NCBI GenBank assembly: GCA_021740995.1
Contig: JAIOYR010000010.1
Coordinates: 1-64,000 of the forward strand
Direction of reading: 5' to 3'
Source of the DNA: Taibaiella sp.
Lineage (GTDB): Bacteria; Bacteroidota; Bacteroidia; Chitinophagales; Chitinophagaceae
DNA: 64,000 nt
Shown: piece after piece, positions 1 to 64,000 of the stretch
Layout of the letters: every line of letters starts with the position of its first letter
Numbering within the stretch: the stretch's first letter is position 1
Position numbers and translations under genes: made by a program
The notes under the pieces: generated by a model
What the model saw: the letters and a program-made list of their open reading frames with translations, nothing else
The model's database searches: none
What the model was told of the DNA's origin: nothing

Positions 1-97
1 AAAAAGCAGCCTAAAGGTCGGTTTATCTAACTTACATGCATTGGTAGACTCCACGGAAGCTAATAGAACCTTTCCCAAAAAGATCCACACAAAAAAA

Positions 98-133
98 GGG
101 GCTGTCTCAAAATCTTACTTTTGAGACAGCCCC
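98..133 (-). terminator. Intrinsic terminator downstream of the CHU_C protein gene
   Basis: A perfect 15-bp inverted repeat (GGGGCTGTCTCAAAA / TTTTGAGACAGCCCC) encloses a 6-nt loop. On the minus strand it is followed by a run of seven T (plus-strand A at 91-97). It lies 31 nt beyond the stop of the minus-strand gene that ends at 164, so it fits a Rho-independent terminator for that gene. Confidence 0.85.
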
Positions 134-163
134 ATTTAATATTATATTGAAAACGTAAGGGTG

Positions 164-3100
164 TTACCTCAATAAGGTAACGTTTCCTTTATGATTTTCC
201 CTTTGTCCGTCCTTAAATTCAGCATCAATTACATAAATGTAAACACCTTCAGGCTGAGGTACTCCGTTAAAATGGCCATCCCAACCACGACCCTCAAGGG
301 TATTGGCTGTGAATATCAACTGACCCCAACGATTATAAATATTCATACTGAAACTAGTAAGACCACTCGTAAGCAACTGGCGTGGGAAGAAGTAATCGTT
401 CAAGCCATCGCCATTGGGAGTAAAAACGTTTGGAATGTTAATGTAACAATCGTTTACAACCTGTATGGTATCAGAAGACACACAACCATTGATGGTGACT
501 GAAGCGCGGTAAGAACCAGGAGCTACAACAGTTATTTTAGGTGTTGTTTCACCTGTACCCCACTTCCATGAAACCGGATAACCAAAGCTATTTACCTGGG
601 CAGCAGAGAGTTCTATAGACATACTACCAGGACAGATTGAAGTATCTGGTCCGAGATTCATAGATGGATAAGGATAAACACTGATAACCTTTTGCATATC
701 AATAGTAGGACAATAAGCATAATATGCAGAAGTTGCAATGGTGAAAGTACCTACTGTATTGAATGCGTGATAAACCGGATTCACATTTTTGATTGGTTCT
801 GTTGTGGGTTCAAACTGCCATGTAAAGCCGGAATTCCCTTCCTCAACATTTGCTACCTCAAAAGTAATGTAGGTACCGGCACATGCTACGCTGTCTGTAA
901 CCTCAAATTTTAGATTAGGGTAAATCCAGACTTTTGCAGTAACCTTGGAGCGTTTACTGGTACATCCTTCTGCTGAAGTCTGAGTAACGAAAACAGAATA
1001 GACACCAGGTTTCACTGTAGATGGGATAGGGGCCGCGGTTACACCCACACCACCATTAGGAACCGGATACCATGTGAGATTTGTACCCTCTGCATAAAAA
1101 GCAACCGGGACATCATTCTGGCAATAATTGGTATCGGCTATAACCGGAGCAGTTGGTGTCTGATTTACAATTACATCTACTGTATCACTTACCGTACATC
1201 CATTCCATGTTATAGCTACAGTATATACACCTGTAGATACAGTTTGCACATGTGCTATGTATGGATTCTGGCCAACAGAGGTATAGAAGTCAGGACCATC
1301 CCATTTATAAGTTGTAGCACCTGTTGCAGACGTACTTTTCAGGAAGAGTGTGTCTCCCGAACATACCGGAGTGTTGCTAGTTGCAACTGGTACTGGCAAA
1401 GGACGAATTTCAACCAAAGTAGATGAATAATTGAAACAATTTGCCCTAGAAACAGTTACAGAGTATACACCTGCATTTGCCATACTTGCCGGTACAATTA
1501 TTGGATTAGGTAAACCGGAATTGTAGCCTGCAGGCCCATCCCAAGTAAAAGCAACGCCGGTTGTAGAACTGGTTGCAAAAAGTTTAAGTGTATCGCCTAC
1601 ACATACAAAACTGTTACTTGTAACACCGGAAAGGTCAGGAGTAGGAGGATCTACTAAAGTAACCGGGCCAACCATATTGTAAGGACAATCTGCTAATACA
1701 ATCTGCAAATTACTGTAATTACCTGCACCAAGCATATTCAAGGTTATTCTGTTAGTAGCATCAGCAACAATTACCCTGCTTTGTGGCAATCCATCGAATA
1801 TATAGTTTAATCTGTAAGAAGTTCCAGGTACTAATACACCTTCAATCACTATACTACCATCAGTTCCCAAACAGGTACTAGGATTGTAAAAAGTGTCAAT
1901 ACTAACAACTCTTGGAATTGGATCTCTTATGATTGCGGTATTAGTGTCAGTGCAACCTAAGTCGTCTATTACAACTACGGTAAGTGTATCTGGCCCACTT
2001 AAACCAACGGCAACAGATGATGTCTGTACAGGTGCTGTACTCCAGGTGTAAGAATAAGGTCCGGTCCCACTTGTTACATTTACTGTTGCCGATCCATTGG
2101 TATAACCATTACATGTAGGTGTGTCTACGGTGACATTAGTAACCAGATCAGGAAGAATTGTGACGTTAAACACATGTTGTAACTGACAATCATTGGTATT
2201 GGTTACAGTTACTGTATATGCAGTTGTAACTGTAGGACTTGCCACCGGATTAGGGCAGGAAGCACAACTAAGACCGGTTGTAGGAAACCAACTATAAGTA
2301 AGAGGAACAGCAATATCAGTTGCATTTACTTCAAGCAAAGTGCTTCTGCCGGGGCAGATGGCAGTGTCATTTGAAGGGTTGAGGGCAAGATTAGCAGGCT
2401 TGATAGTAGTATAAAGCGTATCCGGACATCCATAACCAGGGTATGGCGTAAGAACTACTGCAAGTGTAATCGGTGAAGGAGGAAACGGTATCGTTATAGA
2501 AATACCGGAACCATAAAAAACAGAGAACGTAGCAGAATCCCACCACGAATAAGATGCAAAACCATCAGGTGCAGTCAAAACAGGGTCTTCAAGTGTATCG
2601 CAAATAGAGGCTGCTATTCTAAATAAACCGCAACTCATATCTACATAACCATAACCAAAATGTCCGGTAGGAGAGCAATCGGAACTTATAAAATCTATGC
2701 CTACTGTAGTGCCACCTAATCCCGAAAGGTCAACTGTAGAAGTACTCCATGATTTATACCTAACTCTCTGTGACCCACCAGCTGCCGGTGGAACACAAAT
2801 CGGCGATGGGCAGGTGCTGTTTGTCATGAAACCAGGCAGTGTGCCGGATGCAACATACTGAAAATAGGAACAAGCTGTGTCGCTTACCAATACCGGCACT
2901 ACTCCTCCACCAATTGCTGTTGCCGCAGAGTCAAATACGCGAACCAGAAAACGCGGTTGCTGTGCAACACTATGACCAGGATCCTGCAACACGATAGCAT
3001 ATCTGTAGATGAGGCTGTAATTATCAGAACCCGGTGGAATGTGAACAAAAAAGCGTGCTTTCTCAGTAAACCCCCCGTTTACATTCGCACCGACACGCAA

Positions 3101-3406
3101 TGAATAACTACCACCACCGGGAGCCACTACAGGAAAGCCGCCATATTGATCAAATGGCCCAACACCACCAGGCCCAGTACAACCAATCAGGCCCGTAATC
3201 TTAGTTAATGTATGCCGGCAAGAGATAGCTCCTGTTAATGTTGTAGCATCTGGTACCCCGCCGGTAAAAGAACCTGTATAAAATGACCAACCAGACAAAT
3301 CTCCCAATTCCAAATCAATATTTGGAGGACATACCAATTGTGCGTTAGTACTAATACCGAAACCAACAAAAACGATAAGAGCGAGTAGTATTTTTTTGGC
3401 ATTCAT
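164..3406 (-). CDS. Large secreted protein with gliding-motility/T9SS type B C-terminal sorting domain
   Basis: 1080 aa. It begins with a Sec signal peptide (MNAKKILLALIVFVGFGISTNAQ). The body consists of Ig/PKD-like modules rich in T, S, V and P with paired cysteines; several modules repeat a pattern such as VCVGDTLKL or PVCSGDTLFL. The last ~90 residues match the CHU_C / type B sorting domain, with the diagnostic IPNVFTPNGDGLNDYF, NRWGQLIF and GVYIYVIDA segments. In this family the C-terminal domain directs passage through the type IX secretion system and attachment at or release from the cell surface. No catalytic domain is visible, so an adhesive or structural surface role is an inference. 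A terminator follows directly, and a second T9SS cargo gene lies just upstream on the same strand. Confidence 0.9.
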   Translation of the reverse strand: MNAKKILLALIVFVGFGISTNAQLVCPPNIDLELGDLSGWSFYTGSFTGGVPDATTLTGAISCRHTLTKITGLIGCTGPGGVGPFDQYGGFPVVAPGGGSYSLRVGANVNGGFTEKARFFVHIPPGSDNYSLIYRYAIVLQDPGHSVAQQPRFLVRVFDSAATAIGGGVVPVLVSDTACSYFQYVASGTLPGFMTNSTCPSPICVPPAAGGSQRVRYKSWSTSTVDLSGLGGTTVGIDFISSDCSPTGHFGYGYVDMSCGLFRIAASICDTLEDPVLTAPDGFASYSWWDSATFSVFYGSGISITIPFPPSPITLAVVLTPYPGYGCPDTLYTTIKPANLALNPSNDTAICPGRSTLLEVNATDIAVPLTYSWFPTTGLSCASCPNPVASPTVTTAYTVTVTNTNDCQLQHVFNVTILPDLVTNVTVDTPTCNGYTNGSATVNVTSGTGPYSYTWSTAPVQTSSVAVGLSGPDTLTVVVIDDLGCTDTNTAIIRDPIPRVVSIDTFYNPSTCLGTDGSIVIEGVLVPGTSYRLNYIFDGLPQSRVIVADATNRITLNMLGAGNYSNLQIVLADCPYNMVGPVTLVDPPTPDLSGVTSNSFVCVGDTLKLFATSSTTGVAFTWDGPAGYNSGLPNPIIVPASMANAGVYSVTVSRANCFNYSSTLVEIRPLPVPVATSNTPVCSGDTLFLKSTSATGATTYKWDGPDFYTSVGQNPYIAHVQTVSTGVYTVAITWNGCTVSDTVDVIVNQTPTAPVIADTNYCQNDVPVAFYAEGTNLTWYPVPNGGVGVTAAPIPSTVKPGVYSVFVTQTSAEGCTSKRSKVTAKVWIYPNLKFEVTDSVACAGTYITFEVANVEEGNSGFTWQFEPTTEPIKNVNPVYHAFNTVGTFTIATSAYYAYCPTIDMQKVISVYPYPSMNLGPDTSICPGSMSIELSAAQVNSFGYPVSWKWGTGETTPKITVVAPGSYRASVTINGCVSSDTIQVVNDCYINIPNVFTPNGDGLNDYFFPRQLLTSGLTSFSMNIYNRWGQLIFTANTLEGRGWDGHFNGVPQPEGVYIYVIDAEFKDGQRENHKGNVTLLR

Positions 3407-3505
3407 GTTCTTAATGTTTACTATAAATAATCAAAGAAGGTTAGTAATAATAGTTGAAGTAAGCTGGGTCAAATATAGTATAAATTTTATGAATTCAATT
3501 GATTG

Positions 3506-5194
3506 TTACCTAATTATTGTCAACTTTCCGATGTATACTTCATCTCCCAGAGCCAACTTCAGAATATAACTGCCGGCGGGTAAATTATTTCCTTCATCAA
3601 AATGAAATACTTCAGATTTTACGACTGCAGCCTTTTTTGACAGGATTGATTTTCCGCAAATGTCTGTAATTGTAATGTTTGCAATACCCGTCGCAGGAAT
3701 AGACATATAAAAATCTCCTTTTGTTGGGTGCGGATACACATTTAGTTTATTATATGTAGCAGAAACATCATTGATAGATGTAGGACAAATAGTAGTTACG
3801 GTCATAGGCAGGGTATCACGGCAGCCACTGGGAGCCGTGTAGGTGATAATAACCGGACCCAGACTTACACCCATTACATGACCGGTGGATGCACCAACTG
3901 TAGCTCTGGCGGTATTACTGCTGCTCCAGGTGCCACCGGGAACGATACTTGTAAGGAAGGTGGTATCTGTAAGACAGGCAGTGTTAAAACCACTTATCAC
4001 CGGTTGTGAATTCACTGTGATATCCAGCGTTCTGGCACATCCTGTGGCCAATTGATAACTGATTGTAGTAGCACCTGAGGTAAGGCCAGTAAACACTCCT
4101 GAAGTAGAAATAGTACCTACAGCCACATCGCTGCTGCTCCAAGTGCCGCCTGAAGGAGCACTTGTAAAATTTGTAGTCTGTCCTTCGCATGCATTTATGC
4201 TTCCGCCTATAGTATCAGGCAATGGATTGACTGTAACCACAGATATTGCAAAACAACCGGGAGTGACAATATAAGTTATATTCACAATGCCACCTGCTAC
4301 TCCTGTTACCAAACCTCCTGTAGAAACAGTAGCTACGCTTACACTGCTGCTTGCCCAGGTACCACCTGTAGAAGGGTTGGATAAAGTTGTGGTTCCGCCC
4401 TGACAAAATACAGTTGTTCCTGTATTGGGTGGAGGTGGTGAGGGGCATGGTGGCGCCCACTGCAATATTGTATTTCTAATTGGTGTAGAGTCGATATTGT
4501 AAAAAAAGCTTGCAGAAGGGGTTGCAGATGTTTCGTTAGGTAAAGTGCGATAGTCTGAAGTGCTGTTACAAATGCCAATAGTAGCTGTATTAACAGAAAA
4601 AGTGCTTGAATCGTAGATGTACTCGATTACACCGGAAGTCTCATACAATTTCACCTGAAAAGATGCTCTTCCTACCGGCAAACTCATACCAACATAACTA
4701 TACCATCTGTTAGTGGGTGTTCCCCACTGAAAAGTAAAAACTCTGTTTGGCGTTGTTCCGGATGTCTGATAATACCCAAAAGCAGTATCAGCGGGTGCGG
4801 AAGATGGGGTTGCAGTACCTTTCAGATCGTCCCAGAAAGGCATTAACAGACCTACACCTCCACCAATAGCGCCCAGACTGCTAGTGCTGGCCGCATATTC
4901 ATGATTAGAGAAAGATAAGTAGTTATTTGTAGCAGAGTTGGCTAAAGACAACCATCCATTGTCTGCGGCAGAAAGTGTTGTATAAGTAGCACTACAATAA
5001 GGGAAAGTAAATCCTATAGGTATAGAAGTCTGCGTACGCTCATCGCCACTGATAGTAGCAATAACTGTTCCAGGTCCACCAGCAATTGAAACAAAAGCGC
5101 CAGGGGTAACAGACCTGTTTAATGAATAAGTGGAGGTTTGACCGTGGACCATCCCTGCACAACAAAGGGATAGTAGTAAAAATATTCTTTTCAT
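3506..5194 (-). CDS. Secreted Ig-like (BIG2) repeat protein with T9SS type A sorting domain
   Basis: 562 aa with a signal peptide (MKRIFLLLSLCCAGMVHGQ). Residues ~20-240 look like a beta-rich lectin/jelly-roll-like region of unknown function (FTFPYCSATYTTLSAADNGW). Three BIG2-like repeats follow, each with the signature GGTW(A/S)SS...VATVS..G.V.GV..G...ITY. The last ~80 residues match the type A sorting domain (LNVYPHPTKGDFY, ITDICGKSIL, LPAGSYILKL). The protein is probably exported by the type IX system. It is separated from the next T9SS cargo gene by 99 nt and may be co-transcribed with it. No enzymatic motif is visible. Confidence 0.88.
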   Translation of the reverse strand: MKRIFLLLSLCCAGMVHGQTSTYSLNRSVTPGAFVSIAGGPGTVIATISGDERTQTSIPIGFTFPYCSATYTTLSAADNGWLSLANSATNNYLSFSNHEYAASTSSLGAIGGGVGLLMPFWDDLKGTATPSSAPADTAFGYYQTSGTTPNRVFTFQWGTPTNRWYSYVGMSLPVGRASFQVKLYETSGVIEYIYDSSTFSVNTATIGICNSTSDYRTLPNETSATPSASFFYNIDSTPIRNTILQWAPPCPSPPPPNTGTTVFCQGGTTTLSNPSTGGTWASSSVSVATVSTGGLVTGVAGGIVNITYIVTPGCFAISVVTVNPLPDTIGGSINACEGQTTNFTSAPSGGTWSSSDVAVGTISTSGVFTGLTSGATTISYQLATGCARTLDITVNSQPVISGFNTACLTDTTFLTSIVPGGTWSSSNTARATVGASTGHVMGVSLGPVIITYTAPSGCRDTLPMTVTTICPTSINDVSATYNKLNVYPHPTKGDFYMSIPATGIANITITDICGKSILSKKAAVVKSEVFHFDEGNNLPAGSYILKLALGDEVYIGKLTIIR

Positions 5195-5520
5195 ATAATT
5201 TATTTAAGCGAAAGAGAGTGTTTTAAGGTATCAATGATCATTTGTTAAAACGACTAAACGTAGTTAATGAAAATATCATAGCAATTTATGCAGTTATTTT
5301 TGAATTTCATACTTACCAAAAATATATTAATATTAAAATGTGAACAAAGTAAATAATACCGAGTAAATATTACCTGAAAGTTAAAATGAAAAAATTAGTT
5401 CACAATATTATGCTACTTTTCATATATTTAGTTGAAACTACATAAAAAAGCACTTAAACACACCTGCATTTGAAATCGAATAAGTGGGTTTTATTATATT
5501 ATCTATGAGATTCAGTATAC
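5195..5520. other. AT-rich intergenic region, no gene seen
   Basis: 326 nt between two minus-strand genes. It is strongly AT-rich with no plausible ORF. The lpxK side has only a weak 6-bp inverted repeat (CACTTA/TAAGTG, long loop) followed on the minus strand by a T run near 5440-5450, which might end lpxK transcription. I found no TAnnTTTG box upstream of the 5194 start. Confidence 0.5.
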
Positions 5521-6624
5521 TTACGCGAAATATGTACTATTTTCGGCAATAGACTGCTCGATGTAAGTACCAACAATGTTATCAAACATCGCTCCCTGAC
5601 CAAAAAGTACTACCACCTCTACAGGTAATACTGCAATAACTATCCCCCACTCTGCCAGTTTGTTTTCGTGCAATCTTAATCTTGCCGCGTCTTTTTCGGT
5701 TGTTACAATAATTTTATCCGGAACCTCCCATTTGTCGAATGTGGCTTTTATCTCTTCAAGGTCTGCTGATACAAAATAATGATGATCGCTGTACGTCAAG
5801 GTATGTACTCCCGTAGCCTGCTCTTTCAGAAAAGCAAGCAAGGGCTCTGGTTTTGCGATACCACATACAAGCAATACGTTTTTGCCGTTAAGAAACACTG
5901 GTGATCCAAGAAGAAAATCAAAAGGGAGGATGTATTGCAAACCGGTAAAAAAGACTGCGTTATTATTGTATTTTTTTATGCGCTGCCTTATACTATTTGC
6001 CTGCTCTGTCTGCAATGCAGCAGGACATTTTGAGACAATAATCACATCTGCCCTTTTGGCTGACTTTCGACTCTCTCTGAGGCTACCGAAAGGCAAAATA
6101 TGGTCTTCGTAAAAAGGATGTGCATGGTCTGTAATCAGTATGTTCAATCCAGCCTTTACCGACCTGTGCTGGTAAGCATCGTCGAGTAATATAACTTCTA
6201 CGTCTGGTCTGCGTTGCAGCAAAGATGGAATGCCGGTCATACGCTCTTCTGCTACACTCACCACCAGTTCCGGAAACTTGAGGTGGTACTGCATTGGCTC
6301 GTCACCTATCCGTAGTGCATTAGTTGTTTCATCGGCCAGTACAAAGCCTTGCGTGCGGCGCTTATAGCCGCGACTCATACTAGCCACTCTGTACCTGTAT
6401 TGTAATAGCCTGACAAGATACTCCACATGAGGAGTTTTGCCGGTGCCACCTGTAGATAGATTTCCGATAGTAATAACAGGTACGCTAAAACCTATGGATG
6501 TAAAAAAGCCGGAATCGTACAATGCGTTTCGCCACCATACCAATGCGCCATACAACAAGGCAAATGGGTACAAAAGCAGCCTTACAATTGAAAAAATATA
6601 ATAGAGTACATTCCTCTCTTCCAT
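5521..6624 (-). CDS. lpxK: Tetraacyldisaccharide 4'-kinase (LpxK)
   Basis: 367 aa, the usual length for LpxK. The enzyme phosphorylates the 4' position of the lipid A precursor disaccharide-1-phosphate at the inner membrane, the sixth step of the Raetz pathway. An N-terminal hydrophobic anchor (~residues 8-30) precedes the Walker A region GNLSTGGTGKTPH (residues 54-66). The DDAYQH motif follows at residues 148-153, the family's equivalent of DDGFQH, and a SRGYKRR segment lies near residue 84. The gene stands alone, 106 nt downstream of the CCA-adding enzyme gene on the same strand. Its presence implies that the organism makes lipid A. Confidence 0.95.
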   Translation of the reverse strand: MEERNVLYYIFSIVRLLLYPFALLYGALVWWRNALYDSGFFTSIGFSVPVITIGNLSTGGTGKTPHVEYLVRLLQYRYRVASMSRGYKRRTQGFVLADETTNALRIGDEPMQYHLKFPELVVSVAEERMTGIPSLLQRRPDVEVILLDDAYQHRSVKAGLNILITDHAHPFYEDHILPFGSLRESRKSAKRADVIIVSKCPAALQTEQANSIRQRIKKYNNNAVFFTGLQYILPFDFLLGSPVFLNGKNVLLVCGIAKPEPLLAFLKEQATGVHTLTYSDHHYFVSADLEEIKATFDKWEVPDKIIVTTEKDAARLRLHENKLAEWGIVIAVLPVEVVVLFGQGAMFDNIVGTYIEQSIAENSTYFA

Positions 6625-6730
6625 GATGCTGCAAATAACAACAAAAAACGCAAACCTATAGAATAGAACTGTACAAATAATCTATACTCCACATATACTT
6701 GCTACGAACCCATTTCACTTTAAATTTCCG

Positions 6731-8152
6731 CTACTGATTCACAGGCTTCAGGTTCAGCTCCTTAGCTTTGCTTAACAGCAATTCATAGGCAGCATCACGG
6801 TCATTGGGAATAAGACCATCCAGAATGGCCTCGCGTATGGTGGTTTTCAATACGCCTACTTCTCTGGATGGCGAAAGGCCAAAGAGTTGCATAATATCTT
6901 CACCGCTGATGGGTGGTTGCCAATTGCGTATTTTATCGTTTTCCTCTACCTCTTTCAACCGTTGTTTCACCAGCTCGAAGTTCTCGAGATAGCGCTTAAC
7001 CTTCATTCTATTCTTAGACGTGATGTCACTTTCGCAAAGTATCATCAGATCTTCGAGTTCTTCGCCGGCATCAAACAGCAGCCTGCGCATGGCAGAGTCC
7101 GTAATATCTTCCTTGGTCAGACTTATGGGCCTAAGGTGGAGTGCTACCAACTTTGCCACATACTTCATTTTTTCGTTTTGCGGCAGTTTCAGTTGTTTGA
7201 AGATGCGTGGCGTCATGCGCTCCCCTACTACCTCATGCCCGTGAAAAGTCCAGCCATGACCATCTTCAAACTTTTTAGTGGCTGGTTTGCCTATATCGTG
7301 CAGCAGTGCAGCCCATCGCAGCCACAGGTTGTCGCTTTTGGCTGCTGTATTGTCTATTACCTGCAAGGTGTGATAGAAGTTATCTTTGTGCCCCTTGCCT
7401 TCTACAATCTCCACGCCGGAGAGATCTGCCATCTGCGGAAAAAACTCGCGCAGCAGTCCGCTTCTGAAGAGCAAATCAAGACCTACTGACGGACGGGCTG
7501 CCGCCATTATTTTATTCAACTCATCAGTAACGCGCTCCTGAGATACTATTTTCAACCGCCCCTTATTACGGCAGATAGATTGGAATACATCGGGCGTAAT
7601 CTCAAAACCGAGCTGAGTAGAAAACCTTATCGCACGCATCATACGTAGCGGATCGTCTGAGAACGTTGTATCCGGATCGAGAGGAGTACGTATGATTTTT
7701 CTTTCAAGATCAGCTATACCGTCGAATGGATCTATAAGCTTGCCGTAATTAATACTATTGAGACTAATGGCAAGTGCATTGATGGTAAAATCTCTTCTGA
7801 GCTGGTCGTCTTCTATGGTTCCCGGCTCCACATGTGGCTTGCGCGAGTCGCTGCTGTAAGATTCTTTTCTGGCACCTACAAACTCTACATCCAACCCATG
7901 CAGCCGGAACTGTGCTGTGCCAAATGTTTTGAAAAAACTCACATGCGGCTTGTGTGGAAAAGTAGCAGCTACCGCGTGCGCCAGCTCTATACCGTCGCCT
8001 GTACACACTATATCTACATCCTTGGTAGGCCTGCCCAATATCTTGTCGCGCACAAAGCCCCCTATCAGGTAACAACTTACATTCAAAGCAGCTGCTGCAT
8101 CGCCTATAGTTTTAAACAGACTAAGTTCTTCCGGTGTACAAACAATATCCAT
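6731..8152 (-). CDS. CCA tRNA nucleotidyltransferase / poly(A) polymerase family with HD domain
   Basis: 473 aa. The class II nucleotidyltransferase head carries GGFVRD (residues 31-36) and the metal-binding DVD (45-47). The RNA-binding region includes RRDFTINALA (~119-128) and DPLRMMRAIRF (~167-177). An HD phosphohydrolase domain follows with the HDIGKP motif at 285-290. Such proteins add or repair the 3' CCA of tRNAs. This matters here because the tRNA-Arg genes at 63.1-63.6 kb do not encode CCA. I cannot tell a full CCA-adding enzyme from an A-adding one by sight. Confidence 0.93.
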   Translation of the reverse strand: MDIVCTPEELSLFKTIGDAAAALNVSCYLIGGFVRDKILGRPTKDVDIVCTGDGIELAHAVAATFPHKPHVSFFKTFGTAQFRLHGLDVEFVGARKESYSSDSRKPHVEPGTIEDDQLRRDFTINALAISLNSINYGKLIDPFDGIADLERKIIRTPLDPDTTFSDDPLRMMRAIRFSTQLGFEITPDVFQSICRNKGRLKIVSQERVTDELNKIMAAARPSVGLDLLFRSGLLREFFPQMADLSGVEIVEGKGHKDNFYHTLQVIDNTAAKSDNLWLRWAALLHDIGKPATKKFEDGHGWTFHGHEVVGERMTPRIFKQLKLPQNEKMKYVAKLVALHLRPISLTKEDITDSAMRRLLFDAGEELEDLMILCESDITSKNRMKVKRYLENFELVKQRLKEVEENDKIRNWQPPISGEDIMQLFGLSPSREVGVLKTTIREAILDGLIPNDRDAAYELLLSKAKELNLKPVNQ

Positions 8153-8182
8153 TGCAGGGCAAATCTATGACAGGCAGGGGAA

Positions 8183-8530
8183 TTATTTCAACTTCTTCTT
8201 TTTTGATGCCTTCGCAATCTTGTTATACGCCAGACACAAACCTAGCCAATACTCCAGATTTTTTCTTGTCTTTACCGCATCCATACTTACATATACATAG
8301 CCTTTCATTGGCTTTCCGGTAAATACCATTTCTGAACAACCATTTATTTCCAATGCGGCGTCATATACATCCGGGCCTATTCTGCACATCAGTCTATCCT
8401 TTTCAACTCCTACACACATCTTTCCGTCTACCATAAAACACATGCCGCCAAACATGTATTTTTCTGCTACATCCGGAAGGTCAGCCAAGACTTCTCTGAT
8501 GCGGTTACTGAGTTGTTCATCAAAAGCCAT
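8183..8530 (-). CDS. TfoX N-terminal domain protein
   Basis: 115 aa. The sequence fits the stand-alone TfoX N-terminal domain family: LADLPDVAEKYMFGGMCFMVDGKMCVGV, then RIGPDVYDAAL and FTGKPMKGYVYV, ending in a Lys-rich tail. In gamma-proteobacteria TfoX regulates competence, but the short stand-alone version is widespread and has no established role; competence should not be inferred. It ends 31 nt before the CCA-adding enzyme start and may share its transcript. Confidence 0.8.
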   Translation of the reverse strand: MAFDEQLSNRIREVLADLPDVAEKYMFGGMCFMVDGKMCVGVEKDRLMCRIGPDVYDAALEINGCSEMVFTGKPMKGYVYVSMDAVKTRKNLEYWLGLCLAYNKIAKASKKKKLK

Positions 8531-8700
8531 GCACCAATTTAAGAAATATTGACAAAAATGTCGAACATAACAGATGTTTCTCTTCGATTAACGGAAAACT
8601 ATAGGACGCAAGTATAACATTTCGTTTGGACTGGCGACGGGTAATAATGCCTACCTTCATACTGTTACAATCTAAAAAACACTCACTAAAAAAGATAACC

Positions 8701-9015
8701 ATGATAGTCTTATTTAATACCGATAATAATATACCCGGCAGAGAAGCACTAAGAGAACCATTGATAGCACTTATCTCTGACGAAATGAGGAGATTCAGCG
8801 GGCATATCACTCGTATAGAGGCACACCTTACCGACGAGAATGGCGACAAGCAAGGCATCAATGATAAGCGCTGTGTGCTGGAGGCGAGAATAGAAGGAAA
8901 ACCTCCGGTAGCGGTTACCAACCATGCTAATACGCACCAGCAGGCTGTAGAGGGTGCAATAGAAAAACTTAAGTCTATGCTTGATTCAAAAATAGGAAGA
9001 GAAGGAAAGCACTAG
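8701..9015 (+). CDS. HPF/RaiA-family ribosome-associated protein
   Basis: 104 aa from the ATG at 8701. The longer in-frame extension to 8626 has no family resemblance, so I chose the shorter start. The pattern fits the beta-alpha-beta-beta-beta-alpha fold of S30AE/HPF proteins: an alpha region RREPLIAL-like (EALREPLIALISDEM), strands HITRIEAHLTDENG and CVLEARIEGKPPVAVTN, and a final helix QQAVEGAIEKLKSML. Family members bind the 30S subunit and promote ribosome hibernation or protection. This copy is short, has no C-terminal dimerization domain and is more diverged than typical HPF, so the function is inferred. Confidence 0.7.
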   Translation: MIVLFNTDNNIPGREALREPLIALISDEMRRFSGHITRIEAHLTDENGDKQGINDKRCVLEARIEGKPPVAVTNHANTHQQAVEGAIEKLKSMLDSKIGREGKH

Positions 9016-9104
9016 TTCTTTTGACCGATTCGCGTCGCTATGCATGAAATAATTGTTGCCTGATTACTTAATTGTCATTTCTGGCACGATTATTTCATGC
9101 ACTA

Positions 9105-9134
9105 TTGCAATAGTCATTGTAATACTTACTTTTG
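9105..9134 (+). promoter_or_regulatory. Bacteroidota-type promoter for the PspC-like gene
   Basis: TTG at 9105-9107 and TACTTTTG at 9127-9134 (consensus TAnnTTTG) are separated by 19 nt. The box lies 10 nt before the ATG at 9145, which leaves a very short 5' leader. Confidence 0.55.
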
Positions 9135-9144
9135 CAAGAGCGTT

Positions 9145-9375
9145 ATGTACAGATTATATCACATAAAGGACTTTATAGAGTGGAAAGCATTTGGGGTGTG
9201 TAGTGCCATAGGAGAACGTATGGGCATGGCTACCTCCAGCATTCGCCTGTGGTTTATTTACATTTCGTTTCTTACCATGGGGTCGCCTATTATTGTTTAC
9301 ATGGTGCTGGCATTCTGGATGAATATAAAACGATACACGCAGCTACGCCGCCGTAATCCGCTGCACTGGCTGTAA
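9145..9375 (+). CDS. PspC domain-containing small membrane protein
   Basis: 76 aa from the ATG at 9145. Upstream codons to 9097 are low quality and would overlap the promoter. The sequence has the PspC layout: VCSAIGERMGMATSSIRLWFIY, a long hydrophobic segment (FISFLTMGSPIIVYMVLAFWMN, split here by an S-rich turn), and a basic tail KRYTQLRRRNP. PspC domains are membrane-stress components in Proteobacteria. In Bacteroidota such short versions are often next to translation or stress genes and their role is not defined. The neighbour is trhO, 87 nt downstream. Confidence 0.75.
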   Translation: MYRLYHIKDFIEWKAFGVCSAIGERMGMATSSIRLWFIYISFLTMGSPIIVYMVLAFWMNIKRYTQLRRRNPLHWL

Positions 9376-9419
9376 CAGGGCAGCCTGACGAAAGTCATTT
9401 TTCTATACACTTCCTTACC

Positions 9420-9427
9420 TACCTTTG
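9420..9427 (+). promoter_or_regulatory. Candidate -7 box of the trhO promoter
   Basis: TACCTTTG matches TAnnTTTG exactly and lies 35 nt before the trhO ATG. The -33 element is weak: the nearest is a TTTC at 9400-9403, 16 nt upstream of the box. Confidence 0.45.
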
Positions 9428-9462
9428 TACCCTCGTTCACACAAAAAACAGGAAGGTACACC

Positions 9463-10521
9463 ATGCCAGTGCTACACAACCGCGTAAACAATGAGGAACT
9501 GAAACAACTGATGCTTGCCGAAACGGAGCCCCGCATCACAGTATCCTTCTACAAGTATTTCTACATAGCAGAACCTGCTACATTTCGCAACAATCTGTAT
9601 GTTGTATTCAAAGAACTCAAGGTCTTTGGGCGTATTTATATAGCTAACGAGGGTATAAACGGGCAAATGAGTGTGCCTGAAAGCAACTTTGATGCGTTTA
9701 AGGATGCGCTTTATAATGCTGCCCCCGAGCTCAATGGAATACGCCTGAATATAGCTGTAGATGATGACGGTAAATCCTTTTGGGTGCTGCGGATGAAGGT
9801 GCGACCCAAGATAGTTGCTGATGGGATAGATGACCCTACCTTCGACATGGCAAGAACCGGCAGATACCTGAAAGCCAGGGAATACAACGAACTATCTGAA
9901 AAACCCGACACAATAGTGGTAGATATGCGCAATCACTATGAATATGAAGTAGGTCATTTCGAAAATGCGATAGAAGTTCCTTCTGATACATTCAGAGACC
10001 AGCTACCTATGGCAGTAGATATGCTAAAAGGCAATGAGGATAAGAACATTATAATGTACTGCACGGGTGGCATACGCTGCGAGAAGGCAAGTGCTTATAT
10101 GCTGCACAATGGATTTAAAAATGTATTTCATGTAGAAGGTGGCATAATAGAATATGCACGAAAGGCCAAAGAAGAAAACCTGCCGCTCAAATTCAGGGGT
10201 AAAAATTTCGTTTTCGACGAGCGGCTGGGTGAGCGCATAACTGAAGATGTGCTGGCACAATGCCACATCTGTGGCACTCCCTGCGATACACACACCAATT
10301 GCAAAAACGATGGCTGCCATCTGTTATTCATACAGTGCGATGCCTGTGCCGCAAAATATGAAGGCTGCTGCAGCGAAGAATGTAAGGAAGAAAAAAACAT
10401 GCCCGAAGACCAGCAGCGCGCCCAGCGTGCCGGACGTGAAAATGGCATGATGATATTCAACAAATCGAAACAACACCCGCTTCGCAAACACAGAGATGAA
10501 TGGAAGGGGGAAAGGGGCTAA
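9463..10521 (+). CDS. trhO: tRNA uridine(34) hydroxylase TrhO (rhodanese-like, UPF0176)
   Basis: 352 aa. An N-terminal acylphosphatase-like region (residues ~25-120, [16 protein letters not shown]) precedes a rhodanese domain with catalytic Cys200 in [15 protein letters not shown]-terminal cysteine-rich segment follows ([30 protein letters not shown]) and probably binds a metal. TrhO family members install the oxygen of 5-hydroxyuridine at wobble position 34 in tRNAs, which use prephenate-independent chemistry in this branch. A TACCTTTG box at 9420-9427 gives a plausible promoter. Family assignment is secure; the tRNA targets here are not visible. Confidence 0.93.
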
Positions 10522-10537
10522 ATTTCATTCGACATTG

Positions 10538-10568
10538 TTGAACAGCAGCTTACAAAACTGTATATTTG
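10538..10568 (+). promoter_or_regulatory. Bacteroidota-type promoter in front of the AT-rich orphan
   Basis: TTG (10538-10540) and TATATTTG (10561-10568) have a 20-nt spacer. The box is about 158 nt before the ATG at 10726, so the transcript would have a long leader or carry a small RNA before the orphan gene. Confidence 0.5.
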
Positions 10569-10725
10569 ATGCATTACTGTAACTTAAGTAATCACAATGT
10601 GCAAATTCAGTTTTTTTTCAAGCATGTTTTCTATTTGGTTTTGTAAGTAATACCGCAAGTAACAATCCCCTGATAGGACTAGTTAAGCAGTTGCGTTCTA
10701 AAACCATTTTCAAATTATTAATACA

Positions 10726-11064
10726 ATGAAACGCATACTATTTATAATAAATTCTATTATATGCATAACGTGTATTTTAATCAACATATCTGAGCTAATT
10801 GAGGTTAAGCGAAATTTTTTAGAATATAAAAAAATTTATAAATTTTCGAATGAATCCCTTGAATGGCAGTATAGAAGTATGAAAAATTTTTATTGGTGGG
10901 TAGGTGGTGAGATTTCATTTTCAACTGCTTTTTTAATTTTTGTTTTTTACTCTTTTTTTTCAAAGAACGCTGCATACCAAACAAATATTCTTGTAATTAA
11001 CAGTGTTTTTTTGTTTCTAATGACTTTATATGTAATATGGTTGTATTATTGTATTGAGTATTGA
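10726..11064 (+). CDS. Hypothetical three-helix membrane protein, AT-rich orphan
   Basis: 112 aa, unrecognised. Three hydrophobic segments are visible: ~5-25 (LFIINSIICITCILINI), ~58-80 (WWVGGEISFSTAFLIFVFYS) and ~88-108 (NILVINSVFLFLMTLYVIWL). A polar stretch lies between the first two. Base composition is far more A/T-rich than the flanking genes, with many ATA, TTT and AAA codons, which suggests recent acquisition or a fast-evolving lineage-specific gene. It stands alone between trhO and a secreted nuclease. No function can be proposed. Confidence 0.6.
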   Translation: MKRILFIINSIICITCILINISELIEVKRNFLEYKKIYKFSNESLEWQYRSMKNFYWWVGGEISFSTAFLIFVFYSFFSKNAAYQTNILVINSVFLFLMTLYVIWLYYCIEY

Positions 11065-11192
11065 TTTTTACTGGGCAGAGTCACACAACATTCACCAGAA
11101 AGTATTTATACCTTGAAGTGGCAAATTTGTACATTTGTTAAACTTGCTGTTTTTTCATCAGTGGGTACTAATCATTTCTAAAAGCTTACTGA

Positions 11193-11223
11193 TTTGAAGG
11201 TCACTTCCAAAACGTTACATTTG
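11193..11223 (+). promoter_or_regulatory. Bacteroidota-type promoter of the EEP-family gene
   Basis: TTTG (11193-11196) and TACATTTG (11216-11223) are separated by 19 nt. This is a full match to the -33/-7 consensus, 28 nt before the ATG at 11252. Confidence 0.7.
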
Positions 11224-11251
11224 TTACAGGTATTGAAATTAGGAAAGCATA

Positions 11252-12277
11252 ATGCGGCAAATCAAAACTTTTATTGTACTCTATTTGCTATCTGTATGCG
11301 TTAGCAATTCAACATTTGCACAGCATGCTGATAGAAATCGTATCGCGGTTGCTTTTTACAATTGTGAGAATTTTTTCGACACTACCGATAATCCTGCAAA
11401 AGATGATGAAGAGTTTACACCTGGTGGAAAGTACCATTACACCACCCGCATATACCGGCAAAAACTGCACAACATAGCCACGGTTATAAAGGGAATGAAT
11501 GCTGAAAAAGGACCGGCTATAATAGGGTTTGCTGAGGTGGAAAACAGTATAGTGCTGGATGCACTGGTAAAGCAACCGGAAATAGCAAAAAACAGGTACA
11601 AATATGTGTGGTATGATGGTCCCGACCCCAGGGGTATAAACGTGGCACTGATGTATGACCCCGCCGAGTTCAAGGTATTAAAAAGTGAGCCGCTACAGGT
11701 GGATATATCTGCCACCGGCGGAAAATCTGTAACCCGAGACGTGTTGTATGTAAGTGGTATACTCGCAGGCGATACGGTGCATATTTTTTTAAATCACTGG
11801 CCGTCGCGCAGGGGCGGCGAGGATGAAAGCGCCTCCAAACGGGCAATAGCTGCAAGAGTCAACAAAGCTGCCGTAGATGCATTGTTCAGAAGAAACCGGA
11901 ATAGCCGCATTATTATCATGGGCGACCTAAATGACAATCCTGATGACGTCAGTGTTATAAGGGTACTCGGTGCAAACAACAATGCGAAAACCGCTTCAGC
12001 CCTTTTCAATCCATTTGCAGCAATATACAAAAGCGGAACCGGCACAGAAGTATACCGTAAAAAATGGAATCTGTTCGACCAGATTATTATTTCAGGTAGT
12101 CTGGTAACGGGCAAAAAACTCCGCTACCAAAGTGCCGAAGTATACAAGCCGGCATTTATACAGGACAGTTACAAAGGGCATCAGGGCGAACCGCACCGCT
12201 CATTCAAGGGCACCTACTGGATAAACGGCTACAGCGACCACTTCCCGGTGATTACCTATTTTACAGCCAACCGCTAA
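11252..12277 (+). CDS. Secreted endonuclease/exonuclease/phosphatase (EEP) family protein
   Basis: 341 aa with a signal peptide (FIVLYLLSVCVSNSTFAQ). EEP-fold motifs appear in order: VAFYNCENFFD (~residues 32-42), GFAEVEN with the metal-binding Glu (~95), LNHWPSRRGG (~180), IIIMGDLNDNPDD (~222-235) and YSDHFPVI near the C-terminus. These are the usual Asn, Glu, Asp/Asn and Asp-His catalytic positions of Mg-dependent EEP enzymes. In Bacteroidota such exported proteins are annotated as nucleases or phosphodiesterases; the substrate cannot be read from the sequence. It has its own promoter and is convergent with the thiolase gene. Confidence 0.88.
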   Translation: MRQIKTFIVLYLLSVCVSNSTFAQHADRNRIAVAFYNCENFFDTTDNPAKDDEEFTPGGKYHYTTRIYRQKLHNIATVIKGMNAEKGPAIIGFAEVENSIVLDALVKQPEIAKNRYKYVWYDGPDPRGINVALMYDPAEFKVLKSEPLQVDISATGGKSVTRDVLYVSGILAGDTVHIFLNHWPSRRGGEDESASKRAIAARVNKAAVDALFRRNRNSRIIIMGDLNDNPDDVSVIRVLGANNNAKTASALFNPFAAIYKSGTGTEVYRKKWNLFDQIIISGSLVTGKKLRYQSAEVYKPAFIQDSYKGHQGEPHRSFKGTYWINGYSDHFPVITYFTANR

Positions 12278-12349
12278 CAGCCAGGTAAGCGAACATAAAA
12301 ATCAACCTTTTGACCCTCTAACCAATTAACCCTTTACCCCTCTAACCAA

Positions 12350-13555
12350 CTACGCTTTTTCTATAATCACCGCATAACCTTGCCCCAGGCCTATGCACAT
12401 GGTTGCAAGGGCATAACGTTTTCCTTGTTTGTGAAGTTCCAGCGCGGCTGCATTGATAATACGAGCACCTGTCATACCCAATGGGTGCCCTATGGCTATC
12501 GCACCTCCATTAGGGTTCACACGTGGGTCATCGTCTGCAAGCCCCAGCTGGCGGGTGCAGGCAAGGCTTTGTGCCGCAAATGCCTCGTTGATTTCTATTA
12601 TATCTATATCATTCAGGGTAAGTCCTGCTTTTGCAAGCGCCTTATTGGTTGCGCCTACGGGGCCTATGCCCATTATGCGTGGCTCTACACCTACTACCGC
12701 CGAACTGACTATTCTAGCGCGTGGTGCCACACCATATTTCTTTACAGCATCCTCCGAGAGAATGTATAGTGCAGCAGCACCATCATTAAGGCCAGATGCG
12801 TTGCCGGCAGTAACAGTACCTGTTTTTGAGAAGGATGGTTTTAGTTGCGCCAACTTTTCCACTGTAGAAGATGCCTTTATAAATTCATCCTTGCTTACTA
12901 TGGTTGGCTCCCCTTTTTTCTGAGGTATCACTACCGGGGTAATTTCCTCTGCCAGTCTGCCCGATTGCTGAGCAGCCGCAGCTTTCATCTGCGACCGGTA
13001 TGCAAACAAATCCTGGTCTTCCCTGCTTATCTTGTACATTTCGGCAAGGTTTTCGGCAGTTATCCCCATAGGGTCTGTGCCATAGAGCTCGTGCATTTTT
13101 GGGTTCACAAACCGCCAACCAAAGCTGCTGTCGAACATCTGCGCATCGCCACCAAACGGCAGAGCTGTCTTGGCTATGACCCATGGACTGCGGGTCATAT
13201 GCTCCATACCACCAGCTATAAACACATCACCATCACCTGCTTTTATAGCTCTCACAGCATTTATTACCGCAGACATGCCGGAAGCGCAAAGTCTGTTAAC
13301 TGTTTCACCGGGCACACTCCACGGAATTCCTGCCAGTAGCAGTGCCATACGGGCAACGTTACGGTTGTCTTCTCCTGCCTGATTGTGGCAGCCCAGTATC
13401 ACATCGTCTATTACTTCAGCAGGTATTGCGGGATTGCGGGCTACCAGCTCCTTCATTACCAGGGCAGCGAGGTCATCGGCACGAATGCCCGATAGGGCGC
13501 CTCTGATATTGCCAATAGGTGTGCGGATTCCATCTATGATATATGCCTCTTTCAT
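12350..13555 (-). CDS. Acetyl-CoA C-acyltransferase (thiolase)
   Basis: 401 aa from the ATG at 13555; the ten extra codons to 13585 are not family-like. The fold is a degradative/biosynthetic thiolase. The nucleophilic Cys lies in NRLCASGMSAV (~residue 90), with the GIGP motif (MGIGPVGATNKAL), the NEAFA motif, the His in NPNGGAIAIGHPLGMTGAR, and the C-terminal general-base Cys in ATMCIGLGQG. Thiolases cleave 3-ketoacyl-CoA with CoA or condense acetyl-CoA. The lack of adjacent beta-oxidation genes leaves the pathway open. A second, diverged thiolase is encoded at 26.6 kb. Confidence 0.93.
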   Translation of the reverse strand: MKEAYIIDGIRTPIGNIRGALSGIRADDLAALVMKELVARNPAIPAEVIDDVILGCHNQAGEDNRNVARMALLLAGIPWSVPGETVNRLCASGMSAVINAVRAIKAGDGDVFIAGGMEHMTRSPWVIAKTALPFGGDAQMFDSSFGWRFVNPKMHELYGTDPMGITAENLAEMYKISREDQDLFAYRSQMKAAAAQQSGRLAEEITPVVIPQKKGEPTIVSKDEFIKASSTVEKLAQLKPSFSKTGTVTAGNASGLNDGAAALYILSEDAVKKYGVAPRARIVSSAVVGVEPRIMGIGPVGATNKALAKAGLTLNDIDIIEINEAFAAQSLACTRQLGLADDDPRVNPNGGAIAIGHPLGMTGARIINAAALELHKQGKRYALATMCIGLGQGYAVIIEKA

Positions 13556-13670
13556 GCAGGTATTAGTTTTAAAATGCGGCTGCAAAGGTAGCTTGTATTT
13601 TTAAAAGCAACGTTATAATGGCAAATTCAATAGTAGTGATTAATACCTGTATCGTCGGTATAACGATAGG

Positions 13671-14372
13671 TTACCCCTCCAGGTGTATGGATATTACGAT
13701 CATCCGGGTACTCAGCCGGTCTATTGCATTGGTAAGCTGCAAACCCTGATCACGGAAAAGTTGGTTCGACAGCCCCTGACTTATTTTTATCTCGGGAGAG
13801 AAAATGAAATTGGGGTTGAAAAACTGAAATCCTACACCAAACTCCATGCCGTAGTCAATGGGATTGATTTTCAAAAATTCATCAGGACGCTTAGAACGGG
13901 CATTTGCTGCAAGATCGTAGTCAAATTTGCCGCCTACAAGTCCATAGAAACGGAAATTGTTTATCCGGTCACTTTTAAACTTGAACTGAAAAGGCAGGTG
14001 CATGTAAATAGACTCAATAGCACGGTTTGATATACTGTCACTTGGGGGGCCGTACTCAAACTGTAATCGTTTCTCAGCAAATAGCAGACAAGGAATGAAC
14101 CGAAAATCAACAAAACGGGTAAGGCGAAGGGTACCCATCAGCCCCAGATTAAACCCCGGTTGCCACAATGGCTGTATACGCTTAAAAGTGTCTGTAAGAG
14201 CAAAGGAGGAGGTATAATTGATGCGGTGAACGGAAAAATTGACCCCAAATGTTATCCCGAAGTAATACAGTTTATCATCATGGTCCGGCATACTGAGTAC
14301 CGGACGTTGCGCCGATGCTCTAAATGAAGAAAAAAGTAATAGGATGACTGCCGCTATCTTGCCGAATCTCAT
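13671..14372 (-). CDS. PorT-like outer-membrane beta-barrel protein (T9SS)
   Basis: 233 aa with a signal peptide (AAVILLLFSSFRASAQ). The protein shows alternating beta strands and the PorT-family features: YYFGITFGVNFSVH near the N-terminus, GTLRLTRFVDFRFIPCLLFAEKRL in the middle, ESIYMHLPFQFKFKSDRINNFR, and LVGGKFDYDLAANA. PorT is a barrel protein needed for type IX secretion and gliding. This assignment fits the two T9SS cargo proteins at the left of the window. Other outer-membrane beta-barrel families look alike, so PorT is likely but not certain. Confidence 0.75.
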   Translation of the reverse strand: MRFGKIAAVILLLFSSFRASAQRPVLSMPDHDDKLYYFGITFGVNFSVHRINYTSSFALTDTFKRIQPLWQPGFNLGLMGTLRLTRFVDFRFIPCLLFAEKRLQFEYGPPSDSISNRAIESIYMHLPFQFKFKSDRINNFRFYGLVGGKFDYDLAANARSKRPDEFLKINPIDYGMEFGVGFQFFNPNFIFSPEIKISQGLSNQLFRDQGLQLTNAIDRLSTRMIVISIHLEG

Positions 14373-14500
14373 GAAATGCTAGTTGTTCAGAATAACGCAA
14401 AGTGCGAAGATACAGTATGTATGTGGTTTGTAATACGCTAAAATAAAGTCGAAATAACAAATCTTTCAAAAAAAATGGCAATTTTATGGCAAATTTTGTT

Positions 14501-14508
14501 TAGATTTG
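14501..14508 (+). promoter_or_regulatory. Candidate -7 box for a small RNA
   Basis: TAGATTTG is an exact TAnnTTTG match on the plus strand in a region with no plus-strand gene. No clear TTTG lies 19-20 nt upstream. It sits 60 nt before a strong plus-strand terminator. Confidence 0.4.
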
Positions 14509-14513
14509 TGTTA

Positions 14514-14592
14514 CGAAACAGAAAATCAATCACTCAAGATATTTCTCTGGCACCGTGAAAACTATATGCCCCGCACCTGCGGGGCTTTTTTT
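14514..14592 (+). ncRNA. Candidate small RNA (~75-80 nt) ending at an intrinsic terminator
   Basis: The plus strand carries an exact TAnnTTTG box at 14501-14508 and, 60 nt further, a strong Rho-independent terminator with no plus-strand coding gene between them. Both flanking genes run on the minus strand. The transcript would begin near 14514 and contain an unpaired A-rich 5' part, a CTCTGGCACCG segment and the terminal GC-rich hairpin. I do not recognise the family. The 5' end is a guess from the promoter box. The alternative, that the hairpin ends the desaturase transcript from the other side, is weakened because the T run is only on the plus strand. Confidence 0.45.
14568..14592 (+). terminator. 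Rho-independent terminator of the candidate small RNA
   Basis: A 7-bp GC-rich stem (GCCCCGC / GCGGGGC) with a 4-nt loop ACCT is followed directly by seven T. On the opposite strand the stem is followed by ATATAG, so it is oriented for plus-strand transcription. Confidence 0.8.
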
Positions 14593-14642
14593 ATTTAGGA
14601 AGAACCTGTCTGCAAATAAAGATTGCCTGAATAAGCACCCAA

Positions 14643-15734
14643 TTATTGACCCATTTTTTTCAACATGCGCCAATGTTCTGCAAGTGCATTTACAAAGGTT
14701 GGCATCACCTTATAAGGCACTCCATATTGCTCTGCTGTACTCTTCACAATTTTGGCTATCTGGGGGTAATGAACATGTGAAATGTGTGGGAACAGGTGGT
14801 GCTCTACCTGATAGTTGAGACCGCCTACAAACCAGAAAATCCAATGACTTTTGGGAGAGAAGTTAGCTGTGTTTAGCATCTGGTGAACAGCCCAGCTGTT
14901 TCCCATTTTACGGTCGTCAGTGGGTAGTGGATATTCAGAACTTTCGAGTACATGTGCCAACTGGAAGATACAGGAAAGTCCCAAACCAGCTATGGCGTGC
15001 AACAGCATGAAACCGCCAACCACATACTGCCAGGGCATACCGGAGTACATAATAGGCAGTACCAGTATGTACGTAAAATATATCACTTTATAGATACTCA
15101 GCTCCAGCAATGCCTTGCCCAGTGTGATTCTTTCCTTTTTCAGCAGTCCCTTTTTGTTATACTGAAATAACAGTACATAGTCTTTGTAAGTAACCCACTG
15201 TATAGTAAGCAGACAGTAAAGAAACCAACCGTAGATATGCTGAAAACGATGCACTGCCAGCTTCTTACTGTGAGGTGAGAAGCGCAGTAGTCCGCCCGCA
15301 TCTATGTCCTCATCCAGTCCCTCAATATTGGTATAGGTATGGTGCAGCACATTGTGCTGTATACGCCAGGTTACATCATAGCCACCCACCACATTTACTA
15401 TATCGCCTACTACTTTGTTCACATTTTTATTGGCGGAGTATGAACCGTGGTTGGAATCGTGGTGCACACCACACCCTACTCCTATCATCCCAAAACCCAT
15501 AAGTGCCCACAACCCGAAATATAAAAACACACTGGATGCTCCAATGCCCGAAATAATAAAGATGTAAGGAACGAAAAACAGAGAAACCATTGCGACTGTT
15601 TTCCATCGCAATGAACTATTGCCGGTGGGTGCTATGTTATTTTCTTTAAAAAAACTGTCTATGTTTTTTTTAAGGGCATCATAAAAACCATCCCCGTTTT
15701 TTGATGCAAACCGTACTATATTTACTTTACTCAC
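14643..15734 (-). CDS. Fatty acid (acyl-CoA/acyl-lipid) desaturase
   Basis: 363 aa membrane di-iron desaturase. The three histidine boxes are present: HDSNH (residues 92-96), HNVLHH (127-132) and QVEHH (309-313). The third box, with Gln in place of the first His, is typical of front-end/linoleoyl-CoA-type desaturases. Hydrophobic pairs lie at ~47-90 and ~180-260. The enzyme would insert a double bond into membrane acyl chains using O2 and a reductase partner. No cytochrome b5 domain is fused. Double-bond position cannot be inferred. Confidence 0.9.
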   Translation of the reverse strand: MSKVNIVRFASKNGDGFYDALKKNIDSFFKENNIAPTGNSSLRWKTVAMVSLFFVPYIFIISGIGASSVFLYFGLWALMGFGMIGVGCGVHHDSNHGSYSANKNVNKVVGDIVNVVGGYDVTWRIQHNVLHHTYTNIEGLDEDIDAGGLLRFSPHSKKLAVHRFQHIYGWFLYCLLTIQWVTYKDYVLLFQYNKKGLLKKERITLGKALLELSIYKVIYFTYILVLPIMYSGMPWQYVVGGFMLLHAIAGLGLSCIFQLAHVLESSEYPLPTDDRKMGNSWAVHQMLNTANFSPKSHWIFWFVGGLNYQVEHHLFPHISHVHYPQIAKIVKSTAEQYGVPYKVMPTFVNALAEHWRMLKKMGQ

Positions 15735-15904
15735 TTAACTGGTAATTTAATTTTTAGAATGCAAAGGTAAATTAAAAATTCCGTTCAATATAGCCAAATA
15801 TAAAGCCGGCATTGCTCGAAAAATCATTTCTTCAGTGCATCATGCCGAAAAAACAAAAAGCCGCTTTGAGGTTACAGAAAGGCAATTTTGTAGTGGAGTT
15901 CATT

Positions 15905-18067
15905 TTACGGCTTAAGATGAACATCAAAATAGTCAGTAATCTTCTGCATTAGGTGTACCCGGTCTTTGCCACGCACATTGTGTTCATGACCCGGATATAC
16001 AAAGTAGTCTACCTGCACACCCTCATCTACGCTCTTTTTTATAAAATTGAGACTATGTTGCCACACCACTACATCGTCGCTCGTGCCGTGTATCAGCATT
16101 AGCTTGCCCTGCAGGTTTTTCACCTTTTCTACCAGATTAGCGTTTTCATACCCTTTAGGATTGTCCTCCGGCACATCCATGTAGCGCTCTGTGTACATGA
16201 CTTCATACATTTTCCAGTCCATAACCGGTCCGCCGGCTACGCCACAGGAAAATACCCCCGGATACTTGAGCATCAGCGATGTGGTCATAAAGCCACCATA
16301 GCTCCAGCCATGTACGCCCATTCGTTTGCTATCTATATAAGGTAGTGATTTCAGGTATGCTACACCCTTTAGCTGGTCGGCCATTTCTACATCGCCCAAA
16401 TGCCTGAATGTAGCCTGCTCAAATTTCAGGCCTCTATTCCAGCTTCCCCTGCCATCCATGGTGAAAACAATATAGCCGCGCTGTGCCATATACTCATACC
16501 AAAGATTGCCGCTTTCCGGAAACGAGTTATGCAGTAACTGCACATTAGGACCATTGTATAGATACACAATCACCGGATACTTTTTGTTCTTGTCAAAGTC
16601 TGCGGGGAGTATGAGCTTGCCATATAGGTCGGTATAGCCATCAGCGGCAGTAATGGTTATACTTTTTACCTGTGCCCTGTTATATTCTGCAAGCGGGTTA
16701 GGAGATTTCATTATTTCTACAGATCCACTTCCGTCGGTAGCATGTACGAATGTATTCTTTGGGATACTTGCTCCATTGTATACATCCAGCACATATTTCC
16801 CGTCTGGGCTACAGACAGCGGTGTGCATGCCGGGGTCTTTGTCTATGCGTTGCAGGTTAATATTGCTGAGGCTTACACTATATATGTTCTTATCCAGCGG
16901 CGATTCTTTTGAAGTTGTGATGATAACAGTTCCCTCTTCGGCATTAATACCGGCTATTTCGTTCACTACCCATTTGCCCTTTGTAAGCTGCCTTATCAAG
17001 CTGCCATTTGTATTGTACAGGTACAGGTGATTATAACCATCGCGCTCGCTCTGCCAGATGAACCGATTCGAGAGTCCGGGTATAAATGTAAGCGGATGCG
17101 TAGGATGCACATAAACAGGATCTGTCTCTTCAAAAAGTGTTTTAACTTTTTGGCCTGTTGCGGCATCATATTGGTTCAGCCACAGGTGGTTCTGGTCTCT
17201 GTTGAGTATAGCCAGGTAAATATAGCTTTCGCCAGGGCTCCAGGTAACGGCTGTCAGATAGTGGTCTTTGTTTTTATCTCCTGTTTTCAGCGTTGTTGTT
17301 TTGCCAGTAGCTAGGTTGTATACACAGAGCGTTACCTCATGCGACTTGCCGCCGGCCATTGGATACTTCACAATGTCTGCACGGGCAGGCGTTACGTCCC
17401 ATTTTACTACCGGGTAATCGTTTACCATTGTCTGGTCCATGCGGTAGTAAGCAATAAAACTACCCGAAGGAGAAAAGAATATGCCTCTGTCTATACCAAA
17501 TTCATCTCTGTGCACCGCCTTGCCAGAGATAATGTTTTTGTCATTTTCATTAGTGATAGCTACCTTTTTCCTGCTTATTTTTTCCTGCACATACAGGTTA
17601 TTATCTATGGTGTAGGCGATATTGCCGCTTTTGTCTACCGTTATGTTTTCAGCTTTTTCAGGTAAGGCAGCGGCAAGTGTCCACACCCATTTATTTTCTA
17701 TCAGCGCACCTGTTACTACATTAGTGCCTGACACGAAATAAGCTTTATCTTTTGAATGCCACCTAAGTGCTGGTATAGTTGATACCTTGATAGGGTACTC
17801 ACCCTGGCTTATCCTATAGTTTTTGCTCGATAGCCCCCGGTAGTCGGTTACTTTCCACACATCTTTACCGTCTTCCTTTACAGCCTGCCATAAACGTGTA
17901 GTTCCTGGCTGCCACGATGCATTTTTTATACCCTTGGTTGCCAGAGTAGTTCCCATACCATTGGTAGCCTCTGCAATGGTGAAATTCTTCTTTTGTGCTG
18001 TGGCGATTGTAGCCGAAGAAATTAAAAATGTGAAAGCGAGCAGTTGTATTCCCTGATTGTAACGCAT
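15905..18067 (-). CDS. S9 family peptidase, dipeptidyl peptidase IV-like
   Basis: 720 aa with a signal peptide (LLAFTFLISSATIATAQ). An N-terminal beta-propeller (~residues 40-480) includes the DPP4 pattern DEFGIDRGIFFSPSGSFIAYYRMDQ. The C-terminal alpha/beta hydrolase has catalytic Ser589 in GWSYGGF, Asp at ~664-665 in HGTSDDVV and His696 in GHEHNV. Enzymes of this family remove N-terminal X-Pro or X-Ala dipeptides in the periplasm. It is monocistronic by position. Confidence 0.93.
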   Translation of the reverse strand: MRYNQGIQLLAFTFLISSATIATAQKKNFTIAEATNGMGTTLATKGIKNASWQPGTTRLWQAVKEDGKDVWKVTDYRGLSSKNYRISQGEYPIKVSTIPALRWHSKDKAYFVSGTNVVTGALIENKWVWTLAAALPEKAENITVDKSGNIAYTIDNNLYVQEKISRKKVAITNENDKNIISGKAVHRDEFGIDRGIFFSPSGSFIAYYRMDQTMVNDYPVVKWDVTPARADIVKYPMAGGKSHEVTLCVYNLATGKTTTLKTGDKNKDHYLTAVTWSPGESYIYLAILNRDQNHLWLNQYDAATGQKVKTLFEETDPVYVHPTHPLTFIPGLSNRFIWQSERDGYNHLYLYNTNGSLIRQLTKGKWVVNEIAGINAEEGTVIITTSKESPLDKNIYSVSLSNINLQRIDKDPGMHTAVCSPDGKYVLDVYNGASIPKNTFVHATDGSGSVEIMKSPNPLAEYNRAQVKSITITAADGYTDLYGKLILPADFDKNKKYPVIVYLYNGPNVQLLHNSFPESGNLWYEYMAQRGYIVFTMDGRGSWNRGLKFEQATFRHLGDVEMADQLKGVAYLKSLPYIDSKRMGVHGWSYGGFMTTSLMLKYPGVFSCGVAGGPVMDWKMYEVMYTERYMDVPEDNPKGYENANLVEKVKNLQGKLMLIHGTSDDVVVWQHSLNFIKKSVDEGVQVDYFVYPGHEHNVRGKDRVHLMQKITDYFDVHLKP

Positions 18068-18227
18068 AAGTTCTCTTTAGTGCCAACAAACATAATATAA
18101 ATGAGACAGAATGGGAAAAGGAATAGTGAAATGTAATTTCCCGTAATCAATTAGAAAATACGGCGACCAGGCACAGAAAATGTGGATAAGTATTGCTGCT
18201 ACCCTATCATTCACATCATCATTATGC

Positions 18228-18235
18228 TAACTTTG
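18228..18235 (+). promoter_or_regulatory. Candidate -7 box directly before the pcm start
   Basis: TAACTTTG is an exact TAnnTTTG match and ends only 4 nt before the ATG at 18240, so transcription would begin at or next to the start codon. No -33 TTG lies at the expected distance; the nearest is 32 nt upstream. Confidence 0.4.
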
Positions 18236-18239
18236 CGAC

Positions 18240-18905
18240 ATGTTGCAAAGCATACCCAAGGACGACAACTACCTGCATAAAGGCCTGAGAAAACAACTGG
18301 TGCAATTGCTCCGTGACAAAGGTATTACGGATGAAAGAGTGCTTGCAGCAATTGATGCTGTACCCCGTCACTTTTTTCTGGACCCTGCCTTTGAACGGCA
18401 GGCATATGAAAACAGGGCTTTCCCCATTACCGCCAATCAAACAATATCTCATCCATATACAGTTGCCTTCCAGACACAACTGTTGGATATAAAAAAATAT
18501 GACAAGGTGTTGGAAATAGGTACAGGCAGTGCCTATCAGGCATGTGTGCTGGGTGAACTGGGTATCACGCTATATACCATAGAGCGTCAGCGTGCGTTGT
18601 ATGACTATGTAGGACAGTTCTTCTTTCTGAAAAAATACCCCAACATAAAGCGCTTCTATGGCGATGGTTTTGAAGGACTACCGTCGTTCGCTCCCTTCGA
18701 CAAAATTATCATCACTTGTGGTGCACCATTTATACCACCAAAATTGGTAGTACAACTAAAACCAGGCGGCATTATGATAATACCGGTAGGAGAAGATGAG
18801 AAACAAAAAATGATACGAATAACAAAGAATAAAGACGGAACTCTAAAACAAGAGGATCTGGGCGACTTTTCATTTGTACCTATGCTCCAAGGCAAAAACA
18901 ATTGA
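18240..18905 (+). CDS. pcm: Protein-L-isoaspartate O-methyltransferase
   Basis: 221 aa, the usual length. The PCMT signature VPRHFFLDPAFERQAY (~41-56) and the segment ITANQTISHPYTVA (~63-76) are present. The SAM-binding loop is LEIGTGSAYQA (91-101), and the post-motif regions FDKIIITCGAPFIPP and LKPGGIMIIPVGE follow. The enzyme methylates isoaspartyl residues in aged proteins so that they can be repaired. It is divergent from the peptidase gene upstream and has a TAnnTTTG box almost abutting the start. Confidence 0.95.
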   Translation: MLQSIPKDDNYLHKGLRKQLVQLLRDKGITDERVLAAIDAVPRHFFLDPAFERQAYENRAFPITANQTISHPYTVAFQTQLLDIKKYDKVLEIGTGSAYQACVLGELGITLYTIERQRALYDYVGQFFFLKKYPNIKRFYGDGFEGLPSFAPFDKIIITCGAPFIPPKLVVQLKPGGIMIIPVGEDEKQKMIRITKNKDGTLKQEDLGDFSFVPMLQGKNN

Positions 18906-18984
18906 CGATATGTATGGATATAGTTATCCTTACTCTTATGGTTAGATAAGAATAGGGATAATTATTTCTTAAATATTAATAATG

Positions 18985-19308
18985 TTAAGCCCTGTATCCT
19001 GTTTTATCACCATCATCACCACCTATGAGCAGGTTGAGTACCAGCGCGAGTATGAAAGCACCGGCAGTAGCGCAAATAATGGTATTGATAAGCGGATTGT
19101 TAGTGAAAGACAAGTAATTCTTAAAAAGAATTTTGCCCAGCCAGCCACCTATAATGCCTATGATAATAGTAGCGATAGTACCGTACCCTCTGCCCGGAGT
19201 AAGTACCTGAGCCAGAAATCCGGCAACAGCACCAATAAATAAAGTAATCAATAAACCTTTCCAGTCATGTAGCTCTTCGGCGAAAGAGAATAAAACTAAT
19301 AGTTGCAT
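18985..19308 (-). CDS. GlsB/YeaQ/YmgE family (transglycosylase-associated) membrane protein
   Basis: 107 aa. The family pattern is a Gly-rich three-helix membrane protein: LITLFIGAVAGFLAQVLTPGRG, then GTIATIIIGIIGGWLGKILF, then ICATAGAFILALVLNLLIG. The 'transglycosylase-associated' name comes from family annotation; no enzymatic motif is present. Members are often stress-induced in other bacteria. It is convergent with pcm. Confidence 0.85.
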   Translation of the reverse strand: MQLLVLFSFAEELHDWKGLLITLFIGAVAGFLAQVLTPGRGYGTIATIIIGIIGGWLGKILFKNYLSFTNNPLINTIICATAGAFILALVLNLLIGGDDGDKTGYRA

Positions 19309-19571
19309 ACAAGGAGTTTGATATAAAAGTATAAAATCTCTTTAAAGGAACAAACTTTAAGCTCCATTTATTTAGAATTGTTTATAAATGCTATAAGTAC
19401 ATATTTAATCAATTATTGTGCATATACGACCCAATCATGCTATTTATCTTGAATCTTATTTGAAAATCAAATTTTAAGTGCGGATTTATAGTTTTATGAA
19501 TTATTTTTGACCTCCTTAACCAACACACTTGGGTTTATTTCCGTCTAATGCGGAAACAATCAAAAATCTGT

Positions 19572-21008
19572 ATGAATCGAATTACACTATTGGCTATGCT
19601 ATTCTTGAGTATGGCAAGTTCAAGTTTTGCCCGGGAAGGATACCGTATTACGTTGAAAATACCTGCCATTAAAGACTCAATGGTGTATCTGGTACATTAT
19701 TATGGCAAACCTTTACCTACTATCTATAAAAGAGATTCTGCACGCATTGATAAAAAAGGTGTTGCTGTATTTGACAGCAATGACCCTGAATTCACAGGAG
19801 GCATATATATGATGCTACTTTCTGACCGTAAAACTTATTTTGAGTTCCTGCTTGACAAAGGTGATGAATTGACTATAACTGCAGATGTCAGTAAACTACC
19901 ACAAGGGCTCACATTTACCAACTCTCCGGATAATGACCGCTTTCAGGAATATATTGGGTTTCTGAAAGGCTACAGTGCCAAACAGCAGGACTTGCAGAAG
20001 GAATACGCATTGGCAAAAACAGCCGCAGACACAATGGTTATCCGGAAAAAAGCATCAGTTACTTCCAAAGAACTGACAGCTTTCAGAAAAAATCACGCAA
20101 AAAAATATCCTGGCACTTTGCTTGCAGCCATCTTCAATTCGCTGGAGGTGCCACAGGTACCTGAAGGGGAACATTACCTGGCAGATGGCAAAACCATAGA
20201 CAGCACATTTGCATATACTTATTACAAGTCGCACTATTGGGATGGTTTCAATCTGAATGACGATCGTCTGATACATACACCCGTATATGATGCCAAGCTG
20301 GATGAGTATATGAACAAACTCGTATTGCCCTGGCCAGATAGTGTTATTGCGGAAAGTAATATGCTGCTTGCTAAAACCAGAGGCGCTAAAGAGTTGTTTA
20401 AATATACTCTTTGGTGGCTTACCCGGAATGTGGAGAACAGTAAGATAATGGGCATGGACGAGGTATTTGTGTACCTGGTAGAGAACTACTACATGAAAGG
20501 CGATGCTACATGGCTCAGCAGTGATGAATTGAACAAATACATTGACCGTGCTATGAAAATAGCTCCAAATGTAATTGGCAACCTGGCGCCCGAAATTAAA
20601 CTTCCCAATCTCTACACCAAAAAAGAAGAAAGCCTCAGTGCTTCAAAAGCTAAGTATACTTTGTTGATATTCTATGCGCCTACCTGCGGACATTGCAAAG
20701 AAGAAATGCCTGCAATCGACTCTGTTTGCAAAACGGCACTAAAAGGGAAGGGGCTGAAAGTGTACTCTGTAAGTACAGAATATGATGAGGCAGCCGCTAA
20801 AGATTTTGTTACCAAATACAAACTAAACGACTGGACTACAACCTGGGACCCTGAACATGTGGGCGACTGGCGGTCTAAATATGATGTGTACAGCACTCCT
20901 ACTATATATTTGCTCGATGAAAAGAAGATTATCAGAGGTAAAAGGCTGGATCATAGTAATATTGCCAGCCTGATAGAGATGCTGGAAAAGCAGGCTAAAA
21001 ACAAATAA
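19572..21008 (+). CDS. Periplasmic thioredoxin-fold protein (TlpA-like, DUF5106-type N-terminus)
   Basis: 478 aa from the ATG at 19572, which begins a clean signal peptide (MNRITLLAMLFLSMASSSFA); a second in-frame ATG lies at 19548. The N-terminal half resembles the DUF4369/DUF5106 region found before thioredoxin domains in Bacteroidota. The C-terminal ~130 residues form an AhpC/TSA-like thioredoxin fold with the redox motif CGHC at residues 372-375 (FYAPTCGHCKEEM) and the cis-Pro segment YSTPTIYLLD. It probably handles disulfides in the periplasm. The PPIase gene follows after 26 nt, so the two form a likely envelope-folding operon. Confidence 0.85.
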   Translation: MNRITLLAMLFLSMASSSFAREGYRITLKIPAIKDSMVYLVHYYGKPLPTIYKRDSARIDKKGVAVFDSNDPEFTGGIYMMLLSDRKTYFEFLLDKGDELTITADVSKLPQGLTFTNSPDNDRFQEYIGFLKGYSAKQQDLQKEYALAKTAADTMVIRKKASVTSKELTAFRKNHAKKYPGTLLAAIFNSLEVPQVPEGEHYLADGKTIDSTFAYTYYKSHYWDGFNLNDDRLIHTPVYDAKLDEYMNKLVLPWPDSVIAESNMLLAKTRGAKELFKYTLWWLTRNVENSKIMGMDEVFVYLVENYYMKGDATWLSSDELNKYIDRAMKIAPNVIGNLAPEIKLPNLYTKKEESLSASKAKYTLLIFYAPTCGHCKEEMPAIDSVCKTALKGKGLKVYSVSTEYDEAAAKDFVTKYKLNDWTTTWDPEHVGDWRSKYDVYSTPTIYLLDEKKIIRGKRLDHSNIASLIEMLEKQAKNK

Positions 21009-21034
21009 ACCAACTTAAAAAAACAGGACATACA

Positions 21035-22990
21035 ATGCGAAAATTGCTTTTATCATGTATTGCAGCCGGAGCTTTTGCAGCTAACGGATATGCACAAACC
21101 TTATTTACATACGGAGCCAATTCTGTAACTAAGGACGAGTTTTTGAGGGTGTATAAAAAGAACAGCATCAACAAAAAACCCGACATGTCTGAGAAAGAAC
21201 TACGGGGATATCTGGATCTGTACACGCTGTTCAGAATGAAAGTTGCAGAAGCTAACAAACAACAGCTGGATACCGTAGCCACTATAGAGCGCGAGTTGAA
21301 TAATTATCGCAAACAACTCTCTAAAAACTACCTGACCGATGAGCAGATAACCAATAAGCTGATACGTGAAGCATATGACCGCAAGAAGGAAAATGTGCGG
21401 GTAGCACACATTCTTATAGGATGCCCACCAGGGAGCGATACATTGGCGCCCCGCAAAAAAATAGATAGCATATACAAACTGATTGAAGCTAAAACAGCGA
21501 CTTTCGAGTCTATGGCAATCGCTTTTTCAGACGATAAAGGCTCTAAAGACAAAGGAGGAGATCTCGGATATTTTACTGCTTTGCAGACTGTTTACCCGTT
21601 TGAGAGTGCCGCTTATAATACTCCAAAAGGCAAAATATCTGCACCATTCCGTACACAGTTTGGCTACCATGTAGTAAAGGTGCTGGATAGGCGTGCCGAT
21701 AAAGGCGAAGTGAAAGTAGCACAGATATTGGTGCAAATAATAAAGTCGAGAGGAGATGATGGTATAAAAGCTGCTCGCATGCGTGCAGATAGTGTTATGA
21801 ACATGCTCAAAAACGGTGTTTCATTCGCAAGTCTTGTAGAAAAATACTCTGACGACAAGTTTACAGTAAATGATTCAGGTGTTATGAAGCCGTTTGGCGC
21901 AGGCGCTATGGTTCCGGTTTTTGAAGATGTTGCTTTTGGATTGAAGAAAGTAGGCGATATAGGCGGACCGGTGCAGACGGATTATGGTTTTCACATAATA
22001 AAGCTGCTTGCAAAATATCCACTTCAGCCCTACGACAGCATGTATGCTCAACTAAAACGCAAAGTAGAAAATGACTCCCGTGCGCAGACTGCAAAAGATA
22101 TTTTCTTTGAAAAAATAAAAGCTCAGAATGGCTTTAAAGAAAATGCCGAGAGTTTTTCAGAAGTCTTCAATAAAGTACAAAACATACCAGATACCGGGGC
22201 AGATGCAAAAATGATAAAGCCCGATGATTTCAGAGACATGAACAAGGTGCTATTTTCACTTGCGGGTAAAAACTATCTGCAGAGCGACTTTGTAGCCTTT
22301 CTTTATTCACTGACTCGTGGCCGTATAAATGGCCCAAAAAATGCGGTAGTGCGTGATGCCTATAGCCTTTATGTAACCAATGTGGTTACTGATTTTCAGG
22401 AGCATAAGCTGGTTGAAGAGAATCCGGAATTCAAAACGCTTATGACCGAGTACAAGGATGGTATCATGCTATTTGAGCTGATGGATCGCAATGTATGGAG
22501 CAAAGCATCTAAAGACAGTTCAGGTCTAAAAGAATTTTACGAGACACGCAAAGGCAAATACATGTGGGAAGCCGGTTTTGATGGTGCCGTATACAAGTTC
22601 AAAACTAAAGCTACTTTCGACACAGGGATGATAATGATAAAACAAGCGAAATGGACAGAAGAAGAAATAGCTAAAGCTATAAACACACAGGAAAGACCTG
22701 ATGGCGTGACCGTGCAGCGCGGACGTTATGAGTTCTCAAGATTTAAGGATGCAACACTGAATGACCTTACCGCCAACAAAATAAAAGTAATTACCGGCGA
22801 AAACAACAGCTATACAGTGGTAGCTGTAAAAGAAGTATTTTCAGCACCTGCACCCAAAAGCCTTGATGAAGCTCGCGGCTATGTAGTGGCTGAGTATCAG
22901 GATCACCTTGAAAAACAATGGAATGATAAAATGCGCCGTGACTATCCTGTAAAAATAAACGAACAGGTATTTAAGAGCATGGTGAAGTAA
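21035..22990 (+). CDS. Periplasmic peptidylprolyl isomerase, SurA/PpiC-like
   Basis: 651 aa with a signal peptide (LLLSCIAAGAFAANGYAQ). Two parvulin domains are visible: ~residues 120-215 (VRVAHILIG ... SDDKGSKDKGGDLGYF ... FRTQFGYHVVKVLD) and ~225-325 (VKVAQILVQI ... VQTDYGFHIIKLL). The second lacks part of the GGDLG loop (DSGVMKPFGAG instead), so it may be less active. The long C-terminal region has no recognised domain. The protein likely acts as a chaperone/isomerase for outer-membrane proteins. It lies 26 nt after the thioredoxin-fold gene. Confidence 0.9.
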   Translation: MRKLLLSCIAAGAFAANGYAQTLFTYGANSVTKDEFLRVYKKNSINKKPDMSEKELRGYLDLYTLFRMKVAEANKQQLDTVATIERELNNYRKQLSKNYLTDEQITNKLIREAYDRKKENVRVAHILIGCPPGSDTLAPRKKIDSIYKLIEAKTATFESMAIAFSDDKGSKDKGGDLGYFTALQTVYPFESAAYNTPKGKISAPFRTQFGYHVVKVLDRRADKGEVKVAQILVQIIKSRGDDGIKAARMRADSVMNMLKNGVSFASLVEKYSDDKFTVNDSGVMKPFGAGAMVPVFEDVAFGLKKVGDIGGPVQTDYGFHIIKLLAKYPLQPYDSMYAQLKRKVENDSRAQTAKDIFFEKIKAQNGFKENAESFSEVFNKVQNIPDTGADAKMIKPDDFRDMNKVLFSLAGKNYLQSDFVAFLYSLTRGRINGPKNAVVRDAYSLYVTNVVTDFQEHKLVEENPEFKTLMTEYKDGIMLFELMDRNVWSKASKDSSGLKEFYETRKGKYMWEAGFDGAVYKFKTKATFDTGMIMIKQAKWTEEEIAKAINTQERPDGVTVQRGRYEFSRFKDATLNDLTANKIKVITGENNSYTVVAVKEVFSAPAPKSLDEARGYVVAEYQDHLEKQWNDKMRRDYPVKINEQVFKSMVK

Positions 22991-23016
22991 TAGTTCATTA
23001 TCTGATTATAAAAGTA

Positions 23017-23052
23017 TGCCCTGCTTGTCTGAAGCGGGGCATGTCTTTTTTA
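23017..23052 (+). terminator. Terminator after the PPIase gene
   Basis: An 11-bp stem ATGCCCTGCTT / AAGCGGGGCAT with one G-T pair and loop GTCTG is followed, after GTC, by six T. It lies between convergent genes and overlaps the stop of the minus-strand gene at 23050 by three bases. Confidence 0.75.
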
Positions 23053-23418
23053 TTTGTTTTTATGATGTCCTTTGTGTTTGCCGTAGTTATGACCTTTGTG
23101 ATTTCCATTATTATATTTGTTGCCACCTTGCCAGCGTCCGGGTGTCCATTGATCCCCTCTCGATGTATGACGCCAATAACCCTGGCGATACCTGTAGCCC
23201 GGTTGTGGCGCCTCAGCCCAGTGTCCCCCACTCCACTCATACCTGCCATCTCTACCATTCCAGTCTTCTTCTATCCATACATGGCGCGGGCTGGGTGCCG
23301 CTGTGCGCACATATACAGGTCTGGATGGACGAATTGAAACATATATCTGTGCTGATGCCACTGAAACGCTACACGACAGAACCAAAGCAAAAAACAACCT
23401 TTGAATTTTCAAGATCAA
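23050..23418 (-). CDS. YXWGXW/WXXGXW repeat-containing small secreted protein
   Basis: 122 aa with a signal peptide (LFFALVLSCSVSVASAQ). The mature part contains repeats of the aromatic-Gly-aromatic type: RYEWSGGHWAEAP, YRYRQGYWRHT and DQWTPGRWQGG. A His/Lys/Asn-rich tail follows (HKGHNYGKHKGHHKNK). The repeat family is common in Bacteroidota and Proteobacteria and has no assigned activity. The His-rich tail could bind metal, which is only a guess. Confidence 0.8.
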   Translation of the reverse strand: MILKIQRLFFALVLSCSVSVASAQIYVSIRPSRPVYVRTAAPSPRHVWIEEDWNGRDGRYEWSGGHWAEAPQPGYRYRQGYWRHTSRGDQWTPGRWQGGNKYNNGNHKGHNYGKHKGHHKNK

Positions 23419-23615
23419 ATATTTATTTCACCGCATACCTGCGGTTCGGATGTGAAAAGAATCCACAATCACAAAGGTGAGGCCACACTCATTCATTATT
23501 GTTACAGTATTCTGTAAGAGACTTACATATTTGGCAGTAAACCAAACAAATAAGATATTTTGTACCAGAAAGTGCTCGCTGGAAACAACTGTGCCACCCT
23601 TACTACAAACTGATA

Positions 23616-24755
23616 TTAGTCTAGTCTGTTTATTATAGTAATCAGTTCTTTGCGGGATATTGTTTCTGGATTCAGGGTCAGGCTGTATTTATCGTTTACT
23701 TGTGCTGCAAGTTCTTTAATGCTAGCTATTTTAGCCTTTCTACCAGTGATTGGATCTATTACCTGCAGGTGCCTGCCTATATTGGCTGCAGTAAGAAAAT
23801 CAAAACTTCTATCATACAGCCGCAACTTGCCATTGTGTACAACCCTTGACAAATGCTTATCTTGCTCCGTTAGTCTTACCAAATGCAGCTCTTTAGGACC
23901 TTTAAATACTACTATTGCTTTAAGCAGCAGGTCAGTAAGCGATACATTGTAATAGTTTCTGCCCTGTTGTTTTACAGGACGCTCCAGTATTACAGAACTA
24001 TTGGTCACCGTGACGATACCGGGAATGGTATCTGTTTCGTAAACAATATACCCATCAAACGAGAAATACTTTGAAGAATTGCTATGTTTACTTGTATTGT
24101 CAGGAGCCAACAGCAAGTCACGTTGCACCACCAGATTGTTAAGCAGCGCCAATGCATTGAAGTAACCCGGATAACACCACCAATAAGAAAAGTCATTGTC
24201 GGGTCTGAGTATGGTGGAATTGTCTTTGCACGATGTTCTATCCTTAGATAGGTTTTTGCTTTTGGACTTTGTAAGATCCGATGTGCAGTAGTAATAGTAT
24301 TTCCGGTCACTTGCATTATACCGCGCACTTACTACCCCACCACCCGGATTTATTCGACTATTGCTGGTTGGTCTTGATCCTGCATCGGAATAACCGTTAA
24401 AAGCACTATTTACTACCTTTTCATATCCTGCAGTATTACTGCGATTATTCAAAGAAGCATATTCATAGCCACTTGTTTCATTACTGCTTATCAAGTTGCT
24501 ACTACTTCTATAATCATTGATGGTAGTAGTATTAGTATTGGATGTAGTATTAATTGTATTCACTTCCATACGCTGTATGGGCTGATAAGCAGGAATATTT
24601 CTTGTAATGGTATAGGCACTATTGTCGTAGTTGTTACTTACTTCTCTGCTCATAGGCGCAGCACTTCCTTTATTCATGCTTACAGGAATCTGGCTATTTA
24701 GATTACCTGATATGCAAAAAGCTGCAAGAGCTGATATGATATACTGCCGCTTCAT
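23616..24755 (-). CDS. Hypothetical exported protein with Asn/Ser/Thr-rich N-terminal half
   Basis: 379 aa, unrecognised. A signal peptide (IISALAAFCISGNLNSQ) is followed by a low-complexity N/S/T-rich segment to ~residue 150 (e.g. NTINTTSNTNTTTIND). A more ordinary C-terminal region (~195-379) contains FSYWWCYPGYFNALALLNN, FDGYIVYETDTIPG and a closing segment LNPETISRKELITIINRLD. The C-terminal half resembles uncharacterised Bacteroidota proteins with a 'plug'-like metal-independent fold, but no function can be given. It is probably periplasmic or surface-exposed. Confidence 0.7.
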   Translation of the reverse strand: MKRQYIISALAAFCISGNLNSQIPVSMNKGSAAPMSREVSNNYDNSAYTITRNIPAYQPIQRMEVNTINTTSNTNTTTINDYRSSSNLISSNETSGYEYASLNNRSNTAGYEKVVNSAFNGYSDAGSRPTSNSRINPGGGVVSARYNASDRKYYYYCTSDLTKSKSKNLSKDRTSCKDNSTILRPDNDFSYWWCYPGYFNALALLNNLVVQRDLLLAPDNTSKHSNSSKYFSFDGYIVYETDTIPGIVTVTNSSVILERPVKQQGRNYYNVSLTDLLLKAIVVFKGPKELHLVRLTEQDKHLSRVVHNGKLRLYDRSFDFLTAANIGRHLQVIDPITGRKAKIASIKELAAQVNDKYSLTLNPETISRKELITIINRLD

Positions 24756-24844
24756 GATTGGAAGGCTAAAGTGAATATCATAAAGTTAGTTAAAAAATAT
24801 GATACCAGCCTACGATTGGTCTTTGGAAAATCACAAAACTCATT

Positions 24845-25879
24845 CTACCGCCTATATCCCAAATCTTCAATCAATGATGCCGGGAGCACAGGTAGCATAT
24901 TCCTTGGCAACAGGAACGATGTAAGCTCTGCAAGCTCCTTAAAGATATAATGACTATCTGCCGCACCTTTCAGGTACTCGGCTCCGGTACTGCCACCTGT
25001 GCCTACCCGTTTGCCTATGGTACGCTGCACCATGTGTATATGCCTGTGCCGCCACATAGACAATAATTGGTCTACCTCCAGCAAAGTACTCAGCAATTCG
25101 TATGGCAATTGCAGCAATGGCTGATCGCGATAGAGCATTATGAACATCGCATTTCTGGTAGCATCGGCACTAAAAGAACGACCTTCCGGATAAGCATCAG
25201 TATTCATAAATATGATATCGAACACTTTTACCTGGTGCATCTCCACCTCCGAAAGGCTGCTTAAATATGCCTCCCGATACCTGCTCCAAAAAGAGGAGCT
25301 GCCTGTTTCACCCCAATAGTCATTGTTATTTACAAACGGCATACGTGCCAGCCACTTGTCTATCAATACCAAAAGAGACACCTCACTCTCAGCACTTTTC
25401 ACCCTTTCCACATCGGCTGGCGTAAGCTGCGACAGATAGTAAGCCTTACCATGACGCTGGTCGTACTTCAAACCCAGCGAGGCTTCTATCATCTTGAACT
25501 GTATACTCTGAAAACCTGATGCGGGCCGCAACAGGTCGCGGAAGTCGAGAAAATCGAGTGCGGTCATGGTTTCCATTACGCCCATCTGCTGCACAGTAAT
25601 TTCCAGAATCTTGCAAATTCGCTTCAGGCGGTGCACGCTGTTATAAATGTCAGGGGTATTGTTCTGTATGTTTTCCTGACTAAAAATGCCACGTATAATG
25701 CCCAGCTCATGCAATATCTGCTTAAACCAAAGCTCGTAAGCCTGATGGATGATGATGAACAACATTTCATCATCGGCTTTTACCCCTTCTTTATCACTTT
25801 CGGGAAATTGTGCCTCCAGAATTTTACCCAGCTGCAGGTACTCGCTATAATAAACCGGCTTACGCTCTTTATTTTCCAT
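24845..25879 (-). CDS. Tryptophan 2,3-dioxygenase
   Basis: 344 aa. The family pattern includes YSEYLQLGKILEAQFP, the helix EMLFIIIHQAYELWFKQILHEL with substrate-binding residues, and the region MWRHRHIHMVQRTIG with the heme-ligand His near residue 270. The GTGGSTGAEYL loop that holds the substrate carboxylate follows. The enzyme opens the indole ring of L-Trp to N-formylkynurenine, the first step of the kynurenine pathway. No other kynurenine pathway gene is in the window. Confidence 0.93.
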   Translation of the reverse strand: MENKERKPVYYSEYLQLGKILEAQFPESDKEGVKADDEMLFIIIHQAYELWFKQILHELGIIRGIFSQENIQNNTPDIYNSVHRLKRICKILEITVQQMGVMETMTALDFLDFRDLLRPASGFQSIQFKMIEASLGLKYDQRHGKAYYLSQLTPADVERVKSAESEVSLLVLIDKWLARMPFVNNNDYWGETGSSSFWSRYREAYLSSLSEVEMHQVKVFDIIFMNTDAYPEGRSFSADATRNAMFIMLYRDQPLLQLPYELLSTLLEVDQLLSMWRHRHIHMVQRTIGKRVGTGGSTGAEYLKGAADSHYIFKELAELTSFLLPRNMLPVLPASLIEDLGYRR

Positions 25880-25962
25880 GGCGTGAAATTACTAAATGAT
25901 GCCGCAAGCACGAAATTACACTTGCTGATTGTCGTCATTTATTTTTGAACAACCGTTTTCAA

Positions 25963-26472
25963 TTATTCTATTATTTTCTGTTTCTTCTTATCAGCTGCGA
26001 TACAATACCTGCCTTCGGCTATATCATTGATTGCATCTGCCATCCTCAGAATGATGGCGTCATTGTTACTACCTTCAAATATCCACTTCAGCCAATCTTT
26101 CTGGTCTTTCCTGGTGAATGCCTCAAAGTGTTTTAATGCATTGGGGTCATCTGCCAGAGCATCTCTGAAATCCTGCTCTGTGACCGTGTCCGGAGCCTTC
26201 AGCCCGTATAGTTTTATCCTTACTGTATCTCCTTCTTCTTTTTTTATTTGCTTGCGTATCTCAGCCTTTACTGCAAGAAAAAGCCGGCCACCTTTTATAG
26301 GCATCAGGCTGGCATTGTTCATTTCATAATCATCAATACTAGCATTCAGTTTTGTCCATCCAAAATTCTTTCGGCTGCTGGTCACTACCTCAGGCAGCAG
26401 CGCATAGGTCCACCCGCCCTTCATGTTCATCTTCTGCAATACTATTTCCCCATCAAACAACAGACTATCCAT
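25963..26472 (-). CDS. DUF1905 / YdeI-like (OmpD-associated) protein
   Basis: 169 aa. Residues ~5-95 resemble DUF1905 (GGWTYALLPEVV ... GWTKLNASIDDYEMNNASLMPIKGGRLFLAVKAEIRKQI split by short loops). The C-terminal part fits the YdeI/OmpD-associated domain (DALADDPNALKHFEAFTRKDQKDWLKWI). These two domains often occur together in Bacteroidota. The biochemical role is unknown; 'bacteriocin protection' in annotations comes from one proteobacterial member. It ends 83 nt upstream of the TDO start and may be co-transcribed. Confidence 0.8.
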   Translation of the reverse strand: MDSLLFDGEIVLQKMNMKGGWTYALLPEVVTSSRKNFGWTKLNASIDDYEMNNASLMPIKGGRLFLAVKAEIRKQIKKEEGDTVRIKLYGLKAPDTVTEQDFRDALADDPNALKHFEAFTRKDQKDWLKWIFEGSNNDAIILRMADAINDIAEGRYCIAADKKKQKIIE

Positions 26473-26598
26473 AAGTGTATAATGTATGTTAGTAGTGTAA
26501 AGTTAAACCCGACGGTCAATATTTTCCTATTCAATTCTTGCTTAACTTTATAACATCAAAAAGAGCCTGCAATTTTTCAACCTCATTACATCTTTAAT

Positions 26599-27774
26599 AT
26601 GCAACCAGCCTATATAGTCGCCGGACTCCGGACAGCAGTATGTAAATCAAAACGTGGTGGTCTCCGATTTTACCGACCCGACGATCTGGCGGTAGATGTG
26701 ATAAAAGGATTACTGGCATCAATACCCCAACTGAACCCCAAACTGATAGACGATGTAATAGTAGGTAATGCAGTACCTGAAGCAGAACAAGGGCTACAAG
26801 TGGGCAGAATTATTGCAAACAGGGCAATTGGCGAATGGGCTCCGGGTTTTACCATCAACCGTTATTGCGGCTCAGGTCTTGAAGCTATAGCTATCGCTAC
26901 CGCCAAAATTCAATCGGGACAGGCAGAGTGTATTATTGCCGGCGGTACTGAGAGTATGAGCCTGGTGCCCACTGCGGGATGGCGTACCATGCCCAACTAC
27001 GAATATGCCCGCCAGTATGCCGACTACTACCTGAGCATGGGCCTCACTGCCGAGGAGGTGGCAAAAGACTACAAAGTAAGCCGGGAAGACCAGGACGATT
27101 TTGCGCTGCGTTCCCACACTAAGGCAATAAATGCCATACAATCCGGGTTCTTCAAAGACAGCATTATTCCAATAAAAGTAAAGGAAGTATATCTAAATGA
27201 AAAAAATAAGCGAGCCGAGCGGGAGGTAATCATTGAAACTGATGAGGGCCCTCGTGCCGATACATCGGCAGCGGCACTTGCAAAACTACCTGCTGTTTTT
27301 GCACAGGGTGGCACCGTAACTGCCGGTAATTCTTCACAGACATCAGATGGAGCTGCATTTACCATTGTAATGAGTGATAGATTATCCCAAAGACTAAATA
27401 TTAGTCCTTTAGGTAGACTAATATCATGCACTAGTGCAGGTGTAGACCCTCGTATTATGGGCATAGGTCCTATTAAAGCAGTACCTAAAGCACTGCAAGT
27501 ATCTGGCATGGATATCAACCAGATAGACCTTATTGAGTTGAATGAAGCTTTTGCATCACAATCAATCACAGTCATTCGCGAGCTGGGATTAAACCCTGAT
27601 ATCGTTAATATCAACGGCGGAGCCATTTCGCTGGGTCATCCGCTGGGCTGCACTGGGGCAAAACTGACCATCCAGATACTCAGCGACTTAAAACGGCTGA
27701 ACAAAAAATATGGCATTGTTACTGCATGTATTGGAGGCGGACAGGGAATAGCAGGAGTAATTGAAAGGTTCTAG
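26599..27774 (+). CDS. Acetyl-CoA acetyltransferase (thiolase)
   Basis: 391 aa. The nucleophilic Cys is in NRYCGSGLEAIA (~residue 91). Further motifs are GGTESMSLVP, MGIGPIKAVPKAL, NEAFASQS, NINGGAISLGHPLGCTGAK and the C-terminal VTACIGGGQG. The protein is clearly paralogous to the thiolase at 12.3-13.6 kb, but diverged. Which one works in beta-oxidation and which in acetoacetyl-CoA formation cannot be read from sequence. The M32 carboxypeptidase gene follows after 39 nt. Confidence 0.93.
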   Translation: MQPAYIVAGLRTAVCKSKRGGLRFYRPDDLAVDVIKGLLASIPQLNPKLIDDVIVGNAVPEAEQGLQVGRIIANRAIGEWAPGFTINRYCGSGLEAIAIATAKIQSGQAECIIAGGTESMSLVPTAGWRTMPNYEYARQYADYYLSMGLTAEEVAKDYKVSREDQDDFALRSHTKAINAIQSGFFKDSIIPIKVKEVYLNEKNKRAEREVIIETDEGPRADTSAAALAKLPAVFAQGGTVTAGNSSQTSDGAAFTIVMSDRLSQRLNISPLGRLISCTSAGVDPRIMGIGPIKAVPKALQVSGMDINQIDLIELNEAFASQSITVIRELGLNPDIVNINGGAISLGHPLGCTGAKLTIQILSDLKRLNKKYGIVTACIGGGQGIAGVIERF

Positions 27775-27813
27775 TAACAGTAACTAATCAGATAAATTAA
27801 ACAGACATCACAA

Positions 27814-29328
27814 ATGATTGAAAATCAAGAGTATAAAGAATACAAAATAATATTACAGAAAGGAGCAGACCTCAACAACGCCGGAGCCGTACTTGGATGG
27901 GATCAGGAGGTATATATGCCGCCAAAAGGAGCTTTTGCCCGGGGCAGGCAGCTCGCCACCCTGGCGTCTATGGCACATGAGCTACTCACAGGAAACAAAA
28001 TTGAAAATCTAATTGAGCGGTTAAGGGAAAACGAACAGCTTAACGACACAGAAAAAGCTAATATAAGACGCAGCTATGAAGATTATCAACGCAATAAAAA
28101 GCTATCATCTGAGTTTGTCGAAGAATTATCGGCACAAACAAGTGAGTGTTTTAATGCATGGATAGATGCCCGGAAGAAAAATGATTTTCAGGTGTTTGCA
28201 CCATCACTAACCAAAATGGTGGCGCTAAAAAAGCAACAGGCTGCACTATACGGACATGAAGGAAACCTATATGATTCGCTGTTGGATGAATATGAACCGG
28301 GTGCCACTGTAGCTATGCTCGACAAGGTCTTTGATGGGATAAAGGAGCAACTACCCACAATACTTGCAAAAATTAAGGCTGCAACACAGGTAAACGACGA
28401 CTTCCTTTACCGGCAATATCCAAAAGAGCAGCAATGGGATTTTTCGATATCAGTGCTCAAAAACATGGGATATGACTTTGAAGCAGGAAGGCAGGATTAT
28501 TCAGAGCATCCGTTTACAACCTCCTTCTCACCAGGAGATGTGCGTATAACAACCAGAGTTAACGAACGTGATTTTGCATCACTACTTTGGAGTACCATAC
28601 ATGAGGGCGGCCATGCTCTTTATGAGCAGGGATTGCCTGAAGAGCAATATGGACTACCGCTGGGTAGTGCCACATCTCTAGGTATACACGAATCGCAATC
28701 CAGGCTATGGGAAAACTGTATTGGCAGGAGCATCGATTTCTGGAGCCACTTCTACCCCATGCTCATTCAGTACTTTCCACAGCAATTTGCAGGCGTGACT
28801 GTACAGGATTTCTACAGGGCAGCCAACAAAGTAGCACCATCGCTGATCCGTACTGAAGCAGATGAGATAACTTACCACTTTCATGTTCTGATACGGTACG
28901 AGTTGGAAAAGGCATTGATAGCAGGCACCATAAATGTATCGGATCTACCGGCAGCATGGAATGAACTATACCTGAAATACCTGGGAATAACACCGCCTGA
29001 TGACAATTCAGGCATATTGCAGGATGTGCACTGGAGCCATGGCAGCTTTGGTTACTTCCCTACTTATACACTTGGCAGTTTTTATGCTGCCCAGTTTTAT
29101 GCCAAAGCGCAGCAGGACATCCCATCATTGAAGGAGAAAATAGCTGCCGGCAATAGTGACGAGTTGCTGGCATGGCTGCGGGGACACATTCACCAGTATG
29201 GTCGCAGATTCAACTCAGAAGATCTGTGTGAACGGATAACCGGCGCCAAACTGGACCCTGCTTACTTTATCAGGTACATACAGCAAAAATATAGCGATGT
29301 GTACGGAACAGACTTAACGAACGGGTAA
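27814..29328 (+). CDS. M32 family metallocarboxypeptidase (Taq carboxypeptidase-like)
   Basis: 504 aa, typical of the M32 family. The zinc site HEGGH begins at about residue 263, with the downstream family segments GIHESQSRLWEN (third zinc ligand Glu) and the IRTEADEITYHFHV(I/L) region. DVHWSHGSFGYFPTYTLGS lies near the C-terminus. The enzyme removes C-terminal residues with broad specificity and is cytoplasmic (no signal peptide). It is 39 nt downstream of a thiolase gene. Confidence 0.95.
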   Translation: MIENQEYKEYKIILQKGADLNNAGAVLGWDQEVYMPPKGAFARGRQLATLASMAHELLTGNKIENLIERLRENEQLNDTEKANIRRSYEDYQRNKKLSSEFVEELSAQTSECFNAWIDARKKNDFQVFAPSLTKMVALKKQQAALYGHEGNLYDSLLDEYEPGATVAMLDKVFDGIKEQLPTILAKIKAATQVNDDFLYRQYPKEQQWDFSISVLKNMGYDFEAGRQDYSEHPFTTSFSPGDVRITTRVNERDFASLLWSTIHEGGHALYEQGLPEEQYGLPLGSATSLGIHESQSRLWENCIGRSIDFWSHFYPMLIQYFPQQFAGVTVQDFYRAANKVAPSLIRTEADEITYHFHVLIRYELEKALIAGTINVSDLPAAWNELYLKYLGITPPDDNSGILQDVHWSHGSFGYFPTYTLGSFYAAQFYAKAQQDIPSLKEKIAAGNSDELLAWLRGHIHQYGRRFNSEDLCERITGAKLDPAYFIRYIQQKYSDVYGTDLTNG

Positions 29329-29352
29329 TGAAACTGCAATTCATTTAGTATA

Positions 29353-29847
29353 GTGTCATTTGAGATTATACAATATAACGAACCTCTGAAAGAGGGAGAG
29401 CTCAGCTATCTGGAGAAAAAGGAAGGAAAAGAGCGTAGGCAATACTATGTGGTTTTCAGAATACTAATGATAATGAGTTTTGTGTTCCCGTTCATAGGGT
29501 CGTGGTATAGAGCCTACGAAGGAGCCCCCAATGCTTTTTCTTATACGAGGTTTTTTGCTTCTACCATCATATTACTGGGTATATCCGGCTTTGCTACTTA
29601 TCTGAGCTATCGCACTTATCACCGAAAAATGCGGCTGGATATACGGGATAAGACCAAAACAATCGAAACCAGCCGAATCACAAAAAAAGTAGCCATACCG
29701 GCTAAAAAAGCATATTACTTTTATACTGAATCTAAGGTTAAGCTGAGTATAGAAGTATCGGAAGAATACTACGTAAGCATGAAAGAGGGCGATGAAGTAA
29801 GTATAGAATACACTACTCATTCACAACTGTATCTGGGCTACTTTTGA
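29353..29847 (+). CDS. Hypothetical two-helix membrane protein
   Basis: 164 aa, GTG start at 29353; no in-frame ATG lies closer to the M32 stop. A charged N-terminus (LKEGELSYLEKKEGKERRQYY) precedes two membrane segments at ~38-58 (VVFRILMIMSFVFPFIGSW) and ~75-95 (FFASTIILLGISGFATYLSY). The rest is a soluble beta-rich tail with TKTIETSRITKKV and GDEVSIEYTTHSQLYLGYF. It may be in operon with the carboxypeptidase (24 nt apart). No family was recognised. Confidence 0.65.
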   Translation: MSFEIIQYNEPLKEGELSYLEKKEGKERRQYYVVFRILMIMSFVFPFIGSWYRAYEGAPNAFSYTRFFASTIILLGISGFATYLSYRTYHRKMRLDIRDKTKTIETSRITKKVAIPAKKAYYFYTESKVKLSIEVSEEYYVSMKEGDEVSIEYTTHSQLYLGYF

Positions 29848-29919
29848 CGCCTGATAACATCAAATGCTGAAAAACGAAATTACAAGACCGGTATTATCCA
29901 AGATTTCAAAAGACTACAG

Positions 29920-31417
29920 ATGGGCAAATCACAAAACGAAAACGAGTCAGGCATATTTACCTGCTTGTTTTTTTGTAATCCCTATCACTGATTTCGCTCA
30001 ATATCTTTACGGTACTAAAAATACCTACCACTTATGACGAGGTGTGCTTTTATCAATTTCTGGAATCAAGCTATATTGATATTGACAATTTAAGAATGAT
30101 AGTTTCGGCAAAGATCCACCTCCTCAATTTTGTGCTTACCAAATTTTTCACCGAGACCTTCGGACAAAACCTGTTTTTTCTGAGATTGGGCAGCCTTCTG
30201 GCTCAAATAATTTATGTCACCGCTGTCTGGATTATCTGTGCAAAAATCATTAAAAATAAGTGGTGGCAACTTGCTCTCTTTATCGCATTCAACCTAAACC
30301 CATTCTTGTTCGACTTCTGGGGACTGAGCAGGGGATATGCATAGTCCATTGCTCTTATGCTTGCATATGTATACTTCTTTCTATGTTATCGCGAACAGAG
30401 AGAAATATCCGCAGTGTTGCTTAGCATCACTATGGCTCTGGCTTCGGTATATAGCAGCTTTTCTTTGCTGAATTTTTATCTGGCAATTAGCAGGCGCCGT
30501 TTTGTTTGATACCGTCATTCTGAGCCCAAGGGCCACTGTAAAGCAACAGCTATTGAAAGCCACCGGTATTATCGTAGCTATTTCCTGGTGCTTGTACCAG
30601 CTAATTGTTACACCCGTGCAAAAACTTTTTGATGCAAAAAGTTTTTATCATGGCGGGGAAAAAGGATTTTTTACCGACACTTTGCGCTTAGTGGTAAAAG
30701 AATCACTGTTTCAAAATGATATAAACGGGCATTATGTAACAATATTATCTTGGATAATTGTAGCTACCATCACAGCATCTGGCAGTCACTGGCTGGTGCG
30801 GTTTTTCGGAAAAAATGCAACTTCTGAGGTCAAAACCCGCCTGCTCCTTAGAGTAATACTGATGATACCTGTAACAGCTACAATAGTGCAACATCAGCTT
30901 TATCAGACCAGGTTTCTTACAGACCGCAATGCCTTATTCTTTTTGCCCATTGTATATTGCAGCATTACTTTATTGGCTGAGGTATATGCTAAGTAACCAT
31001 ACAAAAATTGCCATCACTACTATTTCAGTTATCTTAGGTTTTATCACATATAATTTTCTCAGCAACTTTACGCTCAGCGGTTGATAAGAATGAGCATATG
31101 ACAAAAACAGCATTACCGTATTGGATAGAGTAAAAACAAGTGCCGGCAAGAATAGAAAAACAAGTTTGAAGGCAACATGGATGTTTCTACCATCGCTGAA
31201 ATATCATATAAAGCATGGTTATAAGCAGTACCTGGATGACGCTACAGCCGCCTATCTACCGCTAAAGCCTGAAGACACCCTGTGCGATTATTATTATGTA
31301 ACGGAACAAGAGATGCACTTTCTGAAAGACAAATACGATGTTGACACCATCTTTACAGTAAGAAATACAGACGTGTACGAGGGCAAATATGTACTCATGA
31401 AAAAACGTACCAATTAG
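29920..31417 (+). pseudogene. Decayed multi-spanning membrane protein, glycosyltransferase-39/ArnT-like
   Basis: No single frame is open, but protein-like sequence continues across changing frames. The order is LKIPTTYDEVCFYQFLES (frame of 30042), hydrophobic helices, and NPFLFDFWGLSRGYA ending at an in-frame TAG at 30342-30344. Frame-0 coding then goes on (SIALMLAYVYFFLCY) to ~30488, shifts to the +1 frame (AGAVLFDTVILSPRAT), shifts again near 30980 (YWLRYMLSNHTKIAIT) and again near 31083, ending in a soluble tail at 31417. A TAA or frameshift lies near 29971-29978. At least four lesions are visible. The layout, with a periplasmic TTYDE-type loop and the GLSRGY motif, resembles ArnT/PMT-like lipid-linked sugar transferases. 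Confidence 0.8.
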
Positions 31418-31478
31418 CCAAAAGGTTACTGCGTTTACAGATGTGTATAAAACAAAACCAGCTTGAAATTGTACTACT

Positions 31479-31486
31479 TATCTTTG
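31479..31486 (+). promoter_or_regulatory. Candidate -7 box of the HAD phosphatase gene
   Basis: TATCTTTG matches TAnnTTTG. It lies 47 nt before the ATG at 31534, without a clear -33 element. Confidence 0.4.
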
Positions 31487-31533
31487 CCAAAATTCACAGG
31501 CTCACAACCAATGCCTGACAACTTTCTATTGAA

Positions 31534-32190
31534 ATGATAAACACCGTAATATTTGACATGGATGGTCTGCTGCTGGACACCGAACCGCTGTGGGGAAAGA
31601 CTATGCTGGAAGTGGCAGAAAAACACCAAATACCTATTACCAGAGAACGATTTAAAGAAACTACCGGACTGCGAATATATGAGGTTACTGACCACTGGGC
31701 AATACACTACCCTTGGCAAGGCCGCTCATCAAAAGAAGTAGCAGACGAAATACTGGATGAAATAATCGCAGCTTCAAAAAACCACGCGTCAATATTGAAA
31801 GGAGTGGAACAGGCACTACAGCTATTGCGAAAAAACAAATACAATATAGGACTCGCATCTTCTTCTCCGTCCCGAATGATAAACGAACTGGTAGACCACT
31901 TTGACCTTACAGGATATTTCGATGTCATCACCTCTGCCGATGTGGTAGCGCTGGGCAAGCCGCACCCTGCTGTCTTTCTGCATTGTGCTCACTCGCTGGG
32001 AGCAAAGCCAAACCAATGCCTGGTGCTGGAAGATTCTGTAAACGGTATGATTGCCGGCAAGGCTGCACGTATGAAAGTAATAGTAGTACCGGATGAACTG
32101 CATTTCGATGACCCCAGATTTTCTATTGCAGATGGGAAACTGAGAAGTTTGGAGGATTTTGATTTGGATTTGATTAATAAAAAAGGTTAA
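31534..32190 (+). CDS. HAD-superfamily phosphatase, 2-deoxyglucose-6-phosphatase (HxpB/YniC)-like
   Basis: 218 aa. The HAD motif I is FDMDGLLLDTEP (nucleophile D8, acid/base D10). Motif II is ASSSPSRM (~Ser109), motif III Lys lies in LGKPHPAVF and motif IV is LEDSVNGMIAGKAA. A helical cap domain sits after motif I. The closest family by pattern is the hexitol/2-deoxyglucose-6-phosphate phosphatase group; substrate is inferred only from that. Confidence 0.88.
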   Translation: MINTVIFDMDGLLLDTEPLWGKTMLEVAEKHQIPITRERFKETTGLRIYEVTDHWAIHYPWQGRSSKEVADEILDEIIAASKNHASILKGVEQALQLLRKNKYNIGLASSSPSRMINELVDHFDLTGYFDVITSADVVALGKPHPAVFLHCAHSLGAKPNQCLVLEDSVNGMIAGKAARMKVIVVPDELHFDDPRFSIADGKLRSLEDFDLDLINKKG

Positions 32191-32306
32191 ACACAGATGC
32201 GCAAAAATCAGTTTTATTTGTTTGTTCAATATTTTCTGCGCTGAGATACTTAATTGGATGTAACTGCGTTATTGTACAAAAAACAAGCAGGCAAGAAAAC
32301 AACACC

Positions 32307-32939
32307 ATGGCGGCATATTGGGTAAAATCTCCCCGTTGGTTAAAGTCGTTATCCCCCACGGGTATGAAATGGGATCTGTCGGTTACCGATGACAATGCTG
32401 TTTATATCACCTTTGATGATGGTCCACACCCAGTCATTACACCTCAGGTTCTTTCTGTATTGCAGCAATACAATGCACAAGCCACGTTCTTCTGTGTGGG
32501 CAACAATGTAGCCCGTTTTCCTGAAGTTTATAAAAGTATACTTGCAGCAGGCCATACAACCGGCAATCACACCTATAACCACCTCAATGGCTGGAAAACC
32601 AAGAACAGCCACTATCTGAAAAACATTCATCAGGCGGCTAAGCACATTCACAGCTTCCTTTTCAGACCTCCGTATGGTAGAATGAAGCTATCGCAATACC
32701 GAAAACTTAAAAAAAACAACCCGGCGTGGAAGGTGTATATGTGGGATATACTTAGTGGTGATTTTGATCAGTCCATCAGCCCGGAGCAATGTCTGAATAA
32801 CGTTATATACAATATCAGACCCGGCTCCATAATTGTATTTCACGATAGCGAGAAAGCCAGTGAACGTTTACTCTTTGCATTGCCAAAAGTACTTGAATAT
32901 TGCAGCGGCAGGCAATGGCAAATGAAAGTACTGGGCTAA
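32307..32939 (+). CDS. Polysaccharide deacetylase (NodB homology) family protein
   Basis: 210 aa. NodB motifs are all present: TFDDGP (35-40, catalytic Asp and metal Asp), HTYNH (88-92, metal His pair), RPPYGRM (~128), WDILSGDFD (~149) and IIVFHDS (~189) with the catalytic His. There is no signal peptide, so it acts in the cytoplasm or at the inner membrane by an unknown route. Family members remove N- or O-acetyl groups from chitin, peptidoglycan or other glycans; the substrate is not visible. Confidence 0.92.
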   Translation: MAAYWVKSPRWLKSLSPTGMKWDLSVTDDNAVYITFDDGPHPVITPQVLSVLQQYNAQATFFCVGNNVARFPEVYKSILAAGHTTGNHTYNHLNGWKTKNSHYLKNIHQAAKHIHSFLFRPPYGRMKLSQYRKLKKNNPAWKVYMWDILSGDFDQSISPEQCLNNVIYNIRPGSIIVFHDSEKASERLLFALPKVLEYCSGRQWQMKVLG

Positions 32940-32970
32940 TTACTTAGCCATTTCATACGATGCACACTTT

Positions 32971-33471
32971 TTAGAAACTGAGAAACTCTTCTATTTGTTT
33001 ATTGATCAGTAGTGCTGTTTCCGGTTTTATAATATTGCTGTTACTATCTATTTCTTCATTTACCCGAGATATCAGCAATTTATTGTGCAATACATTTACC
33101 TTCATATAGTTGAGTATAGCGGTCATGTGTTCTGTGCCACGCACATTACCCGCCCGGCCATCTGATATGCCCACTAAGGCAGCCTTTTTGTACCACCAGC
33201 ATTTTTTCACATCGCTATTATCCATCATTACTTTTAGGATACCAGGAAAGCTGGCGTTGTATTCAGGCATGATAAAAAGGAACTTCTGTGCCGGGATGAG
33301 GAATTGACTTTCAAGCGAGCGCATATCTTCAGCACGTTGCCACACCTCTCTGTTTTCCAATGATAGCAGTTGCACATCATCGGTCAATGTCAACAAAATC
33401 CTGTTGTAGATATTTGCGACTTTTAGTGTCATACTTTCTGCCCTATTGGTACCTGCAATTATTGTTATCAT
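32971..33471 (-). CDS. NADPH-dependent FMN reductase family protein
   Basis: 166 aa flavodoxin-like fold. ITIIAGTNRAESMTLKVA is the phosphate-binding loop for FMN, FLFIMPEYNASFPGILKVMMD is the second FMN-binding segment, and KKAALVGISDGRAGNVRG is the third. Typical products are NAD(P)H:quinone or FMN reductases of the azoreductase/SsuE-like superfamily. The natural acceptor is unknown. Confidence 0.9.
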   Translation of the reverse strand: MITIIAGTNRAESMTLKVANIYNRILLTLTDDVQLLSLENREVWQRAEDMRSLESQFLIPAQKFLFIMPEYNASFPGILKVMMDNSDVKKCWWYKKAALVGISDGRAGNVRGTEHMTAILNYMKVNVLHNKLLISRVNEEIDSNSNIIKPETALLINKQIEEFLSF

Positions 33472-33610
33472 CTGTTATTCGTTTTTCCGATTCAAATTAT
33501 TGCTCAAAGATGGGTACATTTTATTGCATAGAAAACTAAGTAGTAATGGTTTATGTACGGTTTCTTCTTATCCCCACATAATCAATTATTATAGAACTGC
33601 TAAAATAGAA

Positions 33611-33649
33611 AAAGCCGGTAGTAACAGTAAAACTGTAACTACCGGCTTT
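33611..33649 (-). terminator. Intrinsic terminator after the DivIC/FtsB-like gene
   Basis: A long hairpin with 18-nt arms (AAAGCCGGTAGTAACAGT and its near-complement, one mismatch) and a 3-nt loop. On the minus strand it ends in a T-rich tail. It lies 18 nt beyond the stop codon at 33668. Confidence 0.75.
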
Positions 33650-33667
33650 GTATAAAACTCCTCCGTA

Positions 33668-33973
33668 CTATTTTTCAATCACATATACATCTTCCGTATC
33701 CTGTTTCATTCTGAAATGCTCACGTGCATACTGCTCTAACACATGTGGATTGTTGAGATTTCCCTGAGCATCGGTTATTAGCGCCATCTTTTCGGCATTC
33801 ATAGTACTTATTTCACCTTTCAGATAGGCTATGTTGTCCTTTACCGTATTAAGTTCACGCTGGCGTTGTTGCAGACTCATCCAGTCGTTCTGGTCAAAGA
33901 ACAGTATCCATGCCATAAAACAAAAGGCAACAATAAAATACTTGTTTGCAATAAACCTAACCACCTTTTTCAT
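33668..33973 (-). CDS. Septum formation initiator family protein (FtsB/DivIC-like)
   Basis: 101 aa. A short cytoplasmic end, one membrane helix (FIVAFCFMAWILFF, ~13-28) and a coiled coil (LQQRQRELNTVKDNIAYLKGEI, split around ~35-60) are followed by the family signature NPHVLEQYAREHFRMKQDTEDVYVI. Such proteins form part of the divisome complex with FtsL. It lies upstream of a strong terminator and 92 nt after enolase on the same strand, so it may be the last gene of an eno transcript. Confidence 0.9.
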   Translation of the reverse strand: MKKVVRFIANKYFIVAFCFMAWILFFDQNDWMSLQQRQRELNTVKDNIAYLKGEISTMNAEKMALITDAQGNLNNPHVLEQYAREHFRMKQDTEDVYVIEK

Positions 33974-34065
33974 AAACCAAAATTAAGAATAAGCAGGAAC
34001 GACATTAAAGAAATTTATCAACATATCCACATTTCAGCACTATATTTCGAGATTCAGTAGTATTG

Positions 34066-35379
<1,314 letters not shown>

Positions 35380-35382
35380 TTA

Positions 35383-35390
35383 CAAAAATA
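35383..35390 (-). promoter_or_regulatory. Candidate -7 box of the eno promoter
   Basis: On the minus strand the sequence reads TATTTTTG, an exact TAnnTTTG match, about 28 nt before the enolase start. No good -33 TTTG is placed at 19-20 nt. Confidence 0.4.
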
Positions 35391-35442
35391 TACTTTTAAC
35401 AGCAAGTAAGTTGCGAAATAATATCAAAAAAATGAACAGCCT

Positions 35443-36729
35443 TTATATAGCCCACTCCACTACCCTGCTTTCGTATTCCGGCGAATGGGGTATCCTTATT
35501 TTAATATAATTGTCCGAATAACCATCCATCATTCCCGTTTTATCGGGATGCTCAAATAGCACTTTTCGATTAGCGCCCCGTTGTGTCTCGGTAAAATATT
35601 GCATTTTCTGATAAGATAAATTACGTAGTATTTTATTTCTCTCGTTGCGCACATGTACCGGCACTACAGGTTTCATTTCCTCTGCAAGCGTGTTTGACCG
35701 TTCTGAATAAGTAAATACATGGAGGTAAGAAATCGGCAAACTATGCAGAAAATCAAAAGTTTCCTGAAAGTCTGCATCTGTCTCGCCCGGAAAACCCACA
35801 ATTACATCGGCCCCTATGCAGCAATGCGGCATCAACTCTTTTATAAGTGTTACTCGCTCCTGATAAAGCTCCCGCTTGTACCTGCGACGCATAAGCCCCA
35901 ATATTTTATTGCTGCCACTCTGCAGTGGAATATGAAAATGAGGCATGAACCTTTTGGACTTTGCAACAAACTCTATTATCTCGTCACTCAGCAAATTCGG
36001 CTCAATTGAGGAAATTCTGAAACGGGCCACACCTGCTGCAGCCTCAGTGTCCATTGCCTGTATCATTTCAAAAAACGAACTATCTCTTGTTTTTCCTCCA
36101 TCTGCGCCTTTACCGAAATCACCCAGATTTATACCGGTAAGCACTACTTCTTTCACACCCGCACCGGCAAGCTCCTCCAGATTGCCAAGTACGCCGCGTA
36201 TGCTGTCACTGCGGCTATGCCCGCGGGCAAGTGGTATAGTGCAAAAGCTGCAATTATAATCGCAGCCATCCTGCACCTTCAAAAAAGTACGGGTACGGTC
36301 GCTTACCGAGAATGAACTATGAAAACCAGCTACATCTTCAATATCGCAAGAGCATATTTTTGCGCCACCCCTATCAGCAGGCCCGGCAGCTATTTCTTTC
36401 AGATGAGCTACAATATTGAATTTTTCCGCTGCCCCCAACACAAGGTCTACGCCTTCTATTTTTGCAATCTCTTCAGGCTTGAGTTGGGCATAACAGCCGG
36501 TGATAACCACTGTTGCCTCTGGTGCACGGCGTTGTATGCGGCGCACTATCATACGGCACTCCTTGTCTGCATTATCAGTTACAGAGCACGTATTGATTAC
36601 ATACACATCGGCAGTATCTTCAAAATTCTTTTTCTCAAAACCCTCTGCTTCCAGCATCCTGCTAAGTGCCGATGTTTCGGAATAGTTCAACTTGCAACCT
36701 AATGTATGAAATGCGACCGACTTATTCAT
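35443..36729 (-). CDS. mtaB: tRNA t6A37 methylthiotransferase MtaB
   Basis: 428 aa from the ATG at 36729; 39 upstream codons to 36846 are hydrophobic non-family sequence and are excluded. The UPF0004 domain has Cys12 (HTLGCKLNY), Cys48 (INTCSVT) and Cys79 (ITGCYAQ). The radical-SAM cluster motif is C156xxxC160xxC163 (GCDYNCSFCTIPLARG). A TRAM-like C-terminus follows. MtaB adds a methylthio group to N6-threonylcarbamoyladenosine at position 37 of ANN-reading tRNAs. The window also encodes a YrdC/Sua5 t6A enzyme (47.6-48.2 kb). Confidence 0.93.
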   Translation of the reverse strand: MNKSVAFHTLGCKLNYSETSALSRMLEAEGFEKKNFEDTADVYVINTCSVTDNADKECRMIVRRIQRRAPEATVVITGCYAQLKPEEIAKIEGVDLVLGAAEKFNIVAHLKEIAAGPADRGGAKICSCDIEDVAGFHSSFSVSDRTRTFLKVQDGCDYNCSFCTIPLARGHSRSDSIRGVLGNLEELAGAGVKEVVLTGINLGDFGKGADGGKTRDSSFFEMIQAMDTEAAAGVARFRISSIEPNLLSDEIIEFVAKSKRFMPHFHIPLQSGSNKILGLMRRRYKRELYQERVTLIKELMPHCCIGADVIVGFPGETDADFQETFDFLHSLPISYLHVFTYSERSNTLAEEMKPVVPVHVRNERNKILRNLSYQKMQYFTETQRGANRKVLFEHPDKTGMMDGYSDNYIKIRIPHSPEYESRVVEWAI

Positions 36730-36827
36730 TATTACTAATATAACCCTGAAAATGATGGCAAAGTTACTGATATTATACCAAGGATATGAGTGTTGAATAA
36801 AGCAGCCGAAAAACAAAAAAACCGATA

Positions 36828-36858
36828 TTTTCAAATTAAACGCCAAAGGCTATCTTTG
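36828..36858 (+). promoter_or_regulatory. Promoter of the E1 dehydrogenase - mnmH pair
   Basis: TTTC (36828-36831, one mismatch to TTTG) and TATCTTTG (36851-36858) are spaced 19 nt apart. The box lies 63 nt before the ATG at 36922. Confidence 0.6.
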
Positions 36859-36921
36859 TAGTGATTACATTGAAAAAGTTGAATACCTGCTCCATTATTT
36901 TTTGACTTAATATAACAAATT

Positions 36922-39318
36922 ATGCCAACATTAGCCGCCACATCCAAGTCTGCAAGATTGTCATTCGACGAGTTTAAAAAAGAAGCTCTGGAAGACTACC
37001 GTATTGTAGTAGCCAGTAGAGAAGCGAGCCTGATAGGCAGACGTGAGGTACTGACCGGCAAGGCAAAATTCGGCATATTTGGTGATGGTAAGGAATTGGC
37101 ACAAATTGCTGTTGCCAAGTGCTTCAAACCCGGCGATATACGTTCTGGCTATTACCGCGATCAGACCCTGATGTTTGCCACCGGTATGAGCGATATTCAA
37201 AAGTTTTTTGCTCAGCTATATGCAAACCCCGATATAGAAAACGAACCCGCTACTGCCGGCAGAATGATGAACGGACACTATGCAACGCGCTGGCTGGATG
37301 AAAATGGTGACTGGAAAGACCTGATGAAAGAGCCACAGTCGAGCAGCGACATATCTCCTACTGCCGGCCAAATGGTTAGGGCTTTAGGATTGGCCTATGC
37401 ATCGAAAATGTACCGGCATATAGACGTACTGCAATCAGGCTTTGAAAAATTTACAGATAAAGGAAATGAAGTTATTTTCTGTACTATAGGTGATGCCTCT
37501 ACCTCCGAAGGACTGTTTTGGGAAAGTGTAAATGCAGCAGGTGTATTGCAGGTTCCGCTTGCTATCTTTATCTGGGACGATGGCTATGGTATCTCTGTAC
37601 CCAGATCTTACCAAACCACAAAGAACTCTATATCAGAGGCACTGGCGGGTATGCAATGGGAAGACAAAAAAGGCGGCATTAATATATATACTGCAAAAGG
37701 ATGGGACTATCCGGGGCTGGTGGAAACAGTCCAAAAGGGAATTGCACGTGTGCGGGAAACACATGTACCGGCTATTTTTCATATTCAGGAGGTCACACAA
37801 CCACAGGGACATTCCACATCGGGGTCGCACGAGCGTTACAAAAACAAAGAACGCCTGGAGTGGGAAAAAGAATGGGATTGCCTCAAAAAAATGAAACAAT
37901 TCCTTATAGAAAACAAAATAGCTACTGAAGATGAAGTAACAGCTATAGAAGACGCCGCGAAAGATGAAGCACGCACTGAAAAGCAGAAAGCATGGGACAA
38001 CTTCCTGTCTCCGGTAAAAGAACAGGTTGAGCAGGCTGTAAGCCTGTGCGGACAGGCTGTATACGAGGCGGGAGATAATGCTCAGACTGTAGCCAGTATT
38101 ATATTGGAGTTGAACAACCTGAAAGAACCTATACGCAAAGATGTGCTACAGGCTGTAAGTAAGGTTCTGTCGCTATGCAATAGTGGTGGTACTGCAGTTA
38201 TTGCACTCCGCAGTTTTTATGACTACATTCTTGCAGACAATAAAGAAAAATTCTCATCGCATCTGCACTCCGAGTCTCGCCATGGAGCTATGAAGGTAGC
38301 TGAAGTGCCCGCATCTTATGATGCTGATGCACAAATGCTCAACGGATACGAAATATTGAATAAATACTTCGACCACACATTTGCTACAAATCCTGCGGTA
38401 GTAGCTTTCGGAGAAGACCTCGGGAAAATAGGCGATGTAAATCAGGGTTTTGCCGGACTACAGGAAAAGTATGGAACAATGCGCATCACCGATACCGGCA
38501 TCAGAGAAGCCAGTATTATAGGTCAGGGTATAGGTCTGGCTATGCGTGGTCTCCGACCTATTGCCGAAATTCAATACCTCGATTATCTGCTTTACGGATT
38601 GCAACCGTTGAGTGATGATGTGGCTACCCTGCAATACCGTACCCGCGGCGGACAGAAATGCCCGCTTATCGTGCGCACCAGGGGTCATAGACTTGAGGGA
38701 ATATGGCATAGCGGATCGCCTATGGGCATGATTATCAATGCTATACGAGGCATATACTTATGTGTTCCCCGCAATATGGTGCAGGCAGCAGGTATGTATA
38801 ACACCTTGTTGCAAAGCGATGAACCCGGCATTGTTATAGAATGCCTGAATGGCTACCGATTGAAAGAAAAAGTGCCTGCAAACCTATCCACCTTCACCGT
38901 CCCCTTTGGCAAACCCGAGGTGGTGCGGGAAGGCACAGATATTACTATTGTATCTTACGGCTCTACACTTCGTATCATAGACGATGCCATCAATACATAT
39001 CTTGCTCCAAAAGGAATAAGTTGTGAAGTGGTGGACGTACAGACTTTATTACCGTTCGACATCAACCATATTATAGTTGAATCTCTGAAAAAAACCAGTC
39101 GTATAGTTTTTATCGACGAAGATGTACCCGGTGGTGCCACTGCATATATGTTTCAGCAAGTAATGGAAATACAGGGTGGTTTCCGCTGGCTAGATGCGGC
39201 ACCACGCACCATAACTGCAAAGGCACACCGCCCTGCTTATGCTACGGATGGCGATTATTTCTCTAAACCAAATGCAGAGAACATAGCACAGACAATTGAG
39301 GAGATGATGCGGGAATAA
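36922..39318 (+). CDS. Fused alpha/beta E1 subunit of a branched-chain/2-oxoacid dehydrogenase complex
   Basis: 798 aa. The N-terminal ~450 residues are the E1-alpha part with the thiamine-diphosphate region GDASTSEGLFWESVN ... WDDGYGIS, and KGWDYPGLVE further on. From ~residue 470 the E1-beta part begins (NPAVVAFGEDLGKIGDVNQGF, GIGLAMRGLRPIAEIQYLDY, ending VFIDEDVPGGATAYM). In other phyla these subunits are separate genes. Fusion in one chain is a Bacteroidota feature. The complex would decarboxylate branched-chain 2-oxoacids or a related substrate; E2 and E3 are not in the window. mnmH starts inside the stop codon (TAATG), so the two are translationally coupled. Confidence 0.92.
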   Translation: MPTLAATSKSARLSFDEFKKEALEDYRIVVASREASLIGRREVLTGKAKFGIFGDGKELAQIAVAKCFKPGDIRSGYYRDQTLMFATGMSDIQKFFAQLYANPDIENEPATAGRMMNGHYATRWLDENGDWKDLMKEPQSSSDISPTAGQMVRALGLAYASKMYRHIDVLQSGFEKFTDKGNEVIFCTIGDASTSEGLFWESVNAAGVLQVPLAIFIWDDGYGISVPRSYQTTKNSISEALAGMQWEDKKGGINIYTAKGWDYPGLVETVQKGIARVRETHVPAIFHIQEVTQPQGHSTSGSHERYKNKERLEWEKEWDCLKKMKQFLIENKIATEDEVTAIEDAAKDEARTEKQKAWDNFLSPVKEQVEQAVSLCGQAVYEAGDNAQTVASIILELNNLKEPIRKDVLQAVSKVLSLCNSGGTAVIALRSFYDYILADNKEKFSSHLHSESRHGAMKVAEVPASYDADAQMLNGYEILNKYFDHTFATNPAVVAFGEDLGKIGDVNQGFAGLQEKYGTMRITDTGIREASIIGQGIGLAMRGLRPIAEIQYLDYLLYGLQPLSDDVATLQYRTRGGQKCPLIVRTRGHRLEGIWHSGSPMGMIINAIRGIYLCVPRNMVQAAGMYNTLLQSDEPGIVIECLNGYRLKEKVPANLSTFTVPFGKPEVVREGTDITIVSYGSTLRIIDDAINTYLAPKGISCEVVDVQTLLPFDINHIIVESLKKTSRIVFIDEDVPGGATAYMFQQVMEIQGGFRWLDAAPRTITAKAHRPAYATDGDYFSKPNAENIAQTIEEMMRE

Positions 39319-40454
39319 TGATACACAAAATAGATATCGATGAGTTCCTTACACTTGCCCGGCAACATCCGGTATTGGATGTGCGAAGTCCCGGCGAATA
39401 TAGTCATGCACATATACCCGGTGCATACAGCTTGCCGCTTTTTACTGACGAAGAAAGAAAAGTGGTAGGGACCGCTTACAAACAACAAGACCGGCAATCG
39501 GCTATAAAAATCGGGCTCGACTATTTTGGCGTAAAAATGCGCAAAATGGTAGAGGAAGTGGAAGAACTGGTTAAAAATTACAAATCTAAAATTCCAAATC
39601 CCAAATCCCACATTGCTATCGGTGCTACTGGGACAAATTCCCAATCCCAAATCCCAAATTCCCGCAACTGCATACTTGTGCACTGCTGGCGCGGTGGAAT
39701 GCGCAGTGCAGGAGTAGCCTGGCTCCTCGACCTATACGGTTTCAAAGTATATTCCCTTGTTGGGGGCTACAAAGCATTCAGAAACCGGGTTTTGCAGGAA
39801 TTTTCTACACCGTTCAAATTTCATGTTGTAGGTGGATATACCGGTTCCGGAAAGACTGTTGTATTGCAGGAAATGGCAAAAGCAGGACACCTTACAATAG
39901 ACCTCGAAGGATTAGCCAACCACAAAGGCTCTGCCTTTGGTGCACTGGGGCAAGAGAAACAACCATCTCAGGAAATGTTTGAAAACAAACTGGCTGTTGC
40001 ACTAATTGAGACCAACACATTGGCAGGCACCGAACTCCCAATATGGATAGAAGACGAAAGCCGCAGGATTGGAAATGTTAATCTGCCACAATCATTTTGG
40101 AATACAATGCGGTCCAGCAAGTTATTTTTTCTAGACATACCAGAAGAAGAGCGGCTAAACTATATAGTGACTGAATATGGCAAATTCAGAAAGGATGAGT
40201 TGGCAGCAGCCGTAATGCGCATAAGTAAAAGACTGGGAGGGCTTGCCACCAAGCAGGCTATCAATCATCTTATCGAAGACAACCATAAAGAATGTTTCAG
40301 ATTGCTGCTTAGCTATTACGACAAGCACTACAAAAAAGGACTTTTTGACCGTGAAAACGCAGAGCAGCTTATTACTACCATTTCTGCTGAAAACGTAAAT
40401 GCTTCGGTTAATAAAAAAAGTATTTTAGCAATGCTTACTGCACAATATCAGTAA
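39318..40454 (+). CDS. mnmH: tRNA 2-selenouridine synthase (MnmH/SelU) with an in-frame insertion
   Basis: 378 aa. The N-terminal rhodanese domain has catalytic Cys123 in LVHCWRGGMRS, and the C-terminal P-loop domain has GGYTGSGKT (172-180). MnmH replaces sulfur by selenium (through geranylation) on 2-thiouridine at wobble position 34 of tRNA Lys, Glu and Gln. The stretch ~87-117 (KSKIPNPKSHIA ... NSQSQIPNSRN) interrupts the rhodanese domain just before the active-site loop. It is encoded by AAATCCC-type DNA repeats and looks like an inserted spacer. ATG overlaps the preceding stop (TAATG). Confidence 0.9.
   Translation: MIHKIDIDEFLTLARQHPVLDVRSPGEYSHAHIPGAYSLPLFTDEERKVVGTAYKQQDRQSAIKIGLDYFGVKMRKMVEEVEELVKNYKSKIPNPKSHIAIGATGTNSQSQIPNSRNCILVHCWRGGMRSAGVAWLLDLYGFKVYSLVGGYKAFRNRVLQEFSTPFKFHVVGGYTGSGKTVVLQEMAKAGHLTIDLEGLANHKGSAFGALGQEKQPSQEMFENKLAVALIETNTLAGTELPIWIEDESRRIGNVNLPQSFWNTMRSSKLFFLDIPEEERLNYIVTEYGKFRKDELAAAVMRISKRLGGLATKQAINHLIEDNHKECFRLLLSYYDKHYKKGLFDRENAEQLITTISAENVNASVNKKSILAMLTAQYQ
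39589..39663 (+). repeat. Imperfect AAATCCC/AATTCCC repeats inside mnmH
   Basis: Two clusters of direct repeats, 39589-39610 (AAATTCCAAATCCCAAAT type) and 39634-39663 (AAATTCCCAATCCCAAAT type), are separated by ~24 nt of unrelated sequence. Together they add about 30 codons in frame. They are simple direct repeats, not an inverted repeat. Confidence 0.8.
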
Positions 40455-40553
40455 CTATCAACCATCTTTTCTTGTAATTTTCAGGCATATCTTTTTTATC
40501 TAAACAATTACGACCCTCAAAACTCCTTACAGTTATTTATCTTGCACCCTGAT

Positions 40554-42677
40554 ATGGATTTCAAGAGAATACTAATAACTGCTGCCCTGCCTTATGCCAA
40601 CGGACCGGTGCATATTGGGCATCTGGCGGGCTGCTTCCTGCCTGCCGATATATATGCTCGCTACCAGCGGGCACAAAAAAGAGATGTAAAGTTTGTATGT
40701 GGCAGCGATGAGCATGGAGTGCCAATTACCATAAGGGCCATGAAAGAAGGTATTACTCCGCAGGATGTTGTAGACAAATACCATGCTATCATCAAAGACA
40801 GCTTTGAGCAGATGGGTATTTCTTTTGATATATACTCCCGCACTTCCAGCAAAACTCATCACGAAACATCTCAGGCATTTTTTAAAAAACTGTACAACGA
40901 TGGTGTTTTTGAGGAGCGGGAAAGCGACCAGTATTATGACGAAGAAAAAAACACATTTCTTGCCGACAGATACATAGTGGGAACCTGCCCGGTATGCAGC
41001 AATGACAATGCATACGGTGACCAATGCGAAAAATGCGGCTCTACCCTTTCACCGGAACAACTTATAAACCCACGCAGTGCACTAAGCAGTGCTCCGCTGG
41101 TAAAAAAGAAAACAACCCACTGGTACTTTCCGCTGGATAAATATGAGGCATGGCTGAAAGAATGGATAGTAGAGGGCAAAAAAGACGAATGGAAAGCTAA
41201 TGTATATGGTCAGTGCAAAAGCTGGATAGACAGCGGACTGCAACCACGTGCTATGACCCGCGACAGCAACTGGGGTGTGCCCGTACCACTGCCGGGTGCC
41301 GATGGTAAGGTGCTGTATGTATGGTTTGATGCACCTATTGGCTATATAAGCGCCACCAAGGAGCTCACCAACCAGTGGAGCGACTACTGGTGCAAAGACG
41401 ACACAAAGCTGGTACACTTTATAGGCAAAGACAATATCGTATTCCACTGTATCATATTCCCTGCTATGCTGAAAGCGCATGGCGGTTTTGTGCTGCCCGA
41501 TAATGTACCCGCCAATGAGTTTCTGAATATAGAGGGTCAAAAAGTATCTACCTCCCGCAACTGGGCTGTGTGGGTAGATGAATATGTGAAAGACTTCCCC
41601 GATCAGCAGGATATATTGCGCTATGTGCTGTGTGCCAACGCGCCGGAAACAAAGGACAACGACTTTACCTGGCAGGACTTCAGAGACAGAACGAATAATG
41701 AACTTGTATCTGTGTTTGGCAACTTTGTAAACCGGGCATTTGTGCTGATGCACAAATTATGCAATGGCAGAGTACCAAAGCTACATGAAGAAGTGATGGA
41801 TGATGCCGACAGAGCACTGATACAAGAAATAAAACTGGCTAAACAAAAAGTAGAAAGTTGCCTGGAGGGCTATAAGTTTAGGGATGGACTATTTGAGGTA
41901 GTTGACCTGGCCCGCAAAGCAAACAAATACATGCAGGATAAGCAACCATGGATTACCGCAAAATCGCTGGATACCACGCCTGACAATCAGAAACTGATAG
42001 ACAATTGCCTGCACCTTTGCCTGCAATTGACAGCCAACCTGGCTATTCTGGTAAATCCTTTCCTGCCATTCACCGCAAAAAAAATGTGTGGAATGATGAA
42101 GGTGGTAGACCGTATGCTGGAATGGGAAAACGCAGGCAGAATTGACTTACTGAAGACAAACTACCCCTTGCAGCCACCGGTTTTACTCTTCCGCAAAATA
42201 GAAGATACAGAAGTAGCCACACAGGTAGAAAAATTGCACAACAATCTGAAACAAGCAACCAACCAGGCCATGGAAAACAATACAACACCCAACGCAACAC
42301 CCGAAGCTGCACCGCAGGCAGAAGAAACATCGAAGTATCTGCCACCAAAACCGGAAATAACCATAGATGACTTCAACAAGATTGACCTGCGCGTTGCCAC
42401 CATACTCAGCTGTGAAAAAGTAGAAAAGGCCGACAAGCTGCTGAAACTGGAGCTGGATCTCGGTTACGAAGTACGCACCGTGCTATCTGGCATAGCAATG
42501 CACTTCAAACCCGAAGACATTGTAGGCAAGCAGGTAACCGTAGTGGCCAACCTGGCACCCCGCAAAATGAAGGGCATAGAAAGCAAGGGCATGATACTCA
42601 TGGCACAAAACATGGACGGCAAGTTGATATTCGTATCGGCAGTAGACACAGCGGATAACGGTGGCGAAGTGAGGTAA
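40554..42677 (+). CDS. metG: Methionyl-tRNA synthetase with C-terminal tRNA-binding domain
   Basis: 707 aa from the ATG at 40554; an upstream in-frame TTG at 40542 is less likely. HIGH is at residues 20-23. Zinc-ribbon cysteines follow ([17 protein letters not shown], ~144-160). The KMSKS-equivalent is KVSTS in [12 protein letters not shown] low-complexity linker (N/T/P/A-rich, ~570-600) leads to an Arc1p/EMAPII-like tRNA-binding domain that begins near IDLRVATIL and is typical of dimeric MetRS. The enzyme charges initiator and elongator tRNA-Met. Confidence 0.96.
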
Positions 42678-42742
42678 ACAATGTACAAGCAATTGTAGTA
42701 TCATATTTGGTATGATATTTGTTTGAAGATTATTATACTCTT

Positions 42743-43444
42743 ATGAACCTATATAGCCGGATTGTTTTTGTTATTGTGATATTTTTCTGCCCGCTTAGGT
42801 TGTATGGCGAAACCGATACAGTAAATAGCATCATCCGCCCGTTGTATGTGCGGGTGGCCCCACTGTCAGCAATGGATTATTATGGTGCTATATTGCCCGT
42901 GGGCATAGAATATCGTTTTCGAAAGAGAACATCAGTGATCGCGGAAGTTGGCGTGCCGCTTTTTTTCTATGGGATCCGCTCAAATATTACGAGCCACACA
43001 AAGATCAGCAGCGATGTGAAATTCAGAACTGAATTACGTTTTTACAGAAAAACCAAGGGTCCGGAATCTCCATTCTGGGGGATTGAAGGTTTTACGAGAA
43101 GTCAGGTACTTTTTCAACGGGACTCTTATTTCCGTCGATTATCGGGCAATGGGAGAATAGAAACTAACCGTTTTTCAAATGCGACAACTCACAAAACCGT
43201 TTCTGGAGGTGGCTTTATCTGCGGAGGTCGAAAGCAAATAGGCAGAAGGTTCTCCCGGGAAATCTACATAGGGTTGGGCCTGAGGTACCTAAGTGCCACA
43301 CATAGCAACGTAGAATCGGTTTATGTGGGCACAAATGAACTTGAAGGCTTTCCAGGCTTCGAACAGAACCATATGGAAGGCAACACCATAAAGATATACA
43401 TCCCATGCGGGTTAAAATTCTCGTATGCAATAGTCGGAAACTAG
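42743..43444 (+). CDS. Hypothetical outer-membrane beta-barrel-like protein
   Basis: 233 aa from the ATG at 42743, which begins the signal peptide (LYSRIVFVIVIFFCPLRLYG). Alternating beta strands are visible (GAILPVGIEYRFRKRTSVIAEVGVPL, FRTELRFYRKTKG, EIYIGLGLRYLSATHS), ending in VGLKFSYAIVGN-like IPCGLKFSYAIV. This suggests a small barrel protein of the DUF3575/opacity type. No specific family is recognised. It stands between metG and the rpsP promoter on the same strand. Confidence 0.65.
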   Translation: MNLYSRIVFVIVIFFCPLRLYGETDTVNSIIRPLYVRVAPLSAMDYYGAILPVGIEYRFRKRTSVIAEVGVPLFFYGIRSNITSHTKISSDVKFRTELRFYRKTKGPESPFWGIEGFTRSQVLFQRDSYFRRLSGNGRIETNRFSNATTHKTVSGGGFICGGRKQIGRRFSREIYIGLGLRYLSATHSNVESVYVGTNELEGFPGFEQNHMEGNTIKIYIPCGLKFSYAIVGN

Positions 43445-43522
43445 TATTCCGGCTATTAGAACAGCCGATAATTGAAAAAAGTGTTGATTTTAATTGAAAT
43501 GAATGGTTTTAAACCTGATTTT

Positions 43523-43554
43523 TTTGCAGAATTAACCTGAACGCACTATATTTG
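43523..43554 (+). promoter_or_regulatory. Bacteroidota consensus promoter of rpsP
   Basis: TTTG (43523-43526) and TATATTTG (43547-43554) are spaced 20 nt, an excellent match to the -33/-7 consensus. The box is 43 nt before the rpsP ATG. Confidence 0.75.
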
Positions 43555-43597
43555 CAATCCAAATTTTATTGTTAAAGCAAAATAATTTCTATTATTT

Positions 43598-44113
43598 ATG
43601 TCGGTAAAGATTCGTCTACAGAGACATGGGTCAAAGAAGCGCCCATTTTATTTCATCGTTGCAGCAACAACTACTGCTCCGCGCGATGGCAAATTCATTG
43701 AGAAGCTGGGTACTTACAACCCATTGACCGTACCAGCTACTATCCGTGTAAACCGCGAACGTTCTCTGCATTGGCTGGACAAAGGCGCACAGCCTACCAA
43801 CACCTGCCGCAGAATTCTTTCCTTCAAAGGTGTATTGTACCTCAAGCATCTGATGCGGGGTGTATCGCTTGGTCTGTTTGACGAGGCTACAGCAATGGAG
43901 AAATTTGAAAACTGGAATGGTCAGCATGAAGAATTAGTGGCGCGCCGCGAAGAGGCGCACCGCAAGCACAAATCTGACAAGCGCAACGAAACCATGAAGG
44001 AATCAGTGCGTAAAGTGGAAGAAAAGAACCTTGCCCGTGCTGCTCAGGAAGAAACTGCCGCTCAGGAAGAAGCTGCTGAAAACACAGAAAGCACAGAACA
44101 AACAGAAGGATAG
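43598..44113 (+). CDS. rpsP: 30S ribosomal protein S16 with C-terminal extension
   Basis: 171 aa. Residues 1-~90 are the S16 core ([34 protein letters not shown]). A long charged C-terminal tail (~residues 110-171, rich in E, A, K and Q, with the repeat [14 protein letters not shown]) follows. Many bacterial S16 proteins are ~80-100 aa; extended forms occur in Bacteroidota. It is not followed by rimM-trmD-rplS here but by a lipoprotein gene. A strong promoter precedes it and a terminator follows. Confidence 0.95.
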
Positions 44114-44136
44114 TATCTATCTTATATATTTACTCG

Positions 44137-44170
44137 AAAAGCTACAGATTCAAGTCTGTAGCTTTTTTTT
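44137..44170 (+). terminator. Rho-independent terminator of rpsP
   Basis: A 12-bp stem AAAAGCTACAGA / TCTGTAGCTTTT with loop TTCAAG runs into eight T (44163-44170). It is 24 nt after the rpsP stop. Confidence 0.88.
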
Positions 44171-44235
44171 GTGGTGTAAGCGTAAACACAAAAATCCTTT
44201 CCATTAAATCGCTGCAACTTTATTAATTTTAGAGC

Positions 44236-44826
44236 GTGAAAGTTAAATTCAGATTTCAAGTCATTTTGTTGACTTTATTATTGGCATTCTCTTTTTCATC
44301 CTGCAAAGAAGATGCATACGTTGATGAATATGCCAATATAGCGGGCTCCTATTTCTCAGTAAGGCAATATGCTCTTGACCAGTGGAACACTTTCAGTGGA
44401 GAACCCTTCCTGATACTTAAAACTGTAAAAGTAAACAACGGCCCCTTCGATAGTAGCTATACTACCTCAGACACACTCAACTGGGGCAAAATATTCAAAG
44501 AGTTTTTTGACACAGATATCAGCGACCGCAAGTATCTGGGCAAGTACAAGTTCTCACAATTTGATGACGAAAAAGATGAAACCCACAACTTCTTTTACGA
44601 AGCACTTGAAGAAGATCTCTATACCCGCAAAGTGCTGCTGACTATAGACCTTTACAATCAAAAAGTACGAGGCATATATATTGAAGCAATAAGAAAAGAC
44701 GCGTTTGACGACCGTATAGTGAAGCTATACTACAAACCTATGAAACGTATACAGATACAGGTTACAGAAACACCATTGTTTGGCGATAAAAAGCACACCG
44801 TTACAGAGTATGAATTTGAGCGGTAA
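44236..44826 (+). CDS. Hypothetical lipoprotein
   Basis: 196 aa with a GTG start at 44236. The type II signal peptide has a lipobox ending in Cys23 (AFSFSSC). The mature protein is acidic, with ISDRKYLGKYKFSQFDDEKDETHNF and DRIVKLYYKPMKRIQIQ segments. No family was recognised. It is 15 nt upstream of uvrC in the same direction, so it is probably co-transcribed with uvrC. Confidence 0.75.
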   Translation: MKVKFRFQVILLTLLLAFSFSSCKEDAYVDEYANIAGSYFSVRQYALDQWNTFSGEPFLILKTVKVNNGPFDSSYTTSDTLNWGKIFKEFFDTDISDRKYLGKYKFSQFDDEKDETHNFFYEALEEDLYTRKVLLTIDLYNQKVRGIYIEAIRKDAFDDRIVKLYYKPMKRIQIQVTETPLFGDKKHTVTEYEFER

Positions 44827-44840
44827 ACTGCCTGATAATA

Positions 44841-46652
44841 ATGACAAAGGAGGAATTTAGCGAAATAGCACCCACCATTCCACACCGCCCGGGTTGTTAC
44901 AAATATTACAATGCCCAAAATGAACTGCTATATGTAGGAAAAGCAAAAGACCTGCGCAAACGGGTAAGTTCCTACTTCAATAAGACAGTAGACAACACCA
45001 AAACACGCCGGCTGGTATCGCTGATACGCAGCCTCGACTATACGGTTACAGATTCAGAGCACGACGCCTTCCTGCTAGAAAACTCACTCATCAAGCATTT
45101 TCAGCCCAGGTTCAATATTGCGCTGAAAGACGATAAAACCTATCCCTACATCGTCATCAAAAACGAGGCATTCCCACGTGTGTTTCTCACACGCCGGGTC
45201 ATTCGGGATGGATCAGAATATCTCGGACCCTTTACTGGCGTTATGCAGGTAAAAGACCTGCTGGAAATGGTGAAGCAAAACATTCCGTTGCGTACCTGCA
45301 ACCTCAACCTTTCTCCGGCGAATGTAGCCAAAGGCAAATACAAGGTATGCCTCGAATACCATATAGGCAATTGCAAGGGGCCCTGTCAGGGTTTCCAGAC
45401 CACAGAAGACTATGCCGACAAGCTGCAACAGGTGCGCCATATACTGAAGGGCAACATAACCGATGTGGTACGCTACCTAAAAAGCGAAATGATGAAGTAT
45501 GCCGAATCACTGGAGTTTGAGAAAGCGCAGGTGCTGAAGCACAAGATCGACTCCTTGCAAAACTACAGCAGCAAGTCGACCGTGGTGAACCCGCGGCTGG
45601 ACAATGTAGATGTAGCCACCATACTGAGTGATGATACAAACTACTTTGTCAATTATATGCTTGTGAGCATGGGTAGTGTAATACATGTAAAAACAGTAGT
45701 AGTAGAAAAAATACTCGATGAGCCGGAAAGTGACGTATTGTCGCTTGCGCTCGATAGTCTGCGAAATACCTTCCAGAGCAATGCGGACGAAGTAATAGTA
45801 CCTATCCCGGTAGATGTAACAGATATTGCAGTAAAAGTCACCATCCCCAGAGTAGGTGATAAAAAGAAACTACTGGATCTGAGCCTGAAAAATGCAGAGA
45901 TATTCAGGGAAGATTTTCGCCGCAGAAAGGCACTGATGCTACAGGAAAAAACAAATGAAGATTACCTTGCTGTGCTGGAGGAACTACAATCGGCACTTAA
46001 ACTGAGCGAACTACCATTGCACATAGAGTGTTTCGATAACTCTAACTTTCAGGGTGCATATCCTGTAGCAGCCATGGTTTGCTTCAAAAACGGCCAACCT
46101 GCCAACAAAGAGTACCGACATTACCACATCAAGACTGTGGAAGGCATCAACGACTTTGCATCTATGAGCGAGGTGGTCTATAGAAGGTACAAACGCCTGA
46201 TGGATGAAAACAAACCACTGCCTCAATTAGTGATAATTGACGGCGGCAAGGGGCAACTGGGCGCTGCACTTGACAGCATAGAAAAGTTGGGCATAACAGG
46301 ACGAATGGCAATAGTAGGGCTGGCAAAACGGGAGGAATCTATATTCTTCCCGGGCGACAGCGAGCCGCTTCAACTACCTTATGACAGTGCGCCCCACCTG
46401 CTTATCAGACGCATACGCGACGAGGTGCATCGTTTTGGCATTACCTTCCACAGAGAAACACGCAGCAAGGGCACTTTCAAAAACGAGTTGGAAGCCATAC
46501 CCGGCATAGGCGAAAAAACAGCGACCGACTTGCTGAAAGAATTCCGCTCAGTAAAGAACATAAAGACCCTTACAGAACGGGAGCTAACCAGAGTTATAGG
46601 CGCACTGAAAGCCAGAATAGTTTGGAGCTATTTTAATGCAACAGAGGAGTAG
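44841..46652 (+). CDS. uvrC: UvrABC excinuclease subunit C
   Basis: 603 aa. The N-terminal GIY-YIG nuclease is present (HRPGCYKYYNAQNELLYVGKAKDLRKRV split over ~16-43). The Cys-rich region, the UVR domain (ESLEFEKAQVLKHKIDSLQ, ~210-230) and the C-terminal RNase H-like EndoV-type nuclease (HIECFDNSNFQGAYPVAAMV, IDGGKGQLGAAL) follow. Tandem HhH motifs close the chain (IPGIGEKTATDLL). It makes the dual incisions in nucleotide excision repair with UvrA and UvrB. Confidence 0.96.
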   Translation: MTKEEFSEIAPTIPHRPGCYKYYNAQNELLYVGKAKDLRKRVSSYFNKTVDNTKTRRLVSLIRSLDYTVTDSEHDAFLLENSLIKHFQPRFNIALKDDKTYPYIVIKNEAFPRVFLTRRVIRDGSEYLGPFTGVMQVKDLLEMVKQNIPLRTCNLNLSPANVAKGKYKVCLEYHIGNCKGPCQGFQTTEDYADKLQQVRHILKGNITDVVRYLKSEMMKYAESLEFEKAQVLKHKIDSLQNYSSKSTVVNPRLDNVDVATILSDDTNYFVNYMLVSMGSVIHVKTVVVEKILDEPESDVLSLALDSLRNTFQSNADEVIVPIPVDVTDIAVKVTIPRVGDKKKLLDLSLKNAEIFREDFRRRKALMLQEKTNEDYLAVLEELQSALKLSELPLHIECFDNSNFQGAYPVAAMVCFKNGQPANKEYRHYHIKTVEGINDFASMSEVVYRRYKRLMDENKPLPQLVIIDGGKGQLGAALDSIEKLGITGRMAIVGLAKREESIFFPGDSEPLQLPYDSAPHLLIRRIRDEVHRFGITFHRETRSKGTFKNELEAIPGIGEKTATDLLKEFRSVKNIKTLTERELTRVIGALKARIVWSYFNATEE

Positions 46653-46661
46653 GAGGTAATA

Positions 46662-47510
46662 CTACAAATTATCCTTAGCAATCACTGTCCAGTCGCTTTT
46701 ACCATGACCATCCGCTATCCATCTGTCCATTTCTGCGGCTATAGCAGGTAGTACTACCAGTGGAATCCCTGCCTGCTGGGCCTCATTCATCATCAACCCG
46801 GCATCTTTACGTGCCATATCCAGCTCCCACGATGGCTTATCAAACGTCCCTGCGGTCATTCTTTTTAACCTTGCCGGCAACATAGCTCCCGGGTTCCATT
46901 CATTGAATAATGCAGATATGTCGCTGGCAGGAATACCCAATGCCTTGCTGAGTGCCAGCATATCAGAGATGCCTGCAGTAAAGGCTATCAGAAACAGATT
47001 GCCGAGTAGTTTTATACCTGCAGCCTTGCCGGTTTCAGCACCAAAGTTTATTACCTTACCGGTCATTTTCTCCAGCTCAGGCAGCACCGCGGCGATAGCA
47101 TCCTGCTCGCCCGACACCAGCATATAACCGGTACTCTCCAGCGCATTCGGCGGCCCCATAAATACAGGTGCATGAATGTATGTAAACCCCTTTTCTTTCC
47201 ATTTTTCAGTACGTTCCTTAGCACCTTCCACAGAGGTAGTGGTATGGTCTACAATTACTACACCTGGCTCAAAACCTACACTGGCTGCATTAAGTACCTT
47301 GTTTACACTTACATCGTCCTTCAGTGTAAGATGTATTCTGCTTACGCCTTTTACCGCGTCTACTATTTTATCAAAAGCTACTGCCCCATCAGCTTCCAAA
47401 GCTTTTGCTTTTTCTGCTGTTCTGTTCCACACCTGTACCTGTGTTCCTTTCAGCAGCATTGCCTTCACAAAACCTGTGCCTAACAGACCTGTACCTAAAT
47501 AAGCTATCAT
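46662..47510 (-). CDS. NAD(P)-binding beta-hydroxyacid dehydrogenase-like protein
   Basis: 282 aa. The Rossmann motif is YLGTGLLGTGF (residues ~4-14), followed by VWNRTAEKAKAL (NADP-type). The middle segment HAPVFMGPPNALESTG resembles the substrate-binding motif of 6-phosphogluconate/3-hydroxyisobutyrate-type dehydrogenases. The conserved catalytic Lys falls in GKAAGIKLLGNLFLIAF. The substrate is unknown; imine reductases and glyoxylate reductases share this fold. It is convergent with uvrC (9 nt between stops). Confidence 0.88.
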   Translation of the reverse strand: MIAYLGTGLLGTGFVKAMLLKGTQVQVWNRTAEKAKALEADGAVAFDKIVDAVKGVSRIHLTLKDDVSVNKVLNAASVGFEPGVVIVDHTTTSVEGAKERTEKWKEKGFTYIHAPVFMGPPNALESTGYMLVSGEQDAIAAVLPELEKMTGKVINFGAETGKAAGIKLLGNLFLIAFTAGISDMLALSKALGIPASDISALFNEWNPGAMLPARLKRMTAGTFDKPSWELDMARKDAGLMMNEAQQAGIPLVVLPAIAAEMDRWIADGHGKSDWTVIAKDNL

Positions 47511-47550
47511 AATATTTTATATTTTTTTGTTTAATTCAAACCGATTTTCA

Positions 47551-48168
47551 TCAAAACAGATGTGCCCACTCGCCAGCCCCTTCCCGCACCAAAACCGGCG
47601 TACCACCAGTACAATCTATTACCGTTGATGAAAGTATTCTACCAGAGCCACCATTTATCACTATATCTACTACATTCCCAAATGCCTCATACATTATTTC
47701 CGGGTCAGTGTAGTATTCTACATCTACATCCATAGGAAGCGAGGCACTCATTAACGGATGCCCAAGCTCCCTAACTATGCTCATGCAAATCTTGTTATCC
47801 GGTATACGGATACCAACCGTATCTTTTTTAGTTTTCAACTGCCTGGGCACTTGCTTACTCGCATCCAGTATGAAAGTGTAAGGCCCGGGTAGTGCTGCCT
47901 TTAGCAATCTAAATATGGGTGTAGGCACGCTCTTTGCATAGTCGCTAAGATGGCTTAGATCAGAACAAATAAATGAAAACTGTGCTTTTTTCACATCAAT
48001 CCCCTTTATGCGGGCTATGCGGGCTATAGCATCGGCGTTAAAAATATTGCACCCTATACCATAAATAGTATCGGTAGGATAAATGATAACACCTCCGTTT
48101 CGCAAACATTCCACTACCGTTTTGATATGGCGCGGTTGCGGATCATCGGGATGAATTTCCAACAACAT
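47551..48168 (-). CDS. L-threonylcarbamoyladenylate synthase (YrdC/Sua5 family)
   Basis: 205 aa from the ATG at 48168; 20 residues upstream to 48228 are not family-like. The nucleotide-binding motif is GGVIIYPTDTIYGIGC (~23-38), with the segments KKAQFSFICSDLSHLSDYA and GPYTFIL and the basic pocket TVGIRIPDNKIC. The enzyme makes threonylcarbamoyl-AMP, the donor for the t6A37 tRNA modification. It has no C-terminal Sua5 domain, so it is the YrdC/TsaC form. MtaB (35.4 kb) acts on its product. Confidence 0.9.
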   Translation of the reverse strand: MLLEIHPDDPQPRHIKTVVECLRNGGVIIYPTDTIYGIGCNIFNADAIARIARIKGIDVKKAQFSFICSDLSHLSDYAKSVPTPIFRLLKAALPGPYTFILDASKQVPRQLKTKKDTVGIRIPDNKICMSIVRELGHPLMSASLPMDVDVEYYTDPEIMYEAFGNVVDIVINGGSGRILSSTVIDCTGGTPVLVREGAGEWAHLF

Positions 48169-48314
48169 TCGTCTTCTTTTTTTAAAGGTACTAAAGAAGC
48201 CCGCAACATTCCCTAAAAAATGCATCATTATTCTGTTATCCGAAACTTATTTAACAGTCATATACCTGTTTTTGACTTCCTCTATTTACTTTTGACCTCA
48301 CAAGCACTCTTATT

Positions 48315-49145
48315 TTGCAATTATCTATCATCATACCCACCTGGAACAATCTTGCTTTTGCAAAACTATGCGTGGACAGTATTAGAAAAAACTCGGCATA
48401 CGACCATCAGGTGATCCTGCACATCAACGATGGGAGCGATGGCACACTGGATTGGGCAATATCCTGTGAGCTCGACTATACGCATACTCCTGGCAATGCC
48501 GGCATTTGCATTGCCGTAAATGAAGCCGGAGGACTTGCCCGGCACAACTATATTGTGTACATGAATGACGATATGTATGTCTGCCCTGAATGGGATGTGC
48601 ATATTGCCGAGGAGATAAACAATGCAGGAACAGATAATTTCATGTTTTCGAGCACCATGATAGAGCCTGCCGACCACGGCAACCCATGCGTGATAAACAG
48701 AGATTATGGCACCAGTATTGAAACATTTGACGAGACCAGATTGCTACAGGAATGTAATACTATAGATAAGCCCGACTGGACAGGCGCTACATGGCCACCC
48801 ACTATTGTGCATCGCAAATATTGGCTTATAACAGGTGGCTACAGTATAGAGCTAAGCCCCGGGGTAAGCAGCGACGACGATTTTGCTATGAAAATGTGGT
48901 ACGCCGGGTGCCGCCTGTACAAGGGTATAGGAAAAAGCAGAGTTTACCATTTTCAATCAAAATCAACCCTCAGAATAAAGAAGAACAACGGGCGCAAACA
49001 ATTCCTGATGAAATGGGGCATCAACCAGTCTACTTTCAATAAATATTACATCAGGCGCGGCACACCATACACCGGTTTGCTCTCTGACCCTGTAAATATG
49101 GAATGGGAAAATATCAGAGCATGGCTCAAAAGAAAGGTCATGTAA
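48315..49145 (+). CDS. Glycosyltransferase family 2
   Basis: 276 aa with a TTG start at 48315; the next in-frame ATG would cut off the GT-A nucleotide-binding segment. The motif LSIIIPTWNN at the N-terminus and the DXD-like MNDDMYV (~78-84, metal and sugar-nucleotide binding) fit GT2. PGVSSDDDFAMKMWYAGCRLY (~183-203, split) carries the acidic catalytic residues. It has no membrane helix. The product could be a surface or lipid-linked glycan; the context gives no hint. Confidence 0.85.
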   Translation: MQLSIIIPTWNNLAFAKLCVDSIRKNSAYDHQVILHINDGSDGTLDWAISCELDYTHTPGNAGICIAVNEAGGLARHNYIVYMNDDMYVCPEWDVHIAEEINNAGTDNFMFSSTMIEPADHGNPCVINRDYGTSIETFDETRLLQECNTIDKPDWTGATWPPTIVHRKYWLITGGYSIELSPGVSSDDDFAMKMWYAGCRLYKGIGKSRVYHFQSKSTLRIKKNNGRKQFLMKWGINQSTFNKYYIRRGTPYTGLLSDPVNMEWENIRAWLKRKVM

Positions 49146-49189
49146 AAAATATAGGTTTGATAACCTTTAAAAAAGTCATCAAACCTATA
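49144..49189 (-). terminator. Intrinsic terminator downstream of lon
   Basis: The 12-bp arms TATAGGTTTGAT and ATCAAACCTATA (perfect) enclose a 16-nt loop. On the minus strand they run into six T (plus A at 49144-49149). It lies 18 nt past the lon stop and overlaps the 3' end of the convergent GT2 gene. Confidence 0.75.
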
Positions 49190-49206
49190 ACGGCATTAAG
49201 CAATGC

Positions 49207-51630
49207 CTACTTTTTCATCAATGCCAATCCCAGAACCTCTGCAGCGTTTTCTACATAATGAAACCGTAGTCCTTTCACGTATTGTGCATTGATTTCTTCC
49301 ACATCTTTCCGATTCTGGTTGCACATGACTATATCCTTTATTCCGGCACGTTTTGCAGCCAGTATTTTCTCTTTTATGCCACCTACCGCCAGTACCTGAC
49401 CACGCAGGGTTATCTCACCCGTCATTGCATAATAGGGTTTTACTTTACGACCGGTAAATGCCGATGCCAGTGACGTTAGCATGGTAATGCCTGCACTTGG
49501 TCCATCTTTAGGTACTGCACCTTCGGGCACATGTATGTGTATATTTACCTCTTCAAACCTGTTGATATCAATATTAAATTCATCTGCATGAGCTCTCAGA
49601 AAGGATAAAGCGGTAGTTGCACTCTCCTTCATCACAGTCCCCAAATTCCCGGTAAGGGTAACAACACCCTTCCCTTTTGACAATGAAGTCTCTATAAATA
49701 ATATATCGCCTCCTACAGACGTCCATGCCAGTCCCACCACTACGCCGGGAGGATGCCCTTTGGTGTAGATATCATTTGTATAACGTGGTTTTCCTAAAGC
49801 CACCTCTACCCTTTCATCTGTAAGCTGTGGTGCCACTTCATCTTCCATAGCTACCTGCTTGGCTACAGAGCGCATTATGCCCGCCAATAGTCTGTCCAGT
49901 TCACGCACACCGCTTTCGCGGGTATACTCCTGTATGATTTTCAAAATCACCTTGTCAGGAAACTTCAGCGGCACCTTACCAAGACCATGCATTTCCTTTT
50001 GCTTAGGTATCAGGTGCCTTTTAGCAATCTCCGTTTTTTCCTCCGGCGAGTAGCCGGATAATTGAATGATTTCCAGACGGTCGCGTAGTGCCGGTTGTAT
50101 ATCACTCAGACTATTTGCCGTAGCTATAAAAAGAACCTTAGAGAGGTCATACTCCAGCTCCAGATAGTTGTCATAAAACGAGTTGTTTTGCTCAGGATCA
50201 AGTATCTCCAGCAGGGCAGAGCTCGGGTCACCCCTGAAGTCTTTACCCAGCTTATCCACCTCATCAAGTATAAATACTGGGTTAGATGTTTTTACTTTCC
50301 GTATCGACTGAATGATTCGACCAGGCATAGCACCAATGTATGTTTTGCGATGACCGCGCAGCTCACTTTCATCGTGCAATCCACCCAGACTCAGGCGCAC
50401 ATATTTGCGACTGATAGCGGAGGCAATACTCCTGCCCAGCGATGTCTTACCGATACCGGGAGGTCCTACAAAACACAATATAGGCGACTTCATATCACCC
50501 TTTAGCTTCAGCACTGCCAGATACTCCAGTATACGATCCTTAATCTTATCCATACCATAGTGGTCACTGTCCAGCACTTTTTGCGCTTTTTTCAGGTCGT
50601 AGCTGTCCTGTGTATAAGTGTCCCAGGGCAAATCCAGCATCAGGTCCAGGTGATTGTATATCACCGAATAGTCGGGGGTGCTGGAGTGCATACGCTCCAG
50701 TTTTTCTATATTTTTTTTGAAGAGTGATTTTGCACTGTCCGGCCACTTCATTTCCTCTGCACGCTTCTGCAGGTCTTTAATCTCCCGGTCATTGGGGTCG
50801 CCACCCAACTCTTCCTTTATCGACTTCATCTGCTGTTGCAGGAAGTATTCGCGCTGCTGGCGGTCTATGTCAGCACGTGTTTTATTAGTTATCTCATTTT
50901 TCAGCTCCACCAATTGCAGTTCAGACTGCAGTAGATTCAGCAATTTCTCAGCACGAAGCGTAATATTATTCTCCTCCAGCATCGCCTGCTTTTCATGCAG
51001 CTTTGAAGAAATATTAGAAGCTATAAAGTGCATCAAAAAAGACTGTTGCTCTATGTTTCGCAACACTATACCCGCCTCGCTGGGAATATTAGGGGATTGC
51101 TGTGCAATACGTTCTCCATAATCTTTGATAGAAGATATCAGCGCATCGAACGAAGGATCTTTCTTTGGATACTCATCTTCCAGATAAGCAACCTGCGCTA
51201 CATAATACGGGTCGGTTTGTGTATACTTTTCTATTTTGAAACGCATCCTGCCCATGATAAACAGCGTGATATTGCCATCCGGCATTTTAATCTGCTTCAC
51301 TACCTTGGCCAGGGTGCCTATTTCATATATATCATCAGGTCCCGGATTATCGTTATTACTGTCCTTTTGGGCTATTACTCCTATCCATTTATCGGTACGC
51401 TGTGCTTCTGCAATTGCTTTTACAGACTTTTCGCGGGCTACTGTTATTGGCAGCACCACATTTGGGAACAAAACGGTGTTGCGCAATGCAATTATGGGCA
51501 GATTAGCAGGCAGTGAGGCTCGTTCTTCTTCATTCATTTCATCCTCACCAAGCGGCACAATGGGCATAAACTCCATTTCCTGCTCATTCTGATTCAGTAA
51601 CATATCAAACATTGAGTTTATTTCAGACAT
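49207..51630 (-). CDS. lon: ATP-dependent Lon protease (endopeptidase La)
   Basis: 807 aa. The N-terminal substrate domain (LPIIALRNTVLFPNVVLPITV) precedes the AAA+ domain with Walker A GPPGIGKTSLGRS and Walker B FILDEVDKLG. The C-terminal protease domain has catalytic Ser712 (DGPSAGITML) and Lys755 (GGIKEKILAA). Lon degrades damaged and regulatory proteins. A TAACTTTG box on the minus strand ends five nucleotides before the start codon. Confidence 0.97.
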   Translation of the reverse strand: MSEINSMFDMLLNQNEQEMEFMPIVPLGEDEMNEEERASLPANLPIIALRNTVLFPNVVLPITVAREKSVKAIAEAQRTDKWIGVIAQKDSNNDNPGPDDIYEIGTLAKVVKQIKMPDGNITLFIMGRMRFKIEKYTQTDPYYVAQVAYLEDEYPKKDPSFDALISSIKDYGERIAQQSPNIPSEAGIVLRNIEQQSFLMHFIASNISSKLHEKQAMLEENNITLRAEKLLNLLQSELQLVELKNEITNKTRADIDRQQREYFLQQQMKSIKEELGGDPNDREIKDLQKRAEEMKWPDSAKSLFKKNIEKLERMHSSTPDYSVIYNHLDLMLDLPWDTYTQDSYDLKKAQKVLDSDHYGMDKIKDRILEYLAVLKLKGDMKSPILCFVGPPGIGKTSLGRSIASAISRKYVRLSLGGLHDESELRGHRKTYIGAMPGRIIQSIRKVKTSNPVFILDEVDKLGKDFRGDPSSALLEILDPEQNNSFYDNYLELEYDLSKVLFIATANSLSDIQPALRDRLEIIQLSGYSPEEKTEIAKRHLIPKQKEMHGLGKVPLKFPDKVILKIIQEYTRESGVRELDRLLAGIMRSVAKQVAMEDEVAPQLTDERVEVALGKPRYTNDIYTKGHPPGVVVGLAWTSVGGDILFIETSLSKGKGVVTLTGNLGTVMKESATTALSFLRAHADEFNIDINRFEEVNIHIHVPEGAVPKDGPSAGITMLTSLASAFTGRKVKPYYAMTGEITLRGQVLAVGGIKEKILAAKRAGIKDIVMCNQNRKDVEEINAQYVKGLRFHYVENAAEVLGLALMKK

Positions 51631-51635
51631 TATGA

Positions 51636-51643
51636 CAAAGTTA
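51636..51643 (-). promoter_or_regulatory. Candidate -7 box of the lon promoter
   Basis: The minus strand reads TAACTTTG, an exact TAnnTTTG match. Its last base is 6 nt from the start codon at 51630. Transcription would begin at or very near the start codon; a downstream Met (51612) is an alternative start. Confidence 0.4.
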
Positions 51644-51825
51644 TCCCTATTTCTCTACTAAAATAAGGGAAAAGATAAAGGGCAATACTTATGCCAAGTA
51701 CAATAATCGGCAATTATTGCAGAAAAAAGCAGGAATTACACGAACACTTAAGACAAAAAGAATCATCTGCAATATTTCTTATTCAGATTGTCCGGCATCT
51801 TCTTCCTTCCCAAACGCGCAATTCG

Positions 51826-52533
51826 CTATTGTGAATTAACAGGTCTGTTGTAACTGCGAAAACGGGTAACACTTGTTTTGATGTAATTGTAGAAAGTATA
51901 GTCATTCATACTTCTCAGTTGATCGTAGGAAGGTCTGAATCTTCTGATATAATTGGTAAGGCTATCACCGCTAAGCCCGCTTATTCGGGTTATTAGGTCT
52001 TTGTTGAACGTAAAGTCTACATACTTTTCCTTTTCATAATTGCTATAATCCTCTTGAAATTTCCAAATCATTCTGTTTTTCTTGCTAAGTGCTGAGAAAG
52101 GGCTTTTTATTTTTTCCATCGCAGACATACGTGGAAAATCTAACTGATGCTGAAAATACTCCCGAAACCGGATACTGTCTCTTTTGTTATCATATCGGTT
52201 ACTGTTTGCAGCATATATATCGGAAGGAGGCGTAATGCCCCTTTCTAGAATGATGCGAAAGTACTCAGGCATGTACCCTTGTGGTATACGTACCCGGGTT
52301 ACTTTGAACCCCGGCTTTTTGAAAACCAGCAATTCTCCGGCTGCGGCTGCAATTACAAAACTTCCATCAGCAACTGTCGTGATAGTTACGTTATTATAAG
52401 TATTCTCTATCACTACACCCTCTATTGGCTTCTTACTATCCATATCCAAAGCCTCACCATGAATAATCTGCCCAAACAGATTTGTGGACATTAGTAAAAC
52501 CAATAAAAAAAATGGAACAGCTCTTACAGGCAT
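51826..52533 (-). CDS. Exported protein with CarboxypepD-regulatory-like N-terminal domain
   Basis: 235 aa with a signal peptide (FFLLVLLMSTNLFGQ). Residues ~22-100 match the carboxypeptidase-regulatory-like (beta-sandwich) fold: HGEALDMDSKKPIEGVVIE, NNVTITTVADGSFVI and ELLVFKKPGFKVTRVRIP. The C-terminal half is basic and helical and unrecognised. Similar Bacteroidota proteins sit at the cell envelope. It is transcribed alone. Confidence 0.75.
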   Translation of the reverse strand: MPVRAVPFFLLVLLMSTNLFGQIIHGEALDMDSKKPIEGVVIENTYNNVTITTVADGSFVIAAAAGELLVFKKPGFKVTRVRIPQGYMPEYFRIILERGITPPSDIYAANSNRYDNKRDSIRFREYFQHQLDFPRMSAMEKIKSPFSALSKKNRMIWKFQEDYSNYEKEKYVDFTFNKDLITRISGLSGDSLTNYIRRFRPSYDQLRSMNDYTFYNYIKTSVTRFRSYNRPVNSQ

Positions 52534-52578
52534 AACGTTTGCTAAATTACTGTTTAGCTGATTTATTCAAGCCTTATT

Positions 52579-52614
52579 TTTGTTAAAAATGAAAGTATTG
52601 CTGCTGTATCTTTG
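52579..52614 (+). promoter_or_regulatory. Candidate promoter of pyrD
   Basis: TTTG (52579-52582) and TATCTTTG (52607-52614) are separated by 24 nt, a little longer than the usual 19-21. The box is 29 nt before the ATG at 52644. Confidence 0.4.
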
Positions 52615-52643
52615 CCAAACTCAATACACTCAGACATAGCATC

Positions 52644-53675
52644 ATGTATACACTTATTAGAAAAATCCTCTTCCGTATAGACGCAGAAAAAGTACACTAC
52701 ATGGTTATGGGGTGGCTCAGTGCCGCTTATTCAGTTCCTTTCATCAGGTCAATACTCAAAAGTATGTTTGTAGTGAAACATCCGTCACTGCAACGTACGC
52801 TGTGGGGTATTACTTTTCCTAACCCCGTGGGGCTTGCTGCTGGTTTCGACAAAGATGCGAAATTCACCGACCCGCTAGCTTGTCTGGGATTTGGTTTTAT
52901 AGAGATTGGCACCCTAACTCCAAGACCGCAATCCGGAAATCCAAAGCCCAGACTATTTAGGTTGCCTGCAGACAGGGCGCTGATTAACCGTATGGGCTTC
53001 AATAATGATGGGGTTTCAGAAGCAGTATTACGTCTGAGAAAGAGAAACGAAAAAATCATCATTGGAGGCAATATAGGCAAGAATAAAGACACTCCTAATG
53101 AGCAGGCTGCAGATGATTATGAAAAATGCTTCCTGCAACTTTACGATGTTGCCGACTACTTTGTAGTAAATGTAAGCAGCCCCAACACACCGGGATTACG
53201 TGCGCTTCAGGACAAAGAACCGCTTACACAACTACTTACAAGGCTACAGACACTCAACAAACAAAAAGGCGGCAAAAAGCCATTGCTGCTAAAGATTGCG
53301 CCCGACCTGACTAACGAACAATTGGACGATATCATAGACATTATTCGTACCACAAAGCTTGATGGAATAGTATCATCCAATACAACTATCGACAGGAGCG
53401 GACTTAGTACAGCTGAAACAGAAGTTGCAGCAATAGGTATGGGCGGTCTTAGTGGAGCCCCACTCCGCAAACGTTCTACGGATGTTATCAGGTATATGCA
53501 CACAAACAGCAATGGTAAGATACCAATTATTGCATCGGGTGGCATTTTCACAGCAGCTGATGCTAAAGAAAAGCTCGACGCTGGCGCATCGCTTGTTCAG
53601 GTATATACAGGATTCATCTACGAAGGTCCCGCTATTGCCGGTAATATTTGTAAGGGTTTATCTGCCCTAAAATAA
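52644..53675 (+). CDS. pyrD: Dihydroorotate dehydrogenase (quinone), class 2
   Basis: 343 aa. The N-terminal hydrophobic helices and the FMN segment [15 protein letters not shown] point to the membrane-associated, quinone-using class 2. Further hallmarks are [29 protein letters not shown], the catalytic Ser in [25 protein letters not shown] and the FMN phosphate site [11 protein letters not shown]. It oxidises dihydroorotate in pyrimidine synthesis. Confidence 0.96.
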
Positions 53676-53890
53676 AGCAGTTATAAAATTTAATATTCCT
53701 GAAGAAATTCGAAATCTACTTCAAAAAATGAGCATAATTATTATAATAATTATATGTTTATCAATTTTAAATATATTTTAAAAAACAGGTAATTTTTATA
53801 CCTTAACATACGCTTACCATGATTAATATTTGTTTTGCAGATTTATATACCTAAAATTGTGAAGTGAATTAAACGTCAAACCAATATTTA

Positions 53891-55141
53891 ATGAAGATGA
53901 GTCAAGATGCTCCTCAAGATAGTGAAGAACAGAAAGCAACTTCTAAGAAAGATACCATTCTATATGGACGTATTACCAAAAAGAAGTTCAAAGACATAAT
54001 CAGATACAACGAAAAAGTAACCAGAAGCACGTACGATTACAAAGAAACCTTCAAAAGTGCATTCGACTTTTCAGGTATAGGCATGGCACTAGTGAGTCCT
54101 GAAGGTAATATTCTGGATGTAAATACCGCTTTTTGTAACTTCATAGGTTATACAAAACCTGAGTTGTTAGAGTACAACTTTCTGGACCTGGGACATCCCG
54201 ATGATAATGATAATGATAACACATTGCTAAGTAGAATGTTATCGAACGTACTTAACTATTACACCCTTGAAAAAAGGTATATCTCAAAGCAGAATACTAT
54301 ACTTTGGGGAATGCACACCATTTCTAAGGTTCGCAATAACAATGGTTCGATTGAATATTATGTGATGCAGGTCGTAGACATCACGCGCCGCAAAACACTT
54401 GCCGATGAACTGAACCGCAAAAACAGCGAACTGGAAGCAATCAGAACCGGACTCATAAATCGGATCAACCAACTGGAAGAACTTAATAATATTATAGCTC
54501 ACAATCTGCGTGGACCAGCCAACAATATTACTATGCTCGTAGAGATGCTGAAGGAAAAGTATGAGCAAAAAGATGAGCAGGATACAGGCCTAGAAGTCAA
54601 AGATATAATTGATTACCTGAAAGAAGGAAGCAACTCTTTGGTAACAAGCCTAAATACGCTGGTGGATGTGGTAGAAATAAGCATGAAAAGGGATATACCC
54701 TTTGATGAATGTGATGTGTACACCATTACTCACGAAATATTGGATCAGCTAAATAGTTTAGTGTTTGAAACAGGAGCATTTGTTCAGCTGGAATTGAATG
54801 TTAAAACAATTCATTACCCAAAAGTTTTTTTGGAAAGCATTATTTATAACCTGCTAAGCAATGCGTTAAAATACCTTAGTCCGGACAGGATACCGGACAT
54901 ACTCATAAAAACATATGAGCAGGATGGGAAGATAAAACTTTCTGTTAAAGACAATGGCTTGGGTATAGATCTGGTGAAATATGGCAATAAATTATTCAAA
55001 CTAAATCAAGTTTTCCACAATCACCCAAACAGTAAAGGAATAGGTTTGTATATCACAAAAGCTCAGGTAGAGTCTTTTGGTGGCACCATAGAAGTAAAAA
55101 GCAGAGAAAACGAAGGGTCGGAATTTACTGTTACACTTTAA
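53891..55141 (+). CDS. Orphan cytoplasmic PAS-domain histidine kinase
   Basis: 416 aa. A PAS domain (~residues 45-165; IGMALVSPEGNILDVNTAFCNFIGYT) precedes a DHp region with the H-box IIAHNLRGPANNI and a HATPase domain. Its N-box is NLLSNALKYLSP and its G-boxes are KDNGLGID and SKGIGLYI. The HNLRGP form replaces the more common HELRTPL. There is no membrane segment and no adjacent response regulator. The stretch from pyrD to its start is AT-rich and featureless. Confidence 0.88.
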   Translation: MKMSQDAPQDSEEQKATSKKDTILYGRITKKKFKDIIRYNEKVTRSTYDYKETFKSAFDFSGIGMALVSPEGNILDVNTAFCNFIGYTKPELLEYNFLDLGHPDDNDNDNTLLSRMLSNVLNYYTLEKRYISKQNTILWGMHTISKVRNNNGSIEYYVMQVVDITRRKTLADELNRKNSELEAIRTGLINRINQLEELNNIIAHNLRGPANNITMLVEMLKEKYEQKDEQDTGLEVKDIIDYLKEGSNSLVTSLNTLVDVVEISMKRDIPFDECDVYTITHEILDQLNSLVFETGAFVQLELNVKTIHYPKVFLESIIYNLLSNALKYLSPDRIPDILIKTYEQDGKIKLSVKDNGLGIDLVKYGNKLFKLNQVFHNHPNSKGIGLYITKAQVESFGGTIEVKSRENEGSEFTVTL

Positions 55142-55173
55142 TCTAAGGCAATGTGGTCGAAATCGGTTGATTT

Positions 55174-55560
55174 TTACTTTTTGCGTGCTATTCCAATTAC
55201 AACAAATAACCACCCAAGTATAAAAAACAAACCACCTATTGGTGTAAGTATACCCCAAAAACCAATGCTACCACCGGTAATACTGAGCATAACCATAGCA
55301 TATAAAGAACCACTGAATAAGGCTATTCCTGTTATAAAAAAAACTGTTGCCTGCTTCAATTGCTTCTCCGGAAAATGAGCAAATAAAATACCTGTAATAA
55401 GCAATGCAAAACTGTGGTAAAAATGATATCGCACTCCGGTCTCGAAGATTGGTAGTTTTTCGGCTGGAAGTATTTCTTTGAGTGCATGAGCTCCAAAAGC
55501 CCCTAAAATTACGGCAACAGCCGCCAACGCCGCACCCGCTATTAATGCCTGTTTATACAT
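55174..55560 (-). CDS. DUF423 family membrane protein
   Basis: 128 aa with four predicted membrane helices, the pattern of DUF423 (YwdK-like): AGAALAAVAVILGAFGAHALK, YHFYHSFALLITGILFA, VFFITGIALFSGSLYAMVM and ITGGSIGFWGILTPIGGLFFILGWLFVVIG, written here in pieces. Function is unknown. The aroK stop overlaps its start by 8 nt, so the two are translated in sequence from one mRNA. Confidence 0.87.
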   Translation of the reverse strand: MYKQALIAGAALAAVAVILGAFGAHALKEILPAEKLPIFETGVRYHFYHSFALLITGILFAHFPEKQLKQATVFFITGIALFSGSLYAMVMLSITGGSIGFWGILTPIGGLFFILGWLFVVIGIARKK

Positions 55561-56092
55561 CTCTTAAAATTTCAACGAAGGTAGCAACTGAAATGTCTTT
55601 GGCTTGTAAAATATAATGAGCCTGATGATAATATTCTTTACGTTGAGTGTACAACATTTCCAATTGTTGCCTTATAGTATTCCTATTTGTGAGCAGCGGT
55701 CTGGTATTTTCTTCTTTTGTTAAGTTTCCAATCAGGAAATCAATATCTGCCGAGAGATACACTACCCTACCCGCTTCTTTCATCTGTTGCATATTATCAT
55801 AAAAGCATGGCGTACCACCACCACAGGCAACTACAGACGGTTCTGTATTATTTGTTGCAATCTGGTTCAGATAATTTCTTTCTTTCTCCCTGAAACTTGC
55901 TTCGCCATATTTAGCAAACAACTCAGTTATAGCCACCCCTTCACCATTTGCTATTAAAGTATCCAAATCTATAAATGGCAAGCCAATGTGTTGGGCAACA
56001 ATAGCCCCCCAATAACTTTTACCAACTCCCGGCATTCCTATCAGGAAAAGTTTGAAAGCCGGAATGAGAATAGCGACGGTTCTTTTTTGCAT
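55553..56092 (-). CDS. aroK: Shikimate kinase
   Basis: 179 aa. The P-loop is GMPGVGKS (residues 19-26), followed by the shikimate-binding FIDLDTLIANG, EASFREKERNYL and ACGGGTPC motifs. The enzyme phosphorylates shikimate at O3 in aromatic amino acid synthesis. The N-terminal extension of ~14 residues before KLFLIG is longer than usual. It overlaps the DUF423 gene by 8 nt and follows a small membrane protein gene after 12 nt, so the three form a minus-strand operon. Confidence 0.92.
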   Translation of the reverse strand: MQKRTVAILIPAFKLFLIGMPGVGKSYWGAIVAQHIGLPFIDLDTLIANGEGVAITELFAKYGEASFREKERNYLNQIATNNTEPSVVACGGGTPCFYDNMQQMKEAGRVVYLSADIDFLIGNLTKEENTRPLLTNRNTIRQQLEMLYTQRKEYYHQAHYILQAKDISVATFVEILRDV

Positions 56093-56104
56093 AATACTTT
56101 GAAA

Positions 56105-56509
56105 CTATTCTGACTGATTGTTATATTGAATATTATATAACCCTAGTAGCTCGGTCGCTGAAATCACTAAATACCATACAGCAAGTACAGGGCTAAGGTA
56201 TAACAATAACATAAGCGCAAGTATCATACTATTCATCGCAGCAGCTATCGCTGTCATTAGCAGAATAATGAGCACCACAAGCTCATACCAACCACGGCTT
56301 TTTGTTTTGTATTCTAGCGGCAACCTAAGCTTGTTGGCTATGCAACTTACCATTTGACTGGCACCGACCACAGTGTAACTTTGCAAAAGATTATCAAGAT
56401 GAAATAAACGTTTGTGATTTGGAAAAAGATAAAAAAACACCCACGGCAATGTCAAGGACAATACTTGCACCAAAATGTCTGCAGCTTTCCACCGCTTTAT
56501 TCCTTTCAT
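56105..56509 (-). CDS. Hypothetical four-helix membrane protein
   Basis: 134 aa. Hydrophobic segments at ~12-30 (ILVQVLSLTLPWVFFYLF), ~42-60, ~75-95 (LVVLIILLMTAIAAAMNSMI) and ~97-118 (ALMLLLYLSPVLAVWYLVIS). No family recognised. It is the first gene of a likely operon with aroK (12 nt) and DUF423. Confidence 0.65.
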   Translation of the reverse strand: MKGIKRWKAADILVQVLSLTLPWVFFYLFPNHKRLFHLDNLLQSYTVVGASQMVSCIANKLRLPLEYKTKSRGWYELVVLIILLMTAIAAAMNSMILALMLLLYLSPVLAVWYLVISATELLGLYNIQYNNQSE

Positions 56510-56627
56510 ACCACCCGAAAATAAGAAATGCGCTTCATATCACAACTATATTTTACGCTTCTTATTAATATTCCAGTCATGACCTTTTAAATTCGTAACT
56601 TTAAAAAAATGTTCCTCAACAAATATA

Positions 56628-57149
56628 ATGTTCTCATTTCTCAGCAATTTATTTTCACCTGCAGTCAAGGTGCCGGACAATATTTATGATTACAAAGTAG
56701 ATGCGATAGATGGAGGCATAATTGACTTCGCTGCCTTCAGGGGCAAAAAGATACTTATTGTAAACACAGCATCATTTTGTGGTTTCACTTCGCAATATCA
56801 GGAACTGGAAACACTATACCGTCAGAATACAGATAAGTTGGTAATTGTGGGTTTTCCTGCAAACAACTTTATGTTTCAGGAACCTGCGTCCAATGACAAA
56901 ATCGCTGCTTTCTGCAAAATGAAATACGATGTAACCTTCCCAATGGCAGCCAAAATATCTGTGAAGGGTATCCGCAAAGCGCCGATATACCACTGGCTTA
57001 CCAGAAAAAAGTACAATAAATATGCTGATAGTGCCGTGAAATGGAACTTTCAGAAATACCTGATCAATGAACATGGAATATTGACCAATATTTTCTACTC
57101 CAAAACATCGCCGCTCAACGAACAAGTGATAGAGGCAATAAATAAATGA
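56628..57149 (+). CDS. Glutathione peroxidase family protein (Cys form)
   Basis: 173 aa. The peroxidatic Cys51 lies in NTASFCGFTSQY, the GPx motif with Cys in place of selenocysteine. The catalytic Gln is in the FPANNFMFQEPAS region and the Trp/Asn pair in KWNFQKYLI. Bacterial GPx enzymes of this type usually use thioredoxin instead of glutathione to reduce peroxides. It is convergent with the metallophosphoesterase gene (3 nt between stops). Confidence 0.92.
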   Translation: MFSFLSNLFSPAVKVPDNIYDYKVDAIDGGIIDFAAFRGKKILIVNTASFCGFTSQYQELETLYRQNTDKLVIVGFPANNFMFQEPASNDKIAAFCKMKYDVTFPMAAKISVKGIRKAPIYHWLTRKKYNKYADSAVKWNFQKYLINEHGILTNIFYSKTSPLNEQVIEAINK

Positions 57150-57152
57150 ATA

Positions 57153-58400
57153 TTACACAAGATCTATTACCGTTATCTCTGGCAGCACACCCAACCTTCC
57201 GGGATATCCCAAAAACCCAAAACCCCTGTTTACATAAAGTCTTTGTTCGCCTTCTTTGTATATGCCCGCCCATTCGTTGTACACATATTGCACCGGGCTC
57301 CATTTGAACCATTTGCTGTCTACTCCAAACTGCATACCATGTGTGTGACCGCTAAGCGTCAAATTCACATCAGTAAATTTGGCGATAACTTCCTCCCTCC
57401 AGTGCGATGGATCGTGCGAAAGCAGAATTTTGAAAGGGATGTTTTTTTCGGGTAGCCCTTCGTAAGCCTTGTTCATATCACCATATTTAGGGAAGTTTGC
57501 CTTTGCGCTCCAGTTTTCTATACCTACAAGGGCAATCTTTTCGGCACCACGCTCCAGCACTATATGCTCGTTCATCAGCAATCGCCAGCCAACCTCGGCA
57601 TGCACTCCTTTTAGCTTCTCCAGGTTTTCTTTTTTTGCAGTGTGCGAAGGCCACTGCACATAGTCGCCATAGTCGTGGTTGCCCAATGTAGAGTAGACAC
57701 CCATCGGGGCTTTGATGCGGGAGAAGATTTCTTTGTACTTATCATCTACTTCGTCAGCTATGTTATTTACCAGATCACCGGTAAAAAGTATGATATCGGC
57801 TTTCTGGTGCATGATGCGCTCTATACCCTGCGCCACTGCATCATGATTGTCGAAGCTGCCGGTATGAATATCTGACACCTGAACTATACGTAATCCTTTA
57901 AAAGCCTCGGGCAATGAGGCAAAACTCAGTTTCATTTTGCGCACCCGATACTTGTACCTGTTGGTGATACCCACAGAAAAACCTACCAGAGACACCCCAC
58001 CCAGCACTATTGCTGCCTGTTTCATAAATGTAGATCGGTCAATTTTAGCGGCCGTTTCCGCAACAGGAGAGTTGTAATAAGTAAGTGAATATATAAGCCA
58101 GGTGAGCAGCCGCCTTATATCATCTACAAGCATTACAAGCAGTATCAATATCTTGCCCACCACAAAACCCAGCACAAAAGCTATATAAGCATTGCGAAGT
58201 AGATGAGGCAACGCAGCCCAGTTTACTGCACGAAAAAGTATAAGCCCCAGCCAACTTATAGTGGTAAATGATAAATAAAGTGCCATCAGTGATGTTCGCC
58301 ATATCGATGGCAGATTGCGCACTGAAGACTTGACTACAATAAAACTATAATACTCAGCCAACCCGATAATACTAAGTATAATGACAAGCCGTAACCTCAT
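57153..58400 (-). CDS. Membrane-anchored metallophosphoesterase
   Basis: 415 aa. Four or five N-terminal membrane helices span ~1-145. The calcineurin-like phosphoesterase domain has metal motifs in order: VSDIHTG (~181), FTGDLVNN (~206), LGNHDYGDY (~242), LSHDPSHW and LSGHTHGMQFG (~350). The family acts on phosphodiesters or phosphoproteins, with the domain facing the cytoplasm or periplasm. Related YkuE-type proteins act on envelope lipids; the substrate here is unknown. Confidence 0.9.
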   Translation of the reverse strand: MRLRLVIILSIIGLAEYYSFIVVKSSVRNLPSIWRTSLMALYLSFTTISWLGLILFRAVNWAALPHLLRNAYIAFVLGFVVGKILILLVMLVDDIRRLLTWLIYSLTYYNSPVAETAAKIDRSTFMKQAAIVLGGVSLVGFSVGITNRYKYRVRKMKLSFASLPEAFKGLRIVQVSDIHTGSFDNHDAVAQGIERIMHQKADIILFTGDLVNNIADEVDDKYKEIFSRIKAPMGVYSTLGNHDYGDYVQWPSHTAKKENLEKLKGVHAEVGWRLLMNEHIVLERGAEKIALVGIENWSAKANFPKYGDMNKAYEGLPEKNIPFKILLSHDPSHWREEVIAKFTDVNLTLSGHTHGMQFGVDSKWFKWSPVQYVYNEWAGIYKEGEQRLYVNRGFGFLGYPGRLGVLPEITVIDLV

Positions 58401-58586
58401 GTTATGAATAATGTGAAAGGTGAAATTGCCGCAGCAGTTATTAAAGTAAATGGCAACGCAGCAAAATTAGGAAGATTAATCTAATTGATTAGGTATACTC
58501 AGATAGCTAAACATAATGTTTTTACAAGCCTGTGACAGCTAGTCGGTAAAACCTTGCTGCCGATGTTACAGCAACCATTATCTAAA

Positions 58587-61130
58587 TTACCACTCACTTT
58601 CAGTAGCGCTGTTTCTGTTTGTTTCTACTCCATTCAGATTGATTCCAAACCGAAAACCGGAATTTCGTCCCATATTGCTATCCCAGGATTGCACAAAGTC
58701 TATTCGCAGCAGCCGCACCAACTTCCAGCCTATGTTGTCTATACCTACAAATGCCTCGGTATAATAGGTGTGCTCATTAGTATAAAAAGCATTGCCACCA
58801 AACAACAGATAATACCTTGCTTGCCGCAATAGCGGAATCTTATTACTCAGCAGGCCATTGAGGTGATATTCTATATGTGCTTCGCCATAAAGATTGGCTT
58901 TGTTGCTGAAAGCATAGTAGGGCGCAAACTGGAAACTTTTTAGGTAAGGCGCTGCATATCCGGCCCCTCTTGTTCCATGTATATGCATAAGATCAGGAAA
59001 AGACACATAACCTGTATTTAGAAAGCCACCCGTTATCAGGTTGTATTTCAAATTGCCAAATAACTTCATGCTAAAGTCATCGCTTACACTGAACTTCCAT
59101 TTATCGAAATCGGTCTTGCTCCCCAGCAAATCAGGGATGCCTTTCTGATAAGACAGGCTAAAGCGGGGCCAGGAACTGCTGTTGGCTACTTTGTAGTCGG
59201 GATACTGAGTATAAGTAAAGCCGGGCTTGTAAGATATGGTAGCCTGAATTAATGCTGCATTATGCTGCTCCCATGGGCTAGCAACATTCTGTAAGGCCGG
59301 TGGGACATTATCTTCAAAAGCCTGACTCTTGTTCTTACTTATACTATAGTATGTAGTGTTTTGCAGCGGCAGGCGCTGCTGCCAGGACGCTTTTGCAAAC
59401 CAGTAAAGTCCATTGCCGTAGTTTCGACGTAGAAAACCTGCAGCCTCCCAGCGTTCGTATATCTTCAGGTCATTCAGTCTGTAATATAATGCCCGATAGG
59501 TATTGAAGAACTGCATTACTGGATTGTCAGGGCTATATTGAAAAACATACTTACCTCCTTCTACTCCATACATCCACGACCGGTTGAGCCATGTCCTGTC
59601 TCTGGTAGTATAATACAACCTGCCTATTGCATTGAAATGTGTATTGCTGAAACCATAACGGACAGCAGCATCAGCTATTAAAAATTTGCCAGTGTCTACA
59701 GTATGCTGCCATCTCACTTTTGGCGCCACATTGAAGCCTTCTACAATGTTGTAATTCAGCATATTATCATCGCCAAGGCCTAGCAATAATGAATTAAAAC
59801 TAAACCTGTTTTTGTATTCTTTTCCGAAGTAAGTACTCTCTCCCAAAAACAAACCCATTGGTTTGAACTTGTTCTGCCTGCGGCGCACAGAATCTTTATA
59901 TTTTGGATCGTTGATTATCAGGTTAATACTATCTTTCACCACAAAATCTCTTTCTTCATCCGCTACCAGAGGTATCGGGCGGTTCTGCCAGTGCGATGTG
60001 TCTTTTTTGTTTGCTGTTTTGTCATATTGGCTCACAATTTTTCCTGCAAATACCGAGTCTGGAATTGCTTCATTTAGTTTCTGCCGGTTATATACAGCCA
60101 CAGCGGATGCGGTGATATCAAACACCATAAACTTAATGGTAAAATAGAGTATCTGACTCTTTATCACCCACGAGTCTTTTTGCAATGGCAGAAATACCTG
60201 ATCCACTTTCAGCGTATCTACCATATCCAAACCAGATTGTTTCGCTAAAGACATATTCAGACTATGAATACCCCATTCGTCGTCCACAATATAGATAGTA
60301 CCATTAAAACACGGCTCGTAGAGGCGTTTTTGAGTTACCTTGATTTTGTATATTTTATGCCCTTGCTCTTCAAACGAACCTAGCAGTTTGTACTTGTAAT
60401 AATTGAGCGCATTTTCACTTATTGGTGAAATGTACCCTCTGGATGTCTTGCCAAATATATTTACATTGTTTTCGTAAAAAGTAATAACAGACGGAAACCG
60501 GGAGAAGCCTAAACCATTCGGATTTCCACTTTCGTGTACTGAGTGTATTATGGTCTTTTCTTTATCACCATTGGCATAATAGTCAGCTTCAGACTCTGTA
60601 AGATATAGCACACCTTTACCCACACTATCTACACCAAGGTCTGCGGTCTTTATTTTCTGACCCATAAATTTATCAGGCAACTGTCTTGAACGCATCACAC
60701 CTTTGAAATAGATACCGGTCTGGAAAGATTTTACCTGTTCCAGATGGAATTTTCTGCGCTTTATAGCATTTCTGATTATTGGATATGCAGGATCCTCACT
60801 AGAGGCACGAATCACTACCTCTTTCATCTCCAGATGCTCTTCCTTCAACTCAAAAGAGTGTTCTACAGTTTCGTTGCCGGCAATAGTAATGTTGAAAGAA
60901 CTCTGCCGGAACCCTATATACTGGCATACTACTTTGTAAGTGCCGGGACCAATGCTTAGTTCGTAATCACCAATGCCATTTGCATTAACACCTATGGTAG
61001 TGCCTTCGAGATATATAGTAGCATAAGGTAAGGGCTCCTTTTTAGTGTCAGTTACTTTACCTTTTATTACGCCTGCATATATATTACTGCATCCCAATGA
61101 GAAAATAAGAGTGTATAGTAAATACCTCAT
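58587..61130 (-). CDS. DUF5686 outer-membrane protein with CarboxypepD-regulatory-like domain
   Basis: 847 aa. A signal peptide (YTLIFSLGCSNIYAG) is followed by a CarboxypepD_reg-like domain (GKVTDTKKEPLPYATIYLEGT, in pieces; ~20-105) and a long DUF5686 region. The C-terminal half has beta-barrel-type alternating strands (WKFSVSDDFSMKLFGNLKYNLITGG) and ends in a strand pair resembling an outer-membrane barrel closure (SGFRFGINLNGVE). DUF5686 proteins are large envelope proteins in Bacteroidota of unknown activity. The gene is monocistronic. Confidence 0.85.
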   Translation of the reverse strand: MRYLLYTLIFSLGCSNIYAGVIKGKVTDTKKEPLPYATIYLEGTTIGVNANGIGDYELSIGPGTYKVVCQYIGFRQSSFNITIAGNETVEHSFELKEEHLEMKEVVIRASSEDPAYPIIRNAIKRRKFHLEQVKSFQTGIYFKGVMRSRQLPDKFMGQKIKTADLGVDSVGKGVLYLTESEADYYANGDKEKTIIHSVHESGNPNGLGFSRFPSVITFYENNVNIFGKTSRGYISPISENALNYYKYKLLGSFEEQGHKIYKIKVTQKRLYEPCFNGTIYIVDDEWGIHSLNMSLAKQSGLDMVDTLKVDQVFLPLQKDSWVIKSQILYFTIKFMVFDITASAVAVYNRQKLNEAIPDSVFAGKIVSQYDKTANKKDTSHWQNRPIPLVADEERDFVVKDSINLIINDPKYKDSVRRRQNKFKPMGLFLGESTYFGKEYKNRFSFNSLLLGLGDDNMLNYNIVEGFNVAPKVRWQHTVDTGKFLIADAAVRYGFSNTHFNAIGRLYYTTRDRTWLNRSWMYGVEGGKYVFQYSPDNPVMQFFNTYRALYYRLNDLKIYERWEAAGFLRRNYGNGLYWFAKASWQQRLPLQNTTYYSISKNKSQAFEDNVPPALQNVASPWEQHNAALIQATISYKPGFTYTQYPDYKVANSSSWPRFSLSYQKGIPDLLGSKTDFDKWKFSVSDDFSMKLFGNLKYNLITGGFLNTGYVSFPDLMHIHGTRGAGYAAPYLKSFQFAPYYAFSNKANLYGEAHIEYHLNGLLSNKIPLLRQARYYLLFGGNAFYTNEHTYYTEAFVGIDNIGWKLVRLLRIDFVQSWDSNMGRNSGFRFGINLNGVETNRNSATESEW

Positions 61131-61217
61131 GTACTAGGTAATGTTTCAGGTTTGATCAGAACAATGATTGCTTCAAGTAAATAGCAGAAACCCTGAAAAT
61201 GTTACAAAAAGAAGATA

Positions 61218-61868
61218 TTATTTTTTACTTCCACTGAACAGTCCATGCAGTTGTGCGTCAATCTTGCGCACCACATCTGCAAAGTCTTCTTCCTTTTCGG
61301 CAAAATTGCAATTGTCTACATCTATTATGAGCAGTGGGCCTTCTTTATAACCATCTATCCATTTGTTATAAAACCCATTGAGCCTTTTCAGATAATCAAG
61401 CCTTATGTTTTCTTCATATTCCCTTCCTCTTTTCTGTATCTGATCTACCAGTGTGGGAATAGATGCTTTCAGATAAATAAGTAAATCAGGCGGTTTTATC
61501 AATGTTTTCAGATTTTGAAAAAAAGATGCATAGTTTTCAAAGTCCCGTTTGGTCATCAGCCCCATATCAAACAAATTGGGAGCAAAAATGTAAGCATCTT
61601 CAAATACAGTGCGGTCCTGTATCACAGTCTCCTTGCCGTTTCGAATGTCTATAAGGTGTTTTATACGGTTATTGAGAAAGTATATCTGCAGGTTGAAAGA
61701 CCAGCGATGCATGTCTTCGTAAAAGTCTACAAGATAGGGATTGTGCTCCACATCTTCGAAGTGAGGCTGCCACTTATAGTGCTTTGCCAGCATAGTTGTC
61801 AGTGTTGTTTTCCCGGAACCAATGTTGCCGGCAACGGCTATATGTTTGGTCTCTGATTTTGAAGCCAT
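61218..61868 (-). CDS. Deoxynucleoside kinase (dAK/dGK/dCK family)
   Basis: 216 aa. The P-loop is GNIGSGKT (residues 14-21). The DRS-like motif is QDRTVFEDAYIF, with PPDLLIYLKASIPTLVDQIQKRGREYE (split) and the lid region following. Family members phosphorylate deoxyadenosine, deoxyguanosine or deoxycytidine for dNTP salvage. It is transcribed alone. Confidence 0.9.
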   Translation of the reverse strand: MASKSETKHIAVAGNIGSGKTTLTTMLAKHYKWQPHFEDVEHNPYLVDFYEDMHRWSFNLQIYFLNNRIKHLIDIRNGKETVIQDRTVFEDAYIFAPNLFDMGLMTKRDFENYASFFQNLKTLIKPPDLLIYLKASIPTLVDQIQKRGREYEENIRLDYLKRLNGFYNKWIDGYKEGPLLIIDVDNCNFAEKEEDFADVVRKIDAQLHGLFSGSKK

Positions 61869-62135
61869 ATCTTTTACTGTTCTGTAGGCGAATGTACGGT
61901 TTAGCTAATTATTAAAAGTAAAAAAGTGAGAGGAATAGTAGGAAATAAGTGTCAGGCAAATCAGATACGGCACAGAATATTTTACCAATAACGCTCACGT
62001 CATTCAAAAATTGAATTTTTAATGGCCACTGCATGCTGTAATCTCACAATATCTTACATACTTTTTGTGCTCAACAATTGGTGTATCTTTAACAAAATCT
62101 TTTTTATGTTTGACTCAACGAAAATCAAAGCGTAA

Positions 62136-63023
62136 ATGAACAGATTAAATAAATTTATCGCATTATTCATTTTGTTCCTTACAGCAGGTTACTCCGGCAA
62201 TGCACAATCAATAAGTGCTCAGGACCTGGAAAAATTCAGGAAAATGGAAGACTCGCTGGTAATTACTGCAGACTCTATGTTTCAGGCGCTAATTCCCGAT
62301 ACTCGTGTTATTTATAGCGAGCGTTTTGCAAAACAACTAGTGCGTACTTTAAAAATACCAAATTCATACAGTTACCAATTCGATACGCTGCAAAAAGTCA
62401 TCAATATCATCTACTCCGACGACAAAACTTTTCGTATATTCAATTGGGGCGTAGAGCCTACTAAGCTCACCAAGCGCTACTATGGAGCTATACAATTGCA
62501 GCAATCTCAACTTAAACTAATTGGCCTCAATGACTTTAGCGAGCAGGTAGACAAAGGGCTGGAAGATAGCGTATTCTCTGGTGGCAAGTGGTTTGGTGCT
62601 TTGTATTACCGCATTATGTCGCATAATGTAAACGGGCGAAAAGTATATACGCTTTTCGGGCTCAACTCCGGAGGCTTGCTCAGCAACCGCAAAGTACTGG
62701 ACCCTATGTATTTCGATGGGAAAGGCGTTACTTTCGGCATGCCTATTTTCGGTGTATCTTCAAAGAATTTCCCTAAACAAAGAATAAACCGATTTGTACT
62801 GGAGTACAAAAAAGAAGTATCAGCTTCCATGAACTGGGATGCGGAAAAAGAAATAATAGTTTTTGATAAGCTCACCTCTGTCACTAATGACCCGAGCCGT
62901 AAGTATACCTATGTTCCCAGTGGACACTACGATGGGTTTGCCTGGAGCAATGATATGTGGAACTATCAAAACAATCTTGTAAATGCTAAAATATTGCAGG
63001 ATGGCGAAGCACCTGATGAATGA
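62136..63023 (+). CDS. Hypothetical exported Bacteroidota protein
   Basis: 295 aa with a signal peptide (FIALFILFLTAGYSGNAQ). The mature part resembles a family of uncharacterised secreted proteins with the pattern RIFNWGVEPTKLTKRYYGAIQ, KWFGALYYRIM, KVYTLFGLNSGG and YVPSGHYDGFAWSNDMWNYQNN. No motif tells the activity. The gene ends 99 nt before the first tRNA-Arg, which has its own promoter. Confidence 0.75.
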   Translation: MNRLNKFIALFILFLTAGYSGNAQSISAQDLEKFRKMEDSLVITADSMFQALIPDTRVIYSERFAKQLVRTLKIPNSYSYQFDTLQKVINIIYSDDKTFRIFNWGVEPTKLTKRYYGAIQLQQSQLKLIGLNDFSEQVDKGLEDSVFSGGKWFGALYYRIMSHNVNGRKVYTLFGLNSGGLLSNRKVLDPMYFDGKGVTFGMPIFGVSSKNFPKQRINRFVLEYKKEVSASMNWDAEKEIIVFDKLTSVTNDPSRKYTYVPSGHYDGFAWSNDMWNYQNNLVNAKILQDGEAPDE

Positions 63024-63027
63024 TTAC

Positions 63028-63055
63028 TTTTCTACTGATTATTTCCTTACCTTTG
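63028..63055 (+). promoter_or_regulatory. Candidate promoter of the tRNA-Arg locus
   Basis: TACCTTTG (63048-63055) matches TAnnTTTG, with a TTTT (63028-63031) 16 nt upstream in place of TTTG. It would start a transcript about 60 nt before the first tRNA that runs through the GIY-YIG gene to the second tRNA. Confidence 0.45.
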
Positions 63056-63122
63056 CACACTTTTAGGAGTAGTAGTAATTTTGATTTTTTGAAGTTTTTA
63101 CATAAGGTACACCAGCACTACC

Positions 63123-63215
63123 GGCCCGGTAGCTCAGCTGGATAGAGCACCAGCCTTCTAACCTGCCTGCGGTAGGCAGGGCTGGGGGTCATTGGTTCGA
63201 ATCCAATCCGGGTCA
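63123..63215 (+). tRNA. tRNA-Arg(UCU), interrupted by a 19-nt palindrome in the anticodon arm
   Basis: 93 nt. Acceptor arm GGCCCGG / CCGGGTC (one G-U pair), D arm GCTC/GAGC, anticodon stem CCAGC / GCTGG, loop CTTCTAA with anticodon TCT (63157-63159), variable loop GGGTC, T arm ATTGG / CCAAT and discriminator A. No CCA is encoded. Between loop position 38 (63161) and stem position 39 (63181) lies CCTGCCTGCGGTAGGCAGG, a palindrome with a 7-bp stem. Without it the gene would equal the intact copy at 63519-63592. A functional tRNA would require removal of the insert, and no bacterial enzyme for this is known, so this copy is probably inactive or specially processed. Confidence 0.85.
63162..63180 (+). 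repeat. 19-nt palindromic insertion in the tRNA-Arg anticodon arm
   Basis: CCTGCCT / AGGCAGG arms with a 5-nt loop GCGGT. The insertion borders are unambiguous because the sequence on both sides matches the intact copy exactly. No second copy of this palindrome was seen elsewhere in the window. Confidence 0.9.
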
Positions 63216-63244
63216 CGGATATTGGATAAAACTGATAAAGGAAA

Positions 63245-63499
63245 ATGTTCTTTGTATATGTAATAAGAAGTACGGTTAATGGTCACTTTTATGTGGGTAT
63301 GACGCAAGACGTAACAAAACGAGTCATCATGCATAACAATGGAGGTAATCGCTCTACCAAAGCCCATCGACCTTGGACACTCTTCTTTATGGAAGAATAT
63401 TCGAATAGGATTGAAGCAAGAAAAAGAGAAGTATATTTGAAGTCGGGAATAGGGAAAGATTATATTAAAAGTAAGTGGCAAAATTGCCAAATATTATAA
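63245..63499 (+). CDS. Small GIY-YIG nuclease family protein between two tRNA-Arg copies
   Basis: 84 aa single-domain GIY-YIG protein. The two signature strands are FVYVIRS (~3-9, in place of GIY) and HFYVGMTQD (~14-22, in place of YIG). RVIMHNNGGNRSTKAHRPW (~27-45) fits the conserved H-N-x-G...ST...P region, and EARKREVYLKSGIGKDYIKS carries the catalytic Glu (near the E in AREVYL-type context). Small genes of this type are common in Bacteroidota and often lie near tRNA or rRNA genes. It starts 29 nt after the first tRNA and ends 3 nt before the second repeat copy, filling exactly the space between them. Confidence 0.85.
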   Translation: MFFVYVIRSTVNGHFYVGMTQDVTKRVIMHNNGGNRSTKAHRPWTLFFMEEYSNRIEARKREVYLKSGIGKDYIKSKWQNCQIL

Positions 63500-63502
63500 A
63501 AA

Positions 63503-63593
63503 GTACACCAGCACTGCCGGCCCGGTAGCTCAGCTGGATAGAGCACCAGCCTTCTAAGCTGGGGGTCATTGGTTCGAATCCAATCCGGGTCAC
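63503..63593 (+). repeat. Right copy of the tRNA-Arg direct repeat
   Basis: 91 nt: the flank GTACACCAGCACTGCC, the full tRNA and one following nucleotide. It is the uninterrupted partner of 63107-63216. The two copies start 396 nt apart. Confidence 0.9.
63519..63592 (+). tRNA. tRNA-Arg(UCU), intact
   Basis: 74 nt with the standard cloverleaf: acceptor GGCCCGG / CCGGGTC, D arm GCTC/GAGC, anticodon stem CCAGC / GCTGG, loop CTTCTAA with anticodon TCT reading AGA, variable loop GGGTC, T arm ATTGG / CCAAT. The discriminator is A and CCA is not encoded. A strong terminator follows 9 nt later. Confidence 0.95.
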
Positions 63594-63600
63594 TTTTACA

Positions 63601-63641
63601 AAAAAAAGCGTTGCATATCAATTGATTGCAACGCTTTTTTT
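63601..63641 (+). terminator. Terminator of the tRNA-Arg locus
   Basis: 15-bp arms (AAAAAAAGCGTTGCA / TGCAACGCTTTTTTT) with a loop that holds a further short palindrome, ATCAATTGAT. The T run on the plus strand ends the tRNA transcript, and the A run on the other side makes it work in both directions, also for the minus-strand flavin reductase gene. Confidence 0.88.
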
Positions 63642-63710
63642 ATTTGCGGCAGAATTTGCAGCATTTTTAAGGGCATTACAAATACAAAAGACCCCATTTT
63701 CGGGATCTCT

Positions 63711-64000
63711 TTATTCAATGCCCGGTTTCGTGATGTGTTGTGGCATGATACCAGGTTTGGCATAGGTCAACCTCCCTATTTTCTCTGTGCGGTGATAGCT
63801 ATCCAGCCCGCTACATGTTATTGTGCCTGCAGCGCCTAAGTCTATATAACCATCTTCTTCCAGACTGCCTTCGGGTATGCTCACATAGGTTATCTCAGAT
63901 ATTATCATCACTGTGCCGTTTTGTGCTATGTCTATTCGCTGTCTGAAAGCCGCCCCTATTTTCACCTCGCTCTCTGCTACAAACGGCGGATAGAAGCCTG
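63711..64000 (-). CDS. Flavin reductase family protein, C-terminal part (runs off the window)
   Basis: The frame is open from the stop at 63711 to the window edge, giving ~96 residues. The sequence fits the C-terminal half of flavin reductase-like (DIM6/NTAB-type, FMN-binding split barrel) proteins: FYPPFVAESEVKIGAAF, MIISEITYVSIPEGSLEEDGYIDL (in pieces), TITCSGLDSYHRTEKIGRLTYAKPG. The N-terminus lies outside the window. Confidence 0.8.
   Translation of the reverse strand, partial: GFYPPFVAESEVKIGAAFRQRIDIAQNGTVMIISEITYVSIPEGSLEEDGYIDLGAAGTITCSGLDSYHRTEKIGRLTYAKPGIMPQHITKPGIE

Follow-up and report, generated by a model that had tools for sequence, protein, structure and literature searches.

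REP palindromes are small, dispersed and intergenic elements whose type is tied to the lineage of a RAYT (TnpA-REP), and they carry a conserved tetranucleotide, GTAG or GGAG, 5' of the palindrome. The palindromic elements of Rickettsia are longer and are found in frame in protein genes. Concerning nucleases, SLX1 is a eukaryotic repair subunit, and tRNA-linked GIY-YIG nucleases are, to our knowledge, known only from phages and organelles. Short hairpin elements have spread in sponge mitochondrial genomes and are seen as selfish or invading DNA (PMC2800124), and the short palindromic hairpin elements of Volvox are regarded in the same way (PMC2670323). SegB, a GIY-YIG endonuclease of T-even phages, is described as cutting inside tRNA genes and as being required for tandem tRNA amplification; its preferred cut motif is taken here as a T-loop sequence, and the same source describes free-standing phage GIY-YIG homing endonucleases as linked to many tRNA isotypes (PMC13096335).

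The window, by which we mean the whole analysed stretch of 64,000 nucleotides from Taibaiella sp., contains two copies of a tRNA-Arg(UCU) gene, both on the + strand. The left copy (63123..63215) is broken by a 19-nt palindrome with a 7-bp stem, CCTGCCTGCGGTAGGCAGG (63162..63180, + strand), which we assigned to type A (CCTGCC..GGCAGG). The insert follows nucleotide 39 of the gene and is thus exactly between the canonical nucleotides 38 and 39. Its junction is unambiguous, with neither a target-site duplication nor loss or gain of bases, and the left copy without the insert is identical, letter for letter, to the intact right copy (63519..63592). ARAGORN called two tRNA-Arg(tct) genes (63123-63216 and 63519-63593), and the Rfam tRNA model, the sole family listed at the broken-copy locus, gave 58.4 bits for the broken and 70.5 bits for the intact copy. 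Sequence, ARAGORN and Rfam hence agree on the palindrome at 38/39 and on the identical remainder, as claimed in the sequence-only reading of this DNA, and the check with tRNA models which that reading proposed returned both copies as tRNAs. This is a warning for annotation, since a broken copy is called a tRNA by ARAGORN and lies above the Rfam threshold. A DNA search of the own genome (97% complete) returned 63519..63592 as the only intact tRNA-Arg(UCU). The interpretation offered by the sequence-only reading, a mobile palindrome in a spare copy, stands, but it missed the ORF at 63245-63499 and with it the cassette described below.

This ORF (63245..63499, + strand) encodes 84 aa and, according to PF01541 and a family alignment, is a single-domain GIY-YIG nuclease (UPF0213/SLX1-like). 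The PF01541 match reached 54.5 bits (cut-off 22.6; E 1.5e-14), and in the 13-row family alignment Y5, Y16, G18, R26, H30 and E62, presumably the catalytic residues, are among eight invariant positions. Its nearest solved sequences are the UPF0213 entries 1zg2 (E 1.6e-13) and 1ywl (E 2.7e-13) and SLX1 7cq2 (E 9.9e-9); this likeness to UPF0213 and to the SLX1 structure-specific nucleases is one of sequence alone. Between the two tRNAs, the ORF list holds the GIY-YIG gene and an antisense ORF of 110 aa, which overlaps the tRNA and was left out of the domain search; no integrase, as expected between a tRNA and its displaced copy in a tRNA-integrating island, is listed there. Matches to the homing-endonuclease families phrog_314 and phrog_5123 are weak (about 32 residues; E 1.5e-4 and 4.5e-4), and two other members of the nuclease family gave no match to the PHROG homing-endonuclease families. 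A phage origin was considered and rejected: a tblastn search of phages with the nuclease gave three weak matches, and a pattern scan of viral contigs found none. A RAYT-driven REP was rejected as well, since Y1_Tnp (PF01797) had 0 matches in the own genome while it was present in 5 of 14 control genomes. Unlike SegB, the nuclease described here is chromosomal, has 84 aa and matches PHROG homing endonucleases weakly (PMC13096335).

Sixty relatives were searched at the DNA level and the loci were then fetched. Among the 29 same-genus loci examined, eight contain the block of broken tRNA, GIY-YIG ORF and intact tRNA next to the same upstream gene; besides the source genome these are relatives G024, G034, G011, G020, G009, G002 and G029. 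The remaining 21 loci have one plain intact, palindrome-free tRNA; for 17 of them the upstream gene could be identified. The absence of the palindrome from all 21 single tRNA-Arg(UCU) genes examined in the genus is in line with the earlier proposal that the insertion is tolerated in a spare copy. Six of the 35 genus genomes are outside this count: G005 and G021 gave no match, the matches in G003, G023 and G027 were left unfetched, and in G006 the contig ends. This last contig (L068, G006:C106:3400-3731) ends exactly at the tRNA-Arg 38/39 insertion point, as if the palindrome had broken the assembly. The blocks differ in detail. The contig of G020 stops short of the right tRNA, the broken copy of G029 has its palindrome in the D loop and no T arm, and in G002 palindromes are present both in the D loop and at 38/39. 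The same insert is kept in species whose nucleases are down to 64-73% identity, and in G034 and the source genome the rest of the broken copy still matches the intact copy. Several other broken copies have decayed by truncation or substitution or are without T arm or acceptor pairing. Two further sites are of note. About 45 kb from the main locus of G009, on the same contig, there is an array of partial tRNA-Arg(UCU) copies (L060, G009:C1:179300-181000, 660-1165), three of them with a palindrome at 38/39, followed by terminator-like hairpins. G034 harbours a second damaged tRNA-Arg (L062, G034:C128:5400-6700) with palindromes in the D loop and at 38/39 and with further degenerate pieces nearby.

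The arrangement is a general one. We searched 35 genus genomes (29 with a match) and 46 phylum genomes (27 with a match) for the nuclease family. When all 173 distinct GIY-YIG places were pooled, 22 of them from pattern-selected loci, a same-strand tRNA was present within 300 nt in 98 and a second tRNA copy across the nuclease gene in 73. Confined to the 151 places derived from the nuclease search, an intact same-strand tRNA was found within 300 nt in 84 and a second copy in 63, none of which (0/63) was called a tRNA of normal length by ARAGORN. For the 100 nuclease matches with E<1e-14 the corresponding numbers are 73 and 56. A GIY-YIG nuclease beside tRNA genes, with an intact tRNA within 300 nt of 73 of 100 strong matches, is what the cassette has in common with SegB (PMC13096335). 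The order of the parts is damaged copy, nuclease, intact copy at Arg(UCU) and Leu(CAG), and intact copy, nuclease, damaged copy at Leu(CAA), Arg(UCG), Lys, Ala and Asp; L221, L222 and L223 are tandem arrays of tRNA, nuclease, damaged copy, nuclease and damaged copy. At L221 (G029:C30:138900-141400), three nuclease genes follow tRNA-Ala(GGC) in alternation with damaged 3' parts; upstream there are five incomplete tRNA-Ala pieces. Single-domain GIY-YIG genes are thus often found between an intact tRNA and a damaged copy of the same tRNA.

The damaged copy usually bears a hairpin palindrome. In a paired test of 43 cassettes, a stem of at least 7 bp was found in 30 second and 4 intact copies (1.5% in shuffled sequences), and a stem of at least 8 bp in 15 second and 0 intact copies; the window for second copies was up to 25 nt longer, the shuffles were made on that longer window, and the test omitted 30 second copies that have no T-loop motif. 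Leaving out nine pairs selected by the palindrome pattern (counted by hand), the numbers are 22 versus 4 of 34 for stems of at least 7 bp and 8 versus 0 for stems of at least 8 bp. In other isotypes a longer hairpin replaces the anticodon arm while D- and T-arm sequence is kept, and some broken copies are without T arm or 5' half. Leaving the palindrome out in silico restored a normal tRNA call at some loci and gave none at others; this was done for 80 of the 119 scan stretches (L102-L181), after which 30 places were picked by eye for closer study; the later palindrome statistics used all loci.

From the alignments we named three palindrome types. Type A (CCTGCC..GGCAGG) is found at Arg(UCU), Arg(UCG) and Leu. 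Type B comprises hairpins with CCG..CGG arms, mostly TCCCG..CGGGA, at Lys, Ala, Val, Asp, Pro and others, and type C is CCCGCCCGG-like and occurs at Arg(CCU) and Arg(CCG). With types B and C the arm is often partly replaced, rather than interrupted by a clean insertion. Two type C inserts (L227 and L228) are about 28 nt long, CCCGCCCGG..CGGACGGG, and are located in the D loop of Arg(CCU) and at 38/39 of Arg(CCG). Palindrome type tracks the nuclease lineage across tRNA isotypes and not the identity of the tRNA. In a tree of nuclease-search genes only, the minimum of two type changes suffices for the 43 labelled genes (10 A, 29 B, 4 C); 19 unlabelled genes were left out and type B is broadly defined. 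When the types were shuffled among isotypes, a test which removes only part of the relatedness, 0 of 5000 shuffles were as low as two changes. Addition of the pattern-selected and Patescibacteria genes results in six changes for 60 genes. Since the trees are built on 77 columns and many of their forks are open, we regard the pairing of type and nuclease as well supported, but not the deep branching.

Both type A and type B also occur scattered through the genomes. The 19-mer CCTGCCTGCGGTAGGCAGG occurs once in the window, where 0.00 are expected, and has exact copies at 10 places in the own genome, a draft of 151 contigs, with 0 for a reversed-pattern control. Allowing up to 3 mismatches gives 38 matches on the forward and 38 on the reverse strand; as a palindromic unit reads alike on either strand, many places are counted in both. 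If the loop is free to vary, the type-A family occupies about 34 places in this genome. A tiny palindromic mobile element, with tRNA function kept by the second copy, had been the earlier suggestion, and it holds in the light of this dispersed family and of its presence at the same point in other species. In the phylum sample of 46 genomes, at least five type-A palindromes were found only in G000 (34), G066 (17) and G088 (5), which are exactly the genomes of that sample in which a type-A cassette was found; these counts include the palindrome of the cassette itself, the other genomes have 0-2, and the cut-off of five was set after the counts were seen. In the genus, the type-A copy number is higher in nine cassette genomes than in 26 others (one-sided p 2.6e-4). 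No type-A cassette was detected in G001, G004, G016 and G033, with 9-20 palindromes, or in G006 with 37, and since these genomes are palindrome-rich the nuclease may be unneeded or may have been lost. Outside the genus, G056 and G050, from other families of the order, have 14 and 6 type-A palindromes. Type B reaches up to 155 places per genome; G031, with 155 type-B and 44 type-A palindromes, has the top type-B count among the 60 genomes searched.

The insertion of type A is precise, causes no target duplication and is mostly found where the loop of the D or anticodon arm meets the 3' strand of its stem. This junction holds 27 of 37 type-A tRNA insertions whose flanks match the intact tRNA of the same locus, 15 between D loop and 3' stem and 12 between anticodon loop and 3' stem. 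Counted as distinct isotype-positions the share is 8 of 17 (an assumed background of 3 in 60 gives p 6e-7). A directly 5' of the palindrome or T directly 3' of it was seen at 33 of the 37 tRNA insertions and, for the own-genome loci examined, at 24 of 25 distinct copies including the tRNA insert (expected share 0.49). Five copies are located at one point of a genomic repeat, between CTTTG and TGGTG in three and in a one-base variant in two; the uninterrupted form of this repeat occurs 16 times in the own genome, and because the repeat itself spreads, the five copies may descend from fewer insertions. The loci L002, L013, L018, L019, L025 and L026 of the own genome are intergenic repeats built on CCTTTGTGGTGAA, some of them with the palindrome at a fixed point. 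Like the elements of Rickettsia, to which the sequence-only reading had likened the insert, the present ones are palindromic, dispersed and inserted in genes. The comparison is nevertheless weak, since the present unit has 19-20 nt and 0 of 27 copies examined, the tRNA insert included, lie inside an ORF of at least 120 aa.

The cassette is not confined to one phylum. Among the matches listed in a scan of named genomes, the type-A palindrome was found in tRNA copies of candidate-phylum bacteria, while many scan matches were ordinary tRNA-Pro(GGG) anticodon arms. Twelve candidate-phylum loci were found by pattern, 11 of them in what we take to be Patescibacteria lineages, and a single-query tblastn detected no adjacent GIY-YIG gene at these 12. 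The nuclease family is encoded in 11 of the 12 genomes, with 60 matches in total; the genome without a match is that of the twelfth locus. Twelve of the 60 matches, on which the statement about Patescibacteria is based, were fetched, and 11 of the 12 adjoin a tRNA. One Patescibacteria genome has the full block at Leu(CAA) (L332) and Leu(GAG) (L342), with type A at the D-loop junction. The nucleases of these two loci group with those of the Bacteroidota Leu cassettes (SH-aLRT 99), and this grouping, drawn from the gene tree, suggests that the cassette may have passed between phyla, here Bacteroidota and Patescibacteria. Among the pattern-selected loci, the block is also present at L188 (Elusimicrobia) and at L142 (Kiritimatiellae), where the palindrome is shorter (15 nt). 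In a Flammeovirgaceae MAG (L105, 3757-3884), two tandem tRNA-Leu fragments with type A are located beside intact tRNA-Leu genes at a contig end, and no nuclease was seen near these fragments.

The occurrence of the arrangement at many tRNA genes across phyla points to an undescribed tRNA-targeting mobile element. We consider it rather probable that a GIY-YIG cassette parasitises tRNA genes by homing to them, that a mobile palindrome is its partner, and that the interrupted tRNA is the spare copy disabled by this palindrome. The nuclease would cut tRNA genes at or near the D and anticodon arms, and repair of the break would duplicate the tRNA around the nuclease gene and spread the cassette. 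The palindrome would be a small companion element that is set into a cut, as REP palindromes accompany their transposase. We infer that it is moved by the nuclease; a shared history of nuclease and palindrome in one cassette would lead to the same pairing without catalysis. In the spare copy, the palindrome would remove the cut target, guard against recutting and abolish tRNA function, and the host would then rely on the intact tRNA beyond the nuclease gene. If the two copies recombined on the wrong side of the palindrome, only the broken tRNA would remain. With the spare copy dead and such a crossover leaving no working tRNA, the cassette would be locked in.

Alternatively, a SegB-like GIY-YIG nuclease could duplicate tRNAs, the spare copy would decay, and palindromes of the host would land there through unrelated machinery and be tolerated as neutral debris. 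This is unlikely in our judgement, although it deserves to be taken seriously: the palindromes are dispersed and those examined are intergenic, spare copies decay through truncation and substitution as well, the 21 sole tRNA-Arg(UCU) copies are palindrome-free, and a cassette was not detected in some palindrome-rich genomes. Debris of this kind, however, does not account for a palindrome type that tracks the nuclease clade across isotypes, for type A being at one structural junction far above chance, or for an insert that is kept while the nuclease has diverged to 64-73% identity and the rest of the copy is intact in G034 and the source genome.

An improbable alternative is that the interrupted tRNA has a function as RNA, namely as a structured leader or tRNA-like element which controls or protects the GIY-YIG message in a common transcript. 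Conservation of the 38/39 insert across species would fit such a role, and so would the exchange of the anticodon arm for a longer hairpin in other isotypes, where D- and T-arm sequence remains. The 93-nt interrupted form also folds better than shuffled sequences (z -2.6), but the minimum-energy fold is non-cloverleaf for the interrupted and the intact tRNA-Arg(UCU) alike, so the fold test says little. A leader is difficult to reconcile with the reversed order in the Leu(CAA), Arg(UCG), Lys and Ala cassettes and with broken copies from which the T arm or the 5' half is absent. Far less probable still is a bacterial mini-intron that is removed from the tRNA precursor, although the insertion in the anticodon loop is exact and near the usual intron position and the sequence is otherwise intact in some species. 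An insert of 19-20 nt leaves no room for a group I or II intron, the same palindrome is found between genes, in D loops and in stems, and in the described cassettes an intact copy is present alongside while broken copies decay. The excised intron, which the sequence-only reading had named as its second option, is further disfavoured by broken copies without T arm or acceptor pairing and by the replaced anticodon arm in other tRNAs; most likely, the palindrome does not act as an intron. A one-off mutation or an assembly artefact, conceivable in a draft of 151 contigs, can be dismissed, because the 19-mer is present 10 times in the genome and the same insert recurs at the same point in independent assemblies of other species and genera.

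Returning to the tRNA-parasitising cassette, what is new is that palindrome, damaged tRNA copy and nuclease lineage go together; each part has precedent. In the open-access literature, judged mostly by titles and abstracts, we found no description of tRNA, GIY-YIG nuclease and palindrome together in bacterial chromosomes. In the parts of the SegB description compared, a palindrome in a spare tRNA or dispersed partner palindromes as in the present cassette are not mentioned (PMC13096335). The sponge and Volvox elements are organellar and, in the descriptions compared, without a linked nuclease or tRNA cassette (PMC2800124, PMC2670323). As with REP and RAYT, the present palindromes are small, dispersed and intergenic, and their type is tied to the lineage of one nuclease gene; unlike there, PF01797 was not found in the own genome, the nuclease is of the GIY-YIG type and palindromes are also located in adjoining tRNA copies. 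It is tempting, if somewhat bolder than even chances would allow, to generalise that single-domain GIY-YIG nucleases each own a partner palindrome, place it at the loop/stem junctions of hairpins in tRNA genes as well as elsewhere, and home from one tRNA gene to another and across phyla (Bacteroidota, Patescibacteria), with the palindrome disabling the spare tRNA and locking the host to the cassette. They would then form a new class, the GIY-YIG counterpart of RAYT/REP.

This is of interest for several reasons. GIY-YIG genes linked to tRNAs turn out to be common in bacterial chromosomes, where they go with specific palindromes and extend as far as Patescibacteria. A nuclease shown to move a palindrome would be a new class. 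Such movement would also be a possible origin of the dispersed palindromic repeats in RAYT-free genomes, and it would offer a parasite a means to resist deletion, since the sole working copy of an essential tRNA would belong to it.

Finally, promoter-like boxes were noted by pattern count. Upstream of the broken tRNA, a candidate -7 box, TACCTTTG (63048..63055, + strand), lies at -75 from that gene and a second box, TAATTTTG, at -47; we take TACCTTTG to be of the Bacteroidota TAnnTTTG type. Inside the nuclease ORF, the five codons AGA GAA GTA TAT TTG (63425..63439, + strand) are fixed in 10 genomes, with a codon share of 1.00 as compared to a mean of 0.68 over 47 conserved columns; one genome has Leu in place of Val at the third of them. 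Three more codons also have a share of 1.00, two of them the second and third of the ORF. The five-codon run, in the last third of the ORF, contains a box, TATATTTG (63432-63439, + strand), which may be a candidate promoter for the downstream intact tRNA.
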